64,000 nt of DNA from Porticoccaceae bacterium (GTDB taxonomy: Bacteria; Pseudomonadota; Gammaproteobacteria; Pseudomonadales; Porticoccaceae): the NCBI GenBank assembly GCA_021773435.1, contig JAJFKC010000010.1:1-64000 (forward strand). The letters run 5' to 3'. The position numbers and the translations under genes were made by a program. The notes below the pieces were generated by a model. It was not told where the DNA came from and did no database searches. It saw only the letters and a program-made list of their open reading frames with translations. Below, piece after piece: positions 1 through 64,000 of the stretch (position 1 is its first letter; the number at the start of each line of letters is the position of its first letter).

Positions 1-278
1 ATAGAAAACAACTCAAAGCAAAGGTGTTATCGCATATGCGCATGTTGCAAAAGCAACCGAACAGAGTAAAGAAATATTTTCAGCATCCCAAAATAACCTA
101 TGCAGCATAACCAGCCTATTAGGAAGCCGGGTTAATAGCAGAGAGCATTGACTGTCGTGGCAAAGATAAACGGCGAATTCCAATTAGCTAACTAGACGAT
201 GCAAGGCGGCTGAGGTGGCTAACGTGGGTATAGACCCGACCACTCCAGTAATCGTCTAATCAACACTTCCTCCTAATA

Positions 279-323
279 TTATTGATTAGAGGGTTATTGA
301 TTAGAGGATTATTGCGCAGAGGA
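279..323. repeat. Three 15-bp tandem units
   Basis: ttattgattagaggg/ttattgattagagga/ttattgcgcagagga. Confidence 0.9.
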
Positions 324-491
324 TCAATGGCTTAGCAAGCTTGACTTGGTCGTCACTGATAGAATAAAAAAGTGAAGCGGTTATTAACACAATGTAAAGT
401 GGCGATATTGTGCAGCCGACAAAAATAGTGCTTTCTTTCGAATGACCTCGCTGATCGTTTTATTTCGTAACAAATACGCGACCTAGGCTGT

Positions 492-533
492 GTGGCCCCG
501 AACTACGTGGCCCCGAACTACGTGGCCTCGAAC
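492..533. repeat. 15-bp tandem repeat, ~2.8 copies
   Basis: gtggccccgaactac x2 then gtggcctcgaac. Confidence 0.95.
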
Positions 534-560
534 GCCACAAAGGGCGCCTCATTTTAGTTT

Positions 561-1691
561 TTACTCAAGCGCTGCCGTTGCGCCCTCCTTTTCCTGGGTG
601 CGCGCTCCTCTCAAAATGCCAGGTACGGCATGATTGCCTTCATGACAGGCAAATTCGAAGATTTGATCTTCGGTTGCCTTCATCGGGATCACGGCGGTAA
701 AAGGCTTGGTAAAGGCTGAGGGGTTATCAACGGTGTATTCGTAAACCAAGCGAGAGTCACTGGTGCGTGTCAGCTTTTCGGTCAAGTGAAGATTCTTGCC
801 CAATCCCACTGGGCCGCTTTTGTCCAGTGCCGCGAGGTCTAACGGCAACTGGTAGGAAGGCACTTTGTTGTTAAAATTGGTGGTTTCAATGACAAGCGTA
901 TCTCCGTCCCAATAACCGCGAGAATCCCCTGACCATTGGGTGATTCCTTCTGGCAGGTGTGCGTTGCCGTCGATAGGAATAATTCGGGCATCATGAATCA
1001 TCTCAGTAAACAGCACCACATAACCAGCCGCCTGTACAATTCTGAGATTGTTGTTATAGGAACTCGGCATTAGCGGCGGTCCAGCATTAAACCCGATCAA
1101 ACAGCGTTCAGAAAGACCAAGCGCTTCAGGCCCAGGTGGTCGAAAGTTATCGAGACCAATGGAGAAAAACCCGCGGATTGGAGGAATACGCGCAAAGTTT
1201 TTCTTGGCGAGTTCAACCGCCGCGGGTGTGAGTTCAGGCAAGCGACCGTTGGGTGGATCAACGATAAGCGATGTTCTGCTATCCCCGTTCATTTCAGTAC
1301 CGAAATCCAGCCAAAAGCTGTTATAGGGAATTTGAACATCTACCTCAGGTGGAAGGTTTAGATCCTTTTTGTTATCAGTATCATTGATATACAGCGCCTT
1401 TTGTCGATAGGCCTCTTCCTCTTCGGCGGTGAATACAGCCTTGTCACCAAGATCCTTTGGTCGTTCGAGTGGAGTTAATGTCCGGAAATCCCAGGTGCCC
1501 TGAATGTCGGGATGGCCCTGAGCATTGCGGGCAGATTGGTATCCTGCTGAGCCATTTGTTGAGCTACTTTTGGTAGAGTCAAGAGTGGCAGAAGCCGACG
1601 CGCCATCTTCGGTTGAATCGGTACAAGAAGTAGTAGTAATCAACGCTATCGCTAGTGCGACGACGGGGAGTAGTTTGCGAGTTAGAGTCAT
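561..1691 (-). CDS. Putative lipoprotein of unknown function (GHPDIQGTWDF... family)
   Basis: 376 aa ORF; N-terminal signal MTLTRKLLPVVALAIALITTTSC with lipobox-like TTSC; no recognised catalytic motif. Confidence 0.75.
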   Translation of the reverse strand: MTLTRKLLPVVALAIALITTTSCTDSTEDGASASATLDSTKSSSTNGSAGYQSARNAQGHPDIQGTWDFRTLTPLERPKDLGDKAVFTAEEEEAYRQKALYINDTDNKKDLNLPPEVDVQIPYNSFWLDFGTEMNGDSRTSLIVDPPNGRLPELTPAAVELAKKNFARIPPIRGFFSIGLDNFRPPGPEALGLSERCLIGFNAGPPLMPSSYNNNLRIVQAAGYVVLFTEMIHDARIIPIDGNAHLPEGITQWSGDSRGYWDGDTLVIETTNFNNKVPSYQLPLDLAALDKSGPVGLGKNLHLTEKLTRTSDSRLVYEYTVDNPSAFTKPFTAVIPMKATEDQIFEFACHEGNHAVPGILRGARTQEKEGATAALE

Positions 1692-1845
1692 GTTACACCG
1701 TTGTTTTAGTTATGGGTTTCAGGCCAATTAACTTATAGCACAGCACGAATAAACTGTCGCCTGATCGATAGAAAATTGTAATACCAGATTGATTTGCCGT
1801 TGGCTGATTAGTGATCCTTTTTTCCTGCCGATTATGCTTTCTCTC

Positions 1846-2199
1846 TTAAGCATCAAACATTGATAAATCAAGTTCAGCGCTATCACCTAACCAATAGGCA
1901 TGATCAGTATGATCTTTTAAGTGCTCGTCAGTTAAGCCATGAACGAGAATAGTAAGGCCGTTTCTATTTTCATCTATCCAGGGAATCAACTCATCAAAGT
2001 CCTGATCGGTAAAAATAATTTGGCAACTCCACTTAGGGTGTGGTCCAACTGGTTTTTGATGAATGCGGCCCACCTTTAAACCAAAAAGCGTGCCGATTCG
2101 GTCGCATAAATCACGGGCAAATTCTAATGTTTTGTTATCGAAATACACGTGTGCGTGGTAGTCGTTATGGATGTTGATCGGGCGTTTTATTTCAGTCAT
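1846..2199 (-). CDS. DOPA 4,5-dioxygenase family protein
   Basis: 117 aa; N-terminal YHAHVYFD and GPHPKWSCQIIF...LTILVHGLT motifs typical of the family. Confidence 0.8.
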   Translation of the reverse strand: MTEIKRPINIHNDYHAHVYFDNKTLEFARDLCDRIGTLFGLKVGRIHQKPVGPHPKWSCQIIFTDQDFDELIPWIDENRNGLTILVHGLTDEHLKDHTDHAYWLGDSAELDLSMFDA

Positions 2200-2350
2200 G
2201 TTTGTCTGGCTTTTTTAGTTAGCGGCTTGATTAATAAAGGGGGCTGCGTGTTATTAGATGTGCGTCATTAATGTTAGGAGTAGAAATGTTAAGAGTAGAA
2301 ATATATTGGCTCAATGGAACAATTACTGCTTTTTTAGCGGGCCTCGATAA

Positions 2351-2866
2351 TTAAGTTGTTCTTAATTGGCCAAGAAAATCTCTTTTGCCGACAGGCACGC
2401 CTTTCCATCGTAAGATATTGTAGGTTGTAATCGCATGGAAATAAAAACTGGGCTGGGAGAAGGACAATAAAAACTCTTCCGCCAGGTAGTTCTCAACGAT
2501 GTCGCCATATTCAAACCTCATGGGCTTGCCTACGAAGGCATTTATTTCTTCTTCAGAGAGCGCCTCAAGTGCTAGCTGCGCGGTAGTGAGCATGTCGCGC
2601 AAGCTGCCGAATTCCTCAAGCATTGTCCCGTCAGGCGAGAATACCCCTTTCCTCAAACCTTCAATGGCTCCCATGGAGTGATGACACACGGATGTGATTT
2701 GAAATGTAAATGGCAGCATGTCATCTGCGAGTCGCGCCTGTACCAGCTCGTCAGTGGAAACTTGATTACTGACACAGTGGATTTCGGCCTTGTTTAAGAG
2801 TGCAATAACCGACCCAATAATTTGTAGGTAGGTGGGAATTGTCGCCTGGTACAGGGATATATTCAT
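2351..2866 (-). CDS. DUF1993 family protein
   Basis: 171 aa; MNISLYQATIPTYLQ..L start and ...SFYFHAITTYNILRWKGVPVGKRDFLG end typical of DUF1993. Confidence 0.75.
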   Translation of the reverse strand: MNISLYQATIPTYLQIIGSVIALLNKAEIHCVSNQVSTDELVQARLADDMLPFTFQITSVCHHSMGAIEGLRKGVFSPDGTMLEEFGSLRDMLTTAQLALEALSEEEINAFVGKPMRFEYGDIVENYLAEEFLLSFSQPSFYFHAITTYNILRWKGVPVGKRDFLGQLRTT

Positions 2867-2954
2867 TTTGGTTTCTCAATAAGATGTTGATTTCGACCTG
2901 TCAGACAAATTGCTCAGATTAAGTTTAGACTAATAGCACGTGGGTTTATTGTAG

Positions 2955-3956
2955 TCAGGTTTGGGAAGGTTGGGGATTGAGCCTGCCTGAAAAATTATCT
3001 TCAATGGCCCTGACCGTTCTGTAGGCAAACTCAGTATAGGGAACCGGAATGCCCAGGCGTATGCCTTCCCTAAAGACATGGCCGACGGTCTCTTCGATTT
3101 CAGTTTTTTTTCCAGCCAATACATCCTGAAGCATCGATGGAACAATCCGCGTGCGACCGCTCTCGGCGACCTGTTTTCCTGCATTGACGAGCATCTGTAC
3201 CGCCTTATCAAAAGGGGCGTCTCTCAGTGTTTTTTGGTTAAACACGCTCCACGCATCATGGTCAGACAAAGTGATTTGTAATGCTTCAGCAACCGCTGCA
3301 ACCTCCCGGTACATGTGCACGGCAAGCGTCGCCAGTTCTGGACTTGACCAAACCAGATGCACGGGCAGCCGCGTAATGGCCGCCAGCGGCGCAAAGGGGT
3401 TTTGAATGGCCTGCTTGGTCCATTCAATAGAGTTTATATTTTCAGATGCAACTGCATTTAGTCCTGAATCAAGAAAGGCCTGAACCAGTGCCTCGACACG
3501 ACCAGACCGGCTGCCATCTTGTTCGCCAAAAAAAGTAATGCCATCAAGCGAGTAGTTGACCTCACCTGCTTTGACGAGAGTCGCCCCGATCATTGTCGTG
3601 GCCCCCAACACTTTGTCGGCACCAAACACCTTGGCCAGTTGTTCATTTTTAACCACGCCATTTTGCAGCGAAGCAACACAACCAACAGCTAAATGTTTGA
3701 CTCCTTCTAAAGCTGTTTCCATGTCTTTAGTTTTAACGGCAACAAGCAGAACATCTGCATAATCCAGATTGGATGTATCCACGTAGGCGGGAACCTTGAT
3801 TCGAAAATCAGATAATCCTGTGAGCTGTAGCCCCTGCTCTGAAGACGCCTGACAGTGCCCAGCCCGCGCGATGATGACAACATCCATACCAATTTTTGCT
3901 AGATGGCCAGCGATGACAGAACCGACACCACCTGCGCCAAGAATGACGATTTTCAT
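2955..3956 (-). CDS. 2-dehydropantoate 2-reductase (ketopantoate reductase family)
   Basis: GAGGVGSVIAGHLAKIG Rossmann motif, LLVAVKTKDME, SLQNGV, KKTEIEETVG C-terminal motif. Confidence 0.85.
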   Translation of the reverse strand: MKIVILGAGGVGSVIAGHLAKIGMDVVIIARAGHCQASSEQGLQLTGLSDFRIKVPAYVDTSNLDYADVLLVAVKTKDMETALEGVKHLAVGCVASLQNGVVKNEQLAKVFGADKVLGATTMIGATLVKAGEVNYSLDGITFFGEQDGSRSGRVEALVQAFLDSGLNAVASENINSIEWTKQAIQNPFAPLAAITRLPVHLVWSSPELATLAVHMYREVAAVAEALQITLSDHDAWSVFNQKTLRDAPFDKAVQMLVNAGKQVAESGRTRIVPSMLQDVLAGKKTEIEETVGHVFREGIRLGIPVPYTEFAYRTVRAIEDNFSGRLNPQPSQT

Positions 3957-4363
3957 GGAGAACTCCTTTTTGCTATAAGTATGGTTAGCAGGGATTGTGT
4001 GTCAATTATTGATCGATAACTTGACGGGCGGGTGATTGCTCGGGTGAAAAGCATGGATCGAAATTAACAGGTTTATTGGACGGGGCCAAAAAATAATCGA
4101 GCCGAGTCTTGACTGATTGTCCCTTATTTTCCTGTCGTCCTGCCAGCTATTTGTCATCCATACGACACACAATCGTGCTCGAAAACAGAAGGCGTGGGAA
4201 GAGATGCGGAGTAAACATGCTTTCTCTCAATACCCACTTGCAGGTAGAATAATCGCCGCTAAATACGTAGGGCCAGATAGTTTTAATTAGCTCGTTAGTT
4301 TAACCGGACCGAATACACAAACACACAAATCTCAATTTACTTATCTCTATAGCAGGAAATATT

Positions 4364-5812
4364 ATGGTAGGAATTACAGCTTACGGTGCTTATTTGCCTC
4401 GCTTACGGCTGCAAAAGAAAGTAATCGCTGATGCCAATAGCTGGTTTGACTCGGGTCTCGTGGGTCTGGGCAAGGGTGAGAAGACCATGTGCAACTGGGA
4501 TGAAGATGCCATAACTATGGCGACGGAGGCCTATGCCGATTGCATGGGGCGTGAATCTGGCCAGTCGCCAGCTGCTTTGTTTCTTGCCTCAACCAGCTTG
4601 CCCTTTGCTGACCGTCAGCATTCGGTGATTGTCGCTGAAGCGCTTAATCTGGAGACTGCGGATCTGCGCACCATGGATGTGACATCGTCCCAACGTGCTG
4701 CAACTTCTGCGCTGCTATCTGCTTTGGATATTGCTGCCGCAGGCAACGGTGCGGCGGTGGTGGTATCTGCTGAACACCGTCTCACCAGGTGTGCGTCTCG
4801 TGAGGAGATGTTGTTTGGTGATGGTGCTGCGGCGATTTCAGTAGGTACTGATGGAGTTATTGCTGAGCTGGTTTGTAGTTTTACTCAGGCCACAGATATG
4901 GTAGATCACTACCGTGCCGAGGGTCAGGACTTTGACTATGGTTGGGAAGAGCGCTGGGTCCGTGATGTGGGCTATATGGGCATATTGCGTCATGCGGTTG
5001 AAGGCCTGCTAAGCAAAGCTGAAGTCGACGCCGGCGAGATTAAACATTTTATTCTACCGACGGACCAGGGTCGCGTACCCGCTATGGTTGCCAAGCGGCT
5101 GGGTATTGCCGACGCGGCGGTGGCCGATAATTTATTGCAGTCCGTGGGAAATACTGGTACCGCGCAGCCATTATTGTTGCTAGCTCAGCGACTGGAACAG
5201 GCCGAGCCGGGTGATCTGATTCTGGTAACCGGTTTTGGTCAGGGTTGTGATACTTTGTTGTTCCGCGCTACGGACGGAATTAAAGGTAAGAAACCGCTGA
5301 CGGGGGTATCGGGGCATTTAGCCCGCGGCGTCGCAGAAGAGAACTATAATAAATATCAATCGTTCAATAATTTACTCGATAAAGAACTTGGCAAGCGGGC
5401 TGATACCGACAAAACAGCTTTTCTGTCGGCTATGTACCGCAATAGAGATTTGGTGAATAGCTTTATCGGTGGTAAGTGTACCGCCTGTGACACGGTGCAG
5501 ATGCCCAAGCATAATTATTGTGTCAACCCGGATTGTGGCGCATTTAAAACCCAGGAAGATCACCCAATGTCTGGGGTTAAAGGCAAGGTGGCCACCTGGA
5601 CCGCCGATCGCCTGACCTTTGATTTTAATCCGCCGGCCTACTTTGGTTTAGTGAAGTTTGATGGTGGTGGTCGTATTATGATGGATATGACCGAGGTCGA
5701 TCCGGATACTTTTGATATCGGTACGGAAGTGTCGGTGCATTTTCGTATCAAGCAGATCGATAGCCAACGGGGTTTCCGCAAATATTTCTGGAAAGCCGTA
5801 CCTGCTGCATAG
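4364..5812 (+). CDS. HMG-CoA synthase-like thiolase-fold protein with C-terminal DUF35 zinc-ribbon/OB-fold domain
   Basis: 482 aa; thiolase fold (LFGDGAAAISVG, QSVGNTGTAQPLLLLA) followed by CTACDTVQMPKHNYCVNPDC zinc ribbon and OB-fold; preceded by GC-agnostic RBS-like agcaggaaat. Confidence 0.85.
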   Translation: MVGITAYGAYLPRLRLQKKVIADANSWFDSGLVGLGKGEKTMCNWDEDAITMATEAYADCMGRESGQSPAALFLASTSLPFADRQHSVIVAEALNLETADLRTMDVTSSQRAATSALLSALDIAAAGNGAAVVVSAEHRLTRCASREEMLFGDGAAAISVGTDGVIAELVCSFTQATDMVDHYRAEGQDFDYGWEERWVRDVGYMGILRHAVEGLLSKAEVDAGEIKHFILPTDQGRVPAMVAKRLGIADAAVADNLLQSVGNTGTAQPLLLLAQRLEQAEPGDLILVTGFGQGCDTLLFRATDGIKGKKPLTGVSGHLARGVAEENYNKYQSFNNLLDKELGKRADTDKTAFLSAMYRNRDLVNSFIGGKCTACDTVQMPKHNYCVNPDCGAFKTQEDHPMSGVKGKVATWTADRLTFDFNPPAYFGLVKFDGGGRIMMDMTEVDPDTFDIGTEVSVHFRIKQIDSQRGFRKYFWKAVPAA

Positions 5813-5865
5813 CCACAATAGCTAAATTGATAACTAAATTAGAGAACGCTCGACTAGCTGAGTAA

Positions 5866-7086
5866 TTGAGAGGAGTCATTAATATGGCCAGAGGAATTAA
5901 AGATAAAGTTGTTATTTTGGGTGCCGGTTGCAGTAAATTTGGCGAGCGTTGGGAGTGTGAGCCAGCCGACTTGATGGCGGAGGCGTTTGAAGAATGCATT
6001 GCCGATGCTGGTATAGAAAAGAATCAGATTGAAGCTGCCTGGCAGGCCACAGGTATCGACTCGTTCAGTGTTGGGCCGGGCGCCATGCCTCTGAGCATGG
6101 CGCTGCGTTTGCCGTATATCCCGGTTACGCGCCTGGAAAATTATTGCGCCAGTGGTACCGAGGCCTTTCGCGCGGCGACCTATGCCGTGGCCTCTGGTGC
6201 CTGTGATATCGCGCTGGCGATGGGTTTTGAGAAACTCAAAGATACCGGCTACGGAGGCCTGCCTCAACGGTCACGTGGCGTGAGCAACGACATGTACTAC
6301 CCAAACCTGTCAGCGCCAGGTATGTTTGCCCAGCTGGCGGCGGGGTATCGTGCCAAATACGGCACCAACAAAGAAGATCTGAAAAAAGCCATGGCTCATA
6401 TCTCTGTTAAAAGCCATGCCAATGGCCTGAAAAATCCCAAGGCCCATTTACAGCGCGCGATTACCGAAGAGCAAGCGCTCAATGCACCGATGATCGCTGA
6501 GCCCATTGGTTTGTACGACTGTTGTGGCGTTAGTGATGGCGCGGCCTGTGCCATTGTTACCACTCCGGAAATGGCCAAGAGCCTGGGCAAGAAGGATTTG
6601 ATCAGTGTTAAAGCACTGCAACTGTGTGCATCCAATGGCGAGGAAGGCGGTTTCGATAATTGGGACGGCTCCTACGTGGCGACGACCCGTATTGCGGCGA
6701 AACGAGCTTACGAAGAAGCGGGTGTCACCAAGCCTCGTAAAGAAATCAGTATGACCGAAGTTCACGACTGCTTCTCGGTCACCGAAATGGTCACCATGGA
6801 GGATTTATATCTGTCCGAAGACGGTGGTTCGGTGAAAGATGTGCTCGACGGCGTTTACGATGCCGACGGTGAAGTGCCTTGTCAGATTGATGGCGGCCTG
6901 AAATGCTTTGGTCATCCCATCGGTGCCTCTGGTCTGCGCATGTTGTACGAGATGTATTTACAGCTGGGAGGCCGAGCCAGTGATCGCCAATTGTCCGATC
7001 CGAAACTGGGTCTGACCCATAACCTGGGTGGTTTCCCTCACCAGAATGTGGTGAGTGTGGCGATTATTGGCCAACACGGTATTTAG
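5866..7086 (+). CDS. Acetyl-CoA acetyltransferase / SCP2-type thiolase
   Basis: NYCASGTEAF nucleophile motif, HDCFSVTEM, GHPIGASG, GGFPHQNVVSVAI. Confidence 0.88.
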   Translation: MRGVINMARGIKDKVVILGAGCSKFGERWECEPADLMAEAFEECIADAGIEKNQIEAAWQATGIDSFSVGPGAMPLSMALRLPYIPVTRLENYCASGTEAFRAATYAVASGACDIALAMGFEKLKDTGYGGLPQRSRGVSNDMYYPNLSAPGMFAQLAAGYRAKYGTNKEDLKKAMAHISVKSHANGLKNPKAHLQRAITEEQALNAPMIAEPIGLYDCCGVSDGAACAIVTTPEMAKSLGKKDLISVKALQLCASNGEEGGFDNWDGSYVATTRIAAKRAYEEAGVTKPRKEISMTEVHDCFSVTEMVTMEDLYLSEDGGSVKDVLDGVYDADGEVPCQIDGGLKCFGHPIGASGLRMLYEMYLQLGGRASDRQLSDPKLGLTHNLGGFPHQNVVSVAIIGQHGI

Positions 7087-7212
7087 TTCAGTACAGTATT
7101 TAGTAATTCGCGCGACCCCGTGATTACAGGGGTCGTGGTGGCTTGCTATAGAAGAAGCAGCTCTTTAAACAAGTCGCTGGCTGTCTGAGATATTTATATT
7201 TAAGGAGAAGGG

Positions 7213-8913
7213 ATGGAATTCCTTGCCGGCTCTGCTGCTGCGGATCTAAAACTAGCTCGTTCCACGCTGGGTGAGATCAGTCCACTGATCGAAGCCGCAT
7301 TGTTCCACTTAAACAATGAATGCAGTATTGATGGCCGTTTGTCTCCGGCGCTGCTCGATGAGCATCAACTGGCAAGCTACGATATTTCTTTTTGTGTAGC
7401 TGAGCAAACCGCTTCGCGTAATTTGCTTGATTACGCCGCAGAGGTGGTTGAGCAGGACGGACTTGCTGCCTGGGTAGCCTGCCAGTTTGTAGCGGAGTCC
7501 ACTAAATCCATTATCGCCCGGCTGAGCAGTCGACCAGCGGACTACGGGCTAAGCCGTAAAACTGTCGCGGTGGCGCTGGAGAAAAGTGACGCCTCGGGAT
7601 TGGCAGATTTTTATCTGGCCAGTGTGCGGATGGCAGCACTCGGCGCAAAATTGATTAGCCGCGAGGGTGACTATCTGCCCGCTAATCTCGATGAAGAAAA
7701 ACTCATTATTCGCGATACTTTCCGTCGTTTTGCTACCGATGTGGTTATGCCCCTGGCGGAAGATATCCACCGCCAGGATCTGGATGTACCCGAAGAAATT
7801 CTCCAGCCCCTGCGCGAAATGGGCTGCTTCGGTATCTCCATCCCCGAACGCTTTGGTGGTCTTCAGCCTGATAACGGCGATGACAGTCTGTTTATGATTC
7901 TCGTCACCGAAGAGCTTAGTCGTGGTTCGCTGGGAGCGGCGGGGAGTTTGATTACTCGACCAGAAATTCTCGCCCGCGCAGTAGTGAGCGGCGGTACGGA
8001 AGCTCAGAAAAAACACTGGCTGCCTAAAATCGCTAGTGGTGGAAACCTGGTGGCCATCGCGTTGACGGAACCTGATTACGGTTCCGACCTGGCATCGGCA
8101 AAACTTAAAGCCACGAAAACCGACGGCGGTTGGCTGCTTAATGGCGCTAAAACCTGGTGTACTTTTGCGGGATCGGCATCGGTGATGTTGACGCTAGCGC
8201 GCACTGGCGTAGAGAGTGATGGTTATAAAGGCCTGAGCTTTTTCCTGGTCGAAAAGCCGCGCACAGAAGGCCACGAATTTGATGTCGCCCAGGACGATGG
8301 TGGCAAATTAATTGGCAAGGCGATTCCAACTCTGGGTTATCGAGGCATGCATTCCTTCGATGTCAGCTTTGACGATTATTTTGTTGCTGATGCCAATTTG
8401 GTGGGCGAAGAGTCAGGTATTGGTAAAGGTTTTTACTATGCCATGGCGGGTCTAACCGGCGGCCGTATGCAAACATCAGCCCGCGCGGCAGGCATCATGC
8501 AGGCCGCCTGTGAGAAGGCGACGAGCTACGCTAAAGATCGTAAAGTCTTTGCGCAGCCAGTTGCTGATTATCAACTGACTTTGGTAAAACTCAGCCGCAT
8601 GATTACTACGCTGTTGGCCTCTCGCCAATTTAGTTATGAAGTCGCTCGCGAAGTCGATGCCGGTGGCGGCAAGATGGAAGCTAGCCTGGTGAAATTATTC
8701 GCCTGTCGGTCTGCGGAATGGGTGACCCGCGAGGCACTGCAAATTCATGGCGGTATGGGTTATGCCGAAGAGGTGCCAGTAAGTCGTTATTTTGTCGATG
8801 CCCGGGTGCTGTCAATATTTGAGGGTGCTGAGGAAACCCTGGCTCTCAAGGTTATTTCCAGAGAGTTGATTGCTAATGCCCGTGCTGAACAAGCACAGGC
8901 GGTCGTTGGGTAA
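7213..8913 (+). CDS. Acyl-CoA dehydrogenase with long N-terminal extension
   Basis: 566 aa; ALTEPDYGSDLAS, TWCTFAGSA, IHGGMGYAEEVPVSRYFVDARVLSIFEGAEE. Confidence 0.9.
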   Translation: MEFLAGSAAADLKLARSTLGEISPLIEAALFHLNNECSIDGRLSPALLDEHQLASYDISFCVAEQTASRNLLDYAAEVVEQDGLAAWVACQFVAESTKSIIARLSSRPADYGLSRKTVAVALEKSDASGLADFYLASVRMAALGAKLISREGDYLPANLDEEKLIIRDTFRRFATDVVMPLAEDIHRQDLDVPEEILQPLREMGCFGISIPERFGGLQPDNGDDSLFMILVTEELSRGSLGAAGSLITRPEILARAVVSGGTEAQKKHWLPKIASGGNLVAIALTEPDYGSDLASAKLKATKTDGGWLLNGAKTWCTFAGSASVMLTLARTGVESDGYKGLSFFLVEKPRTEGHEFDVAQDDGGKLIGKAIPTLGYRGMHSFDVSFDDYFVADANLVGEESGIGKGFYYAMAGLTGGRMQTSARAAGIMQAACEKATSYAKDRKVFAQPVADYQLTLVKLSRMITTLLASRQFSYEVAREVDAGGGKMEASLVKLFACRSAEWVTREALQIHGGMGYAEEVPVSRYFVDARVLSIFEGAEETLALKVISRELIANARAEQAQAVVG

Positions 8914-8992
8914 TATAGATTATTCCAGGCCATCTCATTTGTTATAAAGTTTAACTTCACCAGCCAAAACAGCTAAAAGAGGAAAGCGAGTC

Positions 8993-9886
8993 ATGAGTGA
9001 AACCAAACATCTGGCCGATAAAGCCATTCTTGTTACGGGTTCCGGGCGCGGCATTGGCCGTACCATTGCATTGGAAGTGGCTAAAGCCGGTGGCAATGTG
9101 GTGGTTAACGATCTTGATCGCGATGTCGCGGAAGAAGTGGTTGCCGAGATAAAAGCTCTCGGCGTCGATGCGGTGGCCAATACTGATAGCGTGAGTGATT
9201 GGGAAGGCGCTAATAAAATGGTCACTCAGGCGGTCGATAATTTTGGCAAAATTAGCGGCGTTATCAACAACGCTGGCAACCTGCGCGATGTGATCTTTCA
9301 TAAAATGACTCAGGAAGACTGGGATATGGTGATCAACGTTCACCTGAAAGGCAGCTTTAATGTCAGTCGCGCGGCGGCCACCCATTTTCGAAATCAGGAG
9401 GCCGGCGTTTGTGTCCATATGACTTCTACATCCGGTTTGATTGGTAACTTTGGTCAGGCTAACTATTCGGCGGCGAAGGCGGGTATCGCTGCACTGTCAA
9501 AATCTATCGCACTGGATATGCAGCGTTATAATGTGCGCTCCAACTGTATTGCACCTTTTGCCTGGAGTCGTATGACCGCTTCTATTCCGGCCGATACCCC
9601 CGATCAAATTGAGCGCGTTGAACTATTAAAAAAGATGGTGCCAGAGAAAGTCGGCATTGTTGCTGCCGCCCTGTGTAGCGACAAAGCAGCACACATTACC
9701 GGCCAGATATTTGCCGTGCGTATGAATGAAATCTTTTTGATGAGTCAGTCTCGTCCCGTGCGATCTACCCATTGCGGTGATGGCTGGACGATTGACAGCA
9801 TTTTCGAAACGGCTATGCCGCAGCTGGAAAGCCACTTTTACAAGCTGGATCGCTCCCAGGATGTGTTTACCTGGGATCCCGTGTGA
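8993..9886 (+). CDS. Short-chain dehydrogenase/reductase (MFE-2-like 3-hydroxyacyl-CoA dehydrogenase type)
   Basis: TGSGRGIGRTIA, NNAGNLRD, STSGLIGNFGQANYSAAKAG catalytic motifs. Confidence 0.9.
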   Translation: MSETKHLADKAILVTGSGRGIGRTIALEVAKAGGNVVVNDLDRDVAEEVVAEIKALGVDAVANTDSVSDWEGANKMVTQAVDNFGKISGVINNAGNLRDVIFHKMTQEDWDMVINVHLKGSFNVSRAAATHFRNQEAGVCVHMTSTSGLIGNFGQANYSAAKAGIAALSKSIALDMQRYNVRSNCIAPFAWSRMTASIPADTPDQIERVELLKKMVPEKVGIVAAALCSDKAAHITGQIFAVRMNEIFLMSQSRPVRSTHCGDGWTIDSIFETAMPQLESHFYKLDRSQDVFTWDPV

Positions 9887-9926
9887 CTGTAGCTACATCG
9901 TTGTCTAAACCTGACAGGGCTTAAAA

Positions 9927-11138
9927 ATGGAAAATATTCTGTCGGGAATGCGCGTGGTCGAGGGCGCGGCCTTTATCGCAGCTCCTTCAGGTGCCATGAC
10001 CCTCGCTCAACTGGGTGCTGATGTTATTCGTTTCGATTTGATTGGTGGCGGCCTCGACTACCGCCGCTGGCCTGTGGATAAGAATAACGAGAGTTTGTTC
10101 TGGGCGGGAATGAATAAGGGCAAGCGATCCATTGCGGTAGATTTCCGTAAGGCCGAAGGTCAGGAGATTCTCACCCGGTTAATCACAGCACCCGGCGAAG
10201 ATGCGGGATTGTTCCTCACCAACTTTCCGGCACGAGGCTGGTTAGCCGACGAAAACCTGCGTAAAAATTGCAGTGATCTTATTTATATGAATCTCACCGG
10301 TGATCGTCACGGCGGCTCAGCGGTAGATTACACCGTAAATTGCCAGGTGGGTTTTACACATATGACTGGTGATTCCCAGGAACCGGTGAATCACGTACTT
10401 GCAGCGTGGGATGTGATTACGGGTCAGACCTTAGCCCTTGGCCTGCTAGCAGCAGAGCGCCATCGCCGCATTACCGGTAAAGGCCAGATGATCAAACTGG
10501 CTCTGGCTGATGTGGCTTTAGCCACGCTGGGCAATCTCGGCTTTATCGCGGAGGCCCAGGTTAACGGTGAGGAGCGCGAGGCCTACGGCAATTATCTATT
10601 CGGCGCTTACGGCAAAGATTTTGTCACCGCCGATGGTCAGCGAGTGATGATTGTCGGCCTCACCGGTAGTCAGTGGCGCGGCATTGTCAAATCTACTGGT
10701 CTCGATGATCAGTTTGATCAATTAGGTGAGCGCCTCGGTCTGGATTTAAAGCGGGAAGGGGATCGCTTCCGCGCCCGTGAAGAAATCAGTCTATTGCTCG
10801 CGCCATGGTTTGCGGCAAATAATTTTAAAGATGTTCAGGCTCGGTTTGATAGCAATGGCGTTTGCTGGGGTAAATATCAAAGTGTCGCTGAACTGGTTGC
10901 CAATGATAAAGAGTGTTCAACCGATAATCCCTTGTTTGAAAACGTCGAACAGCCAGGTATCGGTAGTTATCTGATGCCTTCAAGTCCGTTGCAGTTTGGC
11001 GAGTTCGCTCGGCAGGCGGTTCGACCCGCGCCCAGAGTGGGTCAGCATACCGACCAAATTCTTGCCGATGACCTGGGGATGAGTAGCGTGGAAATTGGTA
11101 AGTTGCATGACGCTAATATCGTGGCGGGAGCAGATTAG
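9927..11138 (+). CDS. CoA-transferase family III (CaiB/BaiF)
   Basis: N-terminal LSGMRVVEGAAFIAAPSGAMTLAQLGADVIRFD; catalytic-Asp-like AAWDVITGQTLALGLLAAE. Confidence 0.88.
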   Translation: MENILSGMRVVEGAAFIAAPSGAMTLAQLGADVIRFDLIGGGLDYRRWPVDKNNESLFWAGMNKGKRSIAVDFRKAEGQEILTRLITAPGEDAGLFLTNFPARGWLADENLRKNCSDLIYMNLTGDRHGGSAVDYTVNCQVGFTHMTGDSQEPVNHVLAAWDVITGQTLALGLLAAERHRRITGKGQMIKLALADVALATLGNLGFIAEAQVNGEEREAYGNYLFGAYGKDFVTADGQRVMIVGLTGSQWRGIVKSTGLDDQFDQLGERLGLDLKREGDRFRAREEISLLLAPWFAANNFKDVQARFDSNGVCWGKYQSVAELVANDKECSTDNPLFENVEQPGIGSYLMPSSPLQFGEFARQAVRPAPRVGQHTDQILADDLGMSSVEIGKLHDANIVAGAD

Positions 11139-11356
11139 CAAGCGTCTGGTGAGTGCATCGTCTATTTGGCTGTCATGCATAAAGATTACAAAGGTGATTG
11201 TAAGCGGCCTGGATTAAAGTAGTTGCCGCGTAGATGGCTGGTCAATATGATGTCAGTCCGGGATTTGGGCGCTCAGCTTGAAATGGCTGATCTAGTCAAC
11301 AATTGAGGGTCGCCGATTTGGCGCCAGACAAATTTTTTTGATCTATGCCTGATGGG

Positions 11357-11404
11357 CTTGGGTGATCAGAAACTTGGGTGATCAGAAACCTGGGTAATCA
11401 AATG
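11357..11404. repeat. 16-bp tandem repeat, two exact plus one degenerate copy
   Basis: cttgggtgatcagaaa x2 then cctgggtaatcaaatg. Confidence 0.95.
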
Positions 11405-11586
11405 TGATCAGTGAGGGTCTTCAGCAATCAAGTGGGAGTGGGGTGTGTAGCTATTTTAGGGTTAATATAAATTATATACTTAAAAAACATGGTATTAGAG
11501 ATAGTATTTAATGTAAATAGTAACTAATGATTTATGGGTATCAATACCCGCGATGCATTTTTAACATCTTTCAGGAGTAGGTAAGT

Positions 11587-12498
11587 ATGGCAAGCCAACA
11601 CGCTCAGGCAATCGTTGATTTATATAAAGGTTGGTCGGTTGAACTCGGCGCAAATAGTGATATGTCTCTAGATGAGATACGGGAATTGTTCGACCACTGG
11701 GGCGATCTCACCAGTGAGCCTGACGGCGTGGAGTTTCACATGGCAACCATCGCAGGTGTGCCCGGGGTATGGGCGACGCCAGAGGGTGCAGATAAAAGCC
11801 GCGTGGTGATCTGCTGTCATGGTGGTGGTTTTTCTGTTGGATCTTCTGAGAGCCACAAAAAAATGTACGGGCACCTGGCGAAAGCTGTGGGTTGTCCAAG
11901 CTTTACCATGGATTACAGTCGCGCACCTGAGAACCCTCATCCTGGTATTGTCGAAGAGGCCGTCGGGGTTTACGCGCAATTACTGGAGCAGGGCTTTAAG
12001 CCAGAAAATATTGCTACCACCGGGGATTCTGCTGGCGGTAACCTGTGCACGACGATGATTTTATATGCACGGCAAAAGGGCTATCCGTTGCCCGCATGCT
12101 GCGCGCCTCTGTCGCCCTGGTATGACATGGAAGGTAAGGGCGAGACTCTGATTACGAATGCGGATACGGATGCCCTGGTGGGTGGTGATTTGCTGGCTGG
12201 TATGGTCGCTGCTTTTCTTGGCGAACATGGCTCGCCGACCGATCCGCTGACCAACCCTTTGTACGCTGATGTAGTAGGCTTTCCGCCGACTTTAATTCAG
12301 GCCGGTGGGGACGAGGGATTGTTGGATGACAGTCGACGTTTTTACGACCAGGCCAAAGCAGCAGGTGTTGACGTCGAGCTACAGGTCTTTCCTGAAATGC
12401 AGCATGTATTTCAGTTTATGGCCGGTAATGCGCCAGAGGCAGATGATGCTATTCAAAAACTGGCAGACTTTATGAGACCTCGTCTGGGACTTACATAA
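11587..12498 (+). CDS. Alpha/beta hydrolase (hormone-sensitive lipase family)
   Basis: CCHGGGFSVGS oxyanion and TTGDSAGGNLC nucleophile motifs; terminal MQHVFQF His. Confidence 0.9.
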   Translation: MASQHAQAIVDLYKGWSVELGANSDMSLDEIRELFDHWGDLTSEPDGVEFHMATIAGVPGVWATPEGADKSRVVICCHGGGFSVGSSESHKKMYGHLAKAVGCPSFTMDYSRAPENPHPGIVEEAVGVYAQLLEQGFKPENIATTGDSAGGNLCTTMILYARQKGYPLPACCAPLSPWYDMEGKGETLITNADTDALVGGDLLAGMVAAFLGEHGSPTDPLTNPLYADVVGFPPTLIQAGGDEGLLDDSRRFYDQAKAAGVDVELQVFPEMQHVFQFMAGNAPEADDAIQKLADFMRPRLGLT

Positions 12499-12587
12499 TC
12501 GGGATTTGAAAAATCGGTTCGCATTACCAGGGGGTTCACTAGAATTTTTGTTTACATAAACATTCTCCACAAAAAAGGGTTTACGAA

Positions 12588-14015
12588 ATGATCGAATATA
12601 AAAAACTATATATTGACGGCCAGTGGGTCGATTCATCCGGTGATGGCATCAGCCATCTGGTTAACCCCGCAACTGAAGAAGTGTTTGCGACAGTGCCGAT
12701 GGCATTACCAGAAGACGTCGATAAAGCTACGCGGGCAGCGCGTCGGGCGTTTATCCCCTGGTCTCAAACGCCGTCGGCGGAACGCAAAGCCTATATTCAG
12801 GCTATTTGTGAAAAGCTCACCGAACGCAAGGACGAGCTAGCTTCCTGCATCAGTCAGGAAATGGGCATCCCAGTGCATTTTTCCATGGGTATTCAGGTCA
12901 TGGGCCCGATTTCCGGGCTGGAAATTTTTGCCAATTTAACTGAAACCATGGATGAGGTCACCGAGCATGAAGGCGGTTATATAACCATTAAAGAAGCAGC
13001 GGGGGTGTGTTCATTTATTACCCCGTGGAATTTCCCGCTGTTCCAGGTTATTGCCAAAGTTGGCCCGGCCCTGGCTGCGGGTTGCACCTGTATTCTCAAA
13101 CCCAGTGAGCAAACGCCCTTAGCGACCTTTATTTTTGCAGAAGTATGTGAACAGGTAGGTTTGCCGGCGGGAGTGTTTAACCTGGTTACCGGTAAAGGCT
13201 CAGTAATTGGTGACACCTTAAGTTCTCACCCCGAAATAGATCTGGTGTCATTCACCGGTTCCACCGAGGTGGGTATTGATATCGCCAAATCTGCCGCTGG
13301 ATCGGTGAAGCGTGTTTGTCAGGAACTGGGCGGCAAATCGCCCTTTATCATTGCTGAGGATGCTCCAGTCGCCAAAGCGGTTAAATATGTGATTAAAGAT
13401 TCCATGTTTAATTCAGGACAGATGTGTGTCCAGTTGAGTCGTATTCTGGTTCACGAGTCCCAATACGAAGAAGCTCTGGAAGTCGCTAAAACCGTAGCCG
13501 ATTCTCTGGTGGTAGGCGACCCAACCGATAAAGGTACTTTCCTCGGCCCACTCAGCTCCATGCAAGCGAGAGATAGTGTCGTGCGTTATATCGAAAAAGG
13601 CCTGGCCGAAGGCGCTCGTCTGGTAGCCGGTGGGCCTGAGCGGCCTGACGGTCTCGACAAAGGCGCTTATGTGAGGCCGACCATTTTGGGTGATGTCAAT
13701 AATGATATGGCCGTGGCTCGAGAAGAAATCTTCGGCCCGGTGCTGTGTTTTATTCCCTACAAAGACGAAGCGGATGCCATCGCCATTGCTAATGACACCG
13801 ACTTTGGCCTGTCCAGTGGTCTGTGGGCTGAAGACAAAGCGACTCAAATGCGTATTGCCAGGCAGCTCCGTGCAGGTCAGGTGAAGGTCAATGGTCCGGC
13901 CTTTAGTTTTGCTGCTCCCTTTGGTGGCTACAAAATGTCCGGCAATGGTCGGGAGTGGGGTGCATCCGGGCTGGTTGAGTACACGGAAGAAAAAGCTATT
14001 CTGACTGGTCGGTAG
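12588..14015 (+). CDS. Aldehyde dehydrogenase family protein
   Basis: TPWNFPLFQ, FTGSTEVG, QELGGKSPF, FNSGQMCVQLSR, EIFGPVLCF. Confidence 0.93.
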   Translation: MIEYKKLYIDGQWVDSSGDGISHLVNPATEEVFATVPMALPEDVDKATRAARRAFIPWSQTPSAERKAYIQAICEKLTERKDELASCISQEMGIPVHFSMGIQVMGPISGLEIFANLTETMDEVTEHEGGYITIKEAAGVCSFITPWNFPLFQVIAKVGPALAAGCTCILKPSEQTPLATFIFAEVCEQVGLPAGVFNLVTGKGSVIGDTLSSHPEIDLVSFTGSTEVGIDIAKSAAGSVKRVCQELGGKSPFIIAEDAPVAKAVKYVIKDSMFNSGQMCVQLSRILVHESQYEEALEVAKTVADSLVVGDPTDKGTFLGPLSSMQARDSVVRYIEKGLAEGARLVAGGPERPDGLDKGAYVRPTILGDVNNDMAVAREEIFGPVLCFIPYKDEADAIAIANDTDFGLSSGLWAEDKATQMRIARQLRAGQVKVNGPAFSFAAPFGGYKMSGNGREWGASGLVEYTEEKAILTGR

Positions 14016-14102
14016 CGATTGCTCTACTGCGATAGCATCTGTACTCGCGTAATCGACAAGTCTCGCCAAAAGCAGTTGTAATCAGCAAGCGGATGGTTTG
14101 AT

Positions 14103-14154
14103 ACCCCAATCATTGCTACGAAAGCAGTAAAGCTTTCGTAGCAATGATTGGGGT
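14103..14154. repeat. Perfect 23-bp inverted repeat with 6-nt loop
   Basis: ACCCCAATCATTGCTACGAAAGC - AGTAAA - GCTTTCGTAGCAATGATTGGGGT; arms are exact reverse complements. Confidence 0.95.
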
Positions 14155-14250
14155 TTCTAGCATCTGTCAGCCCTTCAGTATTATTTGGGGGCAAAGCAAC
14201 AAATTATTACTCTGTAATTGATCTGTTTTGAATAAAAGGAGATACCCGCT

Positions 14251-15411
14251 ATGTCGGTCACCCGATTTAGATTTCCCTATGTGGAGATGCCTGAAGTCGC
14301 AACCGAGTTAAGGGTTGAGGTTAGGGAGTTCCTCGCAGAGCAGCGGGCAAACGGTGGCTTTGTGCCCATGGCCGATTGCTGGGCTTCCGGTATGAGCGCC
14401 GAGTTTAGTCGCAAGGTTGGGCAGCGTGGCTGGCTGGGCATGACCTGGGATAAACAATACGGTGGTCATGGTCGTAGCTTTCTTGAGCGCTACGTGGTCA
14501 CTGAAGAGATGCTCGCTGCGGGCGCGCCGGTCATGGCCCACTGGATTGCCGACCGACAGAGTGGCCCACAAATTATCAAGAACGCTCAGCCCCATGTGCG
14601 CGATCATATTATTCCACGCATTGTTGCTGGTGAATGCTTTTGCGCCATTGGTATGAGCGAGCCTAATACCGGCTCTGATCTGGCATCCGTTGCGACCAAA
14701 GCCGAGAAGGTAGATGGTGGTTGGAAGGTTAACGGCACGAAACTCTGGTCTACAGGTGCCCACGGCGGCGATTACATGATTACGCTATTGCGTACTTCGC
14801 CAGTTGATACCAATGCTCGGCATGAAGGTTTGTCGCAATTTATTATCGACCTCAAGTCACCGGGTGTTGGGGTGCGTGGTATCGCTGATATTGGTGGCCA
14901 GGTTCACTTTAACGAGACTCAGTTTGAAGATGTGTTTGTGCCAGATGATTATGTCCTGGGAAAAGTCGGCGGCGGCTGGAAAATGGTGGTCGGTGAGCTG
15001 GCGCTGGAACGTTCCGGCCCCGAACGTTTTTTAAGCTCGTTTATTGTTTTCCAGGAGGCCATGAAAGTGCTGGTGAATAATCCCGCAGATAAGACTAAAG
15101 AGGTATTGGGCCAGGTCGTCGCGAAGATCAAAACCCTGCGCCGTATGTCTCTGGGTATTGCGGGTCTTTTACAGGAAGGCGCGTCACCAGAAATGGAAGC
15201 GGCTTTGGTCAAAGATATGAGCACCAATTTCGAACGGGAGCTGCTCGAAAAAATCCGCTCGGTATTGCCCCAGCATGCCCTGGTCTCGCTGGATAGTTTA
15301 ACCGCGAACCTGTTGCGAGAGGGCATATTGCGAGTGCCTTCATCGACCCTCAGAGGCGGTACCAACGAAGTCCTTAAAGGGATGATCGCCCGGCAACTGG
15401 GTATGAGATAG
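14251..15411 (+). CDS. Acyl-CoA dehydrogenase (likely alpha partner of the following gene)
   Basis: IGMSEPNTGSDLASV, KLWSTGAH, C-terminal LRVPSSTLRGGTNEVLKGMIARQLG. Confidence 0.9.
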   Translation: MSVTRFRFPYVEMPEVATELRVEVREFLAEQRANGGFVPMADCWASGMSAEFSRKVGQRGWLGMTWDKQYGGHGRSFLERYVVTEEMLAAGAPVMAHWIADRQSGPQIIKNAQPHVRDHIIPRIVAGECFCAIGMSEPNTGSDLASVATKAEKVDGGWKVNGTKLWSTGAHGGDYMITLLRTSPVDTNARHEGLSQFIIDLKSPGVGVRGIADIGGQVHFNETQFEDVFVPDDYVLGKVGGGWKMVVGELALERSGPERFLSSFIVFQEAMKVLVNNPADKTKEVLGQVVAKIKTLRRMSLGIAGLLQEGASPEMEAALVKDMSTNFERELLEKIRSVLPQHALVSLDSLTANLLREGILRVPSSTLRGGTNEVLKGMIARQLGMR

Positions 15412-15460
15412 ACGGTGGTGGCAATGAGGGCCGCAGTTATGGGAAAAGGGGAGTAGCCGA

Positions 15461-16558
15461 ATGAGCGAAACAGACAATATTATTTTTGACACTGCCACCC
15501 GCATTTTTGATGACCTCAGCACCCCTGAAGTTATTAATGCAGCGGAACAGGGTGAGTGGCCTGAGGCGTTATGGCAGGCTATTGAAGAGTCTGGTTTGAC
15601 TTTGACCTGGATACCGGAAGCCAATGGTGGTGTCGGTGCCTCAATGCTTGATGGTTTTGCCGTTATTAAAGCGGCGGGTGGTGCGGCGTTGCCTGTGCCG
15701 CTGGCAGAAACGTTGATGGCCGGTTGGCTGCTAGCCAAAGGTGGCCTCGAAGTGGGCATGGAGCCAATGACGGTCGCCCTGTTAAGTGGCGGAGACAGGG
15801 GTGACCTAAACTGGGATGGTAGTTCACTGAGTGGAATAGCGCTAAGCGTGCCCCATGCACGCAACGCAAAATCTATTGTTGTGGTGGTAGACGATAGCGG
15901 TGATAAATCTCAGGTTCTTGAATTTGCACTTAACTCGTTGGCGGGTGGCTCGCTGGAGATTAGCCCCCATATTAATCTTGCCGGTGAACCCTGGGATACC
16001 CTGACCTTCAACAACGCTGTGCCGACACGCTGCGCAGATCTTGAAGATGGTACTGATGCTAGCAGCGCCGAAGCCCTTGGTGCATTGACACGTTGTGTGC
16101 AAGCCGCAGGTGCGATGAGCACTGCGCTTGAGCTGACTATTGAATACTCTATGGAGCGAGTGCAGTTTGGCCGGCCTATTGCCAAATTTCAGGCGCTGCA
16201 ACATTCGGTCGCGGCCTTTGCTGGGCAAGTGGCTGCGATCAACGCAGCGGCAGATTCCGCCGCCGAAGCAGTTACCTTTGCCAATGTAATTGATCACGCT
16301 GCCTGGATCGAAATAGCCACCGCGAAGACCCGTCTTGAAGAAGCTGTGAATACCGGCGCAGCTATCGCTCATCAGGTTCATGGCGCTATGGGCTTTACCT
16401 ATGAGCATCGCCTGCATCATCTGACGCGACGGCTTTGGAGCTGGCGTGATGAGTATGGCAGTGAATCCGTTTGGTCAGTTAGATTGGGTGAGGAAGTACT
16501 GCAATGGGGTGCCGAAGGCCTGTGGCCAAGCATTACTGCTGTGAGTGATCGGCGCTGA
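15461..16558 (+). CDS. Acyl-CoA dehydrogenase-like subunit
   Basis: 365 aa; SMERVQFGRPIAKFQALQHSVA, HQVHGAMGFTYEHRLHHLTRRLWSWRDEYG. Confidence 0.85.
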   Translation: MSETDNIIFDTATRIFDDLSTPEVINAAEQGEWPEALWQAIEESGLTLTWIPEANGGVGASMLDGFAVIKAAGGAALPVPLAETLMAGWLLAKGGLEVGMEPMTVALLSGGDRGDLNWDGSSLSGIALSVPHARNAKSIVVVVDDSGDKSQVLEFALNSLAGGSLEISPHINLAGEPWDTLTFNNAVPTRCADLEDGTDASSAEALGALTRCVQAAGAMSTALELTIEYSMERVQFGRPIAKFQALQHSVAAFAGQVAAINAAADSAAEAVTFANVIDHAAWIEIATAKTRLEEAVNTGAAIAHQVHGAMGFTYEHRLHHLTRRLWSWRDEYGSESVWSVRLGEEVLQWGAEGLWPSITAVSDRR

Positions 16559-16638
16559 GTTTTTATGCCTATAAAAACAAAATTTATTATATAAATCAAT
16601 ATATTATGTGTATTAGTTAAACTATTTAATTAAGAGGT

Positions 16639-17808
16639 TTGGTGATGGATTTTTCATTAAGTAGCGAACAACAGGCTATTGTCGATAGCATCAAGGCATT
16701 GATGGAAACTTTCGGCGATGAGTTTTGGCTGGAGCGGGACAAAACCGGCGTATTCCCCGAGGAATTTTATCAGGCTATGGCTAAAGGTGGCTGGCTGGGT
16801 ATCACCATGCCAGAGGAATATGGCGGTTCCAATTTGGGCGTCATGGAAGCCATGTTAATGATGATGACTGTCGCCGAAGGTGGTGGTCTCTCTGCGGCTT
16901 CAGCAGTGCATATCAATATTTTTGGCCCACACCCCATTGTCAAGTTTGGTACTGATGAGCAAAAACGCCGCTGGTTGCCGCCCTTAATTGCGGGTGAGCA
17001 AAAAACCTGTTTTGGTGTGACCGAAGCCAACGCCGGTCTCGATACCAGTCGTATTGAAACTTTCGCTAAACGCCAGGGTGATAACTACATTATCAATGGT
17101 CAAAAGATATGGACGACTACCGCTCAGCAGGCTCATAAAGTTATGTTGTTGACTCGTACCACGCCGCGGGAAGAGTGCGCCAAGCCCTATGAAGGCATCA
17201 CCCTTTTCTACGCCGATATGGACCCTGATCATGTCGAAATTAAAGAAATCGATAAAATGGGTCGTAAGGCAGTCAACTCTAATATGACCTTTTACGACAA
17301 CCTGGAAGTTTCAGTCGATGACCGCATTGGCGAAGAGGGTAAAGGCTTTCAATATATCCTGCATAGCTTGAATCCGGAGCGTATTTTGCTGGGCGCGGAA
17401 TCAGTGGGTATGGGGCGTAGCGCCCTGGAACGGGCCAGTCAATATGCCAAAGACCGCGTCGTGTTTGGTCGGCCCATCGGTATGAATCAGTCTGTGCAGC
17501 ATCCGCTGGCGGAAAACTGGATTGAACTTGAGGCGGCCTATCTCAGTCTTGCCCAGGCGGCCTGGATGTATGATAGCGGTATGCCCTGTGGTGCTCAGGC
17601 CAATGGTGCCAAATATATTGCCGCCGAAGCAGGCTTTAAGGCTTGCCAGCAAGCAGTTATGACCCACGGTGGTATGGGCTATGCCAAGGAATATCATGTT
17701 GAACGCCTGATGCGCGAAGCGATGTTACCGCGGCTTGCGCCGGTTAGTCAGAATATGGTGTTGAACTTTATTTCTACTAATGTGCTGGGTTTGCCGCGGT
17801 CTTATTAG
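16639..17808 (+). CDS. Acyl-CoA dehydrogenase
   Basis: FGVTEANAGLDTSR, KIWTTTAQ, YAKDRVVFGRPIGMNQSVQHPLA, THGGMGYAKEYHVERLMREA. Confidence 0.92.
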   Translation: MVMDFSLSSEQQAIVDSIKALMETFGDEFWLERDKTGVFPEEFYQAMAKGGWLGITMPEEYGGSNLGVMEAMLMMMTVAEGGGLSAASAVHINIFGPHPIVKFGTDEQKRRWLPPLIAGEQKTCFGVTEANAGLDTSRIETFAKRQGDNYIINGQKIWTTTAQQAHKVMLLTRTTPREECAKPYEGITLFYADMDPDHVEIKEIDKMGRKAVNSNMTFYDNLEVSVDDRIGEEGKGFQYILHSLNPERILLGAESVGMGRSALERASQYAKDRVVFGRPIGMNQSVQHPLAENWIELEAAYLSLAQAAWMYDSGMPCGAQANGAKYIAAEAGFKACQQAVMTHGGMGYAKEYHVERLMREAMLPRLAPVSQNMVLNFISTNVLGLPRSY

Positions 17809-17828
17809 GCTACTGAGGTATTAAAAAA

Positions 17829-17853
17829 GCCGCATTGAGATGCGGCTTTTTTT
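17829..17853 (+). terminator. Intrinsic (rho-independent) terminator
   Basis: GCCGCAT-TGAG-ATGCGGC followed by TTTTTTT, 20 bp after the acyl-CoA dehydrogenase stop. Confidence 0.9.
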
Positions 17854-18007
17854 GCCTGAAAATTACCTGACCTTTATGTGGCTTGAATAATCCCATTTAT
17901 CAATATGACTTTTAATTGAAACCTGTTGTGGTAGAGTTTTGGACACTATTATTTTCCGGACACACTAATAAGCGGTTATCGCTCATTGATGAAGAGAGGT
18001 ATCAGTA

Positions 18008-19828
18008 ATGACCAGTGCAGCAAATCAACAATTCGATCCATCAATGTTAGGCTTTGATCCAGACGTATTACGCGCCAAATATCGCTCAGAGCGAGACAAA
18101 AGAATCCGCCCCGATGGCTTTGGCCAATATCAGGCCGCAGTTGGAGACTTTTCCAATTTTATCGAAGACCATTATGTAGAGCCGGGTTTTACTCGGGAGC
18201 CATTAAAAGATGAAGTTGAGGTGGCCATCATTGGTGGTGGTTTTGGCGGCTTGTTGTCTGGTGCGCGCCTGCGCCAGGCAGGTGTTAAAGATATTCGCGT
18301 AATTGATAAAGCCGGTGATTTTGGCGGCACCTGGTACTGGAATCGTTACCCCGGTGCTCAATGTGATGTTGAGTCTTATGTGTATTTGCCGCTGCTCGAA
18401 GAACTGGGTTATATCCCCAGCGAAAAATATTGCCACGCACCAGAGATTCTTGAGCACAGCATTAACATCGCCAAAAAATTTAATCTGTATGACAAAGCCT
18501 GTTTTCAAACAGAAGTGACGGAAGTTCGCTGGGACGAAAGTATTTCCCGATGGATTATTTACACTGATCGCGGTGATGAGATCAAAGCTCAATATGTGGC
18601 TATGGCCAACGGTTTGCTGACTCGCCCCAAATTACCCGGTATTCCCGGTATCGAAAAATTCAAGGGTCATACATTTCACACAAGCCGTTGGGACTACGAT
18701 TACACGGGCGGTAGCAGTGATGGTGATTTGAATAAGCTCAGCGATAAGCGAGTGGGTATTATTGGTACCGGCGCAACGTCCATTCAATGTATTCCTCATC
18801 TCGGTGCCGCCGCTCAGCAATTGTATGTATTTCAACGTACGCCCTCATCGGTTGATATACGAAATAATGGGCCGACTGATCCAGAATGGGCAAAATCCCT
18901 GGACCCAGGCTGGCAAAAAAAGCGGATGGAAAACTTCAACGCATTGGTTAGCGGTATACCTCAGGACGAAGACCTGGTTAGTGACGGCTGGACGGATATT
19001 TTTAAAAATTTACAGACTATTCTCGCGACCACCGAAGGCAATGAAATATCAAGTGACGATCAAGAGCTGGCCGCCGAAATTGCCGACTTCCAGAAAATGG
19101 AACAGGTCAGAGCACGGGCCGAACGTGTTGTTAAAAATAGCTCCACCTCCGAGGCTTTAAAGCCTTATTTCAGGCAGTTTTGTAAGCGGCCATGTTTTCA
19201 TGATGAGTATCTCGATACCTATAATCGTCCCAATGTCACCCTGGTTGATACCAAAGGTCAGGGTGTCGAACGGGTGACAGAAACCGGCGTGATTGTCGGC
19301 GGCAAAGAGTACGAAATAGATTGTCTGGTTTTTGCCACCGGCTTTGAAGTCGGCACCAACTACACCAGCCAATCTGGTTACGATGTGATTGGTAAAGATG
19401 GAATTTCGCTGCGGGAGAAATGGGATAACGGGCTATCCACCTTTCATGGCCTGTATAGCCACGGTTTCCCCAACGCCTTCTTTCTGGGCTTCACCCAGAC
19501 CGGACTCACTGCCAATGTTCCCCATGGTCTGAACGAACAGGCCAGTCACCTGGCACACGTGGTTAAACATGGCAGGGACAATAATGCGACCACCATCGAA
19601 GCTACGCAGGCGGCGGAAGACGATTGGGTCGCCACGATTCATAGTCTGGCGCATATGGCCGAAAGCTATTTTATCGAGTGCACACCTGGCTACTACAACA
19701 ACGAAGGTAAAGCTGGTAATCGCAATGGTTTTCTCAGTGGGCAGTATGGTGGTGGCCCGGTGGAATTTTTCCAGATCCTCGAGGATTGGCGAACCGAAGG
19801 AAATTTCGAGGGGTTAGAATTTAAATAA
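18008..19828 (+). CDS. Flavin-containing Baeyer-Villiger monooxygenase (BVMO-1)
   Basis: [28 protein letters not shown] fingerprint-like [18 protein letters not shown]. Confidence 0.93.
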
Positions 19829-19965
19829 TATATCGGATGCAATTCGTGGATATTAAAGCAGCGGTTCCAGGCCGTTGTTCTTATCAAAAAATCTGTAATT
19901 TAACTGCTCCATTTAGTTAAGCTTAAAGGCAAGGTAAAAAAACCTGTAAATCGGAGGTATCCATT

Positions 19966-21795
19966 GTGACTCGTAAAAATGAGACGCGTACAAAACCGTT
20001 TTCGACTGACCCAGCTGAACTGGGTTTTGATCCAGTCGCCCTGCGTGATAAATACAATATGGAGCGCGATAAACGCATCCGTAAAGACGGATACGGGCAA
20101 TATATAGATGCAGCGGGCAAACTCTCTGATTATATGCATGATTTCTATGCAGAGCCTTTCACGAGAGAACCACTGACCGACGAAGTTGAAGTCGCCATTA
20201 TTGGTGGCGGTTTTAGTGGATTGATGGTCGGTGCCGCGTTGCGTGACGCGGGGGTTAAAGATATTCGCGTTATCGACAAAGCCGGTGATTTTGGCGGCAC
20301 CTGGTACTGGAACCGTTATCCGGGCGCGCAATGCGATATTGAAGCCTATGTCTATATGCCGCTGCTCGAAGAGCTCGATTATGTGCCCACAGAGCGCTAT
20401 GCCCACGCGCCGGAATTACTGCAACACAGTATCAATATCGCGAAAAAATACGACCTCTATAAAGACACCTGTTTTCAGACCGAGATTACCGAACTTCGCT
20501 GGGACGAAAGCATCTCTCGATGGATTATTCATACCGACCGTGGCGATGCCATGAAAGCCCGTTATGTGGCCCTGGCCAACGGCCTGTTGACTCGGCCCAA
20601 GTTGCCCGGCATCCCCGGTATCGAAACCTTCAAGGGCCACACTTTTCATACCGGTCGTTGGGATTATGACTATACCGGCGGCAGTAGCGCGGGCGACCTG
20701 AGTAAACTGGGCGATAAACGTGTTGGCATTATAGGTACTGGGCCGACCTCGATTCAGTGTATCCCCCATCTTGGCGAAGCATCAAAAGCACTCTATGTAT
20801 TCCAACGCACGCCATCGTCCGTTGATGCCAGATATAACGCGCCCACTGACCCGGTGTGGAAAGCGAAACTAAAACCCGGGTGGCATAAAGCACGGGTCGA
20901 GAATTTTAGCATTGCCCTTGGTGGTGGTTATGCCGATGAAGATATGGTGGGCGATGGCTGGACCGATATTTTTCGAAATATTGGTGGCATCGTCACCGGT
21001 GACATTGATGAATTGTCTGACGAGGAACAGGAACAAGTCTTTGAGCTGGCAGATTTTCAAAAGATGGAGGAAATACGAAATCGCGCAGCAAGCATTGTTG
21101 AAGATCAGGCAACGGCGGAGGCACTAAAAGCCTATTATCGCCAATATTGTAAACGACCCTGTTTCCATGATGATTATTTGCAAACCTATAATCGCCCGAG
21201 TGTGACTTTGGTCGACACCAATGGCCAGGGTCCCGAGCGAATCACCGAAACCGGTGTTGTCGTCGATGGCAAAGAGTACGAAATTGACTGCCTGATTATT
21301 TCTACCGGCTTTGAGGTGGGTTCAAACTACACCAGTCAGTCTGGTTATGACGTTATTGGCCGCAATGGCACTGCGCTGAGCAAGAAGTGGGCTGATGGAT
21401 TTTCCACACTCCATGGCCTACAAACCCATGACTTCCCCAATTGTTTCTTCCTGGGTTTTACCCAAACCGGTGTTACTGCCAATGCTACCCATACCCTGGG
21501 TGAGCAGGCCCAGCATTTGGCCTATATCGTGGCGCAAGCAATGGCGAGAAAAGCTGAAACAGTCGAGGCTACCCAGGCAGCGGAAGACGAATGGTGTGCC
21601 GTTTGCGACAGCTATGGTGACAAAACCGAAAGGCTACTTGAAGAATGCACGCCTGGTTATTACAACAACGAAGGCTCGGGCGCTAGCAAAAAAGGCATTT
21701 TTTCTGGCCAATACGGTGGCGGTGCTGCGCAGTTTTTCGACATTATTAAAAAGTGGCGCGATGAGGGTAATTTACGGGGTGTGGAGATTAAATAA
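19966..21795 (+). CDS. Flavin-containing Baeyer-Villiger monooxygenase (BVMO-2)
   Basis: Starts with GTG upstream/ATG here; [42 protein letters not shown]. Confidence 0.93.
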   Translation: MTRKNETRTKPFSTDPAELGFDPVALRDKYNMERDKRIRKDGYGQYIDAAGKLSDYMHDFYAEPFTREPLTDEVEVAIIGGGFSGLMVGAALRDAGVKDIRVIDKAGDFGGTWYWNRYPGAQCDIEAYVYMPLLEELDYVPTERYAHAPELLQHSINIAKKYDLYKDTCFQTEITELRWDESISRWIIHTDRGDAMKARYVALANGLLTRPKLPGIPGIETFKGHTFHTGRWDYDYTGGSSAGDLSKLGDKRVGIIGTGPTSIQCIPHLGEASKALYVFQRTPSSVDARYNAPTDPVWKAKLKPGWHKARVENFSIALGGGYADEDMVGDGWTDIFRNIGGIVTGDIDELSDEEQEQVFELADFQKMEEIRNRAASIVEDQATAEALKAYYRQYCKRPCFHDDYLQTYNRPSVTLVDTNGQGPERITETGVVVDGKEYEIDCLIISTGFEVGSNYTSQSGYDVIGRNGTALSKKWADGFSTLHGLQTHDFPNCFFLGFTQTGVTANATHTLGEQAQHLAYIVAQAMARKAETVEATQAAEDEWCAVCDSYGDKTERLLEECTPGYYNNEGSGASKKGIFSGQYGGGAAQFFDIIKKWRDEGNLRGVEIK

Positions 21796-21831
21796 AAGTT
21801 GGTTAATTGATCAGGTCTGGGTTTTGATCGC

Positions 21832-22497
21832 TTATCCGCCTTTCATCGCTGCCAGCATTTGTTTTTCTTCTTCAATAATAGGCGAAAATAACTCACTGCT
21901 TAACAGTTTGTCGACGTAGGCAGAGAGAGCAGGCCAACGTTTTTTATCACATTGGTGGTCACAGTGAAGCAGAGTCACGAACATGCTGCCGACTGCCAGA
22001 TCAGCCAGGGTCAGTTCGGAGCCAAGTAGATAATTGGTTTTCAGTTCGCCTTCGAGATAATCAAAAATCGGGGGTAGCTCGGTGTTAATCGCAGTATCGA
22101 CTTCGTCCTGATTGGTTTCACGTTTAAAAATCAGTGGTGCCAGCACGATTTCGGCAAACATATGGGGGCCGACAACACCACTCATATGGCCGTCCGCATA
22201 TTCCTCATACCACAGGGTGCGTGCTGCTGCGACTGGATCGGCAGGCACCAGCGGTTGCTCTGGGTGGGCTCGCTCCAGCCAGGCACAGATAATCGATGAG
22301 TCTGGCAACCAGGCATCACCGACCTGCAAGAGAGGAATTTTGCCCAACGGGCTATTGGTCTTGAATGCTGCTGGTTGATCGTCGCCCACTGGAATGACCG
22401 GAACCAGCTCATAGCTTACGTTTTTGTGTTTTAGCGCAAGACGCGCTTTGCGCACAAAGGGAGAGATCGGTGCGCCGTACAGCGTGAGTGAAGTCAT
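21832..22497 (-). CDS. Glutathione S-transferase family protein
   Basis: MTSLTLYGAPISPFVRKARLALKHK ... NSPLGKIPLLQVGDAWLPDSSIICAWLE; LTLADLAVGSMF. Confidence 0.9.
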   Translation of the reverse strand: MTSLTLYGAPISPFVRKARLALKHKNVSYELVPVIPVGDDQPAAFKTNSPLGKIPLLQVGDAWLPDSSIICAWLERAHPEQPLVPADPVAAARTLWYEEYADGHMSGVVGPHMFAEIVLAPLIFKRETNQDEVDTAINTELPPIFDYLEGELKTNYLLGSELTLADLAVGSMFVTLLHCDHQCDKKRWPALSAYVDKLLSSELFSPIIEEEKQMLAAMKGG

Positions 22498-22646
22498 GGT
22501 GCGTTACCTGTGCTGGTAAAGTGTGATTGTATTTCCGGAGGCTAAATTTAATTTTTCAGGACTATATTGCTCAGGGCTATATTGCCTTGCAAAGTACTGC
22601 TTAAGCCTTGCTGCCCTATTATAAGGAAGCCCTACTTAAGGTAGTC

Positions 22647-23516
22647 CTACTCCAGCAGAAAGTCCAGATGGGCTTTATTGAAGGGTTCAGGTTCTTCCCA
22701 CTGAGGCCAGTGGGCGCTGTTTTCGAGTACCACCATGCGCGCATTAGGTATCATTTTCATGGCTTCCTCGGCTAATTCCACGGGTTGTCCAGGATTGTGT
22801 CGAGTCCACAAAACCAGGGTAGGACACTGAATATCTCGCATCAGTTCTGGATTGATCCAGCGTTGACACCACTCGTCGTTAAGCACGCCACCCAGCACAT
22901 TGCCCGCTATTTTACCCATCACGGGTAGCATGCCAGGTCGGTCATATATTTGATAGCGAACATCGACTAGCTCGTCGGTGACGGAGACATCCGGCTCCGC
23001 CATCAACCACCCCAGGCGGTCGCGCACCGTGTCTTTGGTGAGCTGACCGGAAGCTTTTTTAGAACGTTCTAGCACGTCGGCCAATTCGGCCTTACCCTTG
23101 GCATTCGGTGGCATCAGAATGCCAGTATTCTGCACCAATTTAGTGACCCGGTCAGGGTGCTTAATCGCGGTCCATGAAGCAACCATCGCGCCCAGGGATT
23201 CGCCTGACAGGTAAGCTTTCTCGGCACCGATGGCATCGAGGAAATTAACCAGATGCGCAACAAAATCATGCAAGGTGTAGTCACAGTCGGCGGGGTCGGT
23301 ATAACCGTGACCAAGCATATCAATGCAGTAAACATGGAAATGCTTGGCATGGGCCGCAATATTGCGAACATAGGCCTCGGCATGGCCGCCAGTACCATGG
23401 AGAAAGACTAGCGGTGGCCCGTCACCGGCTTCAATCACGCGGGTTCGGACGCCAGCGGCATCATAGTATGTCTGGCGATATTCTACGCCCATCAAGTCGA
23501 CCCAAATTGAACTCAT
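22647..23516 (-). CDS. Alpha/beta hydrolase (meta-cleavage hydrolase-like)
   Basis: FLHGTGGHAEAYVRNI, LSGESLGAMVAS nucleophile elbow, NSAHWPQWEEPEPFN. Confidence 0.9.
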   Translation of the reverse strand: MSSIWVDLMGVEYRQTYYDAAGVRTRVIEAGDGPPLVFLHGTGGHAEAYVRNIAAHAKHFHVYCIDMLGHGYTDPADCDYTLHDFVAHLVNFLDAIGAEKAYLSGESLGAMVASWTAIKHPDRVTKLVQNTGILMPPNAKGKAELADVLERSKKASGQLTKDTVRDRLGWLMAEPDVSVTDELVDVRYQIYDRPGMLPVMGKIAGNVLGGVLNDEWCQRWINPELMRDIQCPTLVLWTRHNPGQPVELAEEAMKMIPNARMVVLENSAHWPQWEEPEPFNKAHLDFLLE

Positions 23517-23796
23517 GTTTGTTCCTTTTATGGTTAATTTATAAGCTTGCTACATGGTTAAGCATAGCCCGGGATCGACCTGGTTCACCAGCATTTTGTG
23601 TTTGTGTTAGAGATATCCACTTTGGCAGGAGTATTAATATCGTTAGGGATGCTCAGGGTTATTATAAAAATAGGGCTCATGAATTAAAGGCTGTGAATTA
23701 ACGGCCATGAGCTTTTGGTCGTGCGATGCCTGGTGCTTTGTTTGGCGTAAACATGATAAATTCCAAACGTTCCCGTATCGAGAGAATTAGCGAGCC

Positions 23797-24282
23797 ATGA
23801 CTACCATGACAACGACTAGCAAACACACTCTACACCCACTGTCCAATTTTGATACCAGTACCATTGAGTGGATGGACTTTGGGGAGGACCCAAATTTCGA
23901 CTACCCGATAAATTACTCTATCGGTATTCTTGGTGCTTCACCTGAAACGGGGACTGTAGATTTCCTTGGCCGATGGGCACCCAATGCCTATTGTCATTTT
24001 CATCGACATCTGGGCGATACCACCTCGCTAATTCTGCAAGGTGAGCATCACACTGTTGAAACAGTTGATGGCGAGTCCATTCATAAAGTCAGGAAGGCTG
24101 GTGATTACTCACAAAAGGCAGGCGGTGAAGTACATATGGAATACGCAGGTGCCGAGGGGTCGCTGGTGTTTTTTAGCATGAAGGCCATGGATGGTAAGGT
24201 CTTTGAAGTTCTGGCTAATGATGAGACCGTGCTCAATGCCACCCGTTATGAAGATTTTATAGTGGGCAAGCTACCCCGCTAA
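23797..24282 (+). CDS. Cupin-domain protein
   Basis: 161 aa; HFHRHLGDTTSLILQGEHHTV cupin motif 1-like; AGGEVHMEYA. Confidence 0.7.
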   Translation: MTTMTTTSKHTLHPLSNFDTSTIEWMDFGEDPNFDYPINYSIGILGASPETGTVDFLGRWAPNAYCHFHRHLGDTTSLILQGEHHTVETVDGESIHKVRKAGDYSQKAGGEVHMEYAGAEGSLVFFSMKAMDGKVFEVLANDETVLNATRYEDFIVGKLPR

Positions 24283-24328
24283 CTAGATTTGTAGATGTAC
24301 TACCTGGATGTACCTGTATCAGCCGGTA

Positions 24329-25642
24329 TTAGTTGGAGACAGGCAAAAGTGCCGTCACCATTGCTGTCATAGCTTTGATACCAGTAGTAATACTTGCCTT
24401 TGGCTCCGGTGCAAAAAAAGGTGAGTGCAAAGAGGGCAGGTTTGAGTTATTTGCTCTTGTCCGTTCCAGAACATCCGGCGCAACACTACCCAGTTTAAAC
24501 ATGTGGCTGGGAATAAGTGGTTCCTGGCGTCCGTAGCGAGCGAAATCCTCACCGCCCATAACGGGCGGTACTTCAAGCACGGCCTTTTCCCCTAGCGCTT
24601 TGCGCAATACCGGTAACATCTGCTCGGTTAATTCGGGGGTGTTGTACATGGCTGGGGTGTAATAGTCTCCGTTGGTAATAACGGGTAATAGACTGTCGGG
24701 TAAGCCATAGCTACGCGCTTCGGCCTGGGCGATACGGGCGATGCCATCGAGCAATTGCTTCCGCACTTCGTCGCTGTAGGAGCGCACGGTGAGTTCAAGC
24801 TTGACCCAGCTGGAAATCACATTGCGTTTGGTGCCACCATGAATTGAGCCAACGGTAATAACACCCGGGTCCAGGGGAGACAATTCGCGGGATACCAGAG
24901 TTTGTAGATCACTGATAATGCGTGCAGCCAACACCACGGGATCCTTGGTTAAATGGGGGTATGCACCATGCCCACCAATGCCTTTGACCAGAATATCCAC
25001 TGAGTCGACATTAGCCATGGCATAGCCTCTGGTATAAGCGATAACACCTGCTGGCAAGTCAGCTGATACATGTAGCGCCAGATTGTAGTCCGGTCGCGGA
25101 AACCGTGTGAACAGACCATCCGCCAGCATCGCTCTTGAACCTGCGCCACGCTCCTCGGCAGGCTGAGCTATGATAACTACGGTGCCCTGCCATTGGTCAC
25201 GATGAGTGGATAACCACCGAGCCGAGCCAACAGCCGTGGTCATATGAATATCGTGGCCACAGGCATGCATGACTGAAACAATATTGCCGCCTTCATCGAC
25301 GGTTGTAGCAGTACTCGCGTAGGGCTTGCCAGTTTGCTCCTTGACCGGCAGGGCATCCATATCGGTACGCAGCATCACTGTGGGGCCCTCGCCATTTTTT
25401 AGGAAGGCTACAACACCGTGACCGCCAACATTATTGGTGACGTCAAAGGCAGCATCGGTGAATTCGCTTGCAAGCCGCTGCGCGGTTTTTTCTTCCTGGA
25501 ACGAAATTTCAGGGTTGCGGTGTAAGTCTTTGTATAGACTTAAGAGGTCGGTTATCTCTGCATTTTCCGCAGCCTTCACAGTCGCCTGGCTGAGGGATAG
25601 AGCGAGCCCTAGCGACACAATTAATACTGTTGAATATCTCAT
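24329..25642 (-). CDS. M20 family amidohydrolase with signal peptide (hippurate hydrolase-like)
   Basis: DLHRNPEISFQE, LRTDMDALPVKEQT, MHACGHDIHMTTAVG, AQPAEERGAGSRAML, GGEDFARYG; N-terminal signal sequence. Confidence 0.92.
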   Translation of the reverse strand: MRYSTVLIVSLGLALSLSQATVKAAENAEITDLLSLYKDLHRNPEISFQEEKTAQRLASEFTDAAFDVTNNVGGHGVVAFLKNGEGPTVMLRTDMDALPVKEQTGKPYASTATTVDEGGNIVSVMHACGHDIHMTTAVGSARWLSTHRDQWQGTVVIIAQPAEERGAGSRAMLADGLFTRFPRPDYNLALHVSADLPAGVIAYTRGYAMANVDSVDILVKGIGGHGAYPHLTKDPVVLAARIISDLQTLVSRELSPLDPGVITVGSIHGGTKRNVISSWVKLELTVRSYSDEVRKQLLDGIARIAQAEARSYGLPDSLLPVITNGDYYTPAMYNTPELTEQMLPVLRKALGEKAVLEVPPVMGGEDFARYGRQEPLIPSHMFKLGSVAPDVLERTRANNSNLPSLHSPFFAPEPKASITTGIKAMTAMVTALLPVSN

Positions 25643-25837
25643 TTAGTTATCCCTAAAAAGACGCGAACAATAGCAGACTCAGCTTTGAACAGGGCTTTGC
25701 TCTCAACCCTATGAAAACGCACCACATGGTTTCGTTTCCACCCCTGTGTTTCCCAGGTGGTCTGGATAGGTTCACCTCTGGGAGGGCGTCAAACCATGAT
25801 ATAGTCCATCGCTGCCCAGCTTTTCTTCGATTCAATT

Positions 25838-25891
25838 CTGATTATTAGTAAACACTCTAAAGATCTGATTATTAACAAACACTCTGAAGGC
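25838..25891. repeat. 27-bp imperfect tandem duplication upstream of BVMO-3
   Basis: ctgattattagtaaacactctaaagat / ctgattattaacaaacactctgaaggc. Confidence 0.9.
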
Positions 25892-25905
25892 CATGGAGAT
25901 CATCA

Positions 25906-27729
25906 ATGACGAGCGCCATAAAATTCACCACCGATCCATCGGAACTGGATTTCGATCCAGAAGCACTACGAGAAAAATATCGCCACGAGCGTGACAAGCG
26001 CATTCGCAAAGATGGTATGCGTCAGTTTCAGGAACCTGAGGGCGACTTCTCCAAATACATTGATGACCCCTACGTTGAACCTGGGTTTACCCGTGCACCG
26101 CTGGCCGACGAAGTTGAAGTGGTGGTTATTGGCGGTGGTTTTGGCGGCCTATTGGCTGGCGCTCGCTTGCGTCAGGCCGGGGTCAAAGATATTCGCATAA
26201 TCGAGCGCGCCGGTGATTTTGGCGGTACCTGGTACTGGAATCGCTACCCCGGTGCGCAATGTGATGTTGAATCTTATGTGTATCTGCCCTTACTGGAGGA
26301 GCTGGGTTACATCCCTAAAGAAAAATACTCCCACGCCCCGGAAATTTTTGAACACAGTAAGGCCATAGCCCGGCATTTTAATCTCTACGACAACGCTTGC
26401 CTGCAAACCCAGGTCACCGAGATGCGATGGGATGAAGACAGCGCTCGCTGGATCATTGAGACTGACCGGGGCGATAGTATGAAAGCCCGTTTTGTCGCGA
26501 TGTCCAATGGCCCGTTAAGCCGACCCAAGTTGCCGGGTATTCCTGGCATCTCCACATTTAAAGGCCATACCTTTCACACCAGCCGCTGGGATTATGACTA
26601 CACCGGCGGTGATGCTACTGGTGATCTCAGCAACCTTAAGGATAAACGCGTTGGTATTATTGGCACTGGTGCGACGGCTGTGCAGTGCATACCTCACCTG
26701 GGTGCCGCTGCCAAAGAATTGTATGTTTTTCAACGCACACCTTCGTCTATCGATGTCCGCAACAATCGCCCTACTGATCCCGAATGGTCAAAGACTCTAA
26801 AACCGGGTTGGCATCAGGCGCGCATGGATAACTTTAATACCCTTACTGCGGGTGGCCAAACCGAAGAGGATTTGGTTAGCGATGGCTGGACCGATATCTT
26901 CCGTAATCTGACCGGTGTAAATGCCCGGGAGCAATTGCCGGATATGCGCTCTTCTGAAATTGCGCTGGTCAACGAGCACGCGGATATGCAGAAAATGAAT
27001 CAGATTCGAGCGCGGGTCGATACTATTGTTGAAGATTCAAAAACGGCAGACGCGCTTAAACCCTGGTACAGACAGTTTTGCAAGCGCCCTGGTTTTCACG
27101 ATCAATATTTACAGACCTATAACCGGCCCGGCGTGACCTTGGTTGATACCAGAGGTCAGGGCGTAGAGCGTGTCACCGAGACCGGTGTGGGGGTCGAGGG
27201 GAAAGAATATGAATTAGATTGCCTGATCTTCGCCACGGGCTTTGAGGTTGGCACCAATTATACCAAGCAATCTGGCTACGATCTTATTGGCCGAAACAAT
27301 GTCCGCCTCAGCGAAAAATGGGCTGATGGATTGTCGACCTTCCACGGGTTGCATAGCCATAATTTTCCCAACTGCTTTTTTATGGGCTTTACCCAAAGTG
27401 GCTTTACCACGAGTGTGCCGCACACCCTCAATGAACAGGCCAAGCACCTCAGTTATATCCTGAAACACGTACTCGACAATGATATAAAGACTTTCGAGAC
27501 TAGTCAGGAGGCGGAAGATGAATGGGTTGAAATCATAAGAAGCAAGGCTCACCTAGGTGAACGCTTTTACGCGGAATGTACGCCTGGTTATTACAACAAC
27601 GAAGGCAAGGGTGGGGGTAGTACTGGCTTTTTAAGTGGGCAATATGGTGATGGCCCGGTGGCATTTTTTAACGTGCTGGATAAGTGGCGCGAGGAAGGCA
27701 GCCTTGCCGGCCTAGATATCACCAGTTAG
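25906..27729 (+). CDS. Flavin-containing Baeyer-Villiger monooxygenase (BVMO-3)
   Basis: [42 protein letters not shown]. Confidence 0.93.
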
Positions 27730-27830
27730 CGAACTAAAATAGAAACCTGTTCTGAGAATAAAGTATCCAAAGTAAATAAGGACCGCCCAGGTTTGGGTGG
27801 TGATAACTTGTCGCAAACGCAACGCACTTA

Positions 27831-27945
27831 GGAAACGCTCCGGCCGAGCCGGATTTTGACCCGGAAGCCCTGCGTGCAAAATACTGCGAAGAGCGGGACA
27901 AGCGTATCCGCAAAGATGGAGACCCAATATCAGGAGGTGAAGAAC
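27831..27945 (+). pseudogene. N-terminal remnant of a fourth BVMO paralog
   Basis: Translates to [30 protein letters not shown], matching BVMO-3 [29 protein letters not shown]; after a frameshift TQYQEVKN resembles the next BVMO residues; rest of gene absent. Confidence 0.85.
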
Positions 27946-27950
27946 ATCCT

Positions 27951-28586
27951 TTAACAGGAGCGGCGCTTAACAGGACGCGCAGGCGTTCCTATCACAGTTA
28001 TATTTGCTGAAATATCGGTCGTTACGACAGCTCCGGCCCCAACTGTGGTCCAGGCCCCAACATTTACGCCCGGCAGTACCGTGCTATGTAGACCAAGAAA
28101 CCCGCCTTCCTCGAGGCTTGCACCACCAGCTAGGTGGGCGACAGCGATATGTGAAAAATCGCCAACGTATGCGTGATGATCTACACTTGCTTTAGTATTG
28201 ATTATTACGTGGGAGCCAATGGTCGCGCTCGCCTGGACAATAGAGCCAGCGCAAACTATGGTCCCCCGTCCTAATTTTGCGCTTGGATCCACGTACGAGA
28301 ATGGATGAACAACGGTTATCCAATTGAGTGAGAGTTCGTTGGCAAGTCTTTTTCGAGTTTCGTTCGCACCAATGCCCAGGATCGCCCCTGCACAATTGTC
28401 TCGGCTTAATGTATTGATAGGGCCTTTGACAGGTATTCCGAGTATTTTTATGCCCCTTGCTGTTGGATTGTCATCATAAAACCCATCGACGTCATGTCCG
28501 GCCGCGAGAAGCGTGCTGGCAACAATTGTGGCATGTCCTCCTGCGCCGATGATTGCTATTGGCCCTTTTTCGATGTCTTTGTTCAT
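27951..28586 (-). CDS. NeuD/PglD-like sugar O-acyltransferase (left-handed beta-helix)
   Basis: IAIIGAGGHATIVASTLLAAGHDVDGFYDD; hexapeptide repeats; VGAGAVVTTDISANITVIGTPARPVK. Confidence 0.88.
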   Translation of the reverse strand: MNKDIEKGPIAIIGAGGHATIVASTLLAAGHDVDGFYDDNPTARGIKILGIPVKGPINTLSRDNCAGAILGIGANETRKRLANELSLNWITVVHPFSYVDPSAKLGRGTIVCAGSIVQASATIGSHVIINTKASVDHHAYVGDFSHIAVAHLAGGASLEEGGFLGLHSTVLPGVNVGAWTTVGAGAVVTTDISANITVIGTPARPVKRRSC

Positions 28587-28789
28587 AGGTGATAGGTACT
28601 TACAGTTATTTGAGTTTGTATAAGGAAGTGAAAAACAGCTTCAGTGGTACATCGTTTGGGCATATCAATATATCCAAACACACGTCGTTGTGGCCGCGAT
28701 CTGTGCCGCTGGTCGTGGTGATCACCAACTCAGTATCGAGCATTTCTTAGAAAGTGTCAGCACCAATCTTTTTTTGGAATCGTGCCTAT

Positions 28790-28837
28790 AAGTTTTATAG
28801 AGTTTTATATGTGAAGTTTTATAGAGTTTTATATGTG
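28790..28837. repeat. Perfect 24-bp tandem duplication
   Basis: AAGTTTTATAGAGTTTTATATGTG repeated twice head to tail. Confidence 0.95.
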
Positions 28838-29230
28838 TGGTTATGTGGATGCGCCTTAGTGGTGACGCATCGCCTGGCAGTACAGTGTCGCCTAATAAAA
28901 GTATCGGTTAAACTATAAAACCATAGTGGGTCCGGACAGGCCCACTGCTATCGGGCAGGGTTGCACACTTGACTTTCTTTTTCTCTATTCTCCATATAAC
29001 GGCTGGCTGATTACTATGCAGATATTCGTCTGCGCCAGATGGGATTATAGTTCATTTTGATCTGCCGATGTGATGTGATGAGAATTATAAATGCTACGCC
29101 AGTGTCGATGTCTGATATTGGTAAGATCGGTATAGATTTAATGGGTGTATAGCTAAAATAATCTTACACTTTTCAATTTTAAAAATGCCCTTAGTAAATA
29201 ATATATTAATTAATAAATGGAATATTTTCA

Positions 29231-30289
29231 ATGAGTGTAAGTTCGCTAATTAGCACTAGTGATATCAAATGGTCAAATCTCCTTAAAAAAATAGACCATA
29301 ATTTCTATCAAACCTCATTTTATACAGAGATAGAAGCAAAATTAAATAATTGCATACCAAAAGGAATATACTTTGAAGCTGATGATCTCCAGGTAATCGT
29401 TCCAGTGATGCTTAATTCGTTAGAAGTGGATTGGAAAAAATACAAATTTGATGCTAAATGTCCTTATGGCTACCCTGGAATTATATCAAATAGAGAAATT
29501 AATAAAAATGAATACGAAAAATTTATATTTTCGTTACAAAATTTGATGAAGGATCAGGGCATCTTAACCTTGCTGTCCCATTTGCAACCATTTAATAATG
29601 AATATTTAGAAAAATATGTTTCTCCCGGCCGCTTAGATGTTGCTTTGCTTAGACATGGCCCTATTGTAAACGTGCCGCTTGGCAATAGCATTGAGAACAT
29701 TAGGAGTATGTTTTCAACAAATCATCGACGAAATATTCGAAAACTAATAAAGCTTGGTTATTACGTAAAGTTTAATGAGTGGGGGAAATGGCAGGATTTT
29801 AAAAACCTATACGAATCAACTATGTCGAGACTATCCGCGACGGACTATTATTATTTTAGTGACGAATACTGGGACTATTTACATTTGGTTTTTCAGAAGA
29901 AAGGGATGCTTTGCCTTGTTTATGATAATGACGATAAGATTTCATCTGGCGGTCTCTTTACGGTGGGCAATAATGCCTCTTTTTATCATCTCGGCGGAAC
30001 ACATTCTGCGGATTTAAAGTTTGCTCCATCAAAATTAATGTTTTTTGAAATAATAGAGCACCTTCAAAATATGAATTGTAAAAATCTGATACTCGGTGGA
30101 GGTTTGGGGCTCAAGAAAGACAACCTGTTTAAATTCAAGGCTGGGTTTTCTGATGTTAAATTAACCTTTATGTCACTTGCTTTAGCTGCCGACAAACAAG
30201 ATTACATAGATTATTCTCACCACACAAAGGGTGAGCTGAAAGGTAATCCTGGGCTTATTAAATCATTTTTCCCCTATTACCGATTGTAG
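29231..30289 (+). CDS. FemAB-like/GNAT-fold acyltransferase
   Basis: 352 aa; FSTNHRRNIRKLIKLGYYV, GGLFTVGNNASFYHLGGTHSADLKFAPSKLMFFEIIEHLQ, LGGGLGLKKDNLFKFKAGFS; strongly AT-rich. Confidence 0.75.
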   Translation: MSVSSLISTSDIKWSNLLKKIDHNFYQTSFYTEIEAKLNNCIPKGIYFEADDLQVIVPVMLNSLEVDWKKYKFDAKCPYGYPGIISNREINKNEYEKFIFSLQNLMKDQGILTLLSHLQPFNNEYLEKYVSPGRLDVALLRHGPIVNVPLGNSIENIRSMFSTNHRRNIRKLIKLGYYVKFNEWGKWQDFKNLYESTMSRLSATDYYYFSDEYWDYLHLVFQKKGMLCLVYDNDDKISSGGLFTVGNNASFYHLGGTHSADLKFAPSKLMFFEIIEHLQNMNCKNLILGGGLGLKKDNLFKFKAGFSDVKLTFMSLALAADKQDYIDYSHHTKGELKGNPGLIKSFFPYYRL

Positions 30290-30398
30290 AATCGTATCAT
30301 CTCGATAGACGCCTTTCAGTTATATATAATTTTTATATATAACTTTGCCTTAAAGCGCAATCGCCGCATCATGAACTGTCCTGAGTTTGGCAGAGGGT

Positions 30399-30563
30399 CT
30401 ATTTCTTGAGAGGATAGACCAATGAACTGAGCCTGCAGATATTCCCCGGAGTTTCGCGAGTGCGCTGTGAGTATGTTGTTTGATCAGCAAGGTAGACCAG
30501 TGATACCACCACCGCTCCCGCACCGAGAATCTCATCTATTGCACCAATTGCATCCCAGTTCAT
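30399..30563 (-). pseudogene. Truncated MNWDAIGAI...-type small membrane protein fragment
   Basis: ORF MNWDAIGAIDEILGAGAVVVSLVYLADQTTYSQRTRETPGNICRLSSLVYPLKK*; N-terminus resembles a common family beginning MNWDAIGAxGEIxGAxAVxxTLxYLAxQ, then loses similarity and stops. Confidence 0.55.
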
Positions 30564-30642
30564 TGATGTTTTTCCTTTAGTCTTTCCCCCAAGTGTTTAT
30601 TAGAACGGTCTTCTAATTCCACCGGGATAATAGCCGCGCAAA

Positions 30643-31536
30643 CTAATCATCCAGCTTTAGCACCTTGTTCATAGTATCTTCATAGACTCGCATAATGGCG
30701 GTCGCGTCATCCTGCTCATAACCCAGACCTTTGGCCATGCGCATAAGATTATGAACGGTTGGGCTTAGCATTAATGGCACGCCCAATTCGTCGGCTAACT
30801 CCAGAGCCAGGTGCATATCCTTGTAGGCAAGATCGATGGCAAAGCTGGCGGTCCAGTCGCCGGACTTGGCATTTTTGGCCACAGCTCGAAAAGTCATACT
30901 GTTGCCGCTGCTATTTCTTATTACCTGGTTTAATACTTCCAGATCGATGCCGGCGGAGACCCCTAGCATTAGCCCCTCAGCGCTGGCGGCCATATTACAA
31001 AAGGCGATCAGGTTGTTGGAGATTTTGGCGACACAACCGTTACCAATATTGCCGCAATACACCACGTTTTCACCATAGGATTCAAAGAGGGGTGTGAGTT
31101 TATCGAAGGTGATTTTATCGCCGCCGACCATAATGGCGATTTTGCCTTTTTCGGCCAGCACCACACCGCCACTGACCGGTGCATCGAGCATGGTGACACC
31201 TTGTTTATCGAGGTGAGCCGCCAATTTGCGAATTAAAATGGGCGAGTTGGTGCTGAGGTCACAATAGATCGAACCCGGCTTGATGCCTTCAGCAATGCCA
31301 TCTTTACCCAGCACCACCTGTTCTACATTTCTTGGGTGGGGCAGGGAGGTCATGATCACATCCACTTCTGCGGCGATGGCCTTAGGCGACGTACCCGCCT
31401 TTGCGCCCAGCTCGGTACAGCGTGCAACGGCCTCCTTATCCAGGTCTAAAACAATCACTTCGTGACCACTATTTTTAATGATATTGCGACACATGGGACC
31501 GCCCATGTTGCCGACCCCTATAAATCCAATTTTCAT
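30643..31536 (-). CDS. 3-hydroxyisobutyrate dehydrogenase family NAD(P)-dependent oxidoreductase
   Basis: IGFIGVGNMGGPMCRNI, LDAPVSGGVVLAEKGKIAIMVGG, KISNNLIAFCNMAASAEGLML. Confidence 0.92.
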   Translation of the reverse strand: MKIGFIGVGNMGGPMCRNIIKNSGHEVIVLDLDKEAVARCTELGAKAGTSPKAIAAEVDVIMTSLPHPRNVEQVVLGKDGIAEGIKPGSIYCDLSTNSPILIRKLAAHLDKQGVTMLDAPVSGGVVLAEKGKIAIMVGGDKITFDKLTPLFESYGENVVYCGNIGNGCVAKISNNLIAFCNMAASAEGLMLGVSAGIDLEVLNQVIRNSSGNSMTFRAVAKNAKSGDWTASFAIDLAYKDMHLALELADELGVPLMLSPTVHNLMRMAKGLGYEQDDATAIMRVYEDTMNKVLKLDD

Positions 31537-31592
31537 AGTTTGTTCTCGATTTTCGTTTTTAAGCTTGTTGAAATTTGCCGTCCGTTCCCGGA

Positions 31593-32816
31593 CTAATCAG
31601 GAACGGGTTCAGACCCCAGTACCCCGTCGCTTTTCAGTTTGGCTATTTCTTCTGGAGACATAGACAGGTATTCGGAGAGTACTTCCGCGTTCTGCTCGCC
31701 GAGGTAAGGCGCTATTAGAGGCAGGTGGCCGGGAAATTCCGAAAACTTTAAGGGCATGCCCGGCACCTGGAATTCACCGAGACTGCGATCAGTAATAGTT
31801 CGCACGGTTTCTCGCTGAATTAGATGTGGATGTGCCATGGCCTCTTCAACTTCAAGAATAGGCGCCACGGGAATGCGATGGTCTTCGAGGATTTTTTGTA
31901 CGGCGTCATCGCTTTCCTGCTCAGCCATCCAGGCTTCAATTATTTTAGCCAGTTCAAAGCGGTTTTCAATCCGAGTATCGGTTTCCTTAAAGCGTGGATC
32001 CTCCATTAACTCTGGTTTGCCAATTGCATTACAGAAGGGCTCCCATTGATGGGTGAGGGCGATAATAAAGAAATAGCGTTCCCTGCCTTTGAACATGCCG
32101 CCAGGGGCGATGACATTGTGGTGGGTGCCCAGTCTCCTGGGTAGTGATTTACCCTTGCTTGCGCTGTAGTCCTGGACGTTGACTTCGTGGTGGTGGAAAT
32201 AAGTATCCAGCAGAGCGATATCGAGATATTGTCCGTTGCCGGTGCGTTCACGGTGAAACAATGCGTAGCCGATGGCGGTTGCCGCGTGGACACCGGTAGA
32301 GACATCGCCAATGGCAAGGCCCACTAATGACGGCGGGCCATCGGATGGGCCAATCATCGCGGTAACTCCGGAATAGGCCTGGGCGATATAGTCATAGCCA
32401 GGTAAATGTGAGAGCGGCCCAGTTTGGCCGAAAGTGGATATCGAGCACATGATCATTTTTGGATTAAGTTTTTTTACTTCTTCCCAACTGAATCCCAGGC
32501 GGCCGATGACCCCGGCGGAATAATTTTCGATAAGCACATCAAACTGAGGAATCATTTTTCGAATAATGTCTTTGCCCTGTTCCGATTTCATATCGATGGC
32601 AACCGATTTTTTACCCCGGTTTTGTTGTACGTAATAAGCGCTACGACCATCCGGTGCCTTGTAGGGAAAATAACGGGAGTTATCGCCAACGGTTGGTTCT
32701 TCAATTTTGACGATCTCCGCACCCATCTCGGCCATTAGGCGCGTAGCCGCAGGTCCAGCGAGAAATTGAGTGAAATCGAGAACTTTGATGCCATCGAGCA
32801 TATGTTTGGGATTCAT
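31593..32816 (-). CDS. CoA-transferase family III (CaiB/BaiF)
   Basis: LDGIKVLDFTQFLAGPAATRLMAEMGAEIVKIE; NRGKKSVAIDMK; AIGDVSTGVHAA catalytic Asp motif. Confidence 0.93.
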   Translation of the reverse strand: MNPKHMLDGIKVLDFTQFLAGPAATRLMAEMGAEIVKIEEPTVGDNSRYFPYKAPDGRSAYYVQQNRGKKSVAIDMKSEQGKDIIRKMIPQFDVLIENYSAGVIGRLGFSWEEVKKLNPKMIMCSISTFGQTGPLSHLPGYDYIAQAYSGVTAMIGPSDGPPSLVGLAIGDVSTGVHAATAIGYALFHRERTGNGQYLDIALLDTYFHHHEVNVQDYSASKGKSLPRRLGTHHNVIAPGGMFKGRERYFFIIALTHQWEPFCNAIGKPELMEDPRFKETDTRIENRFELAKIIEAWMAEQESDDAVQKILEDHRIPVAPILEVEEAMAHPHLIQRETVRTITDRSLGEFQVPGMPLKFSEFPGHLPLIAPYLGEQNAEVLSEYLSMSPEEIAKLKSDGVLGSEPVPD

Positions 32817-32921
32817 TTGCCGTACTCCTGTGCTTTCTTATAAGTGATATGTGCGTCTAATAAAGCATACGCATACAGACCGATGCAATGTTTTGCTGTT
32901 CGTTTGTCGTTTTGGTCCCGA

Positions 32922-33956
32922 CTATTTGAGCATGCGAGCAGGTGTCGGCTGTGAGTGACCAGCAATGGCATGGGGTCGATAAGGTGTCTCCATAGTGGCA
33001 ATTTCTTCACCACTGAGTTTGATATCCACGGTGGCAAAGATTTCCTGAAGATGATGGATTTTGGTCGCGCCGATTATTGGTGCGGTAACCCCTGGCGCCT
33101 GTAATACCCAGGCGCAAGCAGCTTGCGTGGGAGTAATGTCATGATTCCTGGCGACTTGTTGGGCCGCTTCGGCAATCTTGTAATCGTTATCTTTAAAATA
33201 CATGGTGCGGGCCATATGGTCAGTTTGAGCGCGCTTGGTCGGGCCTTCACCTTTTTCGGCGCTACGGTTGCCATCGAGGAAACCGCGGGCTAGTGGGCTC
33301 CAGGGAATAAGGCCAATGCCCCGGTCGATACACAGCGGGATCATTTCCCGTTCCTCTTCGCGATAGATCAGGTTGTAGTGGTTTTGCATGGATACGAAGC
33401 GCTGCCAGCCGAATTCTTTCGCCGTGTACAGGGCCTGAGAAAACTGCCAGGCGGCCATACTGCTAGCACCGAGGTAACGCACCTTGCCAGAACGCACCAA
33501 CGTATCGAGGGCATCCAGAGTTTCTTCTATGGGGGTGCGGAAATCCCAGCGATGAATTTGGTAAAGGTCGATATAGTCGGTGTTTAAACGACGCAGGGAG
33601 TTTTCGCAAGCCTCGATAATGTGTTTGCGGCTTAAGCCCTGGCGATTATGGTTGGTCGCTCCCGAAGCCCCCGATTCATAACTCATTGGGCCCTGTACCT
33701 TGGTCGCGATAACGATATCATCGCGGGCAGCCATCTCGCCTAGCCAATGCCCGGTGATTTCTTCGCTGCTACCATTGGAGTAGACATCGGCAGTGTCGAA
33801 AAAGGTCACCCCAGATTCCAGCGCAATGGCGAAATGTTCTCGGGCCGCAGTGGTATCCAACGTCCATTCCCGCCAGTCGCCCTCGCCGTAACTCATGCAA
33901 CCGAGACAGATACGCGACACGGTTAGGCCGGTATTGCCAAGCTTGGTGTATTCCAT
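32922..33956 (-). CDS. Aldo/keto reductase
   Basis: MEYTKLGNTGLTVSRICLGCMSYG, FFDTADVYSNGSSEE, YIDLYQIHRWD, IPWSPLARGFL. Confidence 0.94.
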   Translation of the reverse strand: MEYTKLGNTGLTVSRICLGCMSYGEGDWREWTLDTTAAREHFAIALESGVTFFDTADVYSNGSSEEITGHWLGEMAARDDIVIATKVQGPMSYESGASGATNHNRQGLSRKHIIEACENSLRRLNTDYIDLYQIHRWDFRTPIEETLDALDTLVRSGKVRYLGASSMAAWQFSQALYTAKEFGWQRFVSMQNHYNLIYREEEREMIPLCIDRGIGLIPWSPLARGFLDGNRSAEKGEGPTKRAQTDHMARTMYFKDNDYKIAEAAQQVARNHDITPTQAACAWVLQAPGVTAPIIGATKIHHLQEIFATVDIKLSGEEIATMETPYRPHAIAGHSQPTPARMLK

Positions 33957-34074
33957 AGTTTTCTCCTTAATTAGCTTTACCCTTAAATTTGCGATGTTGG
34001 CTAGTCCGTGCTATTTACTATAGACATTTTTCGCAAACACGTGGAATCAATATCAGTTAATCGAGGAGTAGACC

Positions 34075-34521
34075 ATGGCATCAGTAATGATCAAGCGAGA
34101 TATTAAAGCACCAGCCCGTGAGGCCTGGAAACTGTTGTCCGACTTTGCCGGCATCGGCAATATTATGAAAGGCATGGGCCCGGATGATATCTCCATGGAA
34201 GGCGAAGGCCTATTGGCGATCAGGACTATCAAAACACCCACCGGCACCGTGCAGGAACGCTGCGAGGCTCTCGACGAAGAAAATATGATGATGAGTTATT
34301 CTATTCTGGGTGAAGCGCCGCTACCGATTACCCATTACCTGTCGACGTTTCGGGTTTTTGAAACCGGCCCGGATAGCTGTCGTGTTGAGTGGGGCAGTAG
34401 TTTTCAGCCCGACGGCACGGTGCCACTACCAGAGGTGGTCCCCATGATCGAAGGCATCTATAAAAGCGGCATTATCGGCACCCAAAAAAGATTGGGGGTA
34501 TTCGAAAAAAATGCCGGTTAG
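34075..34521 (+). CDS. SRPBCC family protein
   Basis: 148 aa; IKRDIKAPAREAWKLLSDFAGIGNIM; GEGLLAIRTIKTPTGTVQERCEALDEE. Confidence 0.85.
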   Translation: MASVMIKRDIKAPAREAWKLLSDFAGIGNIMKGMGPDDISMEGEGLLAIRTIKTPTGTVQERCEALDEENMMMSYSILGEAPLPITHYLSTFRVFETGPDSCRVEWGSSFQPDGTVPLPEVVPMIEGIYKSGIIGTQKRLGVFEKNAG

Positions 34522-35188
34522 AATCAGATTCTTCTCGGCGCTAAGGGGGGTTTTGGTTATACCCCTGTTTATTTTAGTGCCATTAGGCTTTACCGAAGGT
34601 GTGCCCTGGCAAGCCCCTGAAGCTGAAGCGGCAAAGACCAATCCTATTCGCTATGATGTTGAATCTGTCAGTCACGGCAAAATGCTGTTTTCGAAACACT
34701 GCCAGGGCTGCCACGGTTATTGGGGCGAAGGCGACGGCATTGTTGGACTCACGCTGAATAACAGGCCGGCGAACCTGTTACGTATAGCGGGCAAAAAAAC
34801 GTCCGGTGAATTTGCATGGAAAATTGCTGAGGGGAGAGATGTAATGCCTTCATTTCGCGACACCTTGAGCAAGGGAGATATTTGGCATGTCGTCAACTTC
34901 ATTGAATCACTTGAAAATGAACTGGGTTCTGAAGGGCAGTCAGCTGTTGTTCGACACTGCGCGATGTGCCATGAACTGGCTGGAAAGGCTTTTTATGACG
35001 AGTGGCCGGATTTGCGTGACATGAGCCAGCAAGATATAGAAAACAAACTGTATGCCCATCGCAGTCAGGTAATTGCAGACAGCACGATGTCGAAAGTAAC
35101 ATTTAATTTAACGGACGATGAAATAAAAGAAGCGGCTCGATATTATTCATCTTTAAAGCAAGATGCACCGCTTATCGAAGAACAGTAG
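34511..35188 (+). CDS. Di-heme cytochrome c
   Basis: Two CxxCH motifs (CQGCH, CAMCH), N-terminal signal sequence; start overlaps end of SRPBCC ORF. Confidence 0.88.
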   Translation: MPVRIRFFSALRGVLVIPLFILVPLGFTEGVPWQAPEAEAAKTNPIRYDVESVSHGKMLFSKHCQGCHGYWGEGDGIVGLTLNNRPANLLRIAGKKTSGEFAWKIAEGRDVMPSFRDTLSKGDIWHVVNFIESLENELGSEGQSAVVRHCAMCHELAGKAFYDEWPDLRDMSQQDIENKLYAHRSQVIADSTMSKVTFNLTDDEIKEAARYYSSLKQDAPLIEEQ

Positions 35189-35245
35189 AGTTAGCAGACA
35201 GAAAGGCTCCTTACGAAATTTTCCTTGTCGAGTTTTATTACGTTA

Positions 35246-35863
35246 CTATTTTTTCAGGCCAGGTAGTGCTCTTATGTGGCCAAGATGCTCGCCACCCCAG
35301 AAGAGTTCATCGCCCACTAAAAAACTGGGCACACCAAAAACGCCGTTGGTCTCCGCCTCATGCTGAATTTTCAGCAGGTCAGCCCGACCCTGGCCATTGA
35401 AATAGTCTAAAAACCCACTGGCATCTATCTCGAAGCGTTCAAGGGTGGCGGCTATTTCGGTAGGATCTTCAATATTTAACTGGCGTTGCCAAAACTGCTC
35501 GTAGACGAAATTGTGATAATTCTTGAAGTCTCCATTTCGTTTGGCGTACAAAAAACCGATATGAGCGATGGAGCTATCAAATATTTTTTGAGGGCCACGG
35601 ATGGTCAGGCCGCGACGGTTGGCTTCACGACGACAATCCATATAGGAATACCTGACCCGACGCCACTGATGATCGTTGCGCATGTTTAGTGAGTCCTGGC
35701 CGGAATCGTCTAGTTCTACAGCACCTAAAAAGCTGGGGATGTCCAGAGTGTATGGTAGCCATTCGACTGATTGATCAGTGTCAGCATGCAAACAAAAAGT
35801 TTGTTTCTGGGCAAGATAGGCGTAAGGACTTTTGTAATCGAAATAATGGATGATTGTAGTCAT
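35246..35863 (-). CDS. 2-hydroxychromene-2-carboxylate isomerase-like (DsbA-fold) protein
   Basis: IIHYFDYKSPYAYLA; NGVFGVPSFLVGDELFWGGEHL. Confidence 0.88.
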   Translation of the reverse strand: MTTIIHYFDYKSPYAYLAQKQTFCLHADTDQSVEWLPYTLDIPSFLGAVELDDSGQDSLNMRNDHQWRRVRYSYMDCRREANRRGLTIRGPQKIFDSSIAHIGFLYAKRNGDFKNYHNFVYEQFWQRQLNIEDPTEIAATLERFEIDASGFLDYFNGQGRADLLKIQHEAETNGVFGVPSFLVGDELFWGGEHLGHIRALPGLKK

Positions 35864-36218
35864 AAACGAAACCGGTTGGTTAGGGCTTTGTTAGATTGAG
35901 CACTTAAATGCCGGTGATTACCTGTTATTAAAACTGATATAAAAAACGCTCAACCGATGTTCCAGGCTGATTTTGTATTCTATATAGAGTGTAAGAGCTA
36001 AATAATACAAATATCCAATAATATTTTTCGACGCTTTAAAAGCTATTTTTGGTAAACTCCGCGCTGGTTTTAAGCTCTTAAAGCCAGCCAGTATCACAGT
36101 GTAAGGGTTTAGCACAATGTCCGAGGCAGACATTCAGGGCGCTTATTATGCCGCCACTGATGATGGATTGTTTCAAAACATCAGCAGATTTATATTTGTT
36201 TTATTTTAAAGGTATTTA

Positions 36219-37349
36219 ATGGCTAATTTCTTCATTAATCGTTTGCCCAATTTAAAATTCGGCGCTTTGCCAATCTCAAGCATCGCTATATTGATTCTGC
36301 TTAGCCTGGGTGTTGCCTGGCAGTTGGCCATGGCGGCAAGTGGGGCAGAGAGTTCAACGGAAAGTCTGGCAGAAGGAAAACTCTCTGGCAATCTGGTCGA
36401 GCATAACCAATTAACCGTCAAACGACAGGCCGTTGCCGATTTGAAATCACTATTTGCTATGGTGCAAACCGTTGATGTGACCACTGCGAGGGCGCGGATC
36501 GGCGGTACTCTTGTGGAGCTGTTAGTCGATGAAGGCGATACGGTCGAGGCCGGGCAAAAATTAGCTCGGGTTCGAGACCCGAAACAGCGTCTCCAGATTG
36601 CTGCGACCGAATCTAAATTGCGCTCTCTCCAGGCGCAACTAAAGCTTGCGCGAACTACCTTAAAAAGAGTCTCAAAACTCTACGCCTCGGGCAAAATTAG
36701 TGAGGCTAAGCAGGATGAGGCGCAAACTCGGGTCGATGTGGTGTCGGCAGATATCGCTGCCCTTAAATCCGACCAGGCAGTGATTCGGCAAGCTCAGATT
36801 GAAGGTGATGTATTGGCGCCCGCTACCGGTAGAGTGCTCAATGTTGGTGTGACCCAGGGCGCAGTGGTTTTGCCTGGCGAGCCCATTGCTCAAATAGCGG
36901 CTGAAAGTTATATCTTGAGGTTAACTCTGCCCGAGCGCCACGCACGCTTTATCAAGGAGGGCGACACGATTCTGGTTGGCGATAGAGGCATGCTGGATGT
37001 GGAGTTTGAAGCGACCAATAGTCGCCGCCGCGATGGCCTGATTACCCAGGTTTACCCTGAACTGGACAATGGTCGTGTGGTAGCGGATGTCTCGGTCGCC
37101 GGGCTGGGTGATTTTTTTGTCGGCGAGCGTATTCGGGTTTGGGTGGCCACCGGGCAACGTCAGGCCTTTGTTATTCCCATGGAATATCTGCATCGCCGCT
37201 ATGGTCTGAGCTATGTGCGGCTGGTGAACGGTATAGAGATAGTGGTGCAACCGGGTATCCCCGTTGAGGGGGCTATCGAAATATTATCCGGTTTGAGGGA
37301 AGGTGATGTTCTGATCCGTCAGTCCACCGAAATTGGGACAGAGGGCTAA
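36219..37349 (+). CDS. RND efflux periplasmic adaptor (MFP) subunit
   Basis: GGTLVELLVDEGDTVEAGQKLARV; VLAPATGRVLNVGVTQGAVVLPGEPIAQIA; coiled-coil hairpin region. Confidence 0.9.
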   Translation: MANFFINRLPNLKFGALPISSIAILILLSLGVAWQLAMAASGAESSTESLAEGKLSGNLVEHNQLTVKRQAVADLKSLFAMVQTVDVTTARARIGGTLVELLVDEGDTVEAGQKLARVRDPKQRLQIAATESKLRSLQAQLKLARTTLKRVSKLYASGKISEAKQDEAQTRVDVVSADIAALKSDQAVIRQAQIEGDVLAPATGRVLNVGVTQGAVVLPGEPIAQIAAESYILRLTLPERHARFIKEGDTILVGDRGMLDVEFEATNSRRRDGLITQVYPELDNGRVVADVSVAGLGDFFVGERIRVWVATGQRQAFVIPMEYLHRRYGLSYVRLVNGIEIVVQPGIPVEGAIEILSGLREGDVLIRQSTEIGTEG

Positions 37350-37351
37350 CT

Positions 37352-40300
37352 ATGGCTCTCGGTATTGCTGGGCGAATCGCTCAGGGCTTTGTTCAATCGG
37401 CGTTGACACCGCTGGTTCTTATTATTTCTATCGTGCTGGGCGGCATGGCTTTAGTGAGCATGCCCCGGGAAGAAGAGCCCCAGATCACCGTGCCTTTTAT
37501 CGACATCTTTGTTGATACGCCGGGACTCAAGGCGGAAGACGTGGTCGAGCTGGTCACCAAACCTTTTGAAGATATCCTTAAAGGCATCGATAACGTTGAT
37601 CACATCGTCTCCATGACCCGAGACGAAGGCATCGCCATCAGCTTGCGTTTCGATACCGGCCATGATGATGATTCAGCGATTGCCCGAGTCAATGATGCCA
37701 TCGAAGTGAATCGCCATATGCTACCAGAGGCCATTGCTCAGCCTCTGGTAATTGGCCGCAGCATCGATGACGTCGCTGTGGTTGTTCTGACAATTTCTCC
37801 GCGCCCCGGCAATGAAGGTAGATGGCGCACAGACGCACTCTATGATCTGGCCGAAGAGTTAAAGCATGAGCTCGTCAAAGTTGATGATGTCGGCCTCACT
37901 TATATTGTCGGCGGTCATCCCAAAGAAATTCGCATCGAACCAAACCCTGAATTGCTCACACTGTACGGCGTGACACTAAATCAGGTTGTGGAAAAAGTTC
38001 GCAACGCTAATCGTGCTTTTCTGGCTGGCAATTTAAGAAATAAGGATCAATCTACTCCGGTTTTTGTCGGACGAACTTTACAGGGTTCTAAGGATATCGG
38101 CTTGCTGGTGATTACCACCTATGATGGCCGACCGGTCTATCTGCGTGACGTTGCCAGGGTGGTGGTGGGTGCTAGCCTCGGCGAGCACAGTGTTTGGCAA
38201 TTATTGCCGATCACCGATGCCAATGGTGAAAGAAGCTTTGAGCGATTGCCCGCGGTAAGTTTGGCGATTGCTAAGCGTAAGGGTGCCAACGGGGTGGAAA
38301 TCAGTAAGGACGTGCTAAAGCGTCTTGAATTGATTCGCGGTAGCCTGATTCCCGATGAAGTGATGGTCGAAGTCACCCGTGATTTTGGTAAAACTGCTGA
38401 GCACAAAGCCAATGAATTGATCGGCCACCTGCTGCTGGCGACAGGCGCTATTGTCATCATTATGTCACTGTTTCTGGGTTGGCGCGAAGGCCTGGTGATT
38501 CTGGTCGTTATCCCCGCGACTATCCTGCTGACCTTTTTTGTCTGCTGGTTACTGGACATCACCTTAAATCGGTTGACCATGTTTGGCTTGATATTTGCCA
38601 TCGCTATTTTGGCGGACGATGCCATTGTCATTATCGAAAATATATCGAGACACTGGAAAATGTTACACGGGCGCAGTTGGCGGCAGGCAACCATAGATGC
38701 CGTTTCGGAAGTTGGCAATCCGACCATCATCGCCACCTTTACGGTGGTTGCCGCCATGTTGCCGCTGCTATATAGCACGGGTTTTAATGGACCGTTTATG
38801 AAGCCGATCCCGATTTCTTCGTCGGCGGCGATGATATTTTCATTATTCCTTGCTCTGATCGTGGTGCCCTGGGCGATGTTGAAGCTCCGTCACGGTGGCG
38901 AAGATACTATGGCAGAACATTGGGAAGAGGAAGATGAGACTGACGAACAGACCGCTCAGGGCGGCATATTCGGCTTTTATTATCGCAAGTTTGCCAGCGG
39001 CATGTTGCTAACTCCAGCGCGGGCCAGGTTGATAATCGTTGCAGCAGTGTTGCTTACGCTGTTGTCGTTTCTAATCCCATACAACAAATTAATCATCTTG
39101 AAGATGATGGTTTTCGACGACAAGCAGGATGTCCAGGTGCTGTTTGATCTGCCTGAAAACTCTGCTCTTGAAATTACCGAGCGAGTGTTACTGGATGCCG
39201 CCACTCTGGTCGACGATATTCCCGAAGTTGAAAATATGCAGCTCTACGCGGGAATGGCGGGACCATTTCATTTCTACGGACTGGTGCGCCAGGACTATAT
39301 GCGCAATCTGCCGGAGCAGGGTGAATTACGCCTGAGGTTAAGTCCCAAGTGGGAGCGAGAACGCCATAGCCATGAGATAGCCCTTGAAGTTCGGGCAAAG
39401 TTGAAAGCCCTGGATATGCCTGAGCACACCTCAATTGAATTGGTTGAAGCCCCGCCAGGGCCACCTGCACCTTATATTATGACCGCCGAAATATATGGCC
39501 CCGATGCGGAGACTCGGCGGGCCACTGCGAGAGGCGTTCGCCAGGCAATTGATCAGGTTGAACAACTTACCGAAAGTGACGATTCTTACGGCACACCGGC
39601 GATGCGTCTGAGGATTGCTATTGACCAGGAAAACCTGGAGTTCCATCAGGTTGATGAAAGTGTCGTCTATGACACACTCTCAGCCTTACTGGGCGGTGTT
39701 AGTTTGGGCTACTCCCATAGGGGCGACGGTAGAAATCCGATTCCCATTGTTGTCCGTCAGCCCAAAGCATCGTTAGTGCTCAGTGAGCGAATATTGTCGA
39801 CACCGATCTCTACTTTAAACGGCGATATTCGTGAGTTAGGCGATGTGGTTACGATCAGCAGTGAGCGAGCTTCATACCCTATCTATAGACGCGATGGCCG
39901 CTTTGCTGACCTGGTTACCGCTGGCACTCGAGGCTGGGCGAAAGATGCGCCGGCTTATGCCATGGTTGAAGTGGGTGACATAATTGACAATATGGAATGG
40001 CCTTCAGGCGAGGCACCCGAGATTCGATATTCCGGTCAACCAGAGGATGAAAGCAAAACTTCATTGCTGTGGATGGGTGAATGGGACGTGACCAACGAAA
40101 CATTTTCCGATATGGGGGTGTCCTTTAGTATTGCCCTGGTGGGGATTTATATGTTAGTGGTTGGCCAGTTCGGTAGTTTTAGAACACCGTTGGTGGTGCT
40201 GGTGCCGGTGCCTTTAGGTTTTTCCGGGGTTCTTATTGGTCACTGGATATCCGACTCTACATTCTCGATGCCGTCTATGGTCGGTGTGATTGCCTTATCC

Positions 40301-40612
40301 GGCATCGTTGTACGTAATTCAATATTGCTTATTGAATTTATTCATAGCAAAAATAAAGATGGTATGCCGATTCGTAAAGCCGCTATTGAAGCCGGGGCGG
40401 TTCGTGCCAAGCCTATTATTCTTACCGCGATTGCGGGGATGGTCGGTTCAGCATTTATTTTGCCTGACCCGATGTTCCATGGTATGGCTATTTCGCTAAT
40501 ATTTGGCCTGGTGTCATCGACTATATTGACGTTGATGGTAATCCCCGGGCTTTATGTGTGGTTGCGTGACGATGAGGTCGATATATCTGAGGATTATTCA
40601 AATAACAATTAG
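37352..40612 (+). CDS. RND efflux permease (AcrB/AcrD/AcrF family)
   Basis: 1086 aa; MTRDEGIAISLRFDTGHD, IFAIAILADDAIVIIENISRH, GVIALSGIVVRNSILLIEFI; 2 bp after adaptor stop. Confidence 0.94.
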   Translation: MALGIAGRIAQGFVQSALTPLVLIISIVLGGMALVSMPREEEPQITVPFIDIFVDTPGLKAEDVVELVTKPFEDILKGIDNVDHIVSMTRDEGIAISLRFDTGHDDDSAIARVNDAIEVNRHMLPEAIAQPLVIGRSIDDVAVVVLTISPRPGNEGRWRTDALYDLAEELKHELVKVDDVGLTYIVGGHPKEIRIEPNPELLTLYGVTLNQVVEKVRNANRAFLAGNLRNKDQSTPVFVGRTLQGSKDIGLLVITTYDGRPVYLRDVARVVVGASLGEHSVWQLLPITDANGERSFERLPAVSLAIAKRKGANGVEISKDVLKRLELIRGSLIPDEVMVEVTRDFGKTAEHKANELIGHLLLATGAIVIIMSLFLGWREGLVILVVIPATILLTFFVCWLLDITLNRLTMFGLIFAIAILADDAIVIIENISRHWKMLHGRSWRQATIDAVSEVGNPTIIATFTVVAAMLPLLYSTGFNGPFMKPIPISSSAAMIFSLFLALIVVPWAMLKLRHGGEDTMAEHWEEEDETDEQTAQGGIFGFYYRKFASGMLLTPARARLIIVAAVLLTLLSFLIPYNKLIILKMMVFDDKQDVQVLFDLPENSALEITERVLLDAATLVDDIPEVENMQLYAGMAGPFHFYGLVRQDYMRNLPEQGELRLRLSPKWERERHSHEIALEVRAKLKALDMPEHTSIELVEAPPGPPAPYIMTAEIYGPDAETRRATARGVRQAIDQVEQLTESDDSYGTPAMRLRIAIDQENLEFHQVDESVVYDTLSALLGGVSLGYSHRGDGRNPIPIVVRQPKASLVLSERILSTPISTLNGDIRELGDVVTISSERASYPIYRRDGRFADLVTAGTRGWAKDAPAYAMVEVGDIIDNMEWPSGEAPEIRYSGQPEDESKTSLLWMGEWDVTNETFSDMGVSFSIALVGIYMLVVGQFGSFRTPLVVLVPVPLGFSGVLIGHWISDSTFSMPSMVGVIALSGIVVRNSILLIEFIHSKNKDGMPIRKAAIEAGAVRAKPIILTAIAGMVGSAFILPDPMFHGMAISLIFGLVSSTILTLMVIPGLYVWLRDDEVDISEDYSNNN

Positions 40613-40692
40613 CTGTATTTAAAGTGCGATTATTACTTGAAAGCACGTAGAAATATAATCGATGATATTTCGAATACGGTTTTTATGTTGAC

Positions 40693-41298
40693 CTAGGTTC
40701 CGGATTTAATAATATTTCTGAACGCGGCGTTATCCGGATATGCCTTTAGAATGGCGTCTTCGAAACGATACCACTTACGTTTTATTTTCCTGTCGCCAAG
40801 AGTTTTGCTGTAGTTAGCAATGGGGATGTAGTCAGAATTACCAATATTATCGACGATAATGAGTTTGCCCGCATCATCATTGATTTCCTGGTAGAGCACA
40901 TTTTTTGGCTTAATGGTCATGGTGATAATCTGCTCATTGAGCAAATATTTTTTCAGGGCAAAAAAAGCGCTGGCCAGACCCGAGTAACAACGTTCGGTTT
41001 GTTGAATAGATTTAAGATAAAACTCCAGGGTTTTAGATACGCTGCCATCGTGATTTCTGATCATCTCAAAAACCGCACCGGAGCCGAGATTGGTGTCCAT
41101 ATTGCCATAATACTTCGGCAACATATCCCAGCAAATTTGTCGTTTTTTTAATAGTCGATAATACTTTTGTTCGCGACGCGTCTCTTTTACGTTTTCATTG
41201 ACGGCAATCTTAATACATAGATTCTGATCTTGAGGGTGGCTATAGCATTCCCGGTGTAGTCCTTTTCCGATCATGTCAGTGGCGTTGATGGTGAGCAT
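40693..41298 (-). CDS. YrbL family protein
   Basis: 201 aa; MIGKGLHRECYSHPQDQNLCIKI ... DTNLGSGAVFEMIRNHDGSVSKTL ... LIIVDNIGN typical of YrbL. Confidence 0.82.
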   Translation of the reverse strand: MLTINATDMIGKGLHRECYSHPQDQNLCIKIAVNENVKETRREQKYYRLLKKRQICWDMLPKYYGNMDTNLGSGAVFEMIRNHDGSVSKTLEFYLKSIQQTERCYSGLASAFFALKKYLLNEQIITMTIKPKNVLYQEINDDAGKLIIVDNIGNSDYIPIANYSKTLGDRKIKRKWYRFEDAILKAYPDNAAFRNIIKSGT

Positions 41299-41380
41299 TT
41301 GTTATCCGTAAATAGCTATTATTTAAAAATAATTATTATAGTTGCCAGTAGGAGGCTATTTATTAGAAAGCCAGGCAATA

Positions 41381-41413
41381 AAAAGCCGAGAGAAATTTAT
41401 CTCTCGGCTTTTT
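41381..41413 (-). terminator. Intrinsic terminator, potentially bidirectional
   Basis: AAAAGCCGAGAGA-AATTTA-TCTCTCGGCTTTTT, directly downstream of the amidohydrolase stop. Confidence 0.9.
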
Positions 41414-41419
41414 AGCGGT

Positions 41420-43144
41420 TTACTGAAAAGCGGGAATCGGCACAGTTTCGGTATCCCGACCAGAGCGCATCACAACGCCTGGCTTGACGCCGGTTAATTC
41501 ATTATCCCGGATGATTTCCTGGCCATTGACGAAAACCCGATCTATGCCGTTGGCTTCACAGTACAATCGGCCTGCATTTGCTGGCAGGTCATAACGAGTG
41601 TGGATAGGACCTTTGCCGACTGTTGCCTCGTCAAAGATGACCACATCGGCATGCCAGCCCTCCTGTAAACGACCGCGCTCAATTAAGCCCATGTATCGCG
41701 CTGGGGTGTCGGTGATGGCACACACCGCTTCTTCGAGAGTCAATAATTCGTGGTCCCTGACCCCCTGGGAGAGCAGTGTCGTGCTAAAGGCAAAGGTATC
41801 GATCATATCCAGATGGGCTCCGGCGTCAGATGCGCCCACCAGGGTGCGAGGGTCTTTCCAGATCTCACCGCGCAAAGCCCAGCTTTCTTCATCGTTACCG
41901 CCAAGATTAGGTAGGAAAGTGGTTTTTAGATTATCGGCGATGGCGATGTCGAAGAACAAATCACTGGGTTCTTTGCCCATCTCTTCTGCCAGTTCGCCGA
42001 GGATTCTGCCCTGGTAGTCAGCCGTGGCATCGGAGAAGGTCTCTTCCACCAGCATGCGTTTGAAATTGCCAGTGGCGCGTAAAGCCAGGGGAATATCTGG
42101 GTGGGCAACGCCGCGCACCAGGTTTTCTCGCACGGCGGGGTCGGCAAAGGCGACTTTTCGCTCGTCCATGGGCAGGGCCAATATTCCAGCCCAGCCGGGG
42201 AAGGAATCCAGACCAAAGCCACTCCATAGATTGATGCGCAATGACACCGGTTGGGCAAACGTCAGTGCTTTCACCTGGGCACCACGCGCGGCCGCGTAAT
42301 CGCTGGCTTTGAGTTGTTCTGTCACAATTTCTCGGGTGCCCCGGGTCACAATCATGACATTCCAGTTGAGTGAGCGTTGCGCTGCCAGCGACATATTGGT
42401 CATTAGCTCCATCTTTTCTTCACTGAAGATACCGACGGAAGGAATAAATTCGAGCAGGGTGCCAGGATAATCTTTCAGACAGCCGGCCAGCTCAATCAGC
42501 TCCTCAGGTTCTGCTGCGCGTGACGGCACCGGTTCGCCTGCGCCGTCGTTATGAGTGGGTGATTGTGAGGATGAGAAGCCCATGCCACCTTCAGCAAGGG
42601 AAACCTTTAGAAGATCTTTCATGGCTTCAAGCTGCTCGGGTGTTGCGGGCTGGTCAGAACCCTCGCCCATTACCACGCGCCGGAGCGCGCAATGGCCGAC
42701 CAGAAAGCCAATATTGATGGCCATTTTGCCTTCGAGTAAATCCAGGTAACTACCGAAAGAATCCCAGTTCCAGTCCACGCCTTCCTGCAAAGCGTTTAAG
42801 GGCATGCCTTCTACTTTAGCCAGTAAACGCATGATGTAATCGCCTGCTTCTGGTACCAGGGGTGCGACGGAGAATCCGCAGTTGCCTGCAAATACAGAGG
42901 TGACGCCATGGTAGGATGAAGGGCTGATGTTTGGATCCCAGAATACCTGGGCGTCGTAGTGAGTGTGGATATCGACAAAGCCCGGCGAGACGATCTTGCC
43001 AGTGGCATCGATGGTTTCTTTAGCGGCTTCATCGACATCGCCAACAGCAGTGATGCGTCCGTCTTTGATGCCGATATTGCCCAGGCGTCTAGCGCTGCCA
43101 GTGCCATCGACGAGGGTGCCGCCTTTAATCAGATAATCAAGCAT
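41420..43144 (-). CDS. N-acyl-D-amino-acid deacylase family amidohydrolase
   Basis: LIKGGTLVDGTGSARRLGNIGIKDGRI, VDIHTHYDAQVFWDP, GNCGFSVAP, GASDAGAHLDMIDTF. Confidence 0.92.
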   Translation of the reverse strand: MLDYLIKGGTLVDGTGSARRLGNIGIKDGRITAVGDVDEAAKETIDATGKIVSPGFVDIHTHYDAQVFWDPNISPSSYHGVTSVFAGNCGFSVAPLVPEAGDYIMRLLAKVEGMPLNALQEGVDWNWDSFGSYLDLLEGKMAINIGFLVGHCALRRVVMGEGSDQPATPEQLEAMKDLLKVSLAEGGMGFSSSQSPTHNDGAGEPVPSRAAEPEELIELAGCLKDYPGTLLEFIPSVGIFSEEKMELMTNMSLAAQRSLNWNVMIVTRGTREIVTEQLKASDYAAARGAQVKALTFAQPVSLRINLWSGFGLDSFPGWAGILALPMDERKVAFADPAVRENLVRGVAHPDIPLALRATGNFKRMLVEETFSDATADYQGRILGELAEEMGKEPSDLFFDIAIADNLKTTFLPNLGGNDEESWALRGEIWKDPRTLVGASDAGAHLDMIDTFAFSTTLLSQGVRDHELLTLEEAVCAITDTPARYMGLIERGRLQEGWHADVVIFDEATVGKGPIHTRYDLPANAGRLYCEANGIDRVFVNGQEIIRDNELTGVKPGVVMRSGRDTETVPIPAFQ

Positions 43145-43506
43145 GGTTTTCTCCCATTAAATGTGTGAACTAAGCTGGATTTGAATTAATACTGTGAATC
43201 TATTGGTCGCTTTATTGCTGATAAAGCGGCTCGCTAGTGAATTTTATTTGCTAGCTAAGCCCTATTTTCTTGATGAACGCTATTTTTTCATGAAAGTAGC
43301 GATTACTTAGCGGGCAACTTTGATAACCAAGCATAAACCGCTTTTAGGATGTTGAGAAGAAGTTTAGACCAATTTGGCTTATTACATAGGCTTTTGACTG
43401 GACATGAGTCCGTCTATTCTGACAAGCTATCTCGCTGAACAATTTTTAAACTACATCTGAATTACGTCTTAATAATACATATTTTGTCTTAACAACCGGG
43501 GGAAAA

Positions 43507-44607
43507 ATGAAAGCACTCGTCGTAGGTGGTACCGGGCCAACAGGGCCTTATATTGTTAACGGTTTGCTGGAAAGAGGTTACGAAGTTGCTATTTTTCATC
43601 GTGGCACCCATGAAATTCCTGAAATTCCACCGGAGGTTGAGCATATTCATGGTGACCCCCACTTCCTCGAAACCATTGAGACATCACTAAAAGGACGAAC
43701 CTTTGACCTGACCATTGTCACTTACGGTCGGGTGCGATTTTTGGCCGAAGCACTGGTTGGCAAGGTGGGTCGCTTTGTCAGTGTCGGCGGCGTGGCCAGT
43801 TATCGTGGTTATATGCATGCCGATCGCCTCAGTCCGGAGGGTATGCCCATTCCGGTGCGTGAAGACGACCCGCTTGTGAGCAGTGAGGAAGAACACCGGT
43901 TTTCCTATCTTATTGCCCAGACTGAGCAAGCTGTTCTGGATCACCATCCGGAGGCAGCGCACTTTCGATATCCCTATGTTTACGGCCCGCGGCAACTGGT
44001 GCCACGAGAGTGGGCGATTATGCGTCGGGTGCTGGATACACGTCCGCACATTATTGTCCCCGATGCGGGCCTCAATCTATCAACCCACGGCTTTGTCGCT
44101 AATCTCGCTCACAGCGTTTTATTGGCTGCGGACAAGCCCCGTGAATCAGCTGGCCAGATATATAACTGTGGTGACGATACCCAGCTAACGCTTAGCCAGG
44201 TAATCGAGCTAGTGGCGGCAAAAATGGGTCATAAATTTGACATCATTAGTATGCCCTATGAGCTGGCCCTGCCTGCTCGCGCATATACCATGGGGCCGTC
44301 AACCCATCATCGACTGATGGATACCAGCAAGATTAAACATCAGCTAGATTATCAGGACATTAATCCGGTTGAAGAAGCGCTTGGCCTGACCGTTGACTGG
44401 TTGCTGGAAAATAGACCTGAACCCGGTGGTGATCTTGAGCAGGGTTTGCTGGACCCGTTTAATTATGAGGGTGAAGATCGTCTGCTAGATGCCTGGCAGC
44501 AAAGTATGGCCAAGGTTGCTGAAATACCCTTTGAAATTGCCAACCACCGACCTCACCCCTATGCACATCCGAAAAAGCCGGGGGAGAAAGATCATCGGAA
44601 TAGGTAG
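43507..44607 (+). CDS. NAD-dependent epimerase/dehydratase family protein
   Basis: KALVVGGTGPTGPYIVNGLLERG; FRYPYVYGPRQLVPREW. Confidence 0.88.
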   Translation: MKALVVGGTGPTGPYIVNGLLERGYEVAIFHRGTHEIPEIPPEVEHIHGDPHFLETIETSLKGRTFDLTIVTYGRVRFLAEALVGKVGRFVSVGGVASYRGYMHADRLSPEGMPIPVREDDPLVSSEEEHRFSYLIAQTEQAVLDHHPEAAHFRYPYVYGPRQLVPREWAIMRRVLDTRPHIIVPDAGLNLSTHGFVANLAHSVLLAADKPRESAGQIYNCGDDTQLTLSQVIELVAAKMGHKFDIISMPYELALPARAYTMGPSTHHRLMDTSKIKHQLDYQDINPVEEALGLTVDWLLENRPEPGGDLEQGLLDPFNYEGEDRLLDAWQQSMAKVAEIPFEIANHRPHPYAHPKKPGEKDHRNR

Positions 44608-44610
44608 AAA

Positions 44611-45351
44611 TTAATGAACCACACCCGTGGTCCGCACCCGTTTCGCCCCTTTTACAGGCCTTGCCTTGAGCGCATCGCGGCGTTGTTTGGCCCGCGTGTC
44701 GAGAGCATTTTTTACCGCGATCAACAGACCGGTAATAATAAACGCGCCGGGCGGTAGAATGGCGACCAGGAAACTATAGCCGCTACCAAACACTTGTATT
44801 GACCAGTTAGCGGCAACCGGGCCAAATAATAAATCCATATTCGCAAAAAGAGTGCCGCTGCCCAATACTTCGCGAATCCCACCAAGTACCAGTAATACCG
44901 CGCCAAAGCCCAGACCCATAAGCAATCCATCGGCGATTGAGGGGATAAGGGCATTCTTGCTGGCAAAGGCTTCAGCCCGACCCAGTATCGTACAATTGGT
45001 AACAATCAGCGGAATAAAAATGCCGAGGATTTGGTATAGCTCATAGGTGTAGGCCTTCATCAACATTTCGGTGCAGGTGGTGAAGGTGGCGATAATCATG
45101 ACAAAGGCTGGAATACGCACGGCGTCGGTGACGCGGTTGCGAATCAGTGACACCACAGCATTTGAGCCGACCAATACGGCCATGGTGGCAAGCCCAAGCC
45201 CAAGTGCATTGACCACTGAGCCAGTGACGGCGAGCAGGGGGCATAAGCCGAGCAATTGCACCAGTGCCGGGTTGTTATCCCATAGGCCGTTGCGGCTGAT
45301 TTCTCGGTAGGAGACGTCACTCATCGGTAGCTTCCTGTTGTTTAGTTGCAC
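44611..45351 (-). CDS. rnfE: Ion-translocating oxidoreductase complex subunit E
   Basis: [46 protein letters not shown]. Confidence 0.95.
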
Positions 45352-45985
45352 TCGATGCTGGCACAGCTAATTTTAAGATTCGCGGTCTATCTTCAGCAAA
45401 GTATTCCAATACTTTTTTCACCAGAGTCACCACGGCACGCGGTGTAATAGTGGCACCGGTAAATTGATCAAATTCGCCGCCATCTTTTATTACCTGCCAC
45501 TTTGATGATACCGGCTCGGTCAGCGATTTACCCTGGAAGGATAATATCCAGTCATCCTTTTTCAGATCTATTTTATCCCCCAGCCCCGGCGTCTCGGTAT
45601 GGCTTAGTACTCTCACACCAGCCACAGTGCCGTCCATATTGACACCAGCAATGAGGCGTATATCGCCGCTATAACCATCGGGTGCGACCGCGGGCACAAT
45701 CACAGCTTCTATTTTCCCATGATTGCGGGCGATATTAATTTCACCACCTTTATGCAAGCCGAGCTTGCTCCAAAACTGTTGTGGAATTGCTAGCGTATCG
45801 ACCAACATATCGTTGCTGTGTCGTTCGTTGGGGATAATTTCCAGCAGCGCTTTTTCAGCAGCCTGTCGTTCAGATTCTGCTATTTGATCTTTGGTGCCCA
45901 GATAAGTGCTTGCCAGCAGCAGCGCCGTAACGAGTGCAAACGCGGCTAACACCAGGCTGTTGAATCCAATTGATTTTGTTAACAA
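45317..45985 (-). CDS. rnfG: Ion-translocating oxidoreductase complex subunit G (probable TTG start)
   Basis: [39 protein letters not shown]-attachment motif; ORF track start (46084) overlaps rnfD, TTG at 45985 follows the rnfD stop. Confidence 0.9.
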
Positions 45986-45989
45986 GGGG

Positions 45990-47108
45990 CTAATCCTTGT
46001 CCAGTGATTGTTGGCTGGTTGATGCCTTTTTGCCGAGGCCGTATTTTTCGTGACCATAGGTGCGGGGCAACGTGTAGTAATCAATAAAGGGTGCGGCGAA
46101 GTTCATTAATAAGACTGCAAATGCCACTGCATCCGGGTAGTTCCCCCAGGCGCGAATAACAAAAATTAGCACACCTATTAACGCGCCATAGATAAGACGC
46201 CCGGTATGAGACACAGCGGACGTAACAGGATCGGTGACGATAAAGAAAGCACCTAACATAGTGGCACCACTCAGCAGGTGCATGCTTGCGGAACCATTAC
46301 TAACCGAGCTGCCGCCGTCGAAATTTAGCCACGCCATTATGCTTAAGGCACTCAACATGGCGACCGGGGCGTGCCAGGTAAAAATTCGTTGATATAGTAG
46401 GTAGCAACCACCGGTGAGAAACCCCAGGTTAACCCATTCCCAGCCGGCACCAGCCCATCGGCCACCCACAAACCAGGCATCTTGATCGTAGAACTGTTCT
46501 GCCAGCAGACCGTTGTTGTGCTTGAATGAATCCAGTGGTGTTGCGGCTGTATAGGCGTCTATTGAATGGTAGGCCGAGCTGTACGAATCAACGGCGCTGC
46601 CAGAGAACTGGAAAACCACCTGAATAGATTCCCATAATCCCGGCGTACTGAGACCATCGGGCAGCATGCTTTGTGCGACGGGCCAGGTGGTCATCTCAAC
46701 GGGAAACGAAACCAGCACAACCACATAACCGACCATGGCCGGATTAAAGGGGTTGTAGCCCATACCGCCGTACAGGTGCTTGGCAATGACAATGGCAAAA
46801 GTGGTTGCTACGACGACTACCCACCAGGGCGCCAGCGGAGGCAGGGCGAGACCGATGAGGACGGCGGTCACCAGCGCGCTGCAATCGCGCAAATAAAACC
46901 ACGCGGGACGCTTTCTTAAGGAGACGATAGTGGCTTCACAGGCCAGCGCGGTACAGCTTGCAATCACAATGTTTATTAACGAACCCCAGCCAAAATGCCA
47001 TGACAGGGCGATCAATCCTGGCACTGTGGCTAGCAATAATTGTTGCATTACATGCTGGGTAGTTTGTGGTCCATGGAGGTGGGGCGACGTGGTGCGGAGC
47101 AGTGCCAT
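45990..47108 (-). CDS. rnfD: Ion-translocating oxidoreductase complex subunit D
   Basis: TTSPHLHGPQTTQHVMQQLLLATVPGL; YGGMGYNPFNPAMVGYVVVLVSFP; AYTAATPLDSF. Confidence 0.95.
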   Translation of the reverse strand: MALLRTTSPHLHGPQTTQHVMQQLLLATVPGLIALSWHFGWGSLINIVIASCTALACEATIVSLRKRPAWFYLRDCSALVTAVLIGLALPPLAPWWVVVVATTFAIVIAKHLYGGMGYNPFNPAMVGYVVVLVSFPVEMTTWPVAQSMLPDGLSTPGLWESIQVVFQFSGSAVDSYSSAYHSIDAYTAATPLDSFKHNNGLLAEQFYDQDAWFVGGRWAGAGWEWVNLGFLTGGCYLLYQRIFTWHAPVAMLSALSIMAWLNFDGGSSVSNGSASMHLLSGATMLGAFFIVTDPVTSAVSHTGRLIYGALIGVLIFVIRAWGNYPDAVAFAVLLMNFAAPFIDYYTLPRTYGHEKYGLGKKASTSQQSLDKD

Positions 47109-49255
47109 TAGTTATGTTGCTCGCTGTCTTCAATATGGAGGGTGTCAGATGTTCGGTCGTCGGGAACAAAATTGGCAATAGCAGTTTCGGAATTATTTAA
47201 TTTGATATCGAGCTTTTCGACCGCGACTCGGTAGGCGTCGATATTGTCATCGTTATCAGATATGGCTTGTTCAAGACGATTGCGGGCTTTCTCCACACGT
47301 TTTTGCAAACTATCGTGTTGGTTTTGCAATTTTTCCAGTTCGGACATATCCGCCTGGCGGGCGGCTTTCAGTTGGGCATTTTTTATGGCGAGCGAAGCGC
47401 GGTCTGAGGCCAACTGATCTTTATCGGTCGGGTCATCGGCAAGCTTTGCTGAAGCGTTGGCCGACTGTGTTTGCTCGCTGGCTATATCCGCAATTTTAAA
47501 ACGCGAGAGCTTATTGACCGCATCATCATGACGCAAGCGGGTTTGTGCCACAGCGGCTTCCAGCACTTTCTTGCGTGAATCATCATCCGGGCATTGCCGG
47601 AGTTTTTCTTCGGCTTTCGCCAGACGATTTTCGGCGGCAGTGACAGCTCTTTCTAGTCGTTTTAATTCCTGTTCAGGGGAGTTTTTAGTGGCACTTACTC
47701 GAGCCAGCGCTGCCTGGATCACCTCAGAATCGACATTAACATCGCTCTCATCTGCGCTGCTACTTTCTGAGTTGTTTTTTGCCAGCTCAGCCGCTTTTTT
47801 TCTGGCCTCTTCTCGACGGGCTTCGCGCTTCGCCGTTCTATCTTGTTCGGCTTTAGTGAGTCGCTCCTGGTGATATTCAAATCGCTGGCGGGCGCGGTCA
47901 GAGACGATAACTTCCTGCTCGATCAGGCGGATTTCACCTTTGGCTGCGCGGTAATACTGCACCAGCGGAATTTCGCTGGGGCATACATAGGAGCACGCAC
48001 CGCATTCGATACAGTCGGCGAGATGATGGTTGGCGAGTTGATCGTAGTCCCTGGCTTTTGCATACCAGTAAAGCTGTTGCGGAAGCAAACTCGCGGGGCA
48101 GACTTCTGAACAATGCCCGCAGCGTATACAGGCCTGGGCTGGGTTGCCGGCAGGGCTTTCGACAATGTCAGCGGCCAGTAGGCAATTGGTCGATTTGATG
48201 ACCGGCGCGTTTAAGTCATTGAGTGTATAACCCATCATCGGGCCACCCATAATGAGGCGTTGGCACAGAACCTCGTCGAAGCCCGCTGTGCCCAATAGAT
48301 GATTTGTTGGCGTGCCAAGCAGCACTTCGTAGTTGCCCGGTTTTGTGCAGCTATTGCCGGTCACGGTGGTAATCCTTGAAATCAACGGTTCGCCCAGGTA
48401 GACCGCCCTGAACACTGCGTAAACGGTGCCTATATTGTGACAAACGATGCCCAGCTCGGCGGGCAGCTTGCCACTGGGCACCTCCTGGCCAGTGAGAATC
48501 TGGATTAGTTGTTTTTCACCGCCCGAGGGATATTTGGTGGCGAAACTAACCACCTCGATGGAGCTTGTGATTGCGCCATTTTTTGCTGCCGATTCACAGG
48601 CGTTAACGAGCGCAGTGTAGGCCTCCGGTTTGTTATTTTCGATACCGATCAATATTTGTTGGGGATTACCCAGTATCTGGGCGAGGATATCAATGCCGAT
48701 AACAATCTCGTCGGCACGTTCGCGGATCAGTCCGTCATCGGCGGTAATATAGGGTTCACATTCCGTTGCATTGATGATCAAGGTGCCGATGCTTTGCCGC
48801 GGCTGCAACTTAACGGCGCTGGGAAAGCCCGCGCCACCCATGCCGGTGATGCCAGCATCTCTAACCAGGTTGAGCAGTTGTCTGATGGTGAGTGCGCGAT
48901 AATCGCGATTAGGATGAAGATCAACCCAGCGGTCTTCGCCATCGGTGCGAATAACAATACAGCTAGCGTCCATAGCCGAAGGGTGGGGGATCGCGCGGTC
49001 TTCAATGGCTTCGATGGCGCCCGAACTAGGGGCGTGCACGGCCGCACTGACAAAACCGTTGGGCTCGGCGACAAGCTGGCCTTTGAGCACAGTGTCGCCG
49101 GGCTTGACGACAGGCATTGCGGGCGCGCCGATATGCTGATTTAGGGGCAGGATCAAAATGTCGGGTAGGGGTACCTCGGCAATGCCTTGCTTTAGGGATT
49201 GCAGTTTGTTCTCCGGCGGATGAATGCCGCCAGGAATATCCCATGTCTTGTTCAT
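47108..49255 (-). CDS. rnfC: Ion-translocating oxidoreductase complex subunit C
   Basis: GGIHPPENK, GMGGAGFPSAVKL, two 4Fe-4S motifs CIRCGHCSEVCP and CIECGACSYVCP. Confidence 0.95.
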   Translation of the reverse strand: MNKTWDIPGGIHPPENKLQSLKQGIAEVPLPDILILPLNQHIGAPAMPVVKPGDTVLKGQLVAEPNGFVSAAVHAPSSGAIEAIEDRAIPHPSAMDASCIVIRTDGEDRWVDLHPNRDYRALTIRQLLNLVRDAGITGMGGAGFPSAVKLQPRQSIGTLIINATECEPYITADDGLIRERADEIVIGIDILAQILGNPQQILIGIENNKPEAYTALVNACESAAKNGAITSSIEVVSFATKYPSGGEKQLIQILTGQEVPSGKLPAELGIVCHNIGTVYAVFRAVYLGEPLISRITTVTGNSCTKPGNYEVLLGTPTNHLLGTAGFDEVLCQRLIMGGPMMGYTLNDLNAPVIKSTNCLLAADIVESPAGNPAQACIRCGHCSEVCPASLLPQQLYWYAKARDYDQLANHHLADCIECGACSYVCPSEIPLVQYYRAAKGEIRLIEQEVIVSDRARQRFEYHQERLTKAEQDRTAKREARREEARKKAAELAKNNSESSSADESDVNVDSEVIQAALARVSATKNSPEQELKRLERAVTAAENRLAKAEEKLRQCPDDDSRKKVLEAAVAQTRLRHDDAVNKLSRFKIADIASEQTQSANASAKLADDPTDKDQLASDRASLAIKNAQLKAARQADMSELEKLQNQHDSLQKRVEKARNRLEQAISDNDDNIDAYRVAVEKLDIKLNNSETAIANFVPDDRTSDTLHIEDSEQHN

Positions 49256-49321
49256 GAAATTTTTCTCATGAATATTTGCTCATGGAAGACTTTTCATAGC
49301 GGGCTTTCACAAAGAGCCTTT

Positions 49322-49948
49322 TCACGCCGCAACATCGGGTTCGCGGTCAGTGGCGATCAGCTGAGTATTTCGGCGCGTTGAGACGGCCTGGTCTGGGGTG
49401 TCCCAATGCCAATCAGAAAGGCTTTTCGGAACAGGTAGCATGTCGATGCAATCGACAGGGCAGGGTTCAACGCACAGATCGCAACCGGTGCACTCATCAG
49501 CAATAACCGTGTGCATTAACTTTGCAGCGCCAAGGATGGCGTCCACCGGGCAGGCGACAATACATTTGGTGCAACCGATGCATTCAGCCTCGCGAATATA
49601 AGCGACGGTTTTGAGCTCGGCTTCTTCGCCATGCTCTTCGTCCAGCTCGGGGGCGGGTATATCGAGCAGGTTTGCCAGGGCGTTAATGGTGGCCTGGCCA
49701 CCGGGCGGACAGTGATTAATCGCCTCGCCCTCGTCGACAATGGCCTGAGCATAGGGCCGGCAACCCGGATGACCACATTGGCCGCATTGGGTTTGTGGCA
49801 GCAGCGCGTCAATCTGCTCGACCAGGGGATTGCCTTCCACTTTAAAACGGATCGCGGCAAAACCCAGGATTGCTCCGAACACAGCGCTCAAAACCACCAT
49901 GGCAATGACGCCAGTCAGGAGAAGTTGTAAGGCAGACAGTTCAGGCAT
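49322..49948 (-). CDS. rnfB: Ion-translocating oxidoreductase complex subunit B
   Basis: [59 protein letters not shown]. Confidence 0.96.
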
Positions 49949-49957
49949 AACAGTGAA

Positions 49958-50533
49958 TCACACTAATCCTGCAAAACCCATAAATGCCAGGGCCGCGAGA
50001 CCGGCGGTAATCATGCCGATAGCAGCACCCTGAAAAGGCATGGGAATATCGGCGACGGTGAGTCGTTCGCGCATGGCGGAAAATAATATCAGCACCAGCG
50101 AAAAGCCCAATGCCGCGCCAAAGCCGTAGAGGCCCGATTCCATAAAGGACCGACTTTTCGCCGTGTTTTGTAATGCCACGCCCAACACCGCGCAGTTGGT
50201 GGTGATCAGGGGCAGGAAGACACCCAGAACGCGATACAGCAGTGGGCTAGTTTTTTCGATAAACATCTTGGTGAACTGCACAACGACGGCGATCACCAAA
50301 ATAAAGGCGATAGTCTTTAAATAGGTTAGCCCAAGTGGCATAAGTATCCAGGTATTCACCAGATAGCTGGAAATGGCGGCCAGTGTTAATACAAAGGTTG
50401 TCGCGCTGGCCATCCCGATGGCCGTTTCCAGCTTATTGGAGACACCCATAAACGGACACAGGCCTAGAAACTGAGCGAGCACAAAATTATTGACCAATAT
50501 GGTGCTGATAAGGATGACCGTAAATTCTTGCAT
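49958..50533 (-). CDS. rnfA: Ion-translocating oxidoreductase complex subunit A
   Basis: [32 protein letters not shown]; internal Met chosen over ORF-track start at 50593. Confidence 0.94.
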
Positions 50534-50698
50534 GATTTTGGCCGTGTATTGAGGCGCCTGGACGGCTGCCGTTGGGAAGCTATTATCGAACATCGAATAA
50601 TCGACGTTAAATAATAAATAAACCGTGTTTTAGGTCTTTTAGTAATATATGTGTGGGCTGATCTGAATTGTCAGGCTGGTTTATGAGGTTAATTTGTT

Positions 50699-50768
50699 AA
50701 GTGGCTTTATATACGTGGTTTTCATAAGTGATTTTATTAAATGACTTTCATTGAGCTATTTTATTAAG
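50699..50768. repeat. Five degenerate 14-bp tandem units reaching into the metG stop codon
   Basis: aagtggctttatat/acgtggttttcata/agtgattttattaa/atgactttcattga/gctattttattaag. Confidence 0.6.
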
Positions 50769-52824
50769 TTACGCGTTGCCCTGGCTGTGCGCCGCTGTCT
50801 GGTTCGAGTAAATATATGCCTTCATTATTGCCGGTGCCATCAGCCGCAGCTAGCACCATGCCTTCGGATATACCAAAGCGCATTTTTCGCGGTGCCAGGT
50901 TAGCGACCATTACTGTCAAACGGCCTTCGAGGTCTTCGGGCTTATAAGCCGATTTGATGCCGGAAAACACCTGACGAGTCTCGCCGCCGATATCCAGCGT
51001 TAACTGCAATAATTTACCGGCACCTTCGACATGACTAGCGGCGACGATGCGAGCTACCCGCAAGTCGACTTTAATAAAGTCATCAAAGCTGATTTCGTCA
51101 GCCAGTGCCTCGACCGTTTCAGAGCCTTTTTTAGCGGAATCATCAGTTGAATCTGGACTGGCGGGGGCGGCCTCTCGACTCGCTTCCACCATCGCTTCAA
51201 CCTTGTCTTTCTCGACCCGTTTGACCATGGGCTTAAAAACTTCAATTTTATGATTGCTCAAGGGCTCGATTGTGCCAGCCCAACTGAGATCATCATTTAG
51301 AAAAACCTGGGCTTGTCGAGCCATGTCTGGCAATACCGGTTTCAGGTAAATCATCAAGACTCTGAACAGGTTAATCGCCAGCGAGCAGGTGTCCTGGACG
51401 TCGGCTTCGCGGCCTTCTTCCTTCGCCATTTTCCATGGCTCCTGGGCGGCAACGTATTCGTTAGCGGCATCGGCAAGGGCCATGATTTCGCGGACAGCTT
51501 TGCCGAAGTCGCGGGCTTCGTAGTGAGCGGCGATGGTTTCACCGGCCGTGACGGCCCGCTGCCATAATTCTGTATTGGTAATGCTCGCGGCCAGTACGCC
51601 GTCGTTACCATTTGTAACAAAACGCGCACAACGGCTGGCGATATTGACCACTTTGCCGACCATATCGCTGTTAACGCGCTGGACAAAATCGTCGAGATTC
51701 AAATCGAGATCTTCAATGCTGGAAGATAATTTAGCGGCGTAATAGTAGCGTAGATATTCCGGATTCAGGTGATCGAGATAGGTGCGGGCATTGATAAATG
51801 TGCCTCGTGATTTGGACATCTTTTTCCCATTGACCGTGAGAAACCCGTGTACGCAGACTTTATTGGGAGTGCGAAAACCGGTGCTGTGCAAGATGGCAGG
51901 CCAGAACAGGGCGTGGAAATTCACGATGTCTTTGCCGATAAAATGATACAGCTCAGTGCTGGCATCTTTTGCCCAGAAGCGGTCGAAGTCGATATTTTCT
52001 CGGTCGCAAAGATTTTTAAAACTGGCCATATAACCGATGGGGGCATCCAGCCACACGTAAAAATACTTGCCTGGCGCATCGGGTATTTCAAAGCCAAAGT
52101 AGGGGGCGTCGCGGCTGACATCCCATTCTTTTAGTCCGCCATCGAGCCACTCGCTGAGTTTGTTGGCGATTTCATCACTGACATGACCGGCTCGAGTCCA
52201 GTCTTTAAGGAAGTCAGTAAACTCCGGCAGAGTGAAAAAATAATGGGTCGATTCTTTGGCGATGGGTGTCGCACCGGAGATGGCAGATTTGGCATCAGTT
52301 AAATCAGTGGGTGCGTAAGTCGCTCCACAAGCCTCGCAATTGTCACCGTACTGATCTTCGGTTTTGCAGCGCGGGCAGATGCCTTTGATATAACGGTCAG
52401 CCAGGAACAGGTTTTTTTCCGGGTCGTAAGCCTGGGTGATTTCCCGGGTGGCGATATGGCCATTGGCGCTAAGTTTGCCGTAAATATCCTCGGCCAAAAT
52501 GCGATTTTCCTCGGCGTGAGTCGAGTGATAATTGTCGAACTCAATAAGAAAATCGCCGAAATCTTTTTCGTGCTCGGCCTTGACGGTTTCGATGAGTTGC
52601 TCAGGGCTAATCCCAAGCTCCTCAGCCTTGAGCATAATGGCAGTTCCATGAGCATCGTCGGCACAGACGTAGTAACATTCGTGCCCCCTGGCTTTCTGGT
52701 AACGAACCCAGATGTCGGTCTGAATATATTCGACCAGATGCCCCAGATGAATGGCCCCGTTTGCGTAAGGCAGAGCGCTGGTAACAAGTATCTCTCGACG
52801 GTCAGATGGTTGGTCAGAGGGCAT
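50764..52824 (-). CDS. metG: Methionyl-tRNA synthetase
   Basis: [56 protein letters not shown]-terminal tRNA-binding domain. Confidence 0.97.
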
Positions 52825-52912
52825 AGGTAAGGGGCAATAATCAGGTGATTTTTAGGGCCGCAACTATAGCGGTTCTGGAATAGTTTTTCATTAAGTGGAT
52901 GGTGACTAAGGC

Positions 52913-53779
52913 ATGGCCAAAGCGATGGTAGAAAGCGGTTTGAACAAAGTGAAATACATTGTCGCGGTAGCCTCTGGCAAAGGCGGTGTTGGCAAATCGA
53001 CCACGGCGGTGAATTTGGCTCTGGCACTCTCTTTATCGGGGGCGAAGATGGGGAAAGCGACAGGCGCAAAGGATGGTGGGTGCGAAGTCGGTCTCCTCGA
53101 TGCAGATATTTACGGCCCCAGTTTGCCCAAGATGCTGGGTATTGCCGATTCGGTGCAACCCCGGGTGGTTAACGGCAACGCCTTTGTGCCGGTGCCTGCT
53201 CACGGACTTAAGACTATGTCTATCGGGTATCTAACTACTGAGGCCACGCCTATGGTGTGGCGCGGGCCGATGGCTGGAGGCGCCCTGGTGCAAATGATGG
53301 ATCAGACTATCTGGGGCGAGCTGGATGTGCTGGTGGTCGATATGCCGCCGGGCACGGGCGATATCCAGCTGACCTTATCCCAGAAAGCCAAAGTGTCGGG
53401 CGCGGTGGTGGTGACTACACCTCAGGATATTGCTTTGTTAGACGCTCGCAAAGGCATAGAAATGTTCCGTAAGGTGGAGGTGCCGGTGCTGGGCATTGTT
53501 GAAAATATGGCGCTGCATATCTGTTCAAACTGTAGCCATACTGAAGCTGTGTTTGGCGAAGGTGGTGGCCAAAAAGTCGCATCAGAATATGACACGCGGC
53601 TATTGGGTTCGCTGCCACTAGACAAACGTATTCGCGAAGAAGGTGATCGTGGCACACCGATCGTCATTAGTGATGCAGAGGGCGAAATCGCTGAATGTTA
53701 CCAGGTTATTGCGGCAAACCTTATGAATGCCTTAGCCGAAAGTACCGTGAAGGCACCGATCATATCTATTGAAGATTAA
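52913..53779 (+). CDS. apbC: Mrp/ApbC iron-sulfur cluster carrier ATPase
   Basis: ASGKGGVGKSTTAVNLA, DADIYGPSLPKMLG, DMPPGTGDIQLTL, CSNCSH. Confidence 0.92.
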   Translation: MAKAMVESGLNKVKYIVAVASGKGGVGKSTTAVNLALALSLSGAKMGKATGAKDGGCEVGLLDADIYGPSLPKMLGIADSVQPRVVNGNAFVPVPAHGLKTMSIGYLTTEATPMVWRGPMAGGALVQMMDQTIWGELDVLVVDMPPGTGDIQLTLSQKAKVSGAVVVTTPQDIALLDARKGIEMFRKVEVPVLGIVENMALHICSNCSHTEAVFGEGGGQKVASEYDTRLLGSLPLDKRIREEGDRGTPIVISDAEGEIAECYQVIAANLMNALAESTVKAPIISIED

Positions 53780-53807
53780 ATATTTTCATACAACGTAGGA
53801 GCAAAGA

Positions 53808-54380
53808 TTGAGTATTAAATCAGATAGCTGGATTCGCCGTATGGCACTTGGCCAGGGTATGATTGAACCCTTTGAAAGCAGTCAGGTTCGCGACCCGCAT
53901 GGTAATGGTGAACGGGTAATTTCTTACGGATTGTCCAGCTACGGTTATGACGTACGTTGTGCCAGAGAATTCAAGATATTCACTAACGTCAATTCGGCCA
54001 CGGTGGACCCTAAAAACTTCGACCCCGACAGCTTTGTCGATTTCAGTGGTGACAGTTGTGTGATTCCGCCCAACTCGTTTGCCCTCGCCAGCACAGTGGA
54101 ATATTTCCGAATCCCCCGCAGCGTCCTGACCATATGCCTGGGGAAATCCACCTATGCCCGCTGCGGTATTATTGTCAATGTGACCCCATTAGAACCGGAG
54201 TGGGAAGGACATGTGACTCTGGAGTTTTCGAATACCACCAGCTTACCCGCCAAAATTTATGCCAACGAAGGTGTCGCGCAGATGTTGTTTTTTGAGGCGG
54301 ATGAAGTATGTGAAACGTCTTATAAAGATCGAGGTGGCAAATATCAGGGTCAGCAGGGCGTGACTCTACCTAAGGCCTGA
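53808..54380 (+). CDS. dcd: dCTP deaminase (TTG start)
   Basis: [64 protein letters not shown]. Confidence 0.95.
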
Positions 54381-54394
54381 CTGTTAGTGCATTG

Positions 54395-55294
54395 CTATTC
54401 AGGTTTGCCCGAGGATTCTTTTAGCAGGGCCTGCTTCAGCGACCTTAACCACTGTTTGATAACAGCGCGATTTTTAGGCCCTATCCGCAACAATAATTTT
54501 TGTGAGTCGGGTAGGGCTTCCAGTGCGGGGTCGGCGAAATGATAGTAAACCGATTCACGTTTTAGTTTAATCGGTGTCTCAATATCTGGGCTTTTCAGGA
54601 GTATATCGAGGCCGATTATCAATCGGTTTCCCAATTGCTCAGCGGGCTGCCCTAATTCCCCATAAGCCCTTTCAAGCAGGGGGCGCAGCCAGTGAAATGC
54701 GCCGGCCAATTTTGTCGGTTCAATGGATAGTAAAAACTCAGTGAACTTGCTGTAACGATCGAAATTGGCATCATTGAGCCAAAGCTCGCCATCGCGCTGG
54801 CTTACTTGAAATGTCGCTTTGGGCCGAATGTCAGCGGTCTCGTTGCTAGTTAAAACGTTCAGAGGCGTCAGCTTGTGGAGCAGCGCGCCATTGGCCAGAC
54901 CATCGATAAAGCTAACGGCGCGTTGAATAATAAACTCACCGAGTAACCAGGCTTCTGTGCTTGCGGGCAAACCGCGTTCCGGCCAATGTAGGCGAAGATA
55001 TTCGTCGCTATCGCTAAGATTGGGCAGCTCCGGATTTCGTGGTTCGTCGACTAGTGGAATGTCTGGGGCAAGGGAAACAGTGTCGATGACTGGCTCGCTT
55101 GTGGATTGATCAGGTTCTGTATTGCTACTGATTATTGGTGTTTCGGGGGGTGATGAAGAACCCACCTTCCGGTCAACTTGCTGCCAGTAAAGATAATAAG
55201 CACCTACCGATGCCAGGCAGGCGAGACTAATAACGATCAGTAGGGGTAACCATTGGCGAGTGGATTTCTGCGTTGGGGGCATAGATTCGGCCAT
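54395..55294 (-). CDS. DUF3014 family protein
   Basis: Single N-terminal TM followed by LPNLSDSDEYLR...RAVSFIDGLANG...F motifs. Confidence 0.8.
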   Translation of the reverse strand: MAESMPPTQKSTRQWLPLLIVISLACLASVGAYYLYWQQVDRKVGSSSPPETPIISSNTEPDQSTSEPVIDTVSLAPDIPLVDEPRNPELPNLSDSDEYLRLHWPERGLPASTEAWLLGEFIIQRAVSFIDGLANGALLHKLTPLNVLTSNETADIRPKATFQVSQRDGELWLNDANFDRYSKFTEFLLSIEPTKLAGAFHWLRPLLERAYGELGQPAEQLGNRLIIGLDILLKSPDIETPIKLKRESVYYHFADPALEALPDSQKLLLRIGPKNRAVIKQWLRSLKQALLKESSGKPE

Positions 55295-55297
55295 CGT

Positions 55298-56038
55298 TTA
55301 TTTAGGAAAGGACACTAATTGACCGTTAATTGAAGCTGTTTCGAGCAACATTTCATAGTCCTCGCCACCTTTTTCCCGTTGCTTAATTTTAACGATCAGA
55401 AAATCCCAGGCCGGTGCCATCCAGAAAGTGGTTTGTCGTTTGCCGCCTTTCCGGACCCGACGTACTTTGATGGTGGCTATTTCGCCAACCCTGGTTTTAA
55501 TTGCTTCTTCGCCCAGAGTTTTAAATTGATAATCTTTGATTCTGCCCCGTGACATGACTTTATAAAGAGGGTGTTGGTCAGAAAGTGCTTGTTCCGGGAC
55601 TGCGGAATTAGTAGATGCCGCCATCGCTGCTTTAAGGTCATTGCGCAATTGCAGCTGATAACTGACCGGGCCGAGCAGATCGTCAGAGAGGTGTATCTCT
55701 TTGCGCTTTTTTTTGCGGGTGTATACGGCTTTGTTGGCGGCTTGATCAATAACTAGTTCTTCTTTACTTTCAATACCAAAAAATGACTTCTCTGCCAGGT
55801 AGTGATCGGTATGAATATGTCCCTGATCATCAATATTAAAATCTTCTTGTTCGGTCATACCGCCGAGCATTCCCTTGACCGTGGAAATAATCCGATAGCC
55901 ATGCTCCGTTGCCTTTAACTGACGATGGGCTTTTACAGCCATACCATTATATTTAGCACTGTAGGTTACCTGGTACAGGTTTGGAGTTTGGTCCGAGAAT
56001 GTCTTTGGCACCGGGGCCAGAAAAATTATGAGCAGCAA
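55298..56038 (-). CDS. DUF3108 family protein
   Basis: YQVTYSAKYNGMAVKAHRQL; TTFWMAPAWDFLIVKIKQREKGGEDYEMLLE. Confidence 0.85.
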   Translation of the reverse strand: MLLIIFLAPVPKTFSDQTPNLYQVTYSAKYNGMAVKAHRQLKATEHGYRIISTVKGMLGGMTEQEDFNIDDQGHIHTDHYLAEKSFFGIESKEELVIDQAANKAVYTRKKKRKEIHLSDDLLGPVSYQLQLRNDLKAAMAASTNSAVPEQALSDQHPLYKVMSRGRIKDYQFKTLGEEAIKTRVGEIATIKVRRVRKGGKRQTTFWMAPAWDFLIVKIKQREKGGEDYEMLLETASINGQLVSFPK

Positions 56039-56251
56039 CAGACTCGATGGTATTTTTAAGTTGGGTGACGTTTTTAAGCCTGATGATAATTTAAAGATGG
56101 TTTAGCTCCACAAAGTTAAATAACAATATTTACTGGCTAGTTAGAGTCGTTATTATTTGAGACGTTCCAATATTTGGGGCGTTCCTGTGCGCAAACGTTT
56201 TGTTGTTACCCCAAGGCCATCAGTTCCGGGTCGATACTTAAGTCAATATTT

Positions 56252-57301
56252 CTATACTTGCTGGATTTCTATGCTTGCTGGCCCCTGGCAGGATTCAATT
56301 GTGCCAATAACGGTAGCGGTTTCGCCACTGTCTTTGAGTTGAGTCAGAACATTATCGGTTTCAACTGTAGGCACACACAGGACCATGCCAATGCCGCAAT
56401 TAAAGGTCTTATACATTTCTTCAGTACTGATATTGCCGCCTTGCTGAAGCCAGTCGAACACTGCGGGCATGGCCCAGCGATTTGGATTGATGACCGCTTT
56501 GCAATTCTCAGGCAGGACGCGGGGAATGTTTTCTAGCAAACCGCCACCGGTGATGTGCGCCAGGGCGTGGACGGGTGTTGATTTAAACAACTGTTGAAGC
56601 GATTGCACATAAATTCGAGTGGGAGCCAAGAGCAGGTCGGCCAGGGGTTGCTCGCCCAATAATGTCGATGAGGGGTCGGTGTTGGTGACGGACAAAATTT
56701 TGCGGATCAGGGAAAAGCCATTGGAGTGGGGGCCGCTGGATGCCAGACCGATTAAGGTATCCCCGCTGGCGACTTTGCTGCCGTCAATTAATTCACGACT
56801 TTCAACGATACCGACACAAAACCCGGCCAAATCATAGTCCGAACCTTCATACATCCCTGGCATCTCAGCGGTCTCGCCGCCGATCAGAGCACAACCCGAA
56901 AGCTCGCAGCCCTTGCCGATTCCTTCAACAACAGATGCTGCGATCTCTATATCCAGTTTGCCAGTGGCATAGTAGTCGAGAAAAAATAGCGGCTCGGCGC
57001 CACAAACGACCAGGTCGTTAACACACATGGCGACCAGATCTATGCCCACGGTATCGTGGCGCTGTAGATCTATAGCCAGGCGCAATTTGGTGCCAACACC
57101 GTCGGTGCCCGACACCAACAGCGGTTCTTTATAGCCGGTCGGTATTTTGCACAGCGCCCCAAAGCCGCCCAGTCCGCCCATTACTTCTGGTCGTCGAGTT
57201 TTCCGCGCCACATGCTTGATACGCTCAACCAGCGCGTTGCCTGCTTCAATATCGACGCCGGCATCCTTATAGGTAATAGAGGGGGTGTTGGAGTTGGTCA
57301 T
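56252..57301 (-). CDS. purM: Phosphoribosylformylglycinamidine cyclo-ligase
   Basis: [63 protein letters not shown]. Confidence 0.97.
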
Positions 57302-57493
57302 TGGTGGGTCCGTGTCTGCAAGCGGGTATTTTAACTGGAGCTCACTGGAAAATCAGGTGGAAATTGGTAGATAGTCAAAGTGCCTAATAATCAGGGTCGC
57401 CTGCTGGCTATTTGTCGATGACTTGACCACTCGTGCCATGACGGAAGGGGGTTCGATTAGCTGGCTAGTCTTAACTGCTGATACAATTGCACC

Positions 57494-58660
57494 ATGATAA
57501 ATCGAGTCCGAATCAGTAAATTAGTGTTGATGGCAATACTGTCGACAACGCTTGTTGTGTGTGGCCATGCCCATGGCGTAATTGTTGAGGACTTGTACTC
57601 GGCGACAGTGCCGGTTGCTGATCAAAGTGAAAGACTTCGCGGCCAGGCGATACAACAAGGGCTTGGGCAGGTTCTGGTGAAACTGTCGGGATCGAGGGCA
57701 ATATTAAGTGATCCTGGGGTCACAGATATTCTCAAACGGGCGCAAAAATATGTGCTTGAGTATGGTTATGCTGACTATGTCGTCGATAGTCCGGCCATTC
57801 TGGAGAATATGGCCCAGGAGCATACGACTCAGCAGAATACAGGCGATGAGCGGCGGAATATCGCTTCAGAGCCATCTCCCCTAAAGGTGCTCAAGGTAAA
57901 GTTCGAAGCCACCGCGATCAAAACGGTGCTGCGGGATCTTTTTTTACCCCTGTGGCCTGCCGATCGACCTTTTGTCCTGTTATGGGTGGTCAGCCAAACT
58001 TCAGATGGTTATCAATTTATTGAATCGGAAGACAACGAGCACTTATTAAAGAGCGCAGAGGCGCTGCTTGAACAGCGTGGCATTCCGTTTAAATCGCCGC
58101 TTTATGATTTGCAGGATCAAATGGCCATTACCCCGACTCAGGCCTGGCAGAGCGGTGCGGATGCATTAGCCACCGTTTCAAGTCGTTACGGCGTCAATAA
58201 CTGGTTGCTGATCCGTAGTTCAGGACAAAGAGGCGGCGGGTTTCATGCTCAGTGGGAGATGGCCAGACATGGTGAGACACATTCAGGAATGACGTCTGCC
58301 CAGTCTGCATCAGTGGCCATCGAATCGGCCATTGATGAGGCCGTTGATCAGTTTTCCCTGGCCTTTACCTATCGGGCAGGGCAGCCCGGTGAGAGCGTTC
58401 AACTGGTGATCAACGATATCGCTAACTACAGCGATTTTAATGCCTTGATGACCTTGTTAAGTGGTTTAGAGGTGGTCAGCTCGACCAAGGTTAAACGCAT
58501 TGTAAAAGATCAGCTTTATCTGGATCTGATGACGGAAGGTGACGCCCAGGTTCTGGTCCGTGCCCTTGAGGGCCATGCCAATTTTTCTCGTATTGTCGAT
58601 ATGGGTGACCGTGGCGCAGGGTCACTGTACCGATTTCAGTGGCGAGCAAGCGGCCGGTGA
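57494..58660 (+). CDS. DUF2066 domain-containing protein
   Basis: VIVEDLYSATVPVADQSERLRGQAIQQGLGQVLVKLSG; location next to hda. Confidence 0.87.
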   Translation: MINRVRISKLVLMAILSTTLVVCGHAHGVIVEDLYSATVPVADQSERLRGQAIQQGLGQVLVKLSGSRAILSDPGVTDILKRAQKYVLEYGYADYVVDSPAILENMAQEHTTQQNTGDERRNIASEPSPLKVLKVKFEATAIKTVLRDLFLPLWPADRPFVLLWVVSQTSDGYQFIESEDNEHLLKSAEALLEQRGIPFKSPLYDLQDQMAITPTQAWQSGADALATVSSRYGVNNWLLIRSSGQRGGGFHAQWEMARHGETHSGMTSAQSASVAIESAIDEAVDQFSLAFTYRAGQPGESVQLVINDIANYSDFNALMTLLSGLEVVSSTKVKRIVKDQLYLDLMTEGDAQVLVRALEGHANFSRIVDMGDRGAGSLYRFQWRASGR

Positions 58661-59358
58661 CGGAGCAGATGAGCCTGGCGCTTTCGTTGCGTGATGATTG
58701 TCGGTTTGATAACTTCCTGGCGGTTTCAAAATCTGGCGAACACATTGTTAGCTTTCTAAAAGAGCAATTTAATGCCGAAGAGGAAAGTTTGGTCTACCTG
58801 TGGGGTGCCGACGGTTGCGGTCGTAGCCATCTTTTGCAGGCGGTTTGTCACGGCTGGGTGGCCGAGGGCCGGAGTGTCCAGTATTTGCCCCTCTCTGAAC
58901 TACGCGATCATTCATCTGAGCAGGTGGTGGCGGGGCTGGAATATATAGATCTGGTCTGTATTGACGAGATTAATCTGATTGCCGAGCTTGCGGATTGGCA
59001 GCAGGATTTGTTTCACTTTTTTAATCGCAGTCGAGATCGTGGTCGCTGTTTGCTGATTTCTGCGGATCAACCGCCGAGCAAATTGTCGATGGGTCTGGCC
59101 GATTTGCAATCGAGGTTAAGTACGGCGACGACATTTCAGATGCCAGGTTATACCGACGCCGAAAAAATTACCGTGTTGCAATTTCGGGCGCGCCGCCTGG
59201 GTCTGCAATTGAGTGATGAGGCGGCACAGTTTTTGTTGAATCGTGCCCCGCGTCGACTGGAGGATCTGATCGACAAGCTGCGGGAGCTTGACCGCAGCAG
59301 TCTGATTCATCAGCGAAAATTGAGTGTGCCGTTTATCAAGCAGGTCTTTAGTTGGTAA
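58639..59358 (+). CDS. hda: DnaA-homologue regulatory protein Hda
   Basis: QMSLALSLRDDCRFDNF, LWGADGCGRSHLLQAVCH, RPRRLEDLIDKLRELD-type C-terminus. Confidence 0.92.
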   Translation: MASKRPVTEQMSLALSLRDDCRFDNFLAVSKSGEHIVSFLKEQFNAEEESLVYLWGADGCGRSHLLQAVCHGWVAEGRSVQYLPLSELRDHSSEQVVAGLEYIDLVCIDEINLIAELADWQQDLFHFFNRSRDRGRCLLISADQPPSKLSMGLADLQSRLSTATTFQMPGYTDAEKITVLQFRARRLGLQLSDEAAQFLLNRAPRRLEDLIDKLRELDRSSLIHQRKLSVPFIKQVFSW

Positions 59359-59404
59359 AAAAGGCTAGTAAAAAAAGGCTGGTAAAAAATTCCGCGCTAC
59401 TTTT

Positions 59405-59452
59405 TTAGAATGACCAGGCTCTAGAATGACCAGGCTTTAGATTGATCAAGCT
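59405..59452. repeat. Three 16-bp tandem units
   Basis: ttagaatgaccaggct/ctagaatgaccaggct/ttagattgatcaagct. Confidence 0.9.
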
Positions 59453-59469
59453 TCGGTTATTCGCGGCAT

Positions 59470-61380
59470 TCAAAATGTACGGCATTCCAGACATTCGAGA
59501 TACAAGCCACCGGGATCATTGGCAGTGCGAAGTAAACCCAACTGTTCGGCAAATTTGTGCAGTTGTTGTTTGACCAGTGATTCCACAGAGACATTGCCTC
59601 CGTGGACAGAGTGTCGACTGAGATTCAGCTTAAATTTGATTTGTGCAACCCTTTGACTGAGTTGCTTGAGCACTTGCTCCCGAAAGTCTAATTCTCTCTC
59701 TATCAGTTTCACCTCATAGTCTTCCAGCTCGGCCAATTTGGCGGCGGAATCAAGCACGGCTTTTAAATCGCCCAGCTCGTCGACCAGGCCGAGCTGCCTG
59801 GCCTGTGTTCCGGTCCAGACTCTGCCCTGGGCAATTTGATCGACTTTGCTCACTGGAATGTCCCGGCCGGTCGCGACCAATGTCAAAAACTGCTGATAAA
59901 TATTGTTGACGTTGAGCTGGATAATCCGTTCCGCTTGCTTGTTCATCGGCCGGTCGAGGCGATAAATATCAGCCAGACTTGAGGTGCCCACGCCGTCGCT
60001 GTGAATGCCCATTGAATTCAGCGTTTTTTCAAAGGTGGGGATTAATCCGAACACGCCGATGGAGCCGGTGATCGTGGTCGGGGAGGCCCATATCTGATCA
60101 GCATTAGCGGCTATCCAGTAACCCCCGGATGCGGCAACAGAACCCATCGAAATAACCACCGGGATGCCCGATTCGCGCGTCAAGGTGATTTCCTGGCGAA
60201 TAACATCGGAAGCAAAAGCGCTGCCGCCGGGGCTATCGACGCGTATCACCAGGGCTTTTAGGTTTTTATCTTCACGGACTTGTTGCAGAAGTTTGCTGAA
60301 TGTTGCACCACCAATATTGCCTTCAAATTGCTCACCGTCGTAAATGGTTCCGCGAGCCACAATGAGACCAATATTTTCTTCAATTTGTTCACCTTCAGGT
60401 TTCAGGTGCTGATGAAACAGGTACTCCTGATAGCCAATTTTCAGGTAGTCCTGTTTCTCTTCAGGATCGATGCCAGCCAGCGATTGCAGATGTGCGACCA
60501 GGGCGGGGCGGGTACTGACGTGATCAATTAACCCTTTATCGAGAGCCAGTTTGGCGATACTGCCGCCCGCTCGTTCGAGGTTTTTGTCCATATTAGCGAT
60601 GTATAAATCGATACTGCCTTTGGCCAGGGTACGATTGGCTTCGACCCGAGATGTGTAAGCCAGCCATAGCTCATTAAGCCATGACTGCGTCTGTTGTCTG
60701 GAGTATTCTGACATGTTGTCGCGTATAAAAGGCTCAACCGCGTCTTTAAAGTCACCGACTTTAAAGACATGAAAATTAACGCCGAGCTTTTCCGCAGCCT
60801 CTTTATAGTAAGAGCGATAAGCGCCGTAGCCAGTTAACAGGACTATACCCATAGGGTTGAGGTGAATTTCATCGGCAAAACTGGCCAGATAGTATTGTTC
60901 CTGGGACAAATTGCTGCCGGTCGCGACAATGAGCTTGCCGTTGGCCCTAAAGCGCAATAATGCTTCGCCCAATATGTTTAGTTTGGTAATGCCGCCACCA
61001 GCGAGATAATCAAGTTCCAGGATCATGCCTTTGATGCGAGGGTCGGTGCCAGCGTCGTCTATGGCTTCGATTAAATCTGACAATAATGTTTCAGCTGCGT
61101 GGGCAGCGCTTTGCTCCATCATCTGCGACAGCGGGTCGTTATAGCTGAGTTGCTCGACCAGGATGCCCGATGGTGCAACTTGCAAAAATGCCTGTTCAGG
61201 CAGGGGCCGTATATTACTGACAAACATGCTGCCAAAGATGATCAGGAAAAAGGCCAGGAACAAAATACTAAGTGCTGAGCGCAGGAATCGACCAACGCCA
61301 CCAAGGAAGGAAAAAAAGCGTTTGAAAATTCCAGGCTTTTTACCTGCTTTACCATCTGTGCTGACATTTCTTTCAAACAT
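59470..61380 (-). CDS. sppA: Signal peptide peptidase SppA, 67K type
   Basis: RVDSPGGSAFASDVIRQEI, MGSVAASGGYWIAANADQIWASPTTITGSIGVFG. Confidence 0.96.
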   Translation of the reverse strand: MFERNVSTDGKAGKKPGIFKRFFSFLGGVGRFLRSALSILFLAFFLIIFGSMFVSNIRPLPEQAFLQVAPSGILVEQLSYNDPLSQMMEQSAAHAAETLLSDLIEAIDDAGTDPRIKGMILELDYLAGGGITKLNILGEALLRFRANGKLIVATGSNLSQEQYYLASFADEIHLNPMGIVLLTGYGAYRSYYKEAAEKLGVNFHVFKVGDFKDAVEPFIRDNMSEYSRQQTQSWLNELWLAYTSRVEANRTLAKGSIDLYIANMDKNLERAGGSIAKLALDKGLIDHVSTRPALVAHLQSLAGIDPEEKQDYLKIGYQEYLFHQHLKPEGEQIEENIGLIVARGTIYDGEQFEGNIGGATFSKLLQQVREDKNLKALVIRVDSPGGSAFASDVIRQEITLTRESGIPVVISMGSVAASGGYWIAANADQIWASPTTITGSIGVFGLIPTFEKTLNSMGIHSDGVGTSSLADIYRLDRPMNKQAERIIQLNVNNIYQQFLTLVATGRDIPVSKVDQIAQGRVWTGTQARQLGLVDELGDLKAVLDSAAKLAELEDYEVKLIERELDFREQVLKQLSQRVAQIKFKLNLSRHSVHGGNVSVESLVKQQLHKFAEQLGLLRTANDPGGLYLECLECRTF

Positions 61381-61385
61381 ACAAT

Positions 61386-61811
61386 TTATTCTCCACGGGA
61401 AAGGTGGTCAGATTTATTTTCAGCACTTTGATTTAAACGTTCAGCAGCCCTCAACCAACGGCTATACATCATTGCTGTGATAAAGAGTGCAACGACGGAA
61501 ACTAAAGCGACGATACCGAACCCTGATTTATCAGGTTCAAACAGGTTAGTCACGACTACGGTGAAGTAGAGTAAGGCTACAAAACACAGTAAAACCATGC
61601 TGCGATGGTCCTCACGAATTAGACCAGGTAAGAATATCAATAGCGGGGTGATGGCAAAAATTAACAGGATTACCTGGGTATCGGCGATTAAGCCATCGGC
61701 CAATAAGCTGATTATCAATGTCCCATAAGAAATTCTGCAGGCGAGTTTTGCGATACGCAAATTGCGCTCAGGGCTGGCAAACAGGGCTTGGGGGAGCAGG
61801 GCGAATGGCAA
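61386..61811 (-). CDS. Conserved membrane protein (DUF2069-like)
   Basis: 141 aa with several hydrophobic segments; ends 5 bp downstream-adjacent to sppA start. Confidence 0.6.
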   Translation of the reverse strand: MPFALLPQALFASPERNLRIAKLACRISYGTLIISLLADGLIADTQVILLIFAITPLLIFLPGLIREDHRSMVLLCFVALLYFTVVVTNLFEPDKSGFGIVALVSVVALFITAMMYSRWLRAAERLNQSAENKSDHLSRGE

Positions 61812-61899
61812 TTTGATTCCTGGTCTAGCTGGCTAATTGAAGATGTTAGATATGTCAGGCTGCAATTGTTTATACCTAACAGGCCTTTGGTGTGGTTTT

Positions 61900-62280
61900 T
61901 TAAAGAATACCAAGCACCGCTTCTGGCGGTCTGCCGAGCACAGCTTTGTTGCCCTTAACGACAATGGGGCGTTCAATAAGCTTGGGGTGTTTGACCATAA
62001 AATCGATGAGCTGGTCATCATCTAAATCAGCATTTTTAAGATCATTTTCTTTGTATGCAGCTTCACCTTTACGCAGTAACTGACGAGCGCTGAGATTGAG
62101 TTTGCCGAGCAAGTCTTTCAACGTGGCTTTATTGAGAGGAGTATCCAGATAGAGAACGATATTGGGATCGATGCCTTGTTCTTCGAGTAATTGCAGAGTT
62201 TGCCGAGATTTTGAGCAACGAGGGTTGTGATAAATAGTGATCATGGATTCCTGCACAGCAATGTGATATTTAAAAGCCAT
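61900..62280 (-). CDS. arsC: Arsenate reductase (glutaredoxin) ArsC family
   Basis: TIYHNPRCSKSRQTLQLLEEQG; LIERPIVVKGNKAVLGRPPEAVL. Confidence 0.92.
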   Translation of the reverse strand: MAFKYHIAVQESMITIYHNPRCSKSRQTLQLLEEQGIDPNIVLYLDTPLNKATLKDLLGKLNLSARQLLRKGEAAYKENDLKNADLDDDQLIDFMVKHPKLIERPIVVKGNKAVLGRPPEAVLGIL

Positions 62281-62332
62281 TGTAATGCTTACATCCGCTC
62301 ACATCCACGCTCACAACTAATAAGGGCCTGAA

Positions 62333-63592
62333 ATGCCGAACCTCCTGGATACCGTAAAACCATGGCTTATCGTTAGCGGACAGTTTCTCAGGCATCTAGC
62401 CCACGGATATAAGACTGACGGTTGTCGTGAGAGTGCGGCGGCACTGACCTATATGACGTTGTTTGCGGTGGTGCCGTTAATGACATTGATGTATGCCATG
62501 TTCTCCATAATTCCTTCCTTCCAGGGTTTGGGTGAGCAGGTTGAACAGCTGCTATTTGAAAACCTGATTCCACAAAGCGGGTTTGAGGTGCAGCAATATC
62601 TGCGCGATTTTTCCGGTCAGGCGCGATCGCTGGGCACGGTGGGCGGTTTTATTTTGGTCATCACGTCCTATTTGATGCTGACCAATATAGAGAAAACATT
62701 TAATCGAATTTGGGGAACGGTTGGTGGTCGTCGTGGCCTGCCAGGCTTTTTGTTGTATTGGGGGGTGTTGAGTTTTGGTCCCTTGCTGGTTGGTGCCGGT
62801 TTGATCATGCACACCTACCTGTTGTCCCTGCAGTTGATGGTCGATGAGCTGGACTCATTGGGTATCACCGCTTTGTTGTTAGAATATTTGCCCTGGTTAA
62901 TGACCTGGGTCGGCTTTACCTTGCTATTCGTGGCGATGCCCAATTGCCGGGTAGTCAGGCGATATGCCATTGTCGGCGGTCTTTTTACCACCGTGTTATT
63001 TGAACTGGCGAAAGGTGTGTTTGGCCTGACGGTGACAAACTCTAGTTACCATACAGTGTATGGTGCTTTTGCTATCGCGCCGCTATTCCTGTTCTGGATT
63101 TACCTGTGCTGGATGATTATTCTCGGCGGAGCAGAGCTGGTGCGTTCAATGGAGACATTCGACACCGCCGCTGCCGGTAAGCGAATACCCGATCTGATAG
63201 CGTTAATCCTAATCTGCGCGGAATGTTTGCGTCGTCAGCGAAAGGGTGACACGGTCAGTGATCGAGATATGATCGGCTTCGGATTCCATCAGGAGCAATG
63301 GCGCAAATTGCGCACACTGATGTTAGCGAATCAGGTGCTAGTCACAAGTGACCACAATACCTATGTGTTGGCCCGCGACCCCACGCTGCTAAGTGTGTGG
63401 GATCTGAACCGTTTGCTAGATGGACCTAACCAGAGCATTGGTTTAGGTAATCACGTTTTCGCCGGTCATTACCCATGGTATGGCAAGCTGGAACAAATGC
63501 TTGGTGATGCCGGTCAAAGCACACAAGCTTTATTCGACATTTCCTTACAGGAGTTATTTGATGAGCAGGCCAACGCTGATTCAAAAAAGTAG
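62333..63592 (+). CDS. YihY family inner membrane protein
   Basis: ESAAALTYMTLFAVVPLMTLMYA, NIEKTFNRIWGT, ELAKGVFGLTV. Confidence 0.93.
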   Translation: MPNLLDTVKPWLIVSGQFLRHLAHGYKTDGCRESAAALTYMTLFAVVPLMTLMYAMFSIIPSFQGLGEQVEQLLFENLIPQSGFEVQQYLRDFSGQARSLGTVGGFILVITSYLMLTNIEKTFNRIWGTVGGRRGLPGFLLYWGVLSFGPLLVGAGLIMHTYLLSLQLMVDELDSLGITALLLEYLPWLMTWVGFTLLFVAMPNCRVVRRYAIVGGLFTTVLFELAKGVFGLTVTNSSYHTVYGAFAIAPLFLFWIYLCWMIILGGAELVRSMETFDTAAAGKRIPDLIALILICAECLRRQRKGDTVSDRDMIGFGFHQEQWRKLRTLMLANQVLVTSDHNTYVLARDPTLLSVWDLNRLLDGPNQSIGLGNHVFAGHYPWYGKLEQMLGDAGQSTQALFDISLQELFDEQANADSKK

Positions 63593-64000
63593 CATATTAA
63601 ACTTGTGCGTGGTCGTGGTCGCAGCGCTGCTATCAATGGTTAGCTGTACACCTTCAGATCAATCAGAATCGATTCTGATTGATGGACCGGTAGCATTGGC
63701 AGACTGGCACGGCAAAGTGGTGTTTATAAATTACTGGGCGGAATGGTGTCATCCCTGCCGAACAGAAATTCCGGAGCTAAACGCCTTTGCCGAGCAAAAT
63801 ATTGAAAACGTCAAAGTGTTGTCTGTGAATTTTGACGGTGTTAGTGGTGAGGCTTTGTCCGATCAGGTCGCCGCCCTGGGAATAACGTTTGACACTTTGC
63901 TTGAAGATCCGCGCGAGCTATTGGCTGCCCCGCCCAGTGTCGCGTTGCCTGAAACTTTGGTGGTAAATCGAGACGGCAAGTTACATCTGGTTCTGCTTGG
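63561..64000 (+). CDS. TlpA-like thioredoxin-family lipoprotein (3' truncated by window end)
   Basis: Not in ORF track; translates MSRPTLIQKSSILNLCVVVVAALLSMVSCTPSDQSES...VVFINYWAEWCHPCRTEIPELNAFAEQN; CxxC motif WCHPC; overlaps the YihY ORF by 32 bp. Confidence 0.88.
   Translation, partial: MSRPTLIQKSSILNLCVVVVAALLSMVSCTPSDQSESILIDGPVALADWHGKVVFINYWAEWCHPCRTEIPELNAFAEQNIENVKVLSVNFDGVSGEALSDQVAALGITFDTLLEDPRELLAAPPSVALPETLVVNRDGKLHLVLL

Follow-up and report, generated by a model that had tools for sequence, protein, structure and literature searches.

Two neighbouring genes on the forward strand of the window (the whole stretch of 64,000 nucleotides that was analysed) encode a protein in which a domain resembling HMG-CoA synthase (HMGCS) is fused to a DUF35 module, and an SCP2-type thiolase. 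They are followed by further genes of acyl-CoA metabolism, and the features discussed here are the following:

4364-5812, forward strand: P0001 ORF, pseudo-HMGCS/DUF35 fusion of 482 aa
4364-5281, forward strand: HMG-CoA-synthase-like domain with the triad lost (Thr77, Gln110, Pro232), from profiles, alignment, AlphaFold2 model and fold matches
4691-4693, forward strand: codon for Gln110, the residue that replaces the HMGCS nucleophile Cys, from the alignment (Cys in 0 of 135 fusion proteins)
5459-5746, forward strand: DUF35 module, a rubredoxin-like zinc ribbon (C372, C375, C386, C391) plus OB-fold (PF12172, PF01796)
5884-7086, forward strand, probable start: P0002, SCP2-type thiolase (PRK06157) with C94, H300, C302 and H350 intact, from NF004810 and the invariant residues
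7213-8913, forward strand: acyl-CoA dehydrogenase with an N-terminal extension, methylsuccinyl-CoA dehydrogenase-like (Mcd-like), from 8CIW and 6ES9
8993-9886, forward strand: SDR dehydrogenase (PRK07791/FabG-like), probable 3-hydroxyacyl-CoA dehydrogenase, adjoining MaoC hydratase-2 homologues in relatives
9927-11138, forward strand: Mct-like CoA transferase, from TIGR04253 and PDB 8APQ

P0001 consists of an HMGCS-like part (approximately residues 1-310), a zf-ChsH2 domain (366-394) and an OB_ChsH2_C domain (401-461). Its DUF35 module is recognised by PF12172 (29.0 bits, cut-off 23.2) and PF01796 (37.2 bits, cut-off 27.1), both scores lying above the Pfam gathering cut-offs, and residues 1-334 are matched by the archaeal-type HMGCS profiles NF003274 (172 bits, cut-off 244) and TIGR00748 (115 bits, cut-off 353), in both cases below cut-off. 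Thus, the HMGCS-like/DUF35 fusion that a preliminary description had placed at 4364-5812 is confirmed by the ORF, the Pfam domains and the HMGCS profile matches. The AlphaFold2 model of the protein (pLDDT 91, pTM 0.92, 54 sequences) has the HMGCS fold of the thiolase superfamily, with a Foldseek TM(target) of 0.86 to 6ESQ. Its top fold matches are the HMGCS-like subunits of DUF35 complexes (9SKH, 5MG5, 6ESQ and 9VBT); PhlA and archaeal HMGCS are matched with E-values of 1e-24 to 1e-26, free-standing HMGCS and FabH coming later, at 1e-17.

Alignment with the archaeal HMGCS 6ESQ puts Gln110 of P0001 at Cys114, Thr77 at Glu82 and Pro232 at the His, so that the loss of the three catalytic residues had been correctly placed from the beginning. 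The same columns (nucleophile, Glu and His) read Gly, Cys and Gln both in PhlA (5M3K) and in its relative 9SKH, and Glu, Cys and Gln in MucA (9VBO). When 135 fusion proteins of Proteobacteria, Actinomycetota and Halobacteria are aligned, the nucleophile column holds Gln in 97, a share inflated by a sampling skewed towards the query (the 80 contig loci being the best matches of at least 585), followed by Leu (10), Thr (9), Ser (8), Arg (6) and Met (2), with Cys in none. Thr occupies the Glu column in 127 and Glu in none, Pro the His column in 107 and His in two, and the Asn column is variable. Cys and Glu are absent in distant members as well; the loss of the triad is family-wide and more than chance. 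A scan of the columns of the HMGCS domain in the 135 homologues found no relocated triad, with no Cys, His or Glu restored elsewhere and no near-invariant Cys or His, the best columns being H182 (103/135), H268 (98/135) and C295 (97/135). The zinc cysteines of the DUF35 module are kept in 123-132 of the 135 proteins; in the branch of Sphingopyxis and its kin (L166:7567-8997) they have been lost too.

The partner protein P0002 scores 670.8 bits against NF004810, the PRK06157 equivalog (cut-off 403). It carries the thiolase motifs NYCASG (C94), HDCF (H300, C302) and GHP (H350), residues being counted from TTG 5866, and these four residues are invariant in 73 of 73 partner thiolases and in 44 of 44 of a wider set, which bears out the earlier view of an intact thiolase. 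The replacement of the CxG motif by GGFP, also reported before, is present but not unusual, being ordinary for SCP2-type thiolases: CxG is likewise absent at this position from related thiolases in the PDB, both SCP2-type and archaeal, and in SCP2-thiolases the Cys of HDCF does the job of the CxG Cys. Similarly, the ORF described at 5866-7086 exists, but its translation probably begins at ATG 5884 and not at TTG 5866, because the resulting MARGIKDK aligns with the MASGIKDK starts of relatives. A structural model of P0002 was poor (pLDDT 69, with active-site loops of low confidence) and was left out of the analysis.

The search for fusion loci covered 369 genomes at class level, 399 at phylum level and 58 close relatives, as well as genome contigs and plasmids. 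The gene is found in a minority of genomes (10/369 in the class, 10/399 in the phylum and 18/58 among close relatives), and the scan of genome contigs gave at least 585 relatives, of which the best 80 were kept; this large family is poorly named, its members being annotated as OB-fold or FabH-like proteins. In 74 of 77 loci the fusion gene is followed on its own strand, at a distance of at most 300 nt, by a thiolase gene, the two often overlapping or being separated by 1-4 nt, and none of the 77 contains a single-chain fusion of the three modules (HMGCS-like, DUF35 and thiolase). In the haloarchaeal loci that were read, the thiolase is directly upstream of the fusion, an order seen on the plasmids of L164, L165, L167 and L168, including pHME505 of Haloferax mediterranei. 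The two-subunit ketothiolases BktB/PhaA of this species were considered as a characterised member of the family and set aside, since the plasmid carries one fusion-thiolase pair but also two other DUF35 matches in short frames, either of which could belong to BktB-beta instead of the fusion, and the thiolase of the pair has Cys, whereas a review gives Ser. The window genome (G000) encodes two fusions, the second of which, on contig C30, shows 31% identity and has its own thiolase. Ten DUF35 matches were observed in this genome, on contigs C12, C13, C17, C23, C30, C32, C39, C40 and C49, two of them being the HMGCS fusions and the other eight lying in short frames; nearly all adjoin a thiolase-like gene, so that a single organism possesses numerous DUF35-thiolase pairs in parallel.

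Taking into account the family-wide loss of the triad, the strict co-location of both genes and the closest folds, which belong to DUF35 complexes, it is very likely that the HMGCS domain of P0001 is a non-catalytic scaffold, as had been suggested, and also very likely that P0001 and P0002 form one thiolase complex bridged by DUF35. In the same loci, the thiolases share 71% identity with the window protein and the HMGCS parts of the fusions 52%, and this higher conservation of the thiolase fits a division between catalyst and scaffold. The explanation that best joins these observations, and which we regard as probable, is therefore a DUF35-bridged two-subunit thiolase in which P0002 would be the catalyst, with C94 as the nucleophile assisted by H300, C302 and H350, and P0001 the structural half, its pseudo-HMGCS domain and fused DUF35 holding the thiolase and probably contributing part of the CoA pocket. 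Thiolysis is the most likely reaction of the pair. Apparently, the pair is a widespread, uncharacterised variant of complexes known from archaea and Pseudomonas.

The closest precedent of the fusion, not named in the preliminary description, is PhlA of the Friedel-Crafts acylase PhlACB (5M3K, 9SKH), the best match for P0001 both in fold and in sequence. The structure of this complex has revealed that PhlA lacks the catalytic Cys and Glu, that acyl transfer relies on PhlC residues only, and that the complex requires PhlA and PhlB (PMC6392133); thus, the idea of a dead subunit is established for a relative. Both systems share an HMGCS-like subunit devoid of Cys and Glu, a DUF35 bridge and a catalytic thiolase subunit. 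However, PhlACB is made of three separate proteins, whereas the A and B subunits are fused in one polypeptide in the window; the residues replacing Cys, Glu and His are Gly, Cys and Gln in PhlA and Gln, Thr and Pro in P0001; and PhlACB is a physical heterododecamer that transfers acyl groups to phenols in the synthesis of the antibiotic 2,4-diacetylphloroglucinol, whereas the window pair, known from sequences and a single-chain model, has β-oxidation neighbours.

The archaeal acetoacetyl-CoA thiolase/HMGCS/DUF35 complex (6ESQ) resembles the window pair in its three modules and in the SCP2-type motifs of its thiolase, but its modules are unfused and its HMGCS, which retains Cys, Glu and His, is active in the mevalonate pathway. 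The acyltransferase complex MucABC (9VBO) also has an HMGCS-like subunit, MucA, in which Glu takes the place of the Cys, although it catalyses tetramate C-acetylation and its subunits are separate. As for the benzoylsuccinyl-CoA thiolase BbsAB (7PXP), it shares the association of DUF35 and thiolase, the β-oxidation of dicarboxyl-CoA compounds and a family III CoA transferase, but lacks an HMGCS-like domain, and P0002 stays below the BbsB equivalog cut-off (133.5 bits, cut-off 750). In a tree of 40 rows, PhlA and MucA cluster with archaeal HMGCS (99/96), and the bacterial fusions form a separate group (89/85). This grouping, together with the different replacing residues, suggests that the triad was lost independently in the fusions and in PhlA/MucA, the root and the long branches of the tree being unsure.

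The HMGCS domain of the fusions contains some nearly invariant residues (D46-E47-D48, E148 and E195-E196-R197) that are not known to have a role, and a residual ligand-binding or catalytic function is therefore possible. Rather unlikely, in our estimation, is that the pocket has been rebuilt as a second working site (a CoA gate, an effector site or an extra hydrolysis) acting on the thiolase product; the residues of such a site could be the conserved T77, R111, D46-E48 and E195-E196-R197, and its rebuilding would run parallel to those of PhlA and MucA.

It had also been suggested that the pair could be a retro-aldolase, with the thiolase fold acting on a β-hydroxyacyl-CoA as in Ltp2 or Sal and DUF35 as an obligate partner. 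The steroid aldolases Ltp2 and Sal do have a DUF35 partner, and their catalytic Tyr lies in the motif YDHF/YDCY (PMC12329534). A thiolase fold with a DUF35 partner is what Ltp2/ChsH2 and Sal/Shy have in common with the window pair, and the Baeyer-Villiger-type monooxygenase and acyl-CoA dehydrogenase genes nearby suggest cyclic or steroid-like substrates. Those enzymes, however, carry out aldol chemistry and have MaoC, and not HMGCS, attached to their DUF35, whereas P0002 shows HDCF instead of YDHF/YDCY, an invariant nucleophile Cys and both invariant His, that is, the full set of SCP2-thiolase residues, and the cluster, of β-oxidation character, includes a 3-hydroxyacyl-type SDR that an aldolase would not need. 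Thus, the aldolase activity is improbable. A similarly small chance is given to a Friedel-Crafts C-acyltransferase or C-deacylase like PhlACB, in which a carbon acceptor would receive or give up an acyl group: the nearest folds are those of PhlA-type subunits, from which these two residues have disappeared as well, but the neighbours are β-oxidation genes and not polyketide or phenol genes, and P0002 is far closer to PRK06157 and to archaeal/SCP2 thiolases than to PhlC. Finally, the analogy once drawn between the Cys-to-Gln change and KSQ-type enzymes, according to which Gln110 would make the HMGCS domain a decarboxylase working with the thiolase, relies on the frequent Gln at the nucleophile position (97/135 in the query-skewed set), but this residue is Leu, Thr, Ser, Arg or Met in other fusions, Pro replaces in 107/135 the His kept by KSQ-type enzymes, the Asn column varies and the pairing with the thiolase persists in fusions devoid of Gln, so that, with Gln not conserved and His lost, this very improbable reading was rejected.

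If the pair is a thiolase, the downstream genes offer some indication of its substrate. The product of 7213-8913 matches 8CIW with 574 bits over residues 19-556 and 6ES9 with 303 bits, and it carries an N-terminal extension, which is a feature of methylsuccinyl-CoA dehydrogenases (PMC5798300). The best PDB matches of the Mct-like transferase are, by far, 8APQ (568 bits) and 7XKG, its score against TIGR04253 (603 bits) lying below the equivalog cut-off of 725. No crotonyl-CoA carboxylase/reductase above cut-off was found in the window genome, and the Mcd-like gene is therefore probably not devoted to the ethylmalonyl-CoA pathway. It is tentatively proposed, with somewhat less than even confidence, that the pair acts on a branched 3-oxo-dicarboxyl-CoA, 4-methyl-3-oxoadipyl-CoA being one example. 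Its thiolysis would release acetyl-CoA and methylsuccinyl-CoA, with the CoA next to the methyl carbon, which is the form taken by Mcd, and methylsuccinyl-CoA would then be processed by the Mcd-like and Mct-like enzymes, a hydratase and a lyase, towards citramalyl-CoA. A parallel exists in anaerobic naphthalene degradation, in which, after thiolysis, CoA is moved within the molecule and oxidation then continues (PMC11659651).

In two related loci (L019 and L020, the latter of Marinobacter litoralis), genes for a MaoC hydratase similar to peroxisomal hydratase 2, a citramalyl-CoA-lyase-like protein (141 bits to the RipC citramalyl-CoA lyase profile, below cut-off) and the fusion-thiolase pair form one run, together with a further gene of 290-302 aa judged to be MaoC-like; homologues of these upstream genes are present on contig C26 of the window genome. 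The MaoC hydratase gene that lies between the SDR and Mct-like genes in L019, L020 and L031 is missing from the window at 9886-9927 and from L017, and no homologue of it was found in the window genome. Thiolase, Mcd-like and Mct-like genes occur together again in 17 of the best 80 of at least 585 relatives and, since most pairs thus have no Mcd or Mct gene beside them, the proposed substrate fits one branch at most. Other loci of the pair have SDR, MaoC, CoA ligase and ring-hydroxylating dioxygenase genes as neighbours, and the family must therefore serve several substrates.

The loss of the triad in a DUF35-thiolase setting is already known, PhlA being its published counterpart; what is new is the fusion of the A and B subunits and the catabolic setting. 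In the open-licence literature searched, no description was found of the fused pseudo-HMGCS/DUF35 protein as part of a widespread two-gene thiolase, nor of a link between this pair and methylsuccinyl-CoA genes. If the proposed reading is true, a large family of at least 585 relatives gains a function as partner of a catabolic thiolase, the role of a dead domain becomes testable in a two-gene system, and HMGCS-like pseudo-enzymes would seem to have evolved more than once around DUF35 thiolases. Moreover, an aerobic route for branched dicarboxylates via methylsuccinyl-CoA would use an Mct-like enzyme of the 3-hydroxypropionate bicycle type.

Some other observations concern the surroundings of the pair. 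The Mct-like transferase, known from the 3-hydroxypropionate bicycle, is kept beside the Mcd-like gene in Gammaproteobacteria. On the reverse strand, 561-1691 is a lipoprotein-like ORF of 376 aa without any Pfam match. Further downstream, the window contains three paralogous Baeyer-Villiger-type monooxygenases (18008-19828, 19966-21795 and 25906-27729), the first of which scores 846 bits against the PtlE family model, and their sequences suggest that a cyclic ketone or a terpenoid may be broken down nearby.
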